A DNA stretch of 36,553 nt, taken from the NCBI GenBank assembly GCA_019348255.1, contig JAHWJU010000008.1, forward strand, positions 2,490 through 39,042. Direction: 5' to 3'. Positions 1-36,553 of this stretch are shown piece after piece (the stretch's first letter is position 1; the number at the start of each line of letters is the position of its first letter). The notes under the pieces are model-generated. The model did not search any database. It was not told the origin of the DNA and saw only the letters and a program-made list of their open reading frames with translations. The position numbers and the translations under genes are program-made. This DNA comes from Actinomycetota bacterium. GTDB lineage: Bacteria; Actinomycetota; Acidimicrobiia; Acidimicrobiales; CADCTF01.

Positions 1-35
1 GCTTCTTCTCCCGCATGCGCAGCGCCTTCAAGTAA
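1..35 (+). CDS. C-terminal end of a probable DnaJ chaperone (partial)
   Basis: The first 35 bases hold an open frame ending FFSRMRSAFK followed by TAA at 33-35. A short aromatic/basic tail of the type FF-x-x-(V/I/M)-(K/R) is common at the C-terminus of DnaJ, and dnaJ directly upstream of rsmE is a frequent bacterial gene order. Only eleven residues are visible, so the identification rests mainly on context. The rest of the gene lies outside the window. Confidence 0.45.
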   Translation, partial: FFSRMRSAFK

Positions 36-113
36 GCCGGCGCCGCTGTGTTCCCCGCTCAGCAGGGCCGCTCGGGCCCTGTGCTCCCCGCTCCGGAGGG
101 CCGGCCGGGCCGG

Positions 114-806
114 GTGGGGCGCGTCGCCGCCCACCTCTTCGTGGCCGACCTGGAGCGGCCTGAGGTCGCCGACGAGGACCGTCACCACCTGGAGCGGGTG
201 CTTCGTCTCCGCCCGGGCGAGACCATGACCGTCTCCGACGGCAGGGGAGGTCACCGGCGCTGCTTGCTCGGGGCGGGCCTGTCTCTGCAGCCCACGGCCG
301 AGGTGGTGTGGACGCCGGCGCCGGCGCCCGCCCTCTCCGTCGGCTTCGCCCTGGTCAAGGGGGAGCGACCGGAATGGACGGTCCAGAAGCTGACCGAATG
401 CGGCATCGACCGCATCGTCCCTTTTGTGGGGGCGCGCTCGGTGGTGCGCTGGGAGCCGGAGCGGGCCGACAGGCACCTGGCTCGCCTCCGGCGCATCGCC
501 CGAGAGGCGGCCATGCAGAGCCGGCGGGTCTGGCTGCCGGCGGTCGAGCCCGTGAGCGATGTGGCCACGCTGGCCGCCGCCGAGGGCGCAATCGTGGCCA
601 TCGCCGATCCCGATGGGGATGCCCCCGGTCTGGCCCGGCCGTTCGTGCTGGTCGGCCCCGAGGGAGGGTGGAGCGACGACGAACGGAAAACCGCCCCCGC
701 GACGGTGCGGCTGGGGCCCCACGTACTGCGGACGGAGACGGCGGCAGTGGCGGCCGGCGTCCTGCTGAGCGCGCTGCGTGCCAGGCTCGTCGTTCCCGGG
801 TCCTGA
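114..806 (+). CDS. rsmE: 16S rRNA m3U1498 methyltransferase RsmE
   Basis: RsmE is a SPOUT-class enzyme that uses SAM to methylate N3 of U1498 in 16S rRNA on the 30S subunit. The protein shows the family's N-terminal RNA-binding part (HLFVADL, then VSDGRGG), the KGERPEWTVQKLTECG helix, and the knotted C-terminal SAM site GPEGGWSDDE followed by LGPHVLRTETAA. I chose the GTG at 114 (about 230 aa, beginning VGRVAAHLFV) because family members begin just before HLFV. The in-frame GTG at 48 would add 22 proline/glycine-rich residues with no family match. The gene follows the probable dnaJ end by 78 bp. No clear Shine-Dalgarno sequence precedes either start. Confidence 0.93.
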   Translation: MGRVAAHLFVADLERPEVADEDRHHLERVLRLRPGETMTVSDGRGGHRRCLLGAGLSLQPTAEVVWTPAPAPALSVGFALVKGERPEWTVQKLTECGIDRIVPFVGARSVVRWEPERADRHLARLRRIAREAAMQSRRVWLPAVEPVSDVATLAAAEGAIVAIADPDGDAPGLARPFVLVGPEGGWSDDERKTAPATVRLGPHVLRTETAAVAAGVLLSALRARLVVPGS

Positions 807-843
807 TCCCTTGCCTCGCTGCGTGTTCATTTTTCGGGTTTTT

Positions 844-856
844 TCACGTTAGGTGG
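844..856. promoter_or_regulatory. Possible BldD operator upstream of bldD
   Basis: TCAC-GTTAG-GTGG matches the published BldD half-site layout TnAC-N5-GTnA, including the invariant AC-N5-GT core; only the last base differs (G for A). It lies about 55 bp before the bldD start, next to an AT-rich patch (827-846) that is unusual for this GC-rich DNA. BldD of Streptomyces represses its own gene, so an operator here would make sense. A single near-match is weak evidence. Confidence 0.35.
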
Positions 857-910
857 GATGGCCGGGGCTCGACGTGGAATACTGAGTGGGACAGAGGGGG
901 TCGACCCGCA

Positions 911-1465
911 ATGACGGACAACTCAATGCCGGCAAACTACGCACAACGAGTGGGTGAGCGTCTACGCCTCATCCGCAAGCAGAAGAACCTGTCGTTGCAG
1001 GAGGTCGAAGCCAGCTCGAACCAGGAGTTCAAGGCTTCGGTGCTGGGAGCCTACGAGCGGGGCGAGCGGGCCATCTCCGTGCCCCGGCTCCAGCGGCTGG
1101 CCAAGTTCTACACGGTGCCGGTCGACCAGCTCCTCCCCCAGGACGACGACGAGTTCGGCCGGATCCGTGACGACGAGGTGCTCGACCTGACCTCCGGCAG
1201 CGAGGGGGACGAGACCACCGCCCGGCCCGCCCGGCGCTACGACGAGGACCGGGTGTCGATCGACCTGGGCCGCCTCCAGACCGTCGCCGGCCAGGAGCGC
1301 GAGATGCTCACCCGCTACCTGGGCATGATCCAGGTCCAGCGCCAGGACTTCAACGGCAGGGTGCTCACCATCCGGTCCGAGGACCTGCGGGCCATCGCCT
1401 GCCTCTTCGAGACGTCGACCGACACGATGCGCCGCCGCCTCGACGAGATGGGCCTTCGCCGGTAG
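911..1465 (+). CDS. bldD: BldD-like c-di-GMP-responsive transcriptional regulator
   Basis: 184 aa. Residues about 8-77 form an XRE-type helix-turn-helix domain (YAQRVGERLRLIRKQ, LGAYERGERAISVPRLQRLAKFY, VDQLLP) very like the DNA-binding domain of Streptomyces BldD. An acidic linker (about 78-115) leads to a C-terminal domain. That domain contains RQD at 144-146, eight residues, and RSED at 155-158, an exact fit to the RXD-X8-RXXD signature by which BldD binds a c-di-GMP tetramer that drives dimerisation. ATG 911 was chosen because the HTH starts right after it and a purine-rich GAGGGGG lies upstream at 894-900. A BldD-box-like site at 844-856 suggests autoregulation. The targets in this organism are unknown. 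Other XRE regulators share the HTH, but the C-terminal motif makes BldD the best call. Confidence 0.88.
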   Translation: MTDNSMPANYAQRVGERLRLIRKQKNLSLQEVEASSNQEFKASVLGAYERGERAISVPRLQRLAKFYTVPVDQLLPQDDDEFGRIRDDEVLDLTSGSEGDETTARPARRYDEDRVSIDLGRLQTVAGQEREMLTRYLGMIQVQRQDFNGRVLTIRSEDLRAIACLFETSTDTMRRRLDEMGLRR

Positions 1466-1485
1466 CCGGCGCCGCCGACGCCGGC

Positions 1486-2556
1486 GTGACCGGCATCGAC
1501 CCCCCCTTCGGGGTCTACGTCCACATCCCCTTCTGTCGCCGGCGCTGCGACTACTGCGCCTTCGCCACCTGGACCGACCGCCACCACCTCCACCAGGCCT
1601 ACGCCGCGGCATGCCGGCGGGAGGTGCAGGCGGCCGCGCTTCCCCCGGCCACCAGCGTGTTCTTCGGAGGGGGTACGCCGTCACTCCTGCCCGCCCCCCT
1701 GCTGGTGTCCGTTCTCGACGCCATCGAGCGGGTACCGGGGGCGGAGGTCACCGTCGAGTGCAATCCCGAGACGGTGACCGCGGAGCTACTCGACAGCTAC
1801 GCCGCCGGTGGCGTCAACCGGCTCTCCCTGGGGGTGCAGTCGATGGTCCCCAGGGTGCTGTCGTCGCTGGGCCGGGACCACGATCCCGCGGTCGTCGAGC
1901 CGGCGGTCCAGCGGGTCAAGGCGGCCGGCTTCGGGACGTGGAGCGTGGACCTGATCCATGGGGCGGCCGGTGAGTCGCTGGAGGACTGGCGGCGGACGCT
2001 CGACCAGGTGCTGGCCCTGGAGCCGCCCCACGTGAGCGCCTACGCCCTGACGGTGGAGCCGGGGACGCCGCTGGCCCGCCAGCGGGACCGCCAGCCCGAC
2101 GACGACGCCCAGGCCGACAAGTACCTGGTGGCCGAAGCCACCCTCACCGCGGCCGGACTGGCCAACTACGAGATCTCGAACTGGGCCCGGCCCGGCCACG
2201 AGTGCGGCCACAACCGCCTGTACTGGGAGGGCGGTGACTACCGGGGCATCGGCTGTGCCGCCCACTCCCACCAGGATGGCCGGCGCTGGTGGAACGTCCG
2301 CACCCCCGACCGCTACATCGCCGCGATCGAGGCCGGCGCCTCGCCGGTGGCCGCCTCTGAGGTGCTGGCGCCGGCCGATCGGCGAATGGAGGCCCTCCAG
2401 CTGGCCCTGCGCACCCGCGCAGGGGTCCCGGCCGGGGCTCTGCCGCCCGAGGCCCGGGCGGGGCTGGGTGATCTGGTCGTCGAAGACGGGGGGCTGGTCC
2501 GCCTCACGCCTACCGGGCGGCTCCTGGCCGACGAGGTGGCGGTGCGGCTGCGGTGA
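1486..2556 (+). CDS. hemW: HemW-like radical SAM protein (heme chaperone family)
   Basis: 356 aa, GTG start 20 bp after bldD. The radical-SAM cluster motif CRRRCDYC (Cys17, Cys21, Cys24) has the HemW/HemN spacing CX3CX2C and is preceded by VYVHIPFC. FFGGGTPS and ECNPE are the SAM-binding strands, and HNRLYW is the HNxxYW motif that marks HemW rather than true coproporphyrinogen III dehydrogenase HemN. HemW binds heme and is thought to deliver it to respiratory proteins. Many genomes annotate this family as oxygen-independent coproporphyrinogen III oxidase, but the short N-terminus and HNxxYW favour HemW. It is probably co-transcribed with bldD. Its stop faces the end of the Tad operon (38 bp gap, no T-rich terminator). 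Confidence 0.93.
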   Translation: MTGIDPPFGVYVHIPFCRRRCDYCAFATWTDRHHLHQAYAAACRREVQAAALPPATSVFFGGGTPSLLPAPLLVSVLDAIERVPGAEVTVECNPETVTAELLDSYAAGGVNRLSLGVQSMVPRVLSSLGRDHDPAVVEPAVQRVKAAGFGTWSVDLIHGAAGESLEDWRRTLDQVLALEPPHVSAYALTVEPGTPLARQRDRQPDDDAQADKYLVAEATLTAAGLANYEISNWARPGHECGHNRLYWEGGDYRGIGCAAHSHQDGRRWWNVRTPDRYIAAIEAGASPVAASEVLAPADRRMEALQLALRTRAGVPAGALPPEARAGLGDLVVEDGGLVRLTPTGRLLADEVAVRLR

Positions 2557-2593
2557 GCACCAGTCCGCTCCCGGCCGCCGCCCGCCGGTCGCG

Positions 2594-3154
2594 TCAGTGG
2601 TTCGGCTGGCCGGGGGGAGCCTCGGAGCGGTAGTTCGCCGACAGCTCCCGGTCGCGGGCCGGGGCCGCATGGTCGAGCACATCCCGCTTGACGCAGCGCA
2701 CCACGGTGCGGCGGGGCTCCACCTTCACCTGCATCTCGTCGGTGATGGCGGCCACGATGAACAGGCCCCTTCCGTGCTCGTCGTCGTCGGGCACATCCTG
2801 CAGCCCGTGCTCCACAGGCCAGGCGAAGCCACCGCCGCCGTCCTCCACCTCGATGATCACAGCCTTGTTCTCCGACCAAGCCCGCACCGCCACCGATGAT
2901 TCGGTGTCACTGGCCGAGCGCATTGCGTTGGTGCACAGCTCGGAGCAGGCGATGAGCAGGTCGTCGACGCTGTCGACGTTCACCCGGTGGTGAGACGCAA
3001 GCCACTGGCCCAGAGCCCTGCGGACGATCTGGACGGCGGCCGGGCTGGGACTGAAGCGGTAGTCGAAGGGGGCCGGCCACTCCCCGGCTGCCGGCCCCTG
3101 GGCGCGTTCGCCCCGCCTGCGATGGTCGACGGTTTTCGAGGACTGACTGTGCAT
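2594..3154 (-). CDS. RsbW/SpoIIAB-like ATP-binding regulatory protein (anti-sigma factor family)
   Basis: 186 aa with a single GHKL ATPase fold. The N box is SELCTNA (Glu72, Asn76), the G1 box is DGGGGF (105-110) and the G2 box is GRGLFIV (128-134). Such stand-alone kinases phosphorylate anti-anti-sigma factors and bind sigma factors; actinobacteria carry many paralogues. I chose the ATG at 3154 because GGGGAG lies 5 nt upstream; a longer in-frame GTG start at 3214 lacks such a site. It is the last gene on the Tad-operon strand, 63 bp after the LysM gene, so it may be operon-linked or separate. No partner anti-anti-sigma gene or cognate sigma gene is adjacent, so its target is unknown. Confidence 0.85.
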   Translation of the reverse strand: MHSQSSKTVDHRRRGERAQGPAAGEWPAPFDYRFSPSPAAVQIVRRALGQWLASHHRVNVDSVDDLLIACSELCTNAMRSASDTESSVAVRAWSENKAVIIEVEDGGGGFAWPVEHGLQDVPDDDEHGRGLFIVAAITDEMQVKVEPRRTVVRCVKRDVLDHAAPARDRELSANYRSEAPPGQPNH

Positions 3155-3217
3155 CGGGCTCCCCAGGAGCGGACGCGGAGGTCCAGCCGAGCTGAACCTA
3201 CCCGTGGGGGACACCGG

Positions 3218-3973
3218 CTAACCAGGGGCCGCCGGAGGGTCCGGTACCTCGAGAATCTGCCCCGGGATCAGGAGATCCGGGTTGTCCCGGTCCACCAGGC
3301 GGCCCCTGTTGGCTTCGATCAGCTGTCTCCAATAGCCCGTGGTCTCCTGGTCGCTCGGTCGCCGGCCCCAGGCGGCGGCCAGCACCTCCTCGGCCACCCG
3401 CCAGAAGTGATCACCCTTCCGTACCGTCCAGGGCGTGCCGGCGGAGGACCGGGTGTCACCCTCGTCCGGCAGTCGTCGCATGACCACCTCCTCCTCCGGC
3501 AGAGGCGTCATGAGCACCTCGTCCTGGGTGGGCGCGGCGCCGGCAGCCGCGGCATCGACCGCGGTCGACGCGCCGGCCGGCCCGGTGGCGGGCGTCACCG
3601 CGCCGGCGGGGGCGAGAGTGGATGCCGCGAACGAGAGGCCGACGGCGGCCTGCACCAGGCGGCGAAGCACCGGCAGGCTCAGCGACTCGACCACAGCGGC
3701 CGCCCGCAGCACCCCCGCTGCCCGCAGGACCACCGCCGCCACAGCGGTTCCGAGGAGGTACCAGGCGAAGACCACGGCGCCGAGGCGCACCAGCGCGAAG
3801 ACGGCGATGGCGGGCCCCCGGCTGTCGAGCCATCGCTGGAGCGGGTCGGCGCCGGCGCCGAGCGGGGGCGCGGCCATCGCGCCCGAGCCCAGGAGGTCCA
3901 GGCACAAGAGCGCGCCGATGAGGACCACGACCCAGGCGGCGAGGCGCGCCGCGGCTTGCGTCCGGTCGTTCAT
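3218..3973 (-). CDS. LysM-domain membrane protein of the Tad locus
   Basis: 251 aa. Hydrophobic segments at about 11-34, 55-84 and 105-125 suggest two or three membrane spans, followed by an Ala/Pro-rich, then acidic linker. A C-terminal LysM domain spans about 182-243 (WTVRKGDHFWRVAEEVL, then NRGRLVDRDNPDLLIPGQILEV). LysM binds peptidoglycan glycan strands, so the protein could anchor the pilus machine to the cell wall. The ATG overlaps the upstream gene's stop in an ATGA, indicating translational coupling. The role in the pilus is inferred from position only; the domain itself is clear. Confidence 0.85.
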   Translation of the reverse strand: MNDRTQAAARLAAWVVVLIGALLCLDLLGSGAMAAPPLGAGADPLQRWLDSRGPAIAVFALVRLGAVVFAWYLLGTAVAAVVLRAAGVLRAAAVVESLSLPVLRRLVQAAVGLSFAASTLAPAGAVTPATGPAGASTAVDAAAAGAAPTQDEVLMTPLPEEEVVMRRLPDEGDTRSSAGTPWTVRKGDHFWRVAEEVLAAAWGRRPSDQETTGYWRQLIEANRGRLVDRDNPDLLIPGQILEVPDPPAAPG

Positions 3974-4977
3974 CGGCGGGCCGCGGTTGCCACGACGACC
4001 ACCGACTGGTCCGACAACCGCACCGCGGCGTGACCGCACCCGCGCGCCTCGAGCGCCACTGCTCCCACTACCACCCGCACCGGCCGGCCCGGCTGCGGCT
4101 CTGCGTCGGTGGCCCAGCGGTCGAACACGAACAGGGCACCGGTCGCGGGTCGCAGCAGGGCCGGCGTCTTGATCTGGTCGCAGTTCCAGTCGCCCAGCAC
4201 GATCACGTCGTCGCTGGCGCCCACGGCCCAGCGACGAGGGCCCGCTCGGATGATGCCGTCGGCGACCTCGACCGTGTCCGGGCAACCGTCGCCGTCGACA
4301 TCGGCGCTGAACGCGCTCGGGGCGGGGCACGCCGGGTCCATCGGGGGAGACGGCCACAGCCGGGTGGCGGGCGGGGGAGGGGCCGGCGCGGCGGGGGTAA
4401 CGGGTGCAGGCGGCGCCGACACCGCTTCCGAGCGGCCGACCGCCGGCTCCTCGAGCGGTGAGCGCACCGCCGACCACGCCAGGAGAGCGGCCGCTCCGAT
4501 CACGGCCACTCCTCCGGCCCCGATCACCCGCTTCGTCAGTCGTGGTGCTGGCTGGCCGTCCGCCAGTCGTCCCAGGCGGGTGCCCACCTCAGCGGCGGTA
4601 GGCCCCTCTACGGTCGCGGCTGCCGCCTCCAGTGCCAGTTCGCGAAGCCTCGCTGCCGGCGACGGGGAGGGCCGGCCCGGGAAGTAGCGCCGCCAACCTG
4701 TCTGCTCGCGGCCGCTCAGGGTCAGGCGCAGCACCCGGAAGGGGTCACTGGCACCGAGGGCGTCCAGAAGGAGGCGGCCGAGGGCGACGACATCGTCGTG
4801 AGGAGCAGCCGACGGACAGGCCCCTCCACCTTCCTTGAGCTCCACGGCGTGGGGGGGCCCGAGAACGGCGTGGTCGGCATCGACTGCGCCGTGAACCTGA
4901 CCCTGTTCGTGTAGCGAGGCGAGCTTGTGGGCGATGTGCCCTCCCGCCGCCGCCAGTTCCTCGACCCGGGGTTCCAT
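3970..4977 (-). CDS. Truncated pseudokinase C-lobe, membrane helix and FG-GAP/VCBS-like extracellular domain
   Basis: 335 aa. Residues 5-90 resemble the C-lobe of a bacterial Ser/Thr kinase: IAHKLASLHEQGQVHGAVDADH is in the place of the catalytic loop and HDDVVALGRLLLDAL in the place of the DVYSLG helix. The catalytic Asp of HRD is Ala31, the metal-binding Asn is His36, the DFG segment is absent, and there is no N-lobe. So this is not an active kinase. One membrane helix (about 151-171) and a Pro/Ala linker lead to a domain with DVDGDGCPD (226-234) and GDWNCDQIKTPALLRPATG, which resembles FG-GAP/VCBS repeats with a calcium-loop-like Asp pattern. The start codon lies inside a perfect palindrome (4972-4988), and no Shine-Dalgarno sequence is visible. 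It is ATGA-coupled to the LysM gene. Function is unknown; it may be a scaffold linking cytoplasmic and outer parts of the pilus system. Confidence 0.75.
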   Translation of the reverse strand: MEPRVEELAAAGGHIAHKLASLHEQGQVHGAVDADHAVLGPPHAVELKEGGGACPSAAPHDDVVALGRLLLDALGASDPFRVLRLTLSGREQTGWRRYFPGRPSPSPAARLRELALEAAAATVEGPTAAEVGTRLGRLADGQPAPRLTKRVIGAGGVAVIGAAALLAWSAVRSPLEEPAVGRSEAVSAPPAPVTPAAPAPPPPATRLWPSPPMDPACPAPSAFSADVDGDGCPDTVEVADGIIRAGPRRWAVGASDDVIVLGDWNCDQIKTPALLRPATGALFVFDRWATDAEPQPGRPVRVVVGAVALEARGCGHAAVRLSDQSVVVVATAARR

Positions 4978-4988
4978 GTGACATGGAA
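4972..4988. repeat. 17-bp palindrome spanning the pseudokinase start codon
   Basis: TTCCATGTGACATGGAA has two perfect 8-bp arms around one central base. On the minus strand it covers the ATG of the pseudokinase gene (4977-4975) in the 42-bp gap after the tadG-like gene. It could be an operator for an internal promoter or an RNA hairpin that hides the start codon. Confidence 0.7.
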
Positions 4989-5019
4989 TATCAGGAGAAA
5001 CGGTGGAAAAGCAAGATGT

Positions 5020-5469
5020 TCATGCGCTTCGGGCGCTGGCCGTTGAGCGGGCGGTGACGGTGGTGGACCTGGCAGCGCCGGGGATGGCGGGAGCGAACAG
5101 ATACCGCACCCGCGCCGTAGCCTCCACCACCACCTGCGTTCCATCTGTGACGGCCCGGCCGCTCCACTGCTCGTAGCCGGCCGGCCGGCGTAAATCGGAG
5201 AACGTCATCTCCACGAAAGCCGTCGCCCGGGTCTGGTCCAACTGCACCGCGCCGCCGCTGGAGCGGTAGAAGCTTTCCTCCGCCAGGGCCCAGCCGGCCA
5301 GGTCGTTGGCGGCGGCGGCCGTGCGATTGGAAAGGTCGCGCTGGGCCAGGACCACGATGGCGGAATCGATGGCTATGGCTCCGAGGACCAACAGCACCAG
5401 AACTGCCGCGGGTACGAGCATGAGCACCGAACCGCTCTCGCGGTGACGGAGACCGGTTCGGAGCTTCAC
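5020..5469 (-). CDS. TadG-like pilus-assembly protein
   Basis: 149 aa, GTG start overlapping the preceding gene's stop (GTGA). The N-terminus RHRESGSVLMLVPAAVLVLLVLGAIAIDSAI has the RERGSxxxLVP-hydrophobic helix of the TadE/TadG-like pilus assembly family, with one membrane span at about 14-36. The remainder (about 115 residues) would face outside and ends in a strand-rich VVVEATARVRYLF segment. TadG/TadE-like pseudopilins are processed or membrane-held subunits that help assemble Flp pili. It is much shorter than proteobacterial TadG, which carries a vWA domain absent here. Fourth pilin-like gene of the operon. Confidence 0.8.
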   Translation of the reverse strand: MKLRTGLRHRESGSVLMLVPAAVLVLLVLGAIAIDSAIVVLAQRDLSNRTAAAANDLAGWALAEESFYRSSGGAVQLDQTRATAFVEMTFSDLRRPAGYEQWSGRAVTDGTQVVVEATARVRYLFAPAIPGAARSTTVTARSTASARSA

Positions 5470-5942
5470 GGTTGCAGCGCAGCCGGGCACTGGGTCCGGT
5501 CCGGCAGGCCGCTGCGAAAGGGGTCCACGATCTCGGAGTGGCGGGCACGCGCCGTGAAGCCCGTGCCGTGACGGCCCACGACGGGCAGGCTGATCAGCGG
5601 TACCGGGTATTCGATGCGCACGGTCACCCGCGCGCACCGCAGGAGCTGGGGCGCCTCTTCCGTGGAGAACCGCATCTTCCTCGGGTCCCGCCCATAGCCG
5701 GCGATGGAGTCACCGGCGGCCAATTGAGCCTCGCGCAGCGCGTCGTCCACCGTCGGTCCCGCGGATTCCACGTAGGCCCGGGCCGCCTCCCGCGCAGCTG
5801 CGGACGCCGCCAGTTTCGCATCGAAGACGCCCCACGCGTTGGCAAGCACGAGGGTGCCGATGACGAAGACGAGGACACCGAACACGATCCCCTCCAGGCC
5901 TCCCACCTGCCCCGCCTCGCCTCCTGGTCCCGGCGGCCTCAC
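5466..5942 (-). CDS. TadE-like pseudopilin
   Basis: 158 aa, GTG start overlapping the upstream stop by four bases. After a short Gly/Pro-rich leader, residues about 16-36 (LEGIVFGVLVFVIGTLVLANAW) form the TadE-type helix, with the Glu of GGLEG just before it, as in prepilin-like substrates. FDAKLAASAAAREAARAYVES follows, a typical amphipathic TadE segment. The C-terminal part contains VTVRIEYPVPLISLPVVG, matching the strand found in TadE proteins. It is probably a minor pilin. The reading order and overlaps place it between the other TadE-like gene and the TadG-like gene. Confidence 0.82.
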   Translation of the reverse strand: MRPPGPGGEAGQVGGLEGIVFGVLVFVIGTLVLANAWGVFDAKLAASAAAREAARAYVESAGPTVDDALREAQLAAGDSIAGYGRDPRKMRFSTEEAPQLLRCARVTVRIEYPVPLISLPVVGRHGTGFTARARHSEIVDPFRSGLPDRTQCPAALQP

Positions 5943-6304
5943 GACTGCAGGACCTCCCGCTCCCTGCGCACCCGCGCCGTGCGCCGGATCTCGTCCATCC
6001 CCAGAGGACGCCGCAGGTAGGCCGGCAGGAAGCTCGGGCTTTCACCCCGCACGACCAGCACCTCGAACTGCTCGTCCGATTGCCATTCGAGCGGTAGCAG
6101 CCGCTCGCGGCCATAGGCACCCAGCAGCTCGACGACGTGCGCTCCAGCGGCCGCCCGTGCGGCGGCGGAGTCCTCCGTCATATCGGCGCCGGCGGCCAGG
6201 CGAGCCCCATCGTGGGCAGCGGCGGTGACCACGGAGGTGGCATAGAGGTGGTAGATCACCTGCACCGCCAGGAGCAGGAACAGCAGAAAGACCATCACTC
6301 CCAC
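5939..6304 (-). CDS. TadE-like pseudopilin (start uncertain)
   Basis: The C-terminal 121 residues are clear: VMVFLLFLLLAVQVIYHLYATSVVTAAAHDGARLAAG is a TadE-family helix with the usual Ala-rich follow-on, ending RREREVLQS. The listed start is the first in-frame GTG (6304). It leaves almost no N-terminus before the membrane helix, whereas the same frame continues upstream as GEAGSGLLPTTVG, the expected TadE leader. No ATG, GTG or TTG exists in that frame between the flp stop (6376) and 6304. Either a non-canonical start (such as CTG) is used, or a one-base indel near 6335-6345 separates the gene from a GTG at 6342 in another frame. Coupled to the next gene by GTGA. Confidence 0.72.
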   Translation of the reverse strand: MGVMVFLLFLLLAVQVIYHLYATSVVTAAAHDGARLAAGADMTEDSAAARAAAGAHVVELLGAYGRERLLPLEWQSDEQFEVLVVRGESPSFLPAYLRRPLGMDEIRRTARVRREREVLQS

Positions 6305-6375
6305 CGTCGTCGGCAGCAGCCCGCTCCCGGCCTCTCCGGCACCGGGTGGGGTCCCGGGCCCGGGCGCCGCAGGAA

Positions 6376-6597
6376 CTAGTTGCTGATCTGCTCGATGTTC
6401 TTGTCGATCTTCTTCTGGGTGTTGTCCAGGGTGAGCTTGAACCCGGCCCACACCGCCACACCCAGGAACGCCATGATCAGCACGGCTATCGCCGTGGAGA
6501 TGATTCCCTCGCCGCGCTCGGACCGGGCTCCTGCCGCGCCACGGTCGCTCCGGAAGGTCAGCTGCCAGACGTAGAGGCGGAGCAGGGGATCGGTCAT
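6376..6597 (-). CDS. Flp/type IVb-like major pilin candidate
   Basis: 73 aa. The sequence RSERGEGIISTAIAVLIMAFLGVAVWAG is a class III signal: basic region, Gly-Glu junction, then a hydrophobic stretch (about 33-52). It is followed by a short hydrophilic tail (LTLDNTQKKIDKNIEQISN). This size and layout fit a small pilin cleaved by a prepilin peptidase at G/E. I chose ATG 6597 because AAAGGA lies 9 nt upstream; an in-frame GTG six codons earlier overlaps that site. It sits between tadC and the TadE-like genes, with 45 bp after tadC. It lacks the Glu-Tyr pair of classical Flp pilins, so the label is by position and architecture. Confidence 0.75.
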   Translation of the reverse strand: MTDPLLRLYVWQLTFRSDRGAAGARSERGEGIISTAIAVLIMAFLGVAVWAGFKLTLDNTQKKIDKNIEQISN

Positions 6598-6642
6598 GAC
6601 GGCCGTTCCTTTCACGGGTCGGGGCCAATGTTGACACGGCGG

Positions 6643-7548
6643 CTAGGAGCCGGAAAAGAGGCGAAGTGCCTCGATGAAGGGGATGGCCAGGAAGATGACG
6701 CCGGGAACCAGGGTGGCCACGGTGACCGGTATCCAGACCTTCTGGGCTCGGCGCTCCAGGGTCTGCACCAGCTCGCGCTGCACATCTCGCCGGATGGCTC
6801 GGGCCTCCTCGGAGATGAGCCGCCCCAGATCGCTCGCCTCCCGGTTGAGGGCGAGCACCGCTACCAGCCTGTCGAGCGACCGGACACCGGCAACGGCCGA
6901 CCACTCCCGCAACGACTCCACCTCCGACAGCCCTTGGCGGATGCGGCCACAGACCTTGCGTAGGTCCTGCGCGCAGGCGCCGCTGCCCCGGCTGGCCAGC
7001 CGGTTCAGCGCGGAGCCGAGAGAGAAGCCGGCTGACAGCAACATCGCCAGTTGCTCCGCCAGCACCGGGAGCTCCAGGAACAGCCGGCGTTGCCAGGCTG
7101 CCGAAGCGGAGGCGACCTGCTGTTCGAGAAGCAGAAATGCCAACAGGGGCGCACCCACGAGAACCAGCAACCCGACCAGGGGCGGGGGGCGCACCGCCAC
7201 GAGTATCAAGCCGCCGAGGCCGAAGGCGATGGTCATCCGTCCCACTTGGCGGACCCGGAACGAGGTGCTGTCGAGGCGGGAGTGGATGCGGGTGAGCCGG
7301 ACCGACAGATCTTCGTTGACGCCGAAGGCATGGGCCAGCCGTTCGCCCAGCGACCGCGACAACGGGCCGATCACCTCTCGGAACGATTCCATCGACAGCA
7401 GCCCGGTCCGCTCACGGCCGGCGAGGCCTCCCGGCGAGTAAGGCCGCAGCCGCTCTGCAAGGGGGGCTCGGGAGAACCACCGCAGCTCCGAAAGGACCAG
7501 GGTGGTGCCGACCCAGAGCAGAAGTGCCGAGAGCACGGCGACCCTCAC
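6643..7548 (-). CDS. tadC: TadC-like inner-membrane platform protein
   Basis: 301 aa, GTG start overlapping the tadB stop by four bases. It has an N-terminal membrane helix, a central pair of hydrophobic segments (IAFGLGGLILVAV, LVGLLVLVGAPLLAFLLL) and a T2SSF domain around FLELPVLAEQLAMLLSAGFSLGSALNRLASRG and ISEEARAIRRDVQRELVQTLERRAQKVWIPVTVATLVPGV. It ends in a final membrane span. TadB and TadC form the platform through which the TadA ATPase drives pilus assembly. Length and topology are normal for the family. Confidence 0.9.
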   Translation of the reverse strand: MRVAVLSALLLWVGTTLVLSELRWFSRAPLAERLRPYSPGGLAGRERTGLLSMESFREVIGPLSRSLGERLAHAFGVNEDLSVRLTRIHSRLDSTSFRVRQVGRMTIAFGLGGLILVAVRPPPLVGLLVLVGAPLLAFLLLEQQVASASAAWQRRLFLELPVLAEQLAMLLSAGFSLGSALNRLASRGSGACAQDLRKVCGRIRQGLSEVESLREWSAVAGVRSLDRLVAVLALNREASDLGRLISEEARAIRRDVQRELVQTLERRAQKVWIPVTVATLVPGVIFLAIPFIEALRLFSGS

Positions 7549-8429
7549 TGGAAAACCCGCTGTTCTTCCGGCAGGCGCAGGTACCGCCCCGCCCACAGCC
7601 AACAGCCGACGATCACCAAGATGCCTGCTGCTACCAGCAGCTGACCGAAGAGCGTCTGGTACGCCTCACGACCGGTGCCGATGGAGAGACCGGCCAGCGC
7701 CATTCCCAGGGGGACGATGAGCACGAACCGACGGGCGAACCGCACACCGGCCTGCTTCGCCTCCGCGTCCTTCCGCCCCTGAAGGTCCTGGATCCGGTCT
7801 TCTACCAGCGCCGCCAGCCGCCGGTCGACGTCGGAACCACCCACCTCGTGGGCGACCAGCAAGGTCTCACATGCCGCGTCGGCGGTCGGATCGGCCAGAT
7901 GGGCCTTCAACACCGCCGTGGTCCGGGCGAGGTCGGTGGATATGAGCCACTCCCGTTCGGCGGCGGCGAAGGCGGGGCGGAGCTCGATCGGCCCCCGCCG
8001 TCCGACCTCGATCAGGGCTTGGGGGATGGACCGGCCGAGCGAGCTGGTGAGGAGGCGGATCTCCTCGATCATCCTCGGCCACGACTCGCGAGCTTCGGAG
8101 ATGCGCCGAGCACGGCGGTTCCTGTACGACGCCACCGGGAAAGTGGCGGCGAATCCACCGCTCACGAATGCGGGCACCAGACCCCCGAAGAGGGCGAAGG
8201 CCAACCCGCCTCCCACGACGAACAACCCGGCCATCACGCCGGCGAACTCCGCGGGCCGCACGTCGCCCAGGCCCGCCTGCGTCATCCACTGCCGCAACCG
8301 GCGGGTGTCGATGCGCCCGGTTGTGGTGATCGAGGGCCCGATGGTCAGGCCGGACCAGCGCAAGGCGATGGCCGTGTAGAGGAGGTAGACGCCATAGGCG
8401 CCGGTCACCGCGAGGAACAGACCCAGCAC
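7545..8429 (-). CDS. tadB: TadB-like inner-membrane platform protein
   Basis: 294 aa with N-terminal helices (LGLFLAVTGAYGVYLLYTAIAL, then FAGVMAGLFVVGGGLAFALFGG), a T2SSF domain (RMIEEIRLLTSSLGRSIPQALIEVGRRGP, TLLVAHEVGGSDVDRRLAALVEDRIQDL) and C-terminal helices from about 240. The likely GTG start lies 7 bp after the tadA stop and has GGAGG 11 nt upstream. Partner of TadC and TadA in the pilus motor. GTGA coupling to tadC follows. Confidence 0.9.
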   Translation of the reverse strand: MLGLFLAVTGAYGVYLLYTAIALRWSGLTIGPSITTTGRIDTRRLRQWMTQAGLGDVRPAEFAGVMAGLFVVGGGLAFALFGGLVPAFVSGGFAATFPVASYRNRRARRISEARESWPRMIEEIRLLTSSLGRSIPQALIEVGRRGPIELRPAFAAAEREWLISTDLARTTAVLKAHLADPTADAACETLLVAHEVGGSDVDRRLAALVEDRIQDLQGRKDAEAKQAGVRFARRFVLIVPLGMALAGLSIGTGREAYQTLFGQLLVAAGILVIVGCWLWAGRYLRLPEEQRVFQ

Positions 8430-8436
8430 CGCGAGC

Positions 8437-9780
8437 TCAACCTCCGGTGCCCGGAGAGAGGTTCAGGGAGCCGAGGGCCGCCCGCTCCAGGGTCGAGCCG
8501 AACCGGTCGAGCAGCGCCCGCACGTCGTATCCCGCCAGCTCCAACGGACGGGCCAGGCGTGAAGGCAGGTTGCCGCTCCAGCGCAGGGGTTGATCGAGAC
8601 GCTCCCGCGAGAACAGCTCGGTGACGGTGAAGGTCCCGGAATCCCTTCCCGCCTGGAGATCCTCCACGGCGATGACCTCGGTCACCCTGGGCCGGTCGCA
8701 CCACCTCGTGCAATGGACCACCACGTCGATCGACTCGCTCACCAGGCTGTTCAGGGCGGCCATCGGGAGCTGCGCGGCGGCATCGGAGAGCTGGCACACG
8801 AACCGCAGCCGTGTCAGCGCTTGGCGGGCGGAGCCGGCATGGATGGTCGTGAACCCCTTCACGCCCGACGACAGCGTGAGCAGCAGCGGCAGCGCCTCCC
8901 GGTCACGAACCTCTCCCACGATGGCCACATCGGGCGCCATCCGCAGGAATCCTGCGACCAGACGTCGCAGGTCGACCTCCCGCCGGTCGGCACGGGCGGG
9001 CCGCGTCTGCATGTGCGCGACGTTGGGCAACGGCACGTCGCTCTCGAAGACCTCTTCGGCGATGACCACCCTCAACGTCGGGTCCAGCTCCGCGGTGCAG
9101 CACGACATCAGCGTGGTCTTGCCGGAACCCGGCGCCCCGGCGAAGAGCACCGACAGGCGAGACCTCACGCAGGCTCGCAGGAACTCCGCGACCGGCGCGT
9201 CCAGCATCTCCCGCTCGACCAGCTCCTCCAGCGACTTGAAGGCCACCCCGGTGAACTTGCGGATGTTGACGATCACGTGGCCGTCGCGCCCAACATCACC
9301 GTGGACGATGTGGAGCCGGGCGCCGGTGTCGAGCTGCGCGTCCTGTAGGCCCTCTGCCGGATCGAGCTTGCGGTGCGACCCACTGGCGTCGTCCAAGACC
9401 TTGGTCAAGGTACGCAGGACGTGTTCGTCGTCGTGGAACGACTCGTGGTGGTAGCCGCTGACGCCCCGGTGGCGCTTCACGAAGATCGCGTCGGGCGCGT
9501 TGATCATGATCTCCCAGACGTTGTCGTCCCCCAGCAACGGCTCGAGCGGGCCGTAGCCGGCGAGGTTGCGGAAAGCCCGCTCCACGACGAGATCGGGCTC
9601 GGCAAGCTCGAAGGCCCGCAGGCCGCGCTTGAAGTCTTCCGCCCATCGGTTCACCTCGTGTTCGATGAGCGCCCGAAGCTGGTCGGTCGCGCCGGCCTCG
9701 CCCATGTCCAGGGAAATCGCCTTGGCCCGCTCTTGTACGGCCCTTTCGATCTCCTGGAGTGGTGAGGCCTCGACGGTCAT
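8437..9780 (-). CDS. tadA: TadA/CpaF secretion ATPase
   Basis: 447 aa hexameric motor ATPase of the Tad pilus. Walker A is GAPGSGKTT (215-223), Walker B VAIVGE (285-290), and the His box TTIHAGS (311-317). The family N-terminal marker YGPLEPLLGDDNVWEIMINAPDAIFV is at about 76-101. The ATG overlaps the cpaE stop (ATGA). It energises assembly through TadB/TadC. All catalytic motifs are intact and the length is typical. Confidence 0.96.
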   Translation of the reverse strand: MTVEASPLQEIERAVQERAKAISLDMGEAGATDQLRALIEHEVNRWAEDFKRGLRAFELAEPDLVVERAFRNLAGYGPLEPLLGDDNVWEIMINAPDAIFVKRHRGVSGYHHESFHDDEHVLRTLTKVLDDASGSHRKLDPAEGLQDAQLDTGARLHIVHGDVGRDGHVIVNIRKFTGVAFKSLEELVEREMLDAPVAEFLRACVRSRLSVLFAGAPGSGKTTLMSCCTAELDPTLRVVIAEEVFESDVPLPNVAHMQTRPARADRREVDLRRLVAGFLRMAPDVAIVGEVRDREALPLLLTLSSGVKGFTTIHAGSARQALTRLRFVCQLSDAAAQLPMAALNSLVSESIDVVVHCTRWCDRPRVTEVIAVEDLQAGRDSGTFTVTELFSRERLDQPLRWSGNLPSRLARPLELAGYDVRALLDRFGSTLERAALGSLNLSPGTGG

Positions 9781-11069
9781 GCCGGCTCGGGACTCACATC
9801 GGCAGCCCAGTGGCCGAGAGAGCCGGGCTGGATGGGCTGAGGTGCGGGTCCTGGCGGAGGTTCTGCCATACGGCCGATGACCGCGCGGAACGCTCCCGCC
9901 AATGGTGAGGTCAGAGCAGGCGGCAGCCTCACCCCGTCCCGCAGCGCCTCGTCGACGCGACGCTCCGGCAGGTAGATCGGTGTCATCAGCGGCACCGGCG
10001 TGCGCCCATGTACGAGCTGGGAGAGAGCCGATGAGATACCGGCTCGGATGCGGGGGTTCTTGGGAGCCCGGTTGATCACCGTCACGACGCGTTCCGGTGA
10101 GACGCCGTGGTCGAGCAGGTCTCCGAGGACCCGGCCCAGAGCGTGGATGCCTTTCATGCTGCCGAGCCCGACCGCGAACACGACGTCAGCCCTGCCCACA
10201 GCCAGCCTGGCCATCAGGTGACGCTCCTCGACATCGACGGAACCACCATCGTCTTCGCCCTCGAAGTCCGCATCGACGTCACAGACGACGTCGCTCCAGG
10301 CGAGGGTGAGGCTTTCCAAGGCGACGGCGAAGGCGCGGGGTCGGATGGCGGGCCAGTTGCGGGCCCGCCGCAACCCGAGCAACAGGTCATAGCCACGGCT
10401 CTGCACCTCGAAGGTGAACTTGCAGAGCTCCTCCAGCGGCGGACGGGCGGCGCGGTGAGCATCCACGAGCTCCTGCACCCCGGGAACGACATCGCGTGCG
10501 TCATGAAGCATCGCCTGCTCCGCGTGCAGCGCGAAGTCGGCCAACAGCACGCGCCCGCTTCCGGCTGAGGCCAGCGCCTGCGCCAGGCCGATGGCGGCGG
10601 TCGAGGCGCCGGTACCTCCGGGTCCGCAGACTGCCGCCAGGTGAGCACGGGCCGCGGCGGGACTCGTCTCGTCCGGCAGCGGTACCAGGGAGTCACCGCG
10701 GTTGATCTTCACGGTGTGCTCACCCAGCAGGTCGATCAGATGCTTGCGTTCGAACATCGGGTTGACGACGGCGCTGGCGCCGAGGCCGTGCCAATCGCGC
10801 GTAACCCTCATGTCGTCGACGACCAGTACCGCGCAGCCCGCTGTGCGCGCCTCGTCGAGTAGGTCGCGGTCTATCCCCGGCAAGCCGCCGTCGACCAGCA
10901 GAGCCGAAAAGGCTCGGCCTGACGCGAGGTGAGCACGTAGCTCGACCTGCGACATGCACTTGACGAACTCGACGGGGATCGAAGCGGAATTGGCCCATTG
11001 AGCCACCGACCGGAACCAGGCCGAGCGCGCCTGCGCCAGCCCCAGTACGACGAACCTGGCGCCAGGCAT
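9777..11069 (-). CDS. CpaE/TadZ-like localisation protein with degenerate P-loop
   Basis: 430 aa. Residues 1-120 form a receiver-like domain (FSALLVDGG, VLVVDDMRVT). From about 145 a ParA/MinD-like domain follows (GPGGTGASTAAIGLAQALASAGSGRVLLADFALHAEQ). The deviant Walker motif KGGxGK(S/T)T is replaced by PGGTGAST (150-157), so both conserved lysines are missing. TadZ/CpaE proteins place the Tad machine at a cell pole; several are atypical ATPases. The 1-bp overlap TGATG with cpaB and the ATGA with tadA show tight coupling. A septum-site (Ssd) protein is a related alternative, but the operon favours TadZ. Confidence 0.85.
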   Translation of the reverse strand: MPGARFVVLGLAQARSAWFRSVAQWANSASIPVEFVKCMSQVELRAHLASGRAFSALLVDGGLPGIDRDLLDEARTAGCAVLVVDDMRVTRDWHGLGASAVVNPMFERKHLIDLLGEHTVKINRGDSLVPLPDETSPAAARAHLAAVCGPGGTGASTAAIGLAQALASAGSGRVLLADFALHAEQAMLHDARDVVPGVQELVDAHRAARPPLEELCKFTFEVQSRGYDLLLGLRRARNWPAIRPRAFAVALESLTLAWSDVVCDVDADFEGEDDGGSVDVEERHLMARLAVGRADVVFAVGLGSMKGIHALGRVLGDLLDHGVSPERVVTVINRAPKNPRIRAGISSALSQLVHGRTPVPLMTPIYLPERRVDEALRDGVRLPPALTSPLAGAFRAVIGRMAEPPPGPAPQPIQPGSLGHWAADVSPEPA

Positions 11070-11827
11070 CAGGCGCCACCGCTCCGGGGCTTTTCCTGGG
11101 CCGGAGCGCGGTACGTCTGGCCAGGGGGTCCGGAGCCGGAGCTGCCCGTCGCCCGCACGAGGGTCACCTCGCCGGCGTTGATCGCATGGGCCAGGGCCAG
11201 CGCCTCCTCGGAACTGGAGACGGCCAGGGTGATGGTCTCGCTACGACCCTGGGCGAGGGACGAGCCGCCCCCCACCGCCGCGAGCACCCGGGCGTGGCGG
11301 ACCACGATCACGCTGTAGCTGTCAGCCCCTCCGCCGAAGGTGGCAAGAACGTCAACCTCCTCTCCCGGGCGGAGCGAGCCGGCCACTGCCCGGGATGCCT
11401 CGATGGCGAAGGAGATCTCGAGTTCGGCAGGACCGGATCGCTTCCGCACCACGTCACCGGGTTGGACGAGCTCCCCCCGCCGAATGGGTCCGACGACGGT
11501 GGCGCCCTCCAGGGATCGGACGCTCGAAAAGCCGGCGCGTTCCGCCATGGCCGGTGGGAGCTCCATCGGCAGGAGGACGACGTCTTCAGCCGTGAGCCTT
11601 CCACCCAGGGGCAGATCCCTCCGTGCCACCGCGTAGCTTTGGGTGGGTCCGGCGGTGGCGCGGGTGTAGGCGGCGAAGATTCCGAGGGCGGACAAGGCGA
11701 CGAGCAGGCCGCCGACCACCGCCCTGCCGGTCGGCAGCGACGACCGCCGTCGGAGTGGACGGCTGACGGCAGCGGCGCCGGCCGCGGTGCCTGCCGATCG
11801 CTGGGGGGCGTAGGCGACATCGGACAT
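11069..11827 (-). CDS. cpaB: CpaB/RcpC-like SAF-domain protein, first gene of the Tad operon
   Basis: 252 aa. A basic N-terminus and one membrane helix (about 35-55, VVGGLLVALSALGIFAAY) precede a SAF domain (YAVARRDLPLGGRLTAEDVVLLPMELPPAM, then VVGPIRRGELVQPGDVV). A CpaB-type C-terminal domain follows (LRPGEEVDVLATF). In Gram-negatives CpaB/RcpC supports the secretin. No secretin gene is present here, so in this probable monoderm it would act at the cell wall. The ATG has AAAGGAAG 8 nt upstream, a clear Shine-Dalgarno sequence. The 135-bp region to the divergent HTH gene should hold the operon promoter. Confidence 0.88.
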   Translation of the reverse strand: MSDVAYAPQRSAGTAAGAAAVSRPLRRRSSLPTGRAVVGGLLVALSALGIFAAYTRATAGPTQSYAVARRDLPLGGRLTAEDVVLLPMELPPAMAERAGFSSVRSLEGATVVGPIRRGELVQPGDVVRKRSGPAELEISFAIEASRAVAGSLRPGEEVDVLATFGGGADSYSVIVVRHARVLAAVGGGSSLAQGRSETITLAVSSSEEALALAHAINAGEVTLVRATGSSGSGPPGQTYRAPAQEKPRSGGA

Positions 11828-11948
11828 GCTGAGCGCTTCCTTTCACCGCGGGCGCCGGCCCCGGACGCGACGCGGGCAACCGTACCGCGGCCTGGGCCGG
11901 CCGAGCAACGAAAGTTGTGGGCATGGCATGAGAGGACGCAGGAAGTGG

Positions 11949-11954
11949 TACAGT
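11949..11954 (+). promoter_or_regulatory. -10 box, leaderless promoter of the HTH gene
   Basis: TACAGT lies 8 nt before the ATG at 11963, with no Shine-Dalgarno sequence between. A start point about 7 nt downstream would put the mRNA 5' end at the start codon. Confidence 0.5.
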
Positions 11955-11962
11955 TTCGGGCG

Positions 11963-12190
11963 ATGAGCGACTCGAGCCAATGGTTGGGCACCACTGAGGC
12001 GGCCGAGCGGCTGGGCGTCGTGCCGCGCACCCTCTACCGGATGATCGACGAGGGCCAGATCCCCGCCTACAAGATGGGACGGGTGATTCGGGTCAAGGCG
12101 AGCGACCTCGACGCGTTCCTGGAAACCACGCGGGTACAGCCAGGATCGCTCGCCCATCTCTACCCGGAGCGGGTGGACGGGCAGCCCTGA
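11963..12190 (+). CDS. Small excisionase/MerR-type helix-turn-helix protein
   Basis: 75 aa. WLGTTEAAERLGVVPRTLYRMIDEGQIPAYKMGRVIRVKASDLDAFLE is a winged helix-turn-helix of the excisionase/HTH_17 type, covering nearly the whole protein. No recombinase or phage gene is nearby, so this is a chromosomal regulator rather than a phage Xis. Small BldC-like proteins of this fold are common in actinobacteria. It is divergent from the Tad operon, so it is a candidate regulator of cpaB onward, by position only. ATG 11963 was chosen because the HTH starts within ten residues and the -10 box TACAGT abuts it. Confidence 0.85.
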   Translation: MSDSSQWLGTTEAAERLGVVPRTLYRMIDEGQIPAYKMGRVIRVKASDLDAFLETTRVQPGSLAHLYPERVDGQP

Positions 12191-12205
12191 GTTCCCGGGG
12201 CCGTG

Positions 12206-12772
12206 TCAGTGGTAGTCGACCAGAACGACCTCCACCACACCAGCGATGGGGACATGCGCAAGCAGCCCGACGTCACCATCCATCCGGATCGTCGCCACGT
12301 CGAGCCCTACCGCACGCAGCTCACCGGCCAGGGGCTGGGGATCTCCGGTGGCCATCACCTGAACCCTGGGTCGGTCGCCGGCGAAGCCGGCGAGCAGTAC
12401 CGCCAGCCGGACATCCAGGGGCGGCCGCCGGGCGCCGGCGGCGTCACTCGGACCTGTTCCCGGACGGGGGCGCAGCGAGGTGATGCCGGCCATGGCCAGG
12501 ACCACCGGTGGGCCGGAGCTGTCCCGTAGGACGAGGAAGTCGGCGCCGACGGCCAGAACCCTTCCGCCGTGAGACCGGCCGGTGGTCGTCCTCGCCACCA
12601 CCACGTCGCCTCGCTCGGCCAGCTCCAGCGCAACGCCGGCGAAGGTAGCTGACTCCTGGGCGATCTGGCGCAGTACGCGGCTCTGGGCCCGTTGCCTGGC
12701 GGCACCTTCGACCGCCGCGTCGGCGACGAGGCGGTCGAGCTCGGCGAGAAAGGCCTTGTCGCCGTCGTCCAT
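12206..12772 (-). CDS. Unknown protein with a small Sm/SH3-like barrel
   Basis: 188 aa, not assigned to a named family. Residues 1-55 are probably helical (LAELDRLVADAAVEGAARQRAQSRVLRQIAQ). Residues 56-102 (RGDVVVARTTTGRSHGGRVLAVGADFLVLRD) look like a five-stranded Sm/SH3-type barrel. The C-terminal part (DVRLAVLLAGFAGDRPRVQVMATGD) may be a second beta domain. No catalytic motif, signal peptide or membrane span is seen. It is convergent with the HTH gene and divergent from the HIT gene, with only 38 bp between their starts. A TAGCGT box 10 nt upstream suggests a near-leaderless mRNA. Confidence 0.7.
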   Translation of the reverse strand: MDDGDKAFLAELDRLVADAAVEGAARQRAQSRVLRQIAQESATFAGVALELAERGDVVVARTTTGRSHGGRVLAVGADFLVLRDSSGPPVVLAMAGITSLRPRPGTGPSDAAGARRPPLDVRLAVLLAGFAGDRPRVQVMATGDPQPLAGELRAVGLDVATIRMDGDVGLLAHVPIAGVVEVVLVDYH

Positions 12773-12782
12773 TTCGGTCAGG

Positions 12783-12802
12783 ACGCTACCGGGGATTAGC
12801 TT
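12783..12802. promoter_or_regulatory. Back-to-back -10 boxes of a 38-bp divergent promoter
   Basis: On the minus strand TAGCGT (12788-12783) serves the unknown gene starting at 12772 (10-nt spacing). On the plus strand TAGCTT (12797-12802) lies 8 nt before the HIT start at 12811. The two boxes are 8 bp apart, so polymerases on the two promoters should exclude each other. Confidence 0.45.
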
Positions 12803-12810
12803 GCGCCTTC

Positions 12811-13158
12811 GTGGCTACCGACTGCCTCTTCTGTCGCATCGTCGCCGGGGACCTGCCCTGCAGCGAGGTCGCCTCCAGCGAGAACACCCTCGCCTTCCGA
12901 GACATCAATCCGGCCATGCCCACCCACGTCCTGGTCGTCCCGAAGGTGCACGTTCCCGATGCCTCCCATCTGCGGGCGGAGCACGCGGAGATGCTCGCCG
13001 AGCTGTTCGAGACAGCCCGTCAGGTAGCCGGGCAGGAGGACCTGGCGGATCGCGGCTACCGCCTGGTGTTCAACGTCGGCGCCGACAGCGGCAACACCAT
13101 CGGCCATCTACACCTCCATGTTCTCGGCGGCAGAACGATGGGTTGGCCTCCTGGCTGA
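12811..13158 (+). CDS. HIT-family nucleotide hydrolase
   Basis: 115 aa, full-length for the HINT/Hit class. It opens with the Zn-type CLFCRIVAGDLPCSEV segment, carries FRDINPAMPTHVLVVPKVH, and has the histidine triad HLHLHVLGG. Such proteins hydrolyse nucleoside phosphoramidates or similar adenylated compounds. The GTG start at 12811 follows a TAGCTT box by 8 nt with no Shine-Dalgarno sequence. HIT next to phoH-ybeY is a familiar bacterial arrangement. The physiological substrate cannot be read from sequence. Confidence 0.92.
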   Translation: MATDCLFCRIVAGDLPCSEVASSENTLAFRDINPAMPTHVLVVPKVHVPDASHLRAEHAEMLAELFETARQVAGQEDLADRGYRLVFNVGADSGNTIGHLHLHVLGGRTMGWPPG

Positions 13159-13183
13159 GGGTAAAGTCGCCGTAGATACATTC

Positions 13184-14161
13184 GTGCCGACCCCCCCAAG
13201 TACCACCCCTTCTCAGGTCAAGGTCCTCGTGCCAGGCAACCACCTCATGGTGGGTCTGCTGGGCCAGCGCGACGAGTTGCTCCGATTGGTGGAAACGGCG
13301 TTCGGTGGCACCACCATCCTGGTCCGGGGCAACGAGATCACCCTCGAGGGGAACGAGGCGGAGCGCGTGGCGCGCCTGTTCGAAGAACTGGTGTTGCTGT
13401 TGCAGTCCGGCCACGCCCTGGACCTCACCAACGTGGGGCGGACCATCGAGATGGTCAAAGCCGACGAACGGCCGTCGGAGATACTGACCGCCGACATCCT
13501 GAAATCGGCTCGGGGACGGATGGTCCGGCCCAAGACGAGTGGCCAGAAGCGCTACACCGACGCCATCGGCTCCAACGTCATCACCTTTGGCATCGGTCCC
13601 GCCGGCACCGGCAAGTCGTACCTGGCCGTTGCGCTGGCGGTGCAGGCCCTCCAGGCCAAGCAGTGCGAGCGCATCATCCTCACCCGCCCCGCGGTGGAGG
13701 CGGGCGAGCGGCTGGGCTTCCTCCCCGGCGATCTCATGGCCAAGGTGGACCCCTATCTGCGCCCCCTGTACGACGCGCTGTTCGACATGCTGGGAACCGA
13801 CGCCGTGCCCAGGCTGATGGAGAAGGGGGCAATAGAGATCGCTCCCTTGGCCTACATGCGAGGGCGCACGCTCAACAACAGCTTCATCATCCTGGACGAG
13901 GCCCAGAACACGACACCGGAGCAGATGAAGATGTTCCTCACCCGGATCGGGTTCGGCTCAAAGGTGGTGATCACCGGGGACGTGACCCAGATCGACCTCG
14001 AGGGCGGCAAGTCCGGCCTCATCAACCTGGAGCAGATCCTCATCGGGATCGACGGCCTGGCCTTCATCCGCCTCGACGCCCGCGACGTGGTGCGTCACCG
14101 GATCGTCCAGGACATCGTCAACGCCTATGACCATGCGCGCTCCCTCGGCGTGAAGCCCTAG
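13184..14161 (+). CDS. phoH: PhoH-like ATPase
   Basis: 325 aa. The N-terminal part (VKVLVPGNHLMVGLLGQRDELLRLVETAFG, ILVRGNEITLEG) is the KH-like domain of PhoH/YbeZ proteins. The ATPase domain has Walker A GPAGTGKSYLAVALAV, TRPAVEAGERLGFLPGD, PLAYMRGRTLNN, Walker B FIILDEAQNTTPEQMKMFLTR and VVITGDVTQIDL. It works with YbeY in RNA metabolism and ribosome quality control. I chose the GTG at 13184 because a longer reading would overlap HIT by 41 bp, and a TAGATA -10-like box lies 5 nt before it. Its neighbours ybeY, corC and era match a conserved core cluster. Confidence 0.94.
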   Translation: MPTPPSTTPSQVKVLVPGNHLMVGLLGQRDELLRLVETAFGGTTILVRGNEITLEGNEAERVARLFEELVLLLQSGHALDLTNVGRTIEMVKADERPSEILTADILKSARGRMVRPKTSGQKRYTDAIGSNVITFGIGPAGTGKSYLAVALAVQALQAKQCERIILTRPAVEAGERLGFLPGDLMAKVDPYLRPLYDALFDMLGTDAVPRLMEKGAIEIAPLAYMRGRTLNNSFIILDEAQNTTPEQMKMFLTRIGFGSKVVITGDVTQIDLEGGKSGLINLEQILIGIDGLAFIRLDARDVVRHRIVQDIVNAYDHARSLGVKP

Positions 14162-14197
14162 CCATCGGCATGCCATGACCGCAGACGTGCCATAACC

Positions 14198-14704
14198 GTG
14201 GGCGTGGAGGTGTTCGTCGCCGATGAACAGACCGAAGAGCCGGTGGACGCCGTGCGCTGGGCGCGGCTGGCCGAGCAGGTGCTCGAGGCCGAAGGCGTCC
14301 GCGGTGATGCCGAGTTGTCGATGCTGTTCGTAGACGAGGAAGCGATAAGTGACCTCAACCAGCGCTTCCATGGCAAGCATGGGCCGACCGACGTGCTCGC
14401 CTTCCCGATCGACGAGGACCCGGTGGAGGGCGGCCGCTCACCCGACGCGGGGGGTACCGGCCCCGGTTACAGCCCCTCCGAGCCAGCCGACATGCCGTTG
14501 ATGCTGGGAGACGTGGTGGTCTGCCCGCGGGTGGCCCTCCGCAACGCGCCGGCCCATGCCGGGACCTACGACGACGAGATGGCGCTGCTCATCGTGCACG
14601 GGATCCTCCATCTCCTGGGTATGGACCACGCCGACGACGAGGAAGCAGAGGCGATGGAAAAGCGCGAGCAGGAGCTGCTCAGCCGCTTCCACCAGAAGCC
14701 ATGA
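14198..14704 (+). CDS. ybeY: Endoribonuclease YbeY
   Basis: 168 aa metal-dependent RNase for 16S rRNA 3' end maturation and ribosome quality control. The zinc motif HGILHLLGMDH (HGxLHLxGxDH) is intact, and ELSMLFVDEEAISDLNQRFHGKHGPTDVLAFP matches the family's central region. A Gly/Pro/Asp-rich loop (about 75-100) is longer than in E. coli YbeY, as in other actinobacteria. GTG start at 14198; another GTG two codons later is possible. The stop overlaps the next ATG in ATGA. Confidence 0.95.
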   Translation: MGVEVFVADEQTEEPVDAVRWARLAEQVLEAEGVRGDAELSMLFVDEEAISDLNQRFHGKHGPTDVLAFPIDEDPVEGGRSPDAGGTGPGYSPSEPADMPLMLGDVVVCPRVALRNAPAHAGTYDDEMALLIVHGILHLLGMDHADDEEAEAMEKREQELLSRFHQKP

Positions 14705-15963
14705 CCGGCAGCGACCTCGTGATACTGGCGGCGGTGCTGGGGCTCATCCTCCTCGCCGGCTTCTTCGCCCTGGCGGAGACGAGTCTCACCCGGATCAACC
14801 GCATCAAGGCGCTGACCCTGGAGGACGAGGGACGCAGAGGTGCCAAGGTGCTCACCCGGCTGGTGGAGCATCCGGAACGCTTCTTGAACCCGGTCCTGCT
14901 CCTGGTGCTGACCTGCCACGTCGTCGCCTCCATCCTCGTGGGCATCCTCTTCAAGCGCTTCGGTGCCGTGGGCGTGGCACTGGCCACCCTGGTGGAGGTA
15001 TCGGTCATCTTCGTCCTGGCTGAGGCGGCACCGAAGACGTGGGCCGTGCAGAACTCCGAGAGGGCGGCTCTGCTGGCGGCACCGGTGGTGGCGGCCATCG
15101 CCAACTTCCCGCCCATCCGCCTGCTGGCCCGCGCCCTGATCGGGCTGGCCAACCTCATCCTGCCGGGCAAGGGGCTCAGCCAGGGCCCGTTCGTGTCCGA
15201 GGAGGAGCTGCTGGCGACGGTGGACGTGGCCACCGACGACCAGGTGATCGAGCGGGAGGAACGGGCTCTGATCCGCTCGATCATCGAGTTCGGCGACACC
15301 GTGGCCCGGGAGGTGATGGTGCCCCGCCCCGACATGGTCGCCGTCGAGGGACGCGACAAGGTGAGCGACGTACTGGAGGTGGCCATCTCGGCCGGCTACA
15401 GCCGCATCCCCGTCTACGACCAGGGCATCGACGACATCACCGGCATCGTCTACACGAAGGACCTGATGAAGGCGGTGCAGGACGACCAGGGGGACAAGCC
15501 GGTGCGCGAGCTGGTACGCAGCGCCCAGTTCGTGCCCGAGACGAAGCGGGTGTCCGAGCTCATGCGGGAGATGCAGCGGGAGAAGTTCCACATCGCCATC
15601 GTCGTGGACGAGTACGGCGGCACCGCCGGGCTCGTGACGCTCGAGGACCTCATCGAGGAGTTGGTCGGCGAGATCGTCGACGAGTTCGACGTGGAGGAGC
15701 CGGCGATCGAAGCCCTCCCCGGCGGGTCCTACCGCGTCAACGCCCGCATGGCCGTCGACGAGGTGAACGAGCTGCTGGGTGCCGAGTTCCCCGAAGGTGA
15801 CTGGGACACGATCGGCGGCTTCGTCTTCAACCTGTTGGGCCACGTCCCCGCCGAGGGCGAGACGGTCGAGCACGACGGCCACCGGCTGGCGGCGGAGAAG
15901 GTGCAGGGCCGGCGCATCGGGCGGGTCCGCATCACGAAGGTGCCCCAGCCGGTCGAGGGTTGA
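14701..15963 (+). CDS. HlyC/CorC-family transporter-associated membrane protein (DUF21, CBS pair, CorC domain)
   Basis: 420 aa. The DUF21 membrane domain (about 1-150) starts LVILAAVLGLILLAGFFALAETSLTRINR and has two or three further spans. A CBS pair follows (about 195-325): MVPRPDMVAVEG, GYSRIPVYDQGIDDITGIVYTKDLM, then IAIVVDEYGGTAGLVTLEDLIEELVGEI. The CorC_HlyC domain (about 340-415) contains GDWDTIGGFVFNLLGHVP. These proteins are linked to Mg2+/Co2+ or Na+/Mg2+ transport. The start overlaps the ybeY stop and the stop overlaps era, so the three are one translational unit. Confidence 0.93.
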   Translation: MTGSDLVILAAVLGLILLAGFFALAETSLTRINRIKALTLEDEGRRGAKVLTRLVEHPERFLNPVLLLVLTCHVVASILVGILFKRFGAVGVALATLVEVSVIFVLAEAAPKTWAVQNSERAALLAAPVVAAIANFPPIRLLARALIGLANLILPGKGLSQGPFVSEEELLATVDVATDDQVIEREERALIRSIIEFGDTVAREVMVPRPDMVAVEGRDKVSDVLEVAISAGYSRIPVYDQGIDDITGIVYTKDLMKAVQDDQGDKPVRELVRSAQFVPETKRVSELMREMQREKFHIAIVVDEYGGTAGLVTLEDLIEELVGEIVDEFDVEEPAIEALPGGSYRVNARMAVDEVNELLGAEFPEGDWDTIGGFVFNLLGHVPAEGETVEHDGHRLAAEKVQGRRIGRVRITKVPQPVEG

Positions 15964-16799
15964 TGCGCTCGGGCTTCGCGGCGTTGGTCGGCAGGCCGAA
16001 CGTCGGCAAGTCGACGTTGCTCAACGAGATCCTGGGCACCAAGGTCTCGATCGTGTCCGACAAGCCCCAGACCACCCGGAGCCAGATCCGCGGCGTCCTC
16101 ACCCGCCCGGACGCCCAGGTCGTTTTCGTCGACACGCCCGGGATCCACAAGCCCCGGACACTTCTGGGTGAGCGCCTCAACCACACAGCCGAGGATGCAC
16201 TGCACTCCGTCGATGCCGTCGTGCTCGTGCTCGATGCCACCGCCGACGTCGGCAGGGGCGACCGCTTCGTGTCGGAGAGAGTTCCTGCCGAGGCTTTCGT
16301 GGTCGTCAACAAGATCGACATCGCCAGCCGCGAGCAGGTACTGGCCCAGCTGGCGGCGGCCGGCCGGCTGGGCAAGAGCGAGTACTTCCCGGTGTCGGCG
16401 CGTACCGGTGATGGCGTGGCCGAACTGGTGGAGGCCATCGTGGCCAGGATGCCGGAGGGGCCTGCCTTCTACCCCGACGACATGGTCACCGACGTGCCCG
16501 AGGCGTTCTGGGTGGCCGAGTTGGTCCGCGAGCAGTTGTTGGCCGTGGCCCGGGAGGAGCTGCCCCACTCGATCGCCACCCGGGTGACCGAGTGGGAGTG
16601 GCCCCGCATCCGCTGCGAGATCCTGGTCGAGCGGGAGTCCCAGAAGGGCATCGTGATCGGCAAGGGCGGCTCGGTCCTGAAAGAGGTTGGCCAGGCGGTG
16701 CGACGCCAGCTGGCGCCGGGTGCCTACCTCGAGTTGTTCGTCAAGGTGGACAAGGACTGGCAGCGCCACGCCAAAGCTCTAGAGCGCCTCGGCTTCTAG
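15963..16799 (+). CDS. era: GTPase Era
   Basis: 278 aa. GTPase motifs are G1 GRPNVGKST, G3 DTPG, G4 NKID and a G5-like VSARTGDG. The C-terminal KH domain has RCEILVERESQKGIVIGKGGSVLKEVG. Era binds the 16S rRNA 3' end during 30S assembly. I chose ATG 15963 (TGATG overlap with corC) over the adjacent in-frame TTG 15960. The TAG stop shares the palindrome CTAG (16796-16799) with the stop of the convergent helicase gene. Confidence 0.97.
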   Translation: MRSGFAALVGRPNVGKSTLLNEILGTKVSIVSDKPQTTRSQIRGVLTRPDAQVVFVDTPGIHKPRTLLGERLNHTAEDALHSVDAVVLVLDATADVGRGDRFVSERVPAEAFVVVNKIDIASREQVLAQLAAAGRLGKSEYFPVSARTGDGVAELVEAIVARMPEGPAFYPDDMVTDVPEAFWVAELVREQLLAVAREELPHSIATRVTEWEWPRIRCEILVERESQKGIVIGKGGSVLKEVGQAVRRQLAPGAYLELFVKVDKDWQRHAKALERLGF

Positions 16800-18673
16800 T
16801 CCCGGAGCGGGGCCAGGAACTCCTCGACGTCGGCGCGGTGACGGGTCCGACGCAACGGCGGCAGGGCCCGCACGAGATCCCAGCGGTAGCCGGCCTTGGC
16901 CAGTCGGGGATCGAGGACCGCCACCACGCCCCGGTCGGTGGCGCCTCGGATGAGGCGCCCCGTGCCCTGGGCCAGCAGCGTGGCCGCCCGGGGCAGGTCG
17001 ATCATCCGGAAGGCGCCGCCGCCGGCCCGCTCGCGCCGTGCTTGCAACAGCGGTTCGTCCGGGCGCGGGAATGGGATCCGGTCGATCGTCACGAGTGAGA
17101 GCGCGCTGCCCGGGACATCGACTCCCTGCCAGAACCCCATGGTGGCGAACAGACACGAGGTCTCGTCGCCGGCGAAGGCCGCCAGCAGCGCCGGCTTGGG
17201 CAGGTCCGACTGGGTGAGGACCCGCCACGGGAGCCGGCCGGACAGTGCGTCAGCGGCGGCGGTCATCGCCCTCCAGCTGGTGAAGAGGGCGAGCGTCCGC
17301 CCTCCGGCGGCGCGGATCAGCGCCTCCAGCTCGTCGTGCATGGCCCCCTCGTAGCCGGCGTGGCGGGGGTCGGGAAGGTGGGCGGCGCAGTACAGCAGCC
17401 CGTTGTGGGTGTAGTCGAATGGGCTCCCGACGTCGATCTCCGTCGAGGCGCCGCTGTCGATGCCGACCCTGCGGCCGAGCAGCGGCGGGATGGTGGCGCT
17501 GGTCAGCACGGCGGTGACCCCGCCCCACAGCTTCTCCGACAACAGCGGCCCGACGTCCACCGGCGAAGTCCGAAGCACGGGAGCGTGAGGCGGCCCCTCC
17601 ACCCATGAGACGTAGGTGCTCGGTATGTCGGCCAGCAAGGCCAGGTCGTCGGCGAGGTGTCCGCCGGCCTGCACGGCCCGGTTGCGGCGGGCGTCGTCTC
17701 CGTCAGACCTTCGCACCGCTGCATTTAGCCGGGCCACGCGCTCGGTCACCACCGTGAGAACCGTGGCCAGCTCGTCCCCCAGGCCGGCGGGCAGGCGCTC
17801 GCCCCGCAGGGGCCCCAACAGCGCCTCCCACTGCTCCCCGGCCGCCTCCACGTCGTCGGCCAGAGAGCGCTGGGACTCAGCGAGCAGTGGCCGGCCGCTG
17901 CGGGCCAGGGACCGGAACCGGCCGGCGCCCATCTCCAAGCCGAGGCTGGCGGCGGCCACGTCCTCCAGCTCGTGGGCCTCGTCGAAGACCACCACGTCGT
18001 GTTCGGGAAGAACGTGGCCCCCACTGGCCAGGTGCATGCCGTACAGGTGGGTGTTGACCACCACCACGTCAGCCAACGCGGCCTCGCTTTTGGCCGCTTC
18101 CGCGAAACAGGCCTCGCCGGAAGGGCAGCGCGAGGCGCCCGGGCACTCCATGGCGCTGACGCTGACCTGCGCCCACGCCCGCGGGGACGGCTCGAAGTCG
18201 AGCTCGCTGCGGTCACCGCTGGGCGAGGTGGTCGACCACTGCAGAAGCCGGATCACCTGTCTGCCCACCACCCCCAGTTCGGCCTCGTCCACCTGGTCGA
18301 GAGACAGTTGCTCGCCACCGCCGGCCACTTCGAGTGCCCGTTGGCGGCACAGGTAGTTGGACCGCCCTTTCAGGACGGCGAACTCGAAGGGCAGCCCGAG
18401 GTGCTCCTGGAGGAACGGCAGGTCCTTGCCCGCCAGCTGGTCCTGGAGAGCCTTGGTGGCCGTTGCCACGACGCATTTGGAACCCGACAGGATCGCCGGG
18501 ACCAGGTAGGCCAGTGACTTCCCGGTGCCGGTGCCGGCCTGCACGATCAGGTGCCGTCGCTCCGCCAGCGCCTCGCTCACCGCCTCCGCCATCTGCTGTT
18601 GGCCCGGCCTGGGCTCACCTCCGCCGGGAAGCGCCTGAACCACCCGCGCCAGTGCCTCCCGAACCTCGTTCAC
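16796..18673 (-). CDS. DinG-family ATP-dependent helicase with Fe-S domain
   Basis: 625 aa XPD/DinG-like superfamily 2 helicase. Walker A is QAGTGTGKSLAYLVPA (near the N-terminus) and the DEAH box is VVFDEAHELEDV. Candidate Fe-S cysteines are in NYLCRQRAL and MECPGASRCPSGEACF. The C-terminal motor shows LFATMGFWQGVDVPG and QGTGRLIRGATDRGVVAVLDPRL. Such enzymes unwind DNA 5' to 3', resolving R-loops or damage intermediates. I chose the GTG at 18673 because a TACGCT -10 box lies exactly 7 nt before it; the longer start at 18703 would include that box. Convergent with era. Confidence 0.92.
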   Translation of the reverse strand: MNEVREALARVVQALPGGGEPRPGQQQMAEAVSEALAERRHLIVQAGTGTGKSLAYLVPAILSGSKCVVATATKALQDQLAGKDLPFLQEHLGLPFEFAVLKGRSNYLCRQRALEVAGGGEQLSLDQVDEAELGVVGRQVIRLLQWSTTSPSGDRSELDFEPSPRAWAQVSVSAMECPGASRCPSGEACFAEAAKSEAALADVVVVNTHLYGMHLASGGHVLPEHDVVVFDEAHELEDVAAASLGLEMGAGRFRSLARSGRPLLAESQRSLADDVEAAGEQWEALLGPLRGERLPAGLGDELATVLTVVTERVARLNAAVRRSDGDDARRNRAVQAGGHLADDLALLADIPSTYVSWVEGPPHAPVLRTSPVDVGPLLSEKLWGGVTAVLTSATIPPLLGRRVGIDSGASTEIDVGSPFDYTHNGLLYCAAHLPDPRHAGYEGAMHDELEALIRAAGGRTLALFTSWRAMTAAADALSGRLPWRVLTQSDLPKPALLAAFAGDETSCLFATMGFWQGVDVPGSALSLVTIDRIPFPRPDEPLLQARRERAGGGAFRMIDLPRAATLLAQGTGRLIRGATDRGVVAVLDPRLAKAGYRWDLVRALPPLRRTRHRADVEEFLAPLRD

Positions 18674-18680
18674 GGCACCC

Positions 18681-18686
18681 AGCGTA
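18681..18686 (-). promoter_or_regulatory. -10 box, leaderless promoter of the dinG-like gene
   Basis: Minus-strand TACGCT, 7 nt before GTG 18673, no Shine-Dalgarno sequence between. The start point is predicted within one base of the start codon. Confidence 0.5.
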
Positions 18687-18736
18687 GGAGCAGCCGAGGA
18701 CACGCCTTCCGGTGGACGGCGACCGGCGACCGGTGG

Positions 18737-19597
18737 TCAGGCGCAGGCAGCGGCGGGGGCGGGTCGAGGCGCCGAGCCGAGGCGATCGCGGGGCGTGGAG
18801 GAGGCGGCGATGGCAGCGAAGTACGCCGCCTTGCGTCGCGCCGCGCGGCCCAGCGGGACCTCGGGGGCAAGGGGGGAAGGATCCAGCTGGCTGTTCAGGC
18901 CCTCCCGCAGCAGGTCCAGAGCCTGCGCCCTCAGCTGCGACACCCGGGACTCGCTGACCCCGAGCTCCGTTGCGATGTCCTGCATGGCCCGGTCCTGGAA
19001 GAAGTAGCCGATGACCACCGTCTGCAGCCGTGGCGGCAGCGCCCGTACCGCGTCGACCAGATAGGCATTGCGCTCCCGCTCCAGAATCTCGAGCTCGGGG
19101 TTGCCCTCCTCCACGAGCAACAGCGAGTCGCCCTCGCCACTCGGGATCATTCCGTCGTAGTTGAGAACCGTGGCGCGGTGGATGTCAGAGACGAGCCCCT
19201 CGACAGCGGCGAGATCTGTCCCCATGGCCTCGGCGAGCTCGCCCGTGGTGGGAGCCCTCCCCAGGCGGGCGGTCAGCCGGTCGGCGGCTTGGCCCATGTG
19301 GCGCGCTTTGGCTCTGACAGGACGGCTGGCCCAGTCCTGGCTGCGCAACTCGTCGAGCATTGCCCCCTTGATCCGGGTGCCGGCGTAGCGGTGGAAGGGG
19401 ACGCCCCGGCTTCCGTCGAAGCTGCGGGCGGCTTGGGCTAGGCCGATCATGCCGGCCGACACGAGGTCGTCTCGCACTGCGTGGCGCGGCATCCTCGCCG
19501 CCAGTTCGGCCACCGCCCGGCGGACGAGGTGAAGGTGGTCTCGCACGAGCCCGTCCTCTACGTCGGCTTCGCCCGCCCTGCGCCGTTTTGTGGTCAC
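18737..19597 (-). CDS. FliA/WhiG-type (sigma-28 family) RNA polymerase sigma factor
   Basis: 286 aa. Region 2 is LVRRAVAELAARMPRHAVRDDLVSAGMIGLAQAARSFDGSRGVPFHRYAGTRIKGAMLDELRSQDWASRPVR, with the FliA/WhiG-specific ending. Region 3 holds LTARLGRAPTTGELAEAMG. Region 4 is LPPRLQTVVIGYFFQDRAMQDIATELGVSESRVSQLRAQAL, followed by an Ala/Pro-rich tail of about 50 residues. This family runs motility genes in many bacteria and sporulation (WhiG) in Streptomyces, where the anti-sigma RsiG holds it with c-di-GMP. No RsiG-type gene is adjacent. It is divergent from the FlgN-like gene, whose upstream region has a sigma-28-like -10. GTG start without a Shine-Dalgarno sequence. Confidence 0.9.
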   Translation of the reverse strand: MTTKRRRAGEADVEDGLVRDHLHLVRRAVAELAARMPRHAVRDDLVSAGMIGLAQAARSFDGSRGVPFHRYAGTRIKGAMLDELRSQDWASRPVRAKARHMGQAADRLTARLGRAPTTGELAEAMGTDLAAVEGLVSDIHRATVLNYDGMIPSGEGDSLLLVEEGNPELEILERERNAYLVDAVRALPPRLQTVVIGYFFQDRAMQDIATELGVSESRVSQLRAQALDLLREGLNSQLDPSPLAPEVPLGRAARRKAAYFAAIAASSTPRDRLGSAPRPAPAAACA

Positions 19598-19707
19598 CCC
19601 GACATCATCCGTGGCGGACGTCGGTACTACTAGAGCCCGATCGCGTCATTTGGACCGCCGCGGGGGCCATTGACCGACTAGTGCCGAAGAACTAGGGGCC
19701 TCAACCC

Positions 19708-19734
19708 TCACGCCGGCCGGGGCCGGGCCGATCA
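19708..19734 (+). promoter_or_regulatory. Candidate sigma-28 (FliA/WhiG) promoter
   Basis: GCCGATCA (19727-19734) matches 7 of 8 bases of the FliA/WhiG -10 consensus GCCGATAA and lies 6 nt before the FlgN-like start. The -35 position, 15 bp upstream, reads TCAC, only two of four bases of TAAA. Location beside a sigma-28-family gene raises its plausibility. Confidence 0.4.
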
Positions 19735-19740
19735 ACAGGC

Positions 19741-20181
19741 GTGGACCGGGCTGTGTCGTCGGATCGTGCGGTGATCCCTTCGGCGATCGAGCAGCTCTGC
19801 GGCCTGCTTGCGCGCCAAGCCGAGGTGCTCCACCTTCTGGCCGACAGCCTCGGCGGCGGCCCGGCTGCCTCCTCGCCGACTGCTACCGAGCTGCTCCGCT
19901 CCATCAGCAGCCTCGAGCTCCATCGGGCGATCGTCTCCCGGGAACTGGCACTCGAGCTGGGCGTCGACAGCGACCCGACGCTGCAGGTGCTGAGCGAGCG
20001 GGTGCCCGGTGAGTGGAAGCCGGCCCTCCATGCCCACCGGCGGGCGCTGCGGTCGTTGGCGCACCAGGTGCAGGCGATCTGGCGCTCGCCGCTGAAAATG
20101 GACGAGGGAGCCAGCATGGTGGTTCTCCCGGTGGCAGCCACGCCGATGATCCAGCGCTCCCTCCGGGAGTTCCTGGCCTAG
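19741..20181 (+). CDS. FlgN-like coiled-coil protein
   Basis: 146 aa, nearly all helical. IEQLCGLLARQAEVLHLLADSLGG, then LLRSISSLELHRAIVSRELALELGVDSDPTLQVLSERVPGEWKPALHAHRRALRSLAHQVQAI follows the FlgN pattern: heptad-like helix, ELGLxxD, TLxxLxxRxP, Wxxxxxxxxxx(L)RxLxxxVQ. FlgN chaperones the hook-filament junction proteins FlgK/FlgL. No other flagellar gene is in the window, so a flagellar role is unproven; a general helical-bundle protein is the alternative. GTG 19741 is assumed; GTG codons at 19753 and 19771 are possible. The stop lies in an 8-bp inverted repeat shared with yihY. Confidence 0.6.
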   Translation: MDRAVSSDRAVIPSAIEQLCGLLARQAEVLHLLADSLGGGPAASSPTATELLRSISSLELHRAIVSRELALELGVDSDPTLQVLSERVPGEWKPALHAHRRALRSLAHQVQAIWRSPLKMDEGASMVVLPVAATPMIQRSLREFLA

Positions 20182-20200
20182 CCACCACTGCCGCTAGGCC
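20175..20200. terminator. Bidirectional hairpin at two convergent stop codons
   Basis: GGCCTAGC and GCTAGGCC are perfect 8-bp arms around a 10-nt loop. The TAG of the FlgN-like gene (20179-20181) and the TAG of yihY (20196-20194) each sit in an arm. There is no T-run, so it may be a U-tract-less terminator or a 3'-end stabilising hairpin. Confidence 0.45.
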
Positions 20201-21096
20201 GGCGCCTGCACCGGGTCTTTCGCCTCGCCGGCCCGGGTGGCCTCGACGGCAACCGTGTCGGGATGCCTGGGCAGCTCGATCTCCACCGTCACGGTCCCGT
20301 TGTCCTCTTCCCACCGCACCACGCTGAGCACGGCCACGAGAACTGCCAGGCGGCCGAAGAAGAACAGCCAGGCCAGGATGGCGAACACGACCCCGATGGA
20401 GCCGTAGAGCCCCGAGGTCTGCGTCATCAGGCGGGGAACGTAGATCCCCCCTACCAACTTCAGGACCTCCAGCCCCACCGCCCCGAGCACGGCCCCCGGC
20501 ACCAGGGCCCGCCACGGAACGACCAGGTTGAGAAGTGCCTTGAGGGTCCAGAGCCACATCGCGAAATTGGCGCCGAGGCCCAACAGGATGGAAAGCGGCG
20601 CCAGCCACGGCGCCCGGGTGAGCACAGCGGTCAGCGCAAAAGACAAGCTCATGATCACAGCCGCTCCGCCCAGCCACAGGAGGCCGGCCAGCTTGTCCTT
20701 CATTCCCCGCCCCTTCACCTGCCAGACGTTGTCGAAGGCGTACTGGATCGCCGCGACCATGCTGAGGCCGGACCACAGGAGCCCGACGGCGCCGATGCCG
20801 AGGGCACCTTTGCGGCTCGCCTGTGCCGTGGCGATGGCGGAGGTGACGGCCCTGGCCGCCTCGCCCGTCAGCCCGAGCCGCCCGATGATCTGGGCCGGGA
20901 TGTCGGCTCCCAGGGAGAGGTATCCCACCACCGCAACCGCCAGGAGCAACAGAGGGAAGATGGAGAGGAAGGACGCAAGGGTGATGGCGGCGGCGAGATA
21001 ACCGCCGTGGACCTCGCTGAATCGCTCCTGCACCCGGACCGCCGTCGCGAACCACTTCCACCTCGCGACGAGGGGCCCGATCAGACGCTCCTTCAT
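20194..21096 (-). CDS. YihY/BrkB-family inner-membrane protein
   Basis: 300 aa with five or six membrane spans. Family marks are GGYLAAAITLASFLSIFPLLLLAVAVVGY, GLLWSGLSMVAAIQYAFDNVWQVKGRG, PWRALVPGAVLGAVGLEVLKLVGGIYV and the final YGSIGVVFAILAWLFFFGRLAVLVAVL. It was once called ribonuclease BN by error; the function is unknown, possibly transport or envelope-related. I chose ATG 21096 because TAGATC lies 7 nt upstream; the longer start at 21171 adds a Pro/Arg-rich leader. Divergent from uppS, with 95 bp between starts. Confidence 0.92.
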   Translation of the reverse strand: MKERLIGPLVARWKWFATAVRVQERFSEVHGGYLAAAITLASFLSIFPLLLLAVAVVGYLSLGADIPAQIIGRLGLTGEAARAVTSAIATAQASRKGALGIGAVGLLWSGLSMVAAIQYAFDNVWQVKGRGMKDKLAGLLWLGGAAVIMSLSFALTAVLTRAPWLAPLSILLGLGANFAMWLWTLKALLNLVVPWRALVPGAVLGAVGLEVLKLVGGIYVPRLMTQTSGLYGSIGVVFAILAWLFFFGRLAVLVAVLSVVRWEEDNGTVTVEIELPRHPDTVAVEATRAGEAKDPVQAPA

Positions 21097-21103
21097 GGCG
21101 CCG

Positions 21104-21109
21104 GATCTA
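21104..21109 (-). promoter_or_regulatory. -10 box, leaderless promoter of yihY
   Basis: Minus-strand TAGATC, 7 nt before ATG 21096. No Shine-Dalgarno sequence lies between. Confidence 0.45.
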
Positions 21110-21178
21110 CCCAGCGGCGGGTACCGGCAAGCCAGGCGACGTGTCGTGGTCTGCCCCGGGAGCAGCGGCACGGCGCGC

Positions 21179-21184
21179 TACCGT
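21179..21184 (+). promoter_or_regulatory. -10 box, leaderless promoter of uppS-recO
   Basis: TACCGT, 7 nt before GTG 21192. No Shine-Dalgarno sequence is present and no clear -35 box is visible. Confidence 0.5.
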
Positions 21185-21191
21185 CGCCTTG

Positions 21192-21920
21192 GTGACTCCG
21201 GCCGGCATAGAACCGTCGCGCATTCCCGCCCACGTCGCCTGCGTGATGGACGGGAACGGCCGATGGGCCACCCGGCGGGGTCTGAGGCGCACCGACGGGC
21301 ACGCGGCCGGAGAGGATGCGCTGTTCGACACCGTCGAGGGAGCCCTCGATCTCGGCCTGCGCTGGTTGACCGTCTATGCCTTCTCGACGGAGAACTGGCG
21401 CCGGCCCATCGACGAGGTTCGTTACCTGATGGGCTTCAACGAGCGCATTCTCACCGACCGGCGCGACGAGCTGCACGAGCGGGGCGTCCGCATCACCTTT
21501 GCCGGTCGCCGCGACTGGCGGGTGCCCAAGCGCCTGGTCCGACGGATGGACGAGGCCCTCGAGATGACAGCCGGCAACCGCCGGATGACCCTGTGCATCG
21601 CCTTCAACTACGGCGGCCGTGCCGAGATCGTCGACGCCGTGCGGGCGCTGGTGGAAAAGGGCGTACCTGCCGACAAGATCGACGAGAAGGCCATCAGGGC
21701 CAACCTGTACCAGCCCGAGATGCCCGACCCTGATCTGGTCGTGAGGACGTCGGGTGAGTTCCGGATCTCGAACTTCCTCCTGTGGGAGCTTGCCTACAGC
21801 GAGCTCGTCTTCACCGACGTGCTTTGGCCCGACTTCCGCCGGGAGCACCTGTTCGACGCGGTTCGTGAATACCAACGCCGTACCCGCCGCTTCGGTGGTG
21901 TCGAGGAGCTGGATGACTGA
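21192..21920 (+). CDS. uppS: Cis-prenyltransferase (undecaprenyl diphosphate synthase family)
   Basis: 242 aa. The catalytic P-loop is CVMDGNGRWATRRG, with TVYAFSTENWRRP and the C-terminal DPDLVVRTSGEFRISNFLLWELAYSELVFTDVLWPDF. The enzyme adds isopentenyl units to farnesyl diphosphate to make the C55 lipid carrier for peptidoglycan. Actinobacterial paralogues can stop at other lengths (for example decaprenyl), so chain length is not certain. GTG 21192 was chosen because it begins 18 residues before MDGNG and is 7 nt from a TACCGT box. The stop overlaps recO by one base (TGATG). Confidence 0.95.
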   Translation: MTPAGIEPSRIPAHVACVMDGNGRWATRRGLRRTDGHAAGEDALFDTVEGALDLGLRWLTVYAFSTENWRRPIDEVRYLMGFNERILTDRRDELHERGVRITFAGRRDWRVPKRLVRRMDEALEMTAGNRRMTLCIAFNYGGRAEIVDAVRALVEKGVPADKIDEKAIRANLYQPEMPDPDLVVRTSGEFRISNFLLWELAYSELVFTDVLWPDFRREHLFDAVREYQRRTRRFGGVEELDD

Positions 21921-22681
21921 TGGCGCTCTACCGGGAGTCGGCGGTGGTGCTGCGCACGATCCGCCTCGGAGAGGCCGACAGGATCGTGACCTTGATGACC
22001 GAGGGCCGCGGCAAGGTTCGGGCCGTGGCCAAGGGCGTCCGCAAGACCAAGAGCCGCTTCGGCGGGCGGCTCGAACCGATCGCCCACGTGGCCTTGCAGC
22101 TGTATGAGGGGCGCGAGCTCGACACGGTGACCCAGGTGGAGACCCTCGACCACTTCCGGACCATCCGGGAGGACGTCGGACGGGTGGGCCGGGCCACATC
22201 GGTGTTGGAGGCCGTCGACCAGGTGTCGCAGCAGGGTGAGCCCAACCCCGCTCTCTACCGGATGCTGATCGGTGCTCTGCGGTCGCTGGCGGCCCGCAAC
22301 AGCGCGGCCCTGGTCGCCGGCTTCTACTGGAAGCTGTTGTCCCAGGAGGGCATCCACCCGCTACTCGACGTCTGCGCAACGTGCGGCTCCGGCGGCCCGT
22401 TCGTCGCCTTCGACCTGAGCCAGGGGGGGGCACTGTGCCGGGTCTGCCGGCGGGGCCAGCCGGTCAGTCCGGAGACGCTGCAGTTGGTGGCCAGGATGCT
22501 CGGGGGTGATCTCGCAGCGGTGCTGGCGGAGCGTCCGACGCCGGCGACCGCCGAGGCCGAGCAGCTGGCCATCCGTGCGGTGGAGAACCACATCGAGCGA
22601 CGGCTCAAGAGCCCCGGGAACGTCCTCGTGGGGGAGGCCCCACCCATGGCCACCGGCCAACCTCCCCCCAAAGGTCAATGA
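21920..22681 (+). CDS. recO: DNA repair protein RecO
   Basis: 253 aa. The N-terminal OB fold starts YRESAVVLRTIRLGEADRIVTLMTEGRGKVRAVAKGVRKTKSRFGG, typical of RecO. A helical domain follows, with a zinc finger made by CATC and CRVC (CATCGSGGPF, ALCRVCRRG). RecO helps load RecA onto SSB-coated gaps with RecR. Translationally coupled to uppS, so it probably shares the leaderless promoter at 21179. The last 20 residues are Pro/Gly-rich and unconserved. Confidence 0.95.
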   Translation: MALYRESAVVLRTIRLGEADRIVTLMTEGRGKVRAVAKGVRKTKSRFGGRLEPIAHVALQLYEGRELDTVTQVETLDHFRTIREDVGRVGRATSVLEAVDQVSQQGEPNPALYRMLIGALRSLAARNSAALVAGFYWKLLSQEGIHPLLDVCATCGSGGPFVAFDLSQGGALCRVCRRGQPVSPETLQLVARMLGGDLAAVLAERPTPATAEAEQLAIRAVENHIERRLKSPGNVLVGEAPPMATGQPPPKGQ

Positions 22682-22685
22682 GGCG

Positions 22686-22835
22686 CTAGACGACGCTGCG
22701 GCCGCGCCACCCGGTGAAGAAGCTGGCCACGAACAGCACCAAGGCGATGATGAGGAGCCACTTGAGGCCCTCGATGAAGAGCCCGAGGCCACCGACGAGC
22801 AGGGCGAGGATCAAGAGCAGGGCGACGAGCCCCAT
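22686..22835 (-). CDS. Small hydrophobic membrane protein (49 aa)
   Basis: ATG 22835 to TAG 22686, 49 residues, with AAAGGAGA 6 nt before the start. MGLVALLLILALLVGGLGLF and WLLIIALVLFVASFF form two membrane helices around an IEGLK turn; the tail is TGWRGRSVV. Small two-helix proteins of this type are common and uncharacterised in actinobacteria. The strong Shine-Dalgarno sequence, hydrophobic pattern and convergence with recO (4-bp gap) support a real gene. The function is not known. Confidence 0.78.
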   Translation of the reverse strand: MGLVALLLILALLVGGLGLFIEGLKWLLIIALVLFVASFFTGWRGRSVV

Positions 22836-22914
22836 GTTGTTCTCCTTTCACGGTCCGTTGCTGGCGATGTACCCACCGCGCGGAAACCAAACCGAGGAGA
22901 AAGCAGTAGTTGGG

Positions 22915-22920
22915 TACTGT
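22915..22920 (+). promoter_or_regulatory. -10 box, leaderless promoter of glyS
   Basis: TACTGT, 6 nt before ATG 22927, with no Shine-Dalgarno sequence. This spacing puts the predicted +1 on the A of ATG. Confidence 0.5.
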
Positions 22921-22926
22921 TCGCCC

Positions 22927-24234
<1,308 letters not shown>

Positions 24235-24267
24235 GCGGCGGCCCCCAACCTCTCGGCCCTGCTCCCG

Positions 24268-24273
24268 TAGGCT
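24268..24273 (+). promoter_or_regulatory. -10 box, leaderless promoter of ppdK
   Basis: TAGGCT, 7 nt before GTG 24281, no Shine-Dalgarno sequence. Confidence 0.5.
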
Positions 24274-24280
24274 GCGGCCC

Positions 24281-26923
24281 GTGACATACGTCTACGCATT
24301 CGACCACAAGCACAAAAAGCCCCCGATGTCGCTCAAGGACCTGCTCGGGGGCAAGGGCGCCAACCTGGCCGAGATGACCTCGGTCCTGGGGCTGCCGGTG
24401 CCGCCGGGCTTCACCATCTCCACCGATGCCTGCCGCGACTACATGCGTGGCGGCTGGCCGCGCGACCTCGACAAGGAGGTCGCCAAGCAGGTGTCCAAGC
24501 TGGAGAAGGCCATGGGCAAGCAGCTGGGGGACGCGGCCGACCCACTGCTGGTCAGCGTGCGCTCGGGGGCCAAGTTCTCGATGCCGGGCATGATGGACAC
24601 CGTCTTGAACCTCGGGCTCAACGACGACTCCGTCGAGGGCCTGGCCAAGCAGACCAGCAACGAGCGGTTCGCCTACGACTCCTATCGGCGGTTCATCGCG
24701 ATGTACGGCCGCATCGTGCTGGGGCTCGAAGGTGAGCAGTTCGAGCGGCTGCTGGAGAGCGCCAAGGAGTGGGATGGGGTAAAAGCCGATGCCGACATCA
24801 CCCCCGACACCCTGCGCCGCTTGTGCGAGCGCTACAAGGCGATCGTCGCCTCCCACACCGGCAAGGCCTTCCCCCAGGCGCCGCAGGACCAGCTGCGGGG
24901 TGCCATCGAGGCCGTGTTCAGCTCGTGGAACGGGCCGCGCGCCATTGCCTACCGCAACCAGGAGAAGATCAGCCACGACCTGGGCACCGCTGTCAACGTC
25001 CAAGCCATGGTCTTCGGCAACCGCGACGACAACAGCGGAACGGGGGTGGGCTTCACCCGTGACCCCGCCACCGGTGCGGCCGGCGCCTACGGCGACTTCC
25101 TGGTCAACGCCCAAGGGGAGGACGTCGTCGCCGGCATCCGCAACACCGAGCCGCTGTCCGCGCTCGAGGCCCGCTTTCCCAAGATCTACAAGGAGCTGCT
25201 GGCCATCTTCGAGCGCCTGGAGCGGCACTACCGCGACATGTGCGACACCGAGTTCACCATCGAGCAGGGCAAGTTGTGGATGCTCCAGACCCGCGTGGGC
25301 AAGCGCACCGGTGTCGCCGCGTTGCGGATGGCGGTCGAGATGACCAAGGGCCGCAAGTGGAAGATCTCCAAGGAGGAAGCGATCCAGCGGGTGACGGCGG
25401 AGCACCTCGACCAGGTGCTGCACCCGCAGTTCGCGGTGACGAACCTCCCGGTCATCGCCAAGGGCCTCGGGGCTTCTCCCGGCGCCGGCGTGGGCAGGGC
25501 GTACTTCACCGCCGACGCCGCAGCCGAGGCCGCGGAACGGGGCGAGAAGGTGGTCCTCGTGCGCAGCGAGACCTCGCCTGAGGACGTCCACGGGATGATC
25601 GTGGCCGAGGGAATCCTCACGGCCCGAGGGGGCCTCGTCAGCCACGCCGCGGTGGTCGCTCGCGGATGGGGGAAGCCGGCGGTGGTCGGCGCCGAGGCGA
25701 TCAGGATCAGCGGGAAGTCGTTCACCGCCGGCGGCACCACTGTGCTCGAAGGAGATGCGATCTCGGTCAACGGCACGACCGGCGAGGTGGTGCTCGGAGA
25801 GGTCGAGCTGCTGGCTGCCAAACCTCCGCCCGAGTTCGATGTCGTCCTGGACTGGGCCGACGAGGTGCGGAAGGGGAAGCTGGCCGTGCGGGCCAACGCG
25901 GACACCGGTGCCGACGCAACGAATGCCCGGAGCTTCGGCGCCGAGGGGATAGGGCTGTGCCGGACGGAGCACATGTTCCTGGGGGAGGACCGGCTGCCGG
26001 TGGTCCGACGGATGATCCTCGCCGACACGCCCGCCGACGAGTCGGCGGCGCTGGAGGAGCTTCGCCAGGTGCAAAAGGCCGACTTCGAGGAGATCCTGGA
26101 GGCGATGGACGGCCTTCCGGTGACGGTCCGCCTCCTCGACCCGCCGCTGCACGAGTTCCTTCCTCGTACCGACGAGCTGATGGTGAAGGAGGCCACCACC
26201 GGCCTGACCGCCGACGAACGGCGACTGTACGAGGTGGCCCAGTCCTGGGAGGAGGCCAACCCGATGCTGGGGACCCGGGGCGTCCGCCTAGGCGTCATCA
26301 AGCCGGGGCTCTACGCCATGCAGGTGCGGGCGCTCATGGAGGCGGCCGCCGAGCGGGTGAAGAAGCGGGGGAAGCCGGTGGTCGAGGTCATGATCCCCCT
26401 CACCGTGAGCGGCCCGGAGATGGCGGCGGCGCGGGGGTGGGTGGAGGGGGCCATCGCCGAGGCGACTGCCGGCGTGAAGAAGCCGATCGACGTCACGATC
26501 GGCACCATGATCGAGACCCCGCGGGGCGCACTGCGAGCAGACGACATCGCCGAGCACGCCGAGTTCTTCAGCTTCGGGACGAACGACCTCACCCAGATGA
26601 CATTCGGCTTCTCCCGCGACGACGTCGAGGGCCGCATGATGACGGCCTACCTCGAACAGGGGCTGCTCAAGCGCAACCCCTTCGACACCCTCGACCAGGC
26701 CGGCGTGGGCGAGTTGGTGGAGATGGCAGTCTCGCGAGGCCGTCAGGCCAAGCCCGGCATCAAGTTGGGAGTGTGCGGCGAGCACGGCGGTGACCCGGAG
26801 TCGATCGACTTCTTCTACCGGGCCGGGCTGGACTACGTGTCGTGCTCGCCGTTCCGGGTGCCCATCGCCCGGCTGGCCGCCGCCCAGGCCGTGCTGGGCG
26901 CGGGTTCTGAATCCACTGCCTAG
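24281..26923 (+). CDS. ppdK: Pyruvate, phosphate dikinase
   Basis: 880 aa, full length. The enzyme interconverts pyruvate + ATP + Pi and PEP + AMP + PPi, linking glycolysis, gluconeogenesis and PEP supply. The nucleotide domain starts DLLGGKGANLAEM. The swivelling domain carries the phospho-histidine in GGLVSHAAVVARGWGKPAV (His455 by count from the GTG). The PEP domain ends DYVSCSPFRVPIARLAAAQ with the catalytic Cys855. The residue two before His455 is Val453; in many PPDKs it is the regulatory Thr (GGMTSHAAV) phosphorylated by PDRP. No PDRP gene is in the window. Start GTG 24281 gives the family N-terminus VYAFDHK. Confidence 0.96.
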   Translation: MTYVYAFDHKHKKPPMSLKDLLGGKGANLAEMTSVLGLPVPPGFTISTDACRDYMRGGWPRDLDKEVAKQVSKLEKAMGKQLGDAADPLLVSVRSGAKFSMPGMMDTVLNLGLNDDSVEGLAKQTSNERFAYDSYRRFIAMYGRIVLGLEGEQFERLLESAKEWDGVKADADITPDTLRRLCERYKAIVASHTGKAFPQAPQDQLRGAIEAVFSSWNGPRAIAYRNQEKISHDLGTAVNVQAMVFGNRDDNSGTGVGFTRDPATGAAGAYGDFLVNAQGEDVVAGIRNTEPLSALEARFPKIYKELLAIFERLERHYRDMCDTEFTIEQGKLWMLQTRVGKRTGVAALRMAVEMTKGRKWKISKEEAIQRVTAEHLDQVLHPQFAVTNLPVIAKGLGASPGAGVGRAYFTADAAAEAAERGEKVVLVRSETSPEDVHGMIVAEGILTARGGLVSHAAVVARGWGKPAVVGAEAIRISGKSFTAGGTTVLEGDAISVNGTTGEVVLGEVELLAAKPPPEFDVVLDWADEVRKGKLAVRANADTGADATNARSFGAEGIGLCRTEHMFLGEDRLPVVRRMILADTPADESAALEELRQVQKADFEEILEAMDGLPVTVRLLDPPLHEFLPRTDELMVKEATTGLTADERRLYEVAQSWEEANPMLGTRGVRLGVIKPGLYAMQVRALMEAAAERVKKRGKPVVEVMIPLTVSGPEMAAARGWVEGAIAEATAGVKKPIDVTIGTMIETPRGALRADDIAEHAEFFSFGTNDLTQMTFGFSRDDVEGRMMTAYLEQGLLKRNPFDTLDQAGVGELVEMAVSRGRQAKPGIKLGVCGEHGGDPESIDFFYRAGLDYVSCSPFRVPIARLAAAQAVLGAGSESTA

Positions 26924-26941
26924 ACCCGACAGCGGAAGCAG

Positions 26942-28909
26942 ATGACCCCGGCCGACCTCGCCGGGCTGGTCGAGGTGGCCGACCCGCGGGTGAGCCCGGA
27001 CGGCCGGCTGGTCGCCTACGTCGTGATCACGGTCGACCTCGAGGCCAACGACTACCGCGGCGCCATCTGGGTGGCGTCGGTGATGGGCGAGTTCCCGCCC
27101 CGCCAATTGAGTGAGACGGGCGTTCGGGATTCGCGGCCCCGCTGGGCGCCCGACGGAACCCGCTTGGCCTTTGTGCGCCGCCAGGAGATCGGTTGCACCC
27201 TGGCCGTGTGGCCGTGGGGGGACGAGACGGACGACCCCCAACCGCTCCTGGAGTGGCCGGAGGAGATCGAGGACCTGGTATGGGCGCCGGATGGCCGGCG
27301 CCTGATCTTCACCGCCAGGGAGAGGGACGAGGAGCGGTACGCCCCGGAGAAGGACAAGGACCGGCCTCCCCGGCGAATCGACCGGCTGGCCTACCGGCTG
27401 GACAGCGTGGGGTGGATCATCGACAGGCCTCGCCACGTCCTGGCAGTGGTGACGGAGGGACCCGATGCTGGACAAGTGAGCTCTCTCACCTCCGGCCCGT
27501 ACGAGGACACAGGTCTGGCGGTGTCGCCGGATGGGAGATGGGTGGCCTTCTCGGGCGCTCGTACCGCAACCTGGGACACCGACCTCAGCACCAACATCTA
27601 CCGGGTACCCGTTGCCGGCGGCGTCGAGCCGGAGCAACTGACCTCCGGCGTCACGACCCACGGCAGCCCATCGTGGAGCCCCGATGGCAGCACCATCGCC
27701 TTCGTATGGGGTGATCGTCACTCGATGTCGCGCCATGGCCAGATCGGCGTGATCAACCTGTCCGGCGGGGGAGCCTCCGAGCAGCTCCTCACCACCGACC
27801 TCGACCTGCACTGCGCGCCGTACCTGGCCCAGGCCCGGGACCCGGTGTGGGAGGGCCGGTCGTTGCTGTTCCAGGTGGACGAGGCCGGCAACGTCTCTGT
27901 GTACCGGGTCGGCCTCGACGGGCAGCCCCCGCAACCGGTCGTCAGCGGCGACCGCCAGATCACCGGCTTCGACGCCGCCGGCGGCACCCTCGCGTTCGTC
28001 GCGAGCGAGCCGACGCGGCTGAGCGAGGTCTTCGCCGTCGTGGACGGTGACGAGCGTCGACTCACGGACCATGGGGCTGGGTTCTCACGAGCCCATGCAC
28101 TGTCGCCCCCGGAGCGCTTCACCGCCGTTTCCTCCGACGGCACCGAGGTGGAGGCCTGGCTAATGCGGCCTCGGGGCTTCGAGGAGGGGCGGCGCTACCC
28201 GACGTTGCTCAACATCCACGGGGGCCCCTTCAGCCAATACGGCAACCGCTTCTTCGACGAGTTCCAGGTGCAGGCCGGCGCCGGCTACACCGTGCTCTAC
28301 TGCAACCCACGCGGCTCGTCGGGCTACAGCGAACGCTTCGCGCGCGGCATCCGCGGCCCCAAGGCCGTGGAGGATCCCGGCACCGGCTGGGGCGGCGCCG
28401 ACTACGAGGACCTCATGGCGGTGCTCGACGTGGCCGTGACCAACTTCGACTTCATCGACCGCGACCGACTCGGGGTCCTCGGCGGCTCCTATGGCGGCTA
28501 CATGACGTCGTGGCTCATCGGCCACACCAACCGGTTCAAGGCCGCCTGTTCCGAGCGGGCCTGCAACAACCTCTTCACCTTCGCCCACACCTCCGACATC
28601 GGCTCGTTCTTTCCGGCGGGCTACATCGGCTCGAGCCACCTGGATGACCCCGAGGAGTTTCTGCGCCAGTCGCCGGTGACGTACTTCCGCGACATGCGGA
28701 CCCCCCTTCTGATCCTGCACTCCGAGAGCGACCTCAGGTGCCCTGTCGAGCAGGCGGAGGACCTCTACGTGCGGCTGAAGATGACAGGCCGCGATGTCGA
28801 GTTCGTCCGGTTCCCGGGCGAGAGCCACGAGCTCTCGCGGGCCGGGTCGCCTCGACACCGGATGCAGCGGCTCGAACTGATCATCGATTGGTTCGACCGC
28901 CTGCTCTAG
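26942..28909 (+). CDS. S9-family prolyl oligopeptidase-like serine peptidase
   Basis: 655 aa. The N-terminal half is a beta-propeller of TolB/DPP-like repeats (PRVSPDGRLVAYV, PRWAPDGTRLAFV, LVWAPDGRRLIFT, AVSPDGRWVAFSG, PSWSPDGSTIAFVW). The C-terminal alpha/beta-hydrolase has the nucleophile in GGSYGGYMTSW, the Asp in LHSESDLRCPVEQAEDLY and the His in FPGESHELSRAGSP, with the oxyanion-side motif NIHGGPFSQYG. It cuts short peptides, probably in the cytoplasm since no signal peptide is seen. The ATG follows ppdK by 18 bp with a weak GGAAG site, so co-transcription is likely. Confidence 0.93.
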   Translation: MTPADLAGLVEVADPRVSPDGRLVAYVVITVDLEANDYRGAIWVASVMGEFPPRQLSETGVRDSRPRWAPDGTRLAFVRRQEIGCTLAVWPWGDETDDPQPLLEWPEEIEDLVWAPDGRRLIFTARERDEERYAPEKDKDRPPRRIDRLAYRLDSVGWIIDRPRHVLAVVTEGPDAGQVSSLTSGPYEDTGLAVSPDGRWVAFSGARTATWDTDLSTNIYRVPVAGGVEPEQLTSGVTTHGSPSWSPDGSTIAFVWGDRHSMSRHGQIGVINLSGGGASEQLLTTDLDLHCAPYLAQARDPVWEGRSLLFQVDEAGNVSVYRVGLDGQPPQPVVSGDRQITGFDAAGGTLAFVASEPTRLSEVFAVVDGDERRLTDHGAGFSRAHALSPPERFTAVSSDGTEVEAWLMRPRGFEEGRRYPTLLNIHGGPFSQYGNRFFDEFQVQAGAGYTVLYCNPRGSSGYSERFARGIRGPKAVEDPGTGWGGADYEDLMAVLDVAVTNFDFIDRDRLGVLGGSYGGYMTSWLIGHTNRFKAACSERACNNLFTFAHTSDIGSFFPAGYIGSSHLDDPEEFLRQSPVTYFRDMRTPLLILHSESDLRCPVEQAEDLYVRLKMTGRDVEFVRFPGESHELSRAGSPRHRMQRLELIIDWFDRLL

Positions 28910-28958
28910 ATCGTCGGCCCCGTCGCCGAGGCCGCTGTGCTGCCGTCCGCCCCGCTGC

Positions 28959-28964
28959 TACCGT
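28959..28964 (+). promoter_or_regulatory. Possible -10 box of the dnaG-rpoD operon
   Basis: TACCGT, the same hexamer as before uppS, lies in the 107-bp gap before dnaG. A start point near 28971 would give a leader of about 45 nt containing the AGGAG that serves the TTG start. Confidence 0.35.
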
Positions 28965-29016
28965 CGACCCGTCGTTCCAAAAGAGCCGGTCTGGCTCCGC
29001 CTTGAGGAGCAAGAGC

Positions 29017-30782
29017 TTGGGGATCCTCGACGAGGACATCGAGCAGGTTCGCAACGCCGCCGACTTCGTGCAGATCGTGAGCGAGGTCTCCCAGCTTCGC
29101 AAGGTCGGCCGCCGTTGGCAGGGACTCTGCCCCTTCCACGCGGAGAAGAGTCCGTCGTTCAGCGTGAACGCCGAGGAGAAGCTGTACTACTGCTTCGGGT
29201 GCCAGGCCAGCGGCAACGTCTTCCGATTCGTCCAGGAGACCCAGCACCTGGACTTCGCGGGCGCAGTGGAGTGGGTGGCAGCCAAGTATGGGATCACCCT
29301 GCGCTACGACAACGAGCGCGGGGGTCGAGAGCGGGCCCGCAAGCAGGTGCTGACGGAGGCTATGGAGCGGGCGGTGGCGTGGTACCACGAGCGGCTCCTC
29401 ACCGGCGCCGACGCCGGCGCGGCGCGCGGCTACCTGCGCTCTCGGGGGTACGACCGCGACATCGTGGAGCGGTTTCGCATCGGCTGGGCACCCGAGGAGT
29501 GGGACGCACTGGCGCGTACGCTGCGGGCTCCCGTCGACATCCTCGAAGAGACGGGGCTGGGCTTCACCAACCGGATGGGGCGCCCCCAGGACAGTTTCCG
29601 GGGCCGGGTGATGTTCCCCATCTTCGACACCGCCGGCAAACCGGTGGCTTTCGGCGGGCGCATCCTTCCTGGAGGCAACGGGCCCAAGTACAAGAACTCC
29701 GCCGAGACGAAGCTCTACTCCAAGAGCCGCACCCTCTATGCCCTCAACTGGGCCAAGGAGGAGGTGAGCCGGGTGGACGAGGTCATCGTGTGCGAGGGCT
29801 ACACCGACGTCATCGCCTTCTTCTCAGCCGGATTGCCCCGCGCCGTCGCCACCTGTGGCACGGCCCTGGCCGACGAGCACTTCCGGCTGCTCAAGAACTT
29901 CGCCACCCGCATCGTGTTGGCCTACGACGCCGACGCCGCGGGTCAGAACGCGGCCTCCCGCTTCTATGAGTGGGAGCAGAAGTACGAGGTCGACGTGGCG
30001 GTGCTGGCATTGCCACCGGGTTCGGATCCCGGCGACCTCGGCCGCGACGATCCGGAGGCACTCGTGCAGGCGGTTAAAGAAGCCAAGCCCTTCCTCGAGT
30101 TCCGCCTCGATTGCGTGTTGAGCCGCGGCGACCTTCGCACCGCCGAAGGTCGAGCCCACGCGGCCGAAGAGGCGCTTGCCGTGATTGCCGAGCACCCGAG
30201 CGAGTTGCTGAGAGACCAGTACGTGATGAGGGTGGCGGATGCGTGCCGCATCGACTCGCAGCGCCTCCGCGAGCATCTGGCATCGGCCGGCAACCGCCGG
30301 ACGAGCACGAGGTTGAACGTCGACCAGCGCTCCCAGAACCCGTCGCGGCCCCTTGCCGGGCCGGAGATACAAGCCCTGCGTCTGGCCGTGCACCGTCCCG
30401 AGTCGGTGGCCCACCGGCTCGAGGAGGTGCTGTTCGCCGATGAGGTGCACCTGGCTGCTTTCAGGGCACTGTGCCAGGCCTCGCGCCTGGAAGAGGCAAT
30501 CTCTCGTGCCCGGCCCGAGGCCGGGGCACTGCTGCAACGGCTCGCTGTCGAAGACGCCGAGGCCGACCCTGACGACGTCATGAGGCTGTTGGTCGCGGGC
30601 GCTTCCCAGCGTGCCATCCTGCGCCTTCAGGCCCAGGCGAGAGCGTCGCAGACACCGACGGATTACGCGCCGACCATCGCATGGCTCAAGCTCACCACGG
30701 AGCAGTTGTGGCAGGACGAAACCAGCATCGGTGCCGCCGGTCAGTTGGTAGCCTGGCTCGTGGAGTTCGAGAAGGAGGGGGG

Positions 30783-30786
<4 letters not shown>
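29017..30786 (+). CDS. dnaG: DNA primase DnaG
   Basis: 589 aa. The zinc-binding domain is [30 protein letters not shown] (CxxH...CxxC). The catalytic core includes [20 protein letters not shown] and the TOPRIM motifs [14 protein letters not shown] and [14 protein letters not shown]. The helicase-interaction C-terminus is less conserved. DnaG makes RNA primers for replication. I chose TTG 29017 ([12 protein letters not shown]) because the family starts with GILDEDI and GGAG (29006-29009) lies 7 nt upstream; TTG 29002 is also in frame. The stop overlaps the rpoD start in ATGA, so primase and main sigma factor are translationally coupled. Confidence 0.95.
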
Positions 30787-32099
<1,313 letters not shown>

Positions 32100-32118
32100 A
32101 GGCCGACGCCGCGGCGCG

Positions 32119-32138
32119 GCGCCGGCTGGGCCCGGCGC
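32119..32138 (+). terminator. GC-rich hairpin after rpoD
   Basis: GCGCCGG (32119-32125) can pair with CCGGCGC (32132-32138) around a 6-nt loop, 20 bp after the rpoD stop and beside the ytxH stop. There is no T-tract, so termination by it is uncertain. Confidence 0.3.
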
Positions 32139-32140
32139 GG

Positions 32141-32410
32141 CTAAGGCTGGAGGCGGGGGTCGGTGTAGGGGGAGTCGGTGTGAGAAGCCGCACCGTTGCC
32201 GTTGCCGGTGCGCTGCTCGACCACGTCCTTGGCCTTGTCGACCCCGAGGTCTATGACTTCTTTTGCCTTGTCGGTGGCGACGTCGAAGGCCTCGGAGCGC
32301 TTGACCTTCCTGAACATCTGGTTGATCTGCTCGTGCCGTTCCTGGCCGGCCATGGTGCCGAGGTAGTAGCCGGCCCCGAAGCCGATGACGAGCCCTGCGC
32401 GGAATCTCAT
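32141..32410 (-). CDS. YtxH-like small membrane protein
   Basis: 89 aa. FRAGLVIGFGAGYYLGTMAGQERHEQINQMFRKVK matches the YtxH pattern: one Gly-rich membrane helix near the N-terminus followed by a basic, helical segment. The rest (DVATDKAKEVIDLGVDKAKDVVEQ) repeats a DKAK-x-V module, giving amphipathic helix, and the C-terminal 20 residues are polar. Such proteins are stress-linked in Firmicutes; the function here is unknown. The ATG is 6 nt from TAGACA on the minus strand, a possible leaderless promoter. Confidence 0.82.
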   Translation of the reverse strand: MRFRAGLVIGFGAGYYLGTMAGQERHEQINQMFRKVKRSEAFDVATDKAKEVIDLGVDKAKDVVEQRTGNGNGAASHTDSPYTDPRLQP

Positions 32411-32492
32411 GGCAGTTGTCTACCCCGTCCACCCGCCGTTGAGAACCCTCTCGAGGCGCCACGGATGATCAGGGCCTGAGTTCGGGCGCTGC

Positions 32493-32498
32493 TATCGT
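32493..32498 (+). promoter_or_regulatory. -10 box for the tRNA-Asn gene
   Basis: TATCGT, 11 nt before the first base of tRNA-Asn; no strong -35 is visible. It may also transcribe the next tRNA 29 nt downstream. Confidence 0.35.
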
Positions 32499-32509
32499 CG
32501 CTTCTTCCT

Positions 32510-32582
32510 TCCGGGGTGGCGCAATCGGCAGCGCAGCGCACTGTTAATGCGACGGTTCTGGGTTCGAGTCCCAGCCCCGGAG
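32510..32582 (+). tRNA. tRNA-Asn (anticodon GTT)
   Basis: 73 nt cloverleaf. The acceptor stem TCCGGGG pairs with CCCCGGA; D arm GCGC/GCGC; anticodon loop CTGTTAA with anticodon GTT; T arm CTGGG-TTCGAGT-CCCAG; discriminator G, as in tRNA-Asn. The first anticodon-stem pair (27-43) is a G-A mismatch; the other four pair. CCA is not encoded. Confidence 0.95.
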
Positions 32583-32611
32583 CTTCTACGTCCGACGTCG
32601 AGGCATTCGTA

Positions 32612-32684
32612 GGGCCCGTAGCTCAGTGGTCAGAGCAGGGGACTCATAATCCTTTGGTCGCTGGTTCGATCCCAGCCGGGCCCA
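32612..32684 (+). tRNA. tRNA with CAT anticodon, probably tRNA-Ile2 (lysidine type)
   Basis: 73 nt. The acceptor GGGCCCG pairs perfectly with CGGGCCC; D arm GCTC/GAGC; anticodon loop CTCATAA; T arm GCTGG-TTCGATC-CCAGC; discriminator A. The D loop, anticodon arm and variable loop (AGTGGTCAGAGCA, CTCATAATC, TTGGTCGCTGG) closely follow E. coli ileX. The acceptor keeps C4-G69 and C5-G68, pairs used by TilS to recognise tRNA-Ile2. Elongator Met is the alternative. Two G-T wobble pairs (27-43, 28-42) weaken the anticodon stem. Confidence 0.9.
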
Positions 32685-32731
32685 CCGCCAGGCCCAGGCG
32701 GGTTTGGAATAAGGCGCGGAAGCGTCGCACC

Positions 32732-34333
32732 ATGGAGGGCTGGGCGGGCCCGAGAGAGGTCTCCTTGGTCAGAACATCCGCACGAACGGTCGCCGCCGCC
32801 ATTGTCTTCGTGTTGGCGGTCACGGGGCGGCCCGCCATGGGCCGGGCCGCTTCCCCCGAAGGTCCGGGCGCCACCCCCCGGGCCCAGTGCGGCCCGGGCT
32901 CCGACCCGGAGACGGATCGTCAAGGAAGGGTGAGCAAGGCAGACGTCGACAGTGGACGAGCGGCGCGAGGCTTCAGCTGTAACACCGAGGCCGTCGGGAC
33001 GTACGGGACAAGCGGCGGCTACAAGGTGGAGCGCTACGTCGACGGGGCGGGCCACGAGTGCGCCTACTACGACACGACTCTGCTCTTCCCGAGAGACGCG
33101 GCGGCAGCCGGCCAGGACGGCACCGGCGTGTACGTCCTCGACATGGCCGACCCGGCCGGGCCGGTGCGCACGACATCGCTCGTCACCCCGGCCATGCAGT
33201 CGCCGCATGAATCCATGAGCCTCAACAGCGCCCGGGGACTGCTCGTCGCAGTGACGGCCAATCCCGGGTTCTACCCCGGAGTGATCGACGTCTACGACGT
33301 CACCCAGGACTGCCGGTACCCGGTGCTCAAGTCGAGCGCTCCGATAGCAGGCCTGGGCCACGAAGGCGCCTTCGCCCCCGACGGCCGCACCTACTACTCG
33401 GCGTCGTTCGACGCCGGGGGGAGCCTTCCCGGCGGCGCCCTCACGGCGGTCGACCTGTCGAATCCCTCGGTCCCGGTGTCGCTGTGGACGGGCAACTACC
33501 GCTCCCACGGCCTCTCGGTCAGCGACGACGGCACGCGCGCCTACCTCGCCGACCGCTCAGGGCTGGTGATACTGGACGTCAGCCAGATCCAGTCTCGGGT
33601 CCTGAACCCACAGGTTCGGGAGGTCGCCCGCCTGACCTGGCCGACGAAGAGCACTCCGCAGGTCACCGTCCCCGTCACCGTCGGCGGTCGCCCGTTCCTG
33701 ATCGAGATGGACGAGTTCGCCAGCGGCGACAACGTGGGAGCCGGCCGGATCATCGACATCTCCGACGAGACGAAGCCAGCGGTGATCTCGAACATGAAGC
33801 TCGAGGTCAACCTGGCGGAGAACCGGCCGTCACAGGTGGACGACCCGGGGGCGACGATGATCTACCAGGGCTACGCCGGCCACTACTGCTCGGTTCCGTC
33901 CCGCCAGGATCCCGGGGTGGTCGCCTGTACGTTCATCCTCTCGGGGCTCCGGCTGTTCGACATCAGCGACCCCTATTCGCCCAAGGAGATCGCGTACTTC
34001 AACGCCCCTGTCGACCCAGCCTCCATCAGACCGGGCGGGGTTCCCGGTTCGAACTACGCCATGTCGAGCGCGGTCTTCGTACCCGAGAGGTCCGAGATCT
34101 GGTACTCCGACGGCCACCGGGGCTTTTTCAACATCCGGGTCACCAACGGCGTCTGGCCTGTCCGGCAGCGAGCTCAGCAGGCGCCGACGCCGGCGCCCGA
34201 GCACCCGCTGCCGGACCGTCCGGACCCGGGAGTGCTGCCTTCGACGGGCGAGGGCGGGCCCGTCGTCGGGGCCGCCGCCGCGTTGGCGATGCTCGTGGTG
34301 CTGCGCTCCTTGAGCAGCCGGCTCAGCCGCTGA
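32732..34333 (+). CDS. Secreted LVIVD-repeat protein with LPXTG sorting signal
   Basis: 533 aa. A signal peptide (SARTVAAAIVFVLAVTGRPAMGRA) is followed by LVIVD-type beta-propeller repeats: GVYVLDMADPAGPV, ALTAVDLSNPSVPV, GLVILDVSQIQ, GRIIDISDETKPAV and GLRLFDISDPYSPKEIAYF. The C-terminus is a sortase signal: LPSTG (502-506), a hydrophobic stretch (VVGAAAALAMLVVL) and a basic tail (RSLSSRLSR). So the protein is probably fixed to the cell wall by a sortase, which is not in this window. The start is uncertain: ATG 32732 is listed, but TTG 32765, with GAGAGAGG 5 nt upstream, gives a more compact signal peptide. It follows two tRNA genes. Confidence 0.87.
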   Translation: MEGWAGPREVSLVRTSARTVAAAIVFVLAVTGRPAMGRAASPEGPGATPRAQCGPGSDPETDRQGRVSKADVDSGRAARGFSCNTEAVGTYGTSGGYKVERYVDGAGHECAYYDTTLLFPRDAAAAGQDGTGVYVLDMADPAGPVRTTSLVTPAMQSPHESMSLNSARGLLVAVTANPGFYPGVIDVYDVTQDCRYPVLKSSAPIAGLGHEGAFAPDGRTYYSASFDAGGSLPGGALTAVDLSNPSVPVSLWTGNYRSHGLSVSDDGTRAYLADRSGLVILDVSQIQSRVLNPQVREVARLTWPTKSTPQVTVPVTVGGRPFLIEMDEFASGDNVGAGRIIDISDETKPAVISNMKLEVNLAENRPSQVDDPGATMIYQGYAGHYCSVPSRQDPGVVACTFILSGLRLFDISDPYSPKEIAYFNAPVDPASIRPGGVPGSNYAMSSAVFVPERSEIWYSDGHRGFFNIRVTNGVWPVRQRAQQAPTPAPEHPLPDRPDPGVLPSTGEGGPVVGAAAALAMLVVLRSLSSRLSR

Positions 34334-34340
34334 CGCGCCC

Positions 34341-34898
34341 TCATTCGAGCCACTTCGGCGCCCGTTCCAGCAGGTACTGACTCACCGCCAGACATCGATC
34401 GAAGACGTCGCAGAGCAGCTCCTCGCCGGCGAGCACCCGGGCCAGCGAGACCTGCTGTCGGGCCAGCACCGTTATGCGCCTCTCCGGCGGGTCGGTAGCC
34501 GACGGGAAGGCATCGATGCCGGAGACCTCGAGGGGAAGGTCGACGCCACCGATGCCACTCAGCTCGAGCGCGAGCTGCAGTAGGTCCGGACCTTGGGGGA
34601 GAGGGGGAAGGCCCCAGGTGAAGGTGAGTGGGAAGTGGAACTCATCGGGCGGGTCAGCCTCCTCGGGCAGACCCATGACGACATCCTCGAAGGCGAGGAG
34701 GACCCGAGGGTCCACCTCGAGGGCGAGATGCAGGTCGAGCGGCCCGCCACAGCCCTCCTCGGGGTGCAGGTCCACCTCCCAGGCCTGACGTAGGGAGTAG
34801 GTCTCCACGAAGTGCCGCTCGTCGTGCACGTGGAACCCGTGGTCGGTGGCGTGATCCTTGAGCTCGGCCACGTAGCCGGCGGTGTCGATGACGGCCAT
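34341..34898 (-). CDS. Unknown acidic soluble protein
   Basis: 185 aa; I do not recognise the family. It is rich in Asp, Glu and His (YVAELKDHATDHGFHVHDERHFVETYSLRQAWEVDLHPEEG). Alternating hydrophobic patterns (LDLHLALEVDPRVLLAFEDVVMG, FHFPLTFTWGLPPL) suggest a mixed alpha/beta fold. No membrane span, signal peptide or catalytic motif is clear. The ATG at 34898 follows TAGTGT by 10 nt on the minus strand. Its coding bias (strong GC3) and convergence with the LPXTG gene support a real gene. It is divergent from the phosphatase gene, with 59 bp between starts. Confidence 0.7.
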   Translation of the reverse strand: MAVIDTAGYVAELKDHATDHGFHVHDERHFVETYSLRQAWEVDLHPEEGCGGPLDLHLALEVDPRVLLAFEDVVMGLPEEADPPDEFHFPLTFTWGLPPLPQGPDLLQLALELSGIGGVDLPLEVSGIDAFPSATDPPERRITVLARQQVSLARVLAGEELLCDVFDRCLAVSQYLLERAPKWLE

Positions 34899-34944
34899 CT
34901 CGACTCCCACACTACCGATGGCCCCCGTACAACCCACCTCCCGG

Positions 34945-34950
34945 TAGCGT
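34945..34950 (+). promoter_or_regulatory. -10 box, leaderless promoter of the phosphatase gene
   Basis: TAGCGT, 7 nt before ATG 34958. A second possible start, ATG 34976, has GGAGGAG only 2 nt upstream, which is too close to favour it. Confidence 0.5.
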
Positions 34951-34957
34951 CGCCCCA

Positions 34958-35722
34958 ATGCGTGGCGGAGGAGACATGGTGGCAGTGCTGGAGACGGTGG
35001 CCGGCGCCATCCGAGAGGTGCTCGACGGGCTCGAGGACTGGGGCCTGGCCGGAACCGAGAAGGCGACGCAGTACTACACCGACCTCGCCGCCGACGAGGT
35101 GGCGCTGAAGATCCTGGACGAAGCAGGGTTCGGGGTCCTGAGCGAGGAGTCCGGCCTGCATCATGAGGACCGCGACATCCTGGTCGTGCTGGATCCCGTC
35201 GATGGCTCGACCAACGCCGCACGGGGGATCCCCTGGTTCGCCACCAGCCTCTGCGCTGTCGATGCCGCGGGACCGTCCGCCGCCCTGGTGGTGAACCAGG
35301 CCACCGGGACCAGCTACTCAGCCGTCCGGGGTGATGGTGCCTTCCGCGACGGGCGCCGGATAAGGGCGGCGTCGACCACCGACCTCGGTCGCGCCGTGGT
35401 CGGGGTCTCCGGCTACCCGCACCGGCACCTCGGCTGGAGGCAGTTCCGGGCTCTGGGGGCGGCGGCGCTCGATCTGTGTGCCGTAGCCGATGGGGCGCTC
35501 GATGCCTACATCGATTGCAGTCGCGACGCCCATGGCCCCTGGGACTACCTCGGCGGCCTCCTCATCTGCCAGGAGGCAGGAGCAGTGGTGGCCGACGCAT
35601 GGGATCGAGAGCTCGTCATCGTTGGGCACACCGACCGCCGCACACCGTACGGGGCCGCCACTCAGGCCTTGTTGGAGCAGCTATTGGCGGCCAGGGATCC
35701 CGGTGCCGCAAAAAACGGTTGA
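34958..35722 (+). CDS. Inositol monophosphatase-family phosphatase
   Basis: 254 aa. The metal-binding motifs are EESG (VLSEESGLHHEDRD), LDPVDGSTNAARGIPWFATSL and the C-terminal HGPWDYLGGLLICQEAGAVV. The family includes inositol-1-phosphatase, histidinol-phosphatase and fructose-1,6-bisphosphatase, so the substrate is not fixed by sequence. In actinobacteria inositol-phosphate enzymes feed mycothiol and phosphatidylinositol synthesis. The stop codon overlaps the -35 box of the whiB7-type promoter (35719-35724). Confidence 0.9.
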   Translation: MRGGGDMVAVLETVAGAIREVLDGLEDWGLAGTEKATQYYTDLAADEVALKILDEAGFGVLSEESGLHHEDRDILVVLDPVDGSTNAARGIPWFATSLCAVDAAGPSAALVVNQATGTSYSAVRGDGAFRDGRRIRAASTTDLGRAVVGVSGYPHRHLGWRQFRALGAAALDLCAVADGALDAYIDCSRDAHGPWDYLGGLLICQEAGAVVADAWDRELVIVGHTDRRTPYGAATQALLEQLLAARDPGAAKNG

Positions 35723-35747
35723 CGTGAGGAGCAGCCCGTGGTCGAAT
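35710..35747 (+). promoter_or_regulatory. Candidate WhiB7-autoregulated promoter
   Basis: AAAAAA (35710-35715), three bases (CGG), then TTGACG (35719-35724, five of six -35 bases), a 17-bp spacer and TCGAAT (35742-35747) as a weak -10. WhiB7 of mycobacteria activates its own promoter through an AT-rich patch just before the -35 box; here the A-tract stands out in GC-rich DNA at that position. The predicted start point is near 35754. Confidence 0.5.
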
Positions 35748-35797
35748 CCCGAAAGCCGGGAAGTTCCCGCTGCACGTACCGGAAAGGGCGCCGTCGA

Positions 35798-35977
35798 GTG
35801 CTGATCCGCTGGTCCTACAAGCCGCAGGGCATGGCAGGCATCGGCGCGCTGGCGTGCGTCCCGCCGGTCATTCCCGTTGGGCACCTCGCCGCGGACGGCC
35901 ACATGGGCTTCCACGGCACCCGTGTGCCCAATGGCACCACCGGGCGGCCCGAGGGTCGAGGAGGCGGAACTGGCTAG
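35798..35977 (+). CDS. Upstream ORF in the whiB7-type leader (59 aa, putative)
   Basis: GTG 35798 to TAG 35977, beginning VLIRWSYKPQGMAGIGAL. GGAAAGGG lies about 9 nt before the GTG. GC is high at third codon positions, so the frame looks translated, but the peptide has no known domain. An in-frame GTG at 35738 with GAGGAG six bases upstream would make 79 aa but lies upstream of the predicted start point. The stop codon sits in the loop of a hairpin (35966-35986), and an intrinsic terminator follows 29 bp later. Position suggests a regulatory leader ORF rather than a functional protein; a genuine small protein is the alternative. Confidence 0.5.
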   Translation: MLIRWSYKPQGMAGIGALACVPPVIPVGHLAADGHMGFHGTRVPNGTTGRPEGRGGGTG

Positions 35978-35986
35978 TCCAGTTCC
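35966..35986 (+). promoter_or_regulatory. Leader hairpin enclosing the uORF stop codon
   Basis: GGAACTGG pairs perfectly with CCAGTTCC around the 5-nt loop CTAGT, which holds the uORF stop TAG. Two further pairs are possible past one bulged base (35964-35989). A ribosome ending translation here would melt it, so it can report uORF translation. Confidence 0.6.
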
Positions 35987-36005
35987 CGCAACCTTGAAGG
36001 CCCAG

Positions 36006-36038
36006 AGGCCGCCGGCTCAGCCGGCGGCCTTTTTGTTT
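36006..36038 (+). terminator. Intrinsic terminator, likely attenuator of the whiB7-type gene
   Basis: AGGCCGCCGGC and GCCGGCGGCCT form a perfect 11-bp stem with the loop TCA, followed by TTTT-G-TTT. It is the clearest rho-independent terminator in the window and lies inside the leader, 57 bp before the regulator's start codon. The left arm can alternatively pair with 35943-35949. Confidence 0.9.
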
Positions 36039-36094
36039 CTCCAGGTTCGTGCAAAAGGACAACTTCGGCTCTGAAGAAGAAGGAGGAAGGCGAG

Positions 36095-36397
36095 ATGCTC
36101 GCCGAGTGGAAGGTCGCAACAGCGCAAGAGGAACAGGACTGGACGTCGGCCCGCTGTCGGGATGGCGCGTCGACGATGACGGCGCTGTTCTTCTCCGAGC
36201 AGATCGACGACATCGCGCGGGCGAAGGCGATCTGTCAGCTGTGCCCGCTCCGGGGCCTCTGCCTCGAGGGTGCTCTGCGGCGGAGGGAGCCGTGGGGCGT
36301 CTGGGGTGGCCAGCTCTTCCTCAACGGCAAGATCCTTCCCCAGAAGCGCAAGCGGGGGCGTCCGCCCAAGAACCCCCAGGTGGCACAGTCGGCATAG
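36095..36397 (+). CDS. whiB7: WhiB7-type iron-sulfur transcriptional regulator
   Basis: 100 aa. The four Fe-S cysteines are Cys21, Cys47, Cys50 and Cys56 (CxxCxxxxxC in ICQLCPLRGLC). The sigma-binding turn EPWGVWGG is at 65-72. The C-terminal AT-hook, KRKRGRPPK (84-92), together with QLFLNGKILPQKR, resembles mycobacterial WhiB7 much more than WhiB1-6. WhiB7 binds SigA and AT-rich DNA and turns on intrinsic antibiotic resistance genes. An ideal AAGGAGG (36080-36086) lies 8 nt before the ATG. Upstream are a WhiB7-like promoter, a uORF and a terminator, consistent with attenuation. The regulon in this organism is unknown. Confidence 0.88.
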   Translation: MLAEWKVATAQEEQDWTSARCRDGASTMTALFFSEQIDDIARAKAICQLCPLRGLCLEGALRRREPWGVWGGQLFLNGKILPQKRKRGRPPKNPQVAQSA

Positions 36398-36466
36398 TCC
36401 CACCGCGTACGACAGCCACCGCCGGGCCACGAGCCACTAGCGCCCGCTCGGTAGCCTTGACCGGGC

Positions 36467-36540
36467 GGGCGCTTAGCTCAGCTGGTTAGAGCACCTCCCT
36501 TACAAGGAGGGGGTCGGGGGTTCGAGTCCCTCAGCGCCCA
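36467..36540 (+). tRNA. tRNA-Val (anticodon TAC)
   Basis: 74 nt. The acceptor GGGCGCT pairs with AGCGCCC; D arm GCTC/GAGC; anticodon stem CCTCC/GGAGG around CTTACAA (anticodon TAC); T arm GGGGG-TTCGAGT-CCCTC with one G-T pair; discriminator A. TAGCCT, 9 nt before the 5' end (36452-36457), may be its -10 box. Confidence 0.97.
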
Positions 36541-36553
36541 CCGCCGTACCGGG

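Follow-up and report, generated by a model that had tools for sequence, protein, structure and literature searches.

A conserved uORF, terminator and overlapping antiterminator precede whiB7 in Acidimicrobiia and very probably form a ribosome-controlled attenuator

Introduction

WhiB7 is a master switch of antibiotic resistance in actinobacteria. In Streptomyces, Lee, Lee and Roe (2022, Mol Microbiol 117:179) reportedly found that translation of an upstream open reading frame (uORF) in the wblC leader favors a terminator and that a block favors an antiterminator. Mycobacterial whiB7 is governed in a related manner, as completed uORF translation leads to the terminator whereas blocked translation allows whiB7 to be read (PMC10727445, PMC11550727, PMC13236596, PMC4128351). 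The promoters of both systems carry a binding site by the -35 element, an AT-rich motif bound by the AT-hook of mycobacterial WhiB7 (PMC3905903) and, three bases upstream of the -35, the sequence GAAAWY bound by Streptomyces WblC (PMC7157823).

Here, we analyze a leader in front of a WhiB7-type gene in a stretch of 36,553 nucleotides of Actinomycetota DNA, referred to below as the window. The original prediction described an attenuator-type leader running from a promoter at the end of a phosphatase gene through a 59-codon uORF, a hairpin around its stop codon and a perfect intrinsic terminator to the Shine-Dalgarno sequence of the regulator. All of these parts are present in that order (Table 1), and the attenuator reading gains from an antiterminator overlapping the uORF, which is backed by covariation and synonymous recoding. 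The host had been called a probable member of the Acidimicrobiia, and its placement in the Acidimicrobiales is borne out by the whole-genome relatives of the 3.0-Mb draft genome.

Table 1. Coordinates of the whiB7 leader and adjoining features in the window.
Feature	Position	Strand	Remarks
Inositol-monophosphatase-family phosphatase	34958..35722	+	Pfam PF00459; neighbor, no part of the switch
WhiB7-dependent-type promoter	35710..35747	+	From comparison with related leaders; overlaps phosphatase stop codon
Promoter, upstream part	35710-35715; 35719-35724	+	A-rich box AAAAAA, then CGG, then -35 TTGACG
Promoter, downstream part	35742-35747	+	17-nt spacer, then weak -10-like TCGAAT
uORF	35798..35977	+	59 codons; GTG 35798; TAG 35975-35977; peptide VLIRWSYKPQGMAGIGALACVPPVIPVGHLAADGHMGFHGTRVPNGTTGRPEGRGGGTG
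Antiterminator stem	35943..36013	+	71 nt; uORF stop codon in apical loop
Antiterminator pairing	35943-35949 with 36007-36013		GGCGGCC with GGCCGCC
Antiterminator pairing	35953-35957 with 35999-36003		GGGTC with GGCCC
Stop hairpin	35964..35989	+	TAG in loop; -14.5 kcal/mol, z -2.7; top of antiterminator
Intrinsic terminator	36004..36038	+	12-bp perfect stem 36005-36031, 3-nt UCA loop, then U-rich tail TTTTTGTTT
whiB7 Shine-Dalgarno	36080..36086	+	AAGGAGG, from sequence; outside both alternative stems
whiB7 orthologue	36095..36397	+	100 aa; ATG 36095

The whiB7 Gene and Its Neighborhood

The product of 36095-36397 matches the Pfam WhiB family with 53 bits and its closest solved structure is M. 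tuberculosis WhiB7 (7kif, E 7.6e-17); WhiB1 and WhiB3 match much less well. It has four cysteines, an EPWGVWGG turn and a C-terminal AT-hook, and in an alignment of actinobacterial WhiB7 proteins the columns of EPWGVWGG and of the AT-hook GRP are invariant or nearly so. Judged by these features, the regulator is a WhiB7 orthologue, in keeping with the type first assigned to it. A tRNA-Val gene (36467-36540) lies directly downstream of whiB7, and tRNA-Val is also found close to whiB7 in several relatives. In some Acidimicrobiales genomes, WhiB7-like genes number two or three, with a closely spaced pair among them (G006:C1:679964-681171; G133:C1). Further upstream in the window, the 5' part of a long ORF (32516-34333) overlaps two tRNA genes (32510-32684), so that the protein probably starts further into the frame; at its C-terminal end, an LPSTG motif precedes a hydrophobic segment and basic residues, similar to a sortase signal.

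The phosphatase gene ends within the -35 element of the whiB7 promoter. The hairpin could be the phosphatase terminator and the uORF a chance frame, with the true whiB7 promoter between 36038 and 36094; the hairpin does lie downstream of the phosphatase, and GC-rich DNA holds many open frames. However, a phosphatase upstream of whiB7 was detected in only ~25 related loci, and the terminator therefore belongs to whiB7. Terminator and uORF accompany whiB7 in more than 60 loci without a detected upstream phosphatase, conservation extends to the promoter that separates phosphatase and uORF, and the uORF is under in-frame selection (see below). This explanation is highly improbable, and we reject it on synteny; by the same distribution, the leader is independent of its phosphatase neighbor.

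The Promoter and Its WhiB7 Box

In most related leaders, an A/T-rich box is followed after a few bases by TTGAC and then by a spacer, usually of 17–18 nt, and it is this comparison that places a promoter at 35710-35747, at the end of the phosphatase gene as first proposed. A scan of the leader for the sigma-70 consensus found no promoter; it missed the whiB7 promoter because the -10 is weak, and comparison revealed it. Transcription is expected to start near 35754. Within the reach of sequence analysis, a start point downstream of 36038, which would have refuted the original prediction, gains no support: the sole promoter backed by comparison is located upstream of the uORF, and no promoter-like site is predicted between the terminator and whiB7.

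The box of the window has four of the six letters of the Streptomyces GAAAWY; the G and the closing pyrimidine are missing. The combination of box, -35 and -10, arranged as in the window, occurs a single time in the 3.0-Mb genome, and a strict box (AAAW-N4-TTGAC) occurs only twice, before whiB7 and inside a coding gene (G000; L160). A search for a promoter-box regulon in this genome and six relatives returned only whiB7 promoters, besides matches that fall in coding DNA or lack a WhiB7-like arrangement. The WhiB7 regulon may be very small here or may use degenerate boxes; the former reading is prompted by the strict box preceding a gene only once in the genome.

Conservation of the Leader

Approximately 110 loci around WhiB7-like genes were collected and the DNA upstream was read, with 95 Acidimicrobiia loci having enough of it after three duplicates were removed. 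Conservation of terminator and uORF among relatives, the lack of which would have refuted the original prediction, is extensive: uORF, spacing and terminator are kept in 93 of the 95 loci, 88 by scan and five by reading (L052, from the cultured Ilumatobacter nonamiensis, L057, L064, L091, L102), the related loci being not independent and some near-identical. In the 88 loci found by scan, the uORF stop lies 24–39 nt upstream of the terminator, mostly ~32. A uORF stop and such a terminator at such spacing are found once on both strands of the 36.5-kb window, and the layout is absent from the eight further whiB-family loci examined in this genome; by these counts, it exceeds chance. A search of Rfam gave no match above the gathering score, the weak hits being to unrelated sRNA families.

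Two relatives are without the leader (L081, L112). In L112, a WhiB7-type promoter (GATAAATCACTTGACG) stands close to the gene and neither terminator nor uORF was found, and it is possible that this locus lost its attenuator. Contigs titled Bifidobacterium breve or Terriglobia (L050, L117, L104) carry an Acidimicrobiia-type WhiB7 with its leader and are probably mislabelled metagenome bins. WhiB7 genes from further orders of the class, and from further classes of the phylum, are likewise preceded by leaders of the same layout. Outside the Acidimicrobiia, no similarity between the uORFs is evident by eye, while position, spacing and the GGCCG at the start of the terminator are shared.

The uORF

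The uORF of the window has a modest Shine-Dalgarno sequence (AAAGGG, 35783-35788). A longer frame of 79 codons from GTG 35738 was rejected, as the predicted start point lies downstream of that GTG. Relatives have uORFs of ~50–80 codons in 93 of the 95 loci, with starts picked by rule. Over 41 related pairs, which are not independent, the median pN/pS of the uORF body (without the last 16 codons) is 0.55 in frame versus 1.01 and 0.90 out of frame, and on these ratios the body is under in-frame purifying selection. Its sequence is nevertheless only loosely conserved and diverges strongly between clades. All uORF bodies are poor in acidic residues (E 1.3%, D 2.4%), alanine makes up 17% of residues and tryptophan occurs in 68 of 76. 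The uORFs of the nearest clade (the window; L012, L017, L021, L025, L035, L037, L040, L043) have a KPxG motif around residue 8 in common and usually contain one tryptophan.

The composition of the uORF bears on two further explanations. Under amino-acid-specific attenuation of the trp or ilv kind, the uORF would sense a single amino acid such as alanine or tryptophan, which would fit the Ala-rich bodies and the tryptophan that most of them hold, and mycobacterial WhiB7 does answer alanine starvation (cited in PMC11550727, PMC10727445). However, neither the window uORF nor those of relatives show clustered codons for a single amino acid directly ahead of the antiterminator strand, the body is loosely conserved, and a long uORF whose switch sits at the far end is suited to stalling at any point along it, leaving amino-acid-specific sensing unlikely. 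Alternatively, the peptide itself could matter, acting as an arrest peptide or as a small protein whose sequence detects a drug, as in erm leaders. In-frame purifying selection would fit this, as would the recurring KPxG and the single tryptophan of many uORFs; RNA pairing, however, explains the conservation of the C-terminal RPxG, and the body diverges strongly between clades; a peptide sensor is an unlikely explanation.

Terminator and Antiterminator

The terminator fold (36004-36032) has a predicted energy of -26.4 kcal/mol (z -5.6), with none of 200 shuffles as good. Across 69 distinct sequences, 97.6% of the cells of its stem are paired and double changes occur in seven of 12 pairs; covariation as high was reached in none of 500 shuffles and slid controls were far lower. 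The hairpin is followed by a terminator U-tract in nearly all loci.

Overlapping this terminator is an antiterminator whose 5' strand is formed by the last 11 uORF codons. Within it, GGCGGCC CGA GGGTC (35943-35957) pairs with GGCCC AGA GGCCGCC (35999-36013), of which the final seven bases also serve as the terminator's 5' arm. The two predicted folds are mutually exclusive. The antiterminator reaches -44 to -46 kcal/mol (-44.2, z -4.0) versus -26 for the terminator, although folding energies ignore co-transcriptional kinetics. The stop-codon hairpin of the original prediction is real but not a separate element, as it forms the tip of this 71-nt fold.

The pairing between uORF and terminator is general. 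At least five of the first eight terminator bases pair with uORF codons in 80 of 88 loci. When the last 15 uORF codons were changed synonymously in these 88 loci, with the peptide kept, the native antiterminator fold was more stable than the average recoded one in 87 (mean z -2.47; -3.54 in the window). Recoding z is also clearly negative in five leaders from other orders or classes (L120, L134, L152, L158, L159). Covariation among relatives, looked to from the outset as a mark of a genuine leader, is found in the terminator and in the lower antiterminator helix. Compensatory changes in the latter include GGGCC/GGCCC to GAGCC/GGCTC, and further pair types were the one of five measures in which shuffles scored equally high. 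Pairs that involve the terminator arm hardly vary and hence say little for or against covariation.

The proximity of these stems to the gene could also suggest translation attenuation, in which the leader hides the whiB7 ribosome-binding site and transcription is not ended. With the Shine-Dalgarno sequence outside both alternative stems and the U-tract so widely kept, we find this scarcely credible.

Proposed Mechanism

Overall, the leader is very probably a ribosome-controlled transcription attenuator of whiB7. The sequence itself shows its parts and how they are conserved, as well as the two exclusive folds and the selection acting on each. RNA polymerase would start near 35754, at a promoter probably boosted by WhiB7 itself. 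A ribosome translating the uORF to its stop would cover the last codons and with them the 5' strand of the antiterminator; the GGCCGCC downstream would be free, the terminator would fold and transcription would stop before whiB7, giving a transcript of ~280 nt. If uORF translation were slowed or blocked by an antibiotic, amino-acid shortage or failed initiation, the last uORF codons would instead pair with the 5' arm of the terminator, no terminator would form and whiB7 would be read. WhiB7 could then activate its own promoter, amplifying the response. Termination, read-through on stalling and autoactivation are modeled on the mycobacterial and Streptomyces systems, with which every feature of the leader that can be judged from sequence agrees, and by the same analogy we infer induction by antibiotics. 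As the antiterminator strand is confined to the last 11 of 59 codons, a ribosome stalled almost anywhere along the uORF should switch whiB7 on, which suits a general sensor of translation trouble.

A more specific proposal is that, in Acidimicrobiia, a conserved nascent peptide (KPxG, Trp) tunes the attenuator and the main targets of WhiB7 are its own gene or a very small regulon. We hold this to be quite improbable; if true, it would describe a stripped-down sensor, unlike Mycobacterium and Streptomyces with their large resistance regulon.

The Acidimicrobiia, a mostly uncultured class, have retained promoter box, uORF, antiterminator and terminator throughout, and this indicates that ribosome-sensing whiB7 attenuation is an old Actinomycetota trait that reaches beyond mycobacteria and streptomycetes. 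The ~90 leaders give a consensus, a uORF ending in approximately RPxG with its stop ~32 nt before a GGCCGCCGG terminator, which can guide the annotation of whiB7 leaders where a genome comes without expression data. They also supply natural variation from which the construction of the antiterminator can be worked out.

Comparison With Known Systems

Among the closest known systems is the leader of mycobacterial whiB7 (M. tuberculosis, M. smegmatis, M. abscessus), with which the present one shares a length of ~350 nt, a uORF, a Rho-independent terminator, a uORF/terminator antiterminator, WhiB7 downstream and an autoregulated promoter with an AT-rich box (PMC4128351, PMC10727445, PMC3905903, PMC13236596). 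The uORF peptide, however, is not recognizably similar by eye and the terminator sequence differs. With Streptomyces wblC it shares the layout of a uORF-governed switch and a GAAAWY-type box 3 nt upstream of the -35 (PMC7157823). Two presumed Streptomyces leaders (L142, L144) differ in having uORFs of ~105 codons and a GGCCGCGG terminator, and their uORF/terminator stem is not better than synonymous recoding, so that the antiterminator design may differ there.

More distant parallels exist. The leaders of ARE-ABCF genes (vmlR, are5sc, tiaA) also combine a uORF with a terminator/antiterminator switch, one that answers ribosome-targeting drugs (PMC12421871), but they precede another gene and rely on very short uORFs and start-codon stalling. 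The ilvB leaders of Mycobacterium and Corynebacterium likewise have uORF, antiterminator and terminator, but sense branched-chain amino acids through specific codons and control a biosynthetic target (PMC13236596, PMC11109978).

In the open literature searched, we found no earlier description of this leader in Acidimicrobiia. Of the suggestion that antibiotic-sensing attenuation would be extended deep into the phylum, the layout holds, while the mechanism itself was already established in Mycobacterium and Streptomyces. The kind of switch is thus already known, and the Acidimicrobiia leader is an additional case with an unusually rich comparative record.
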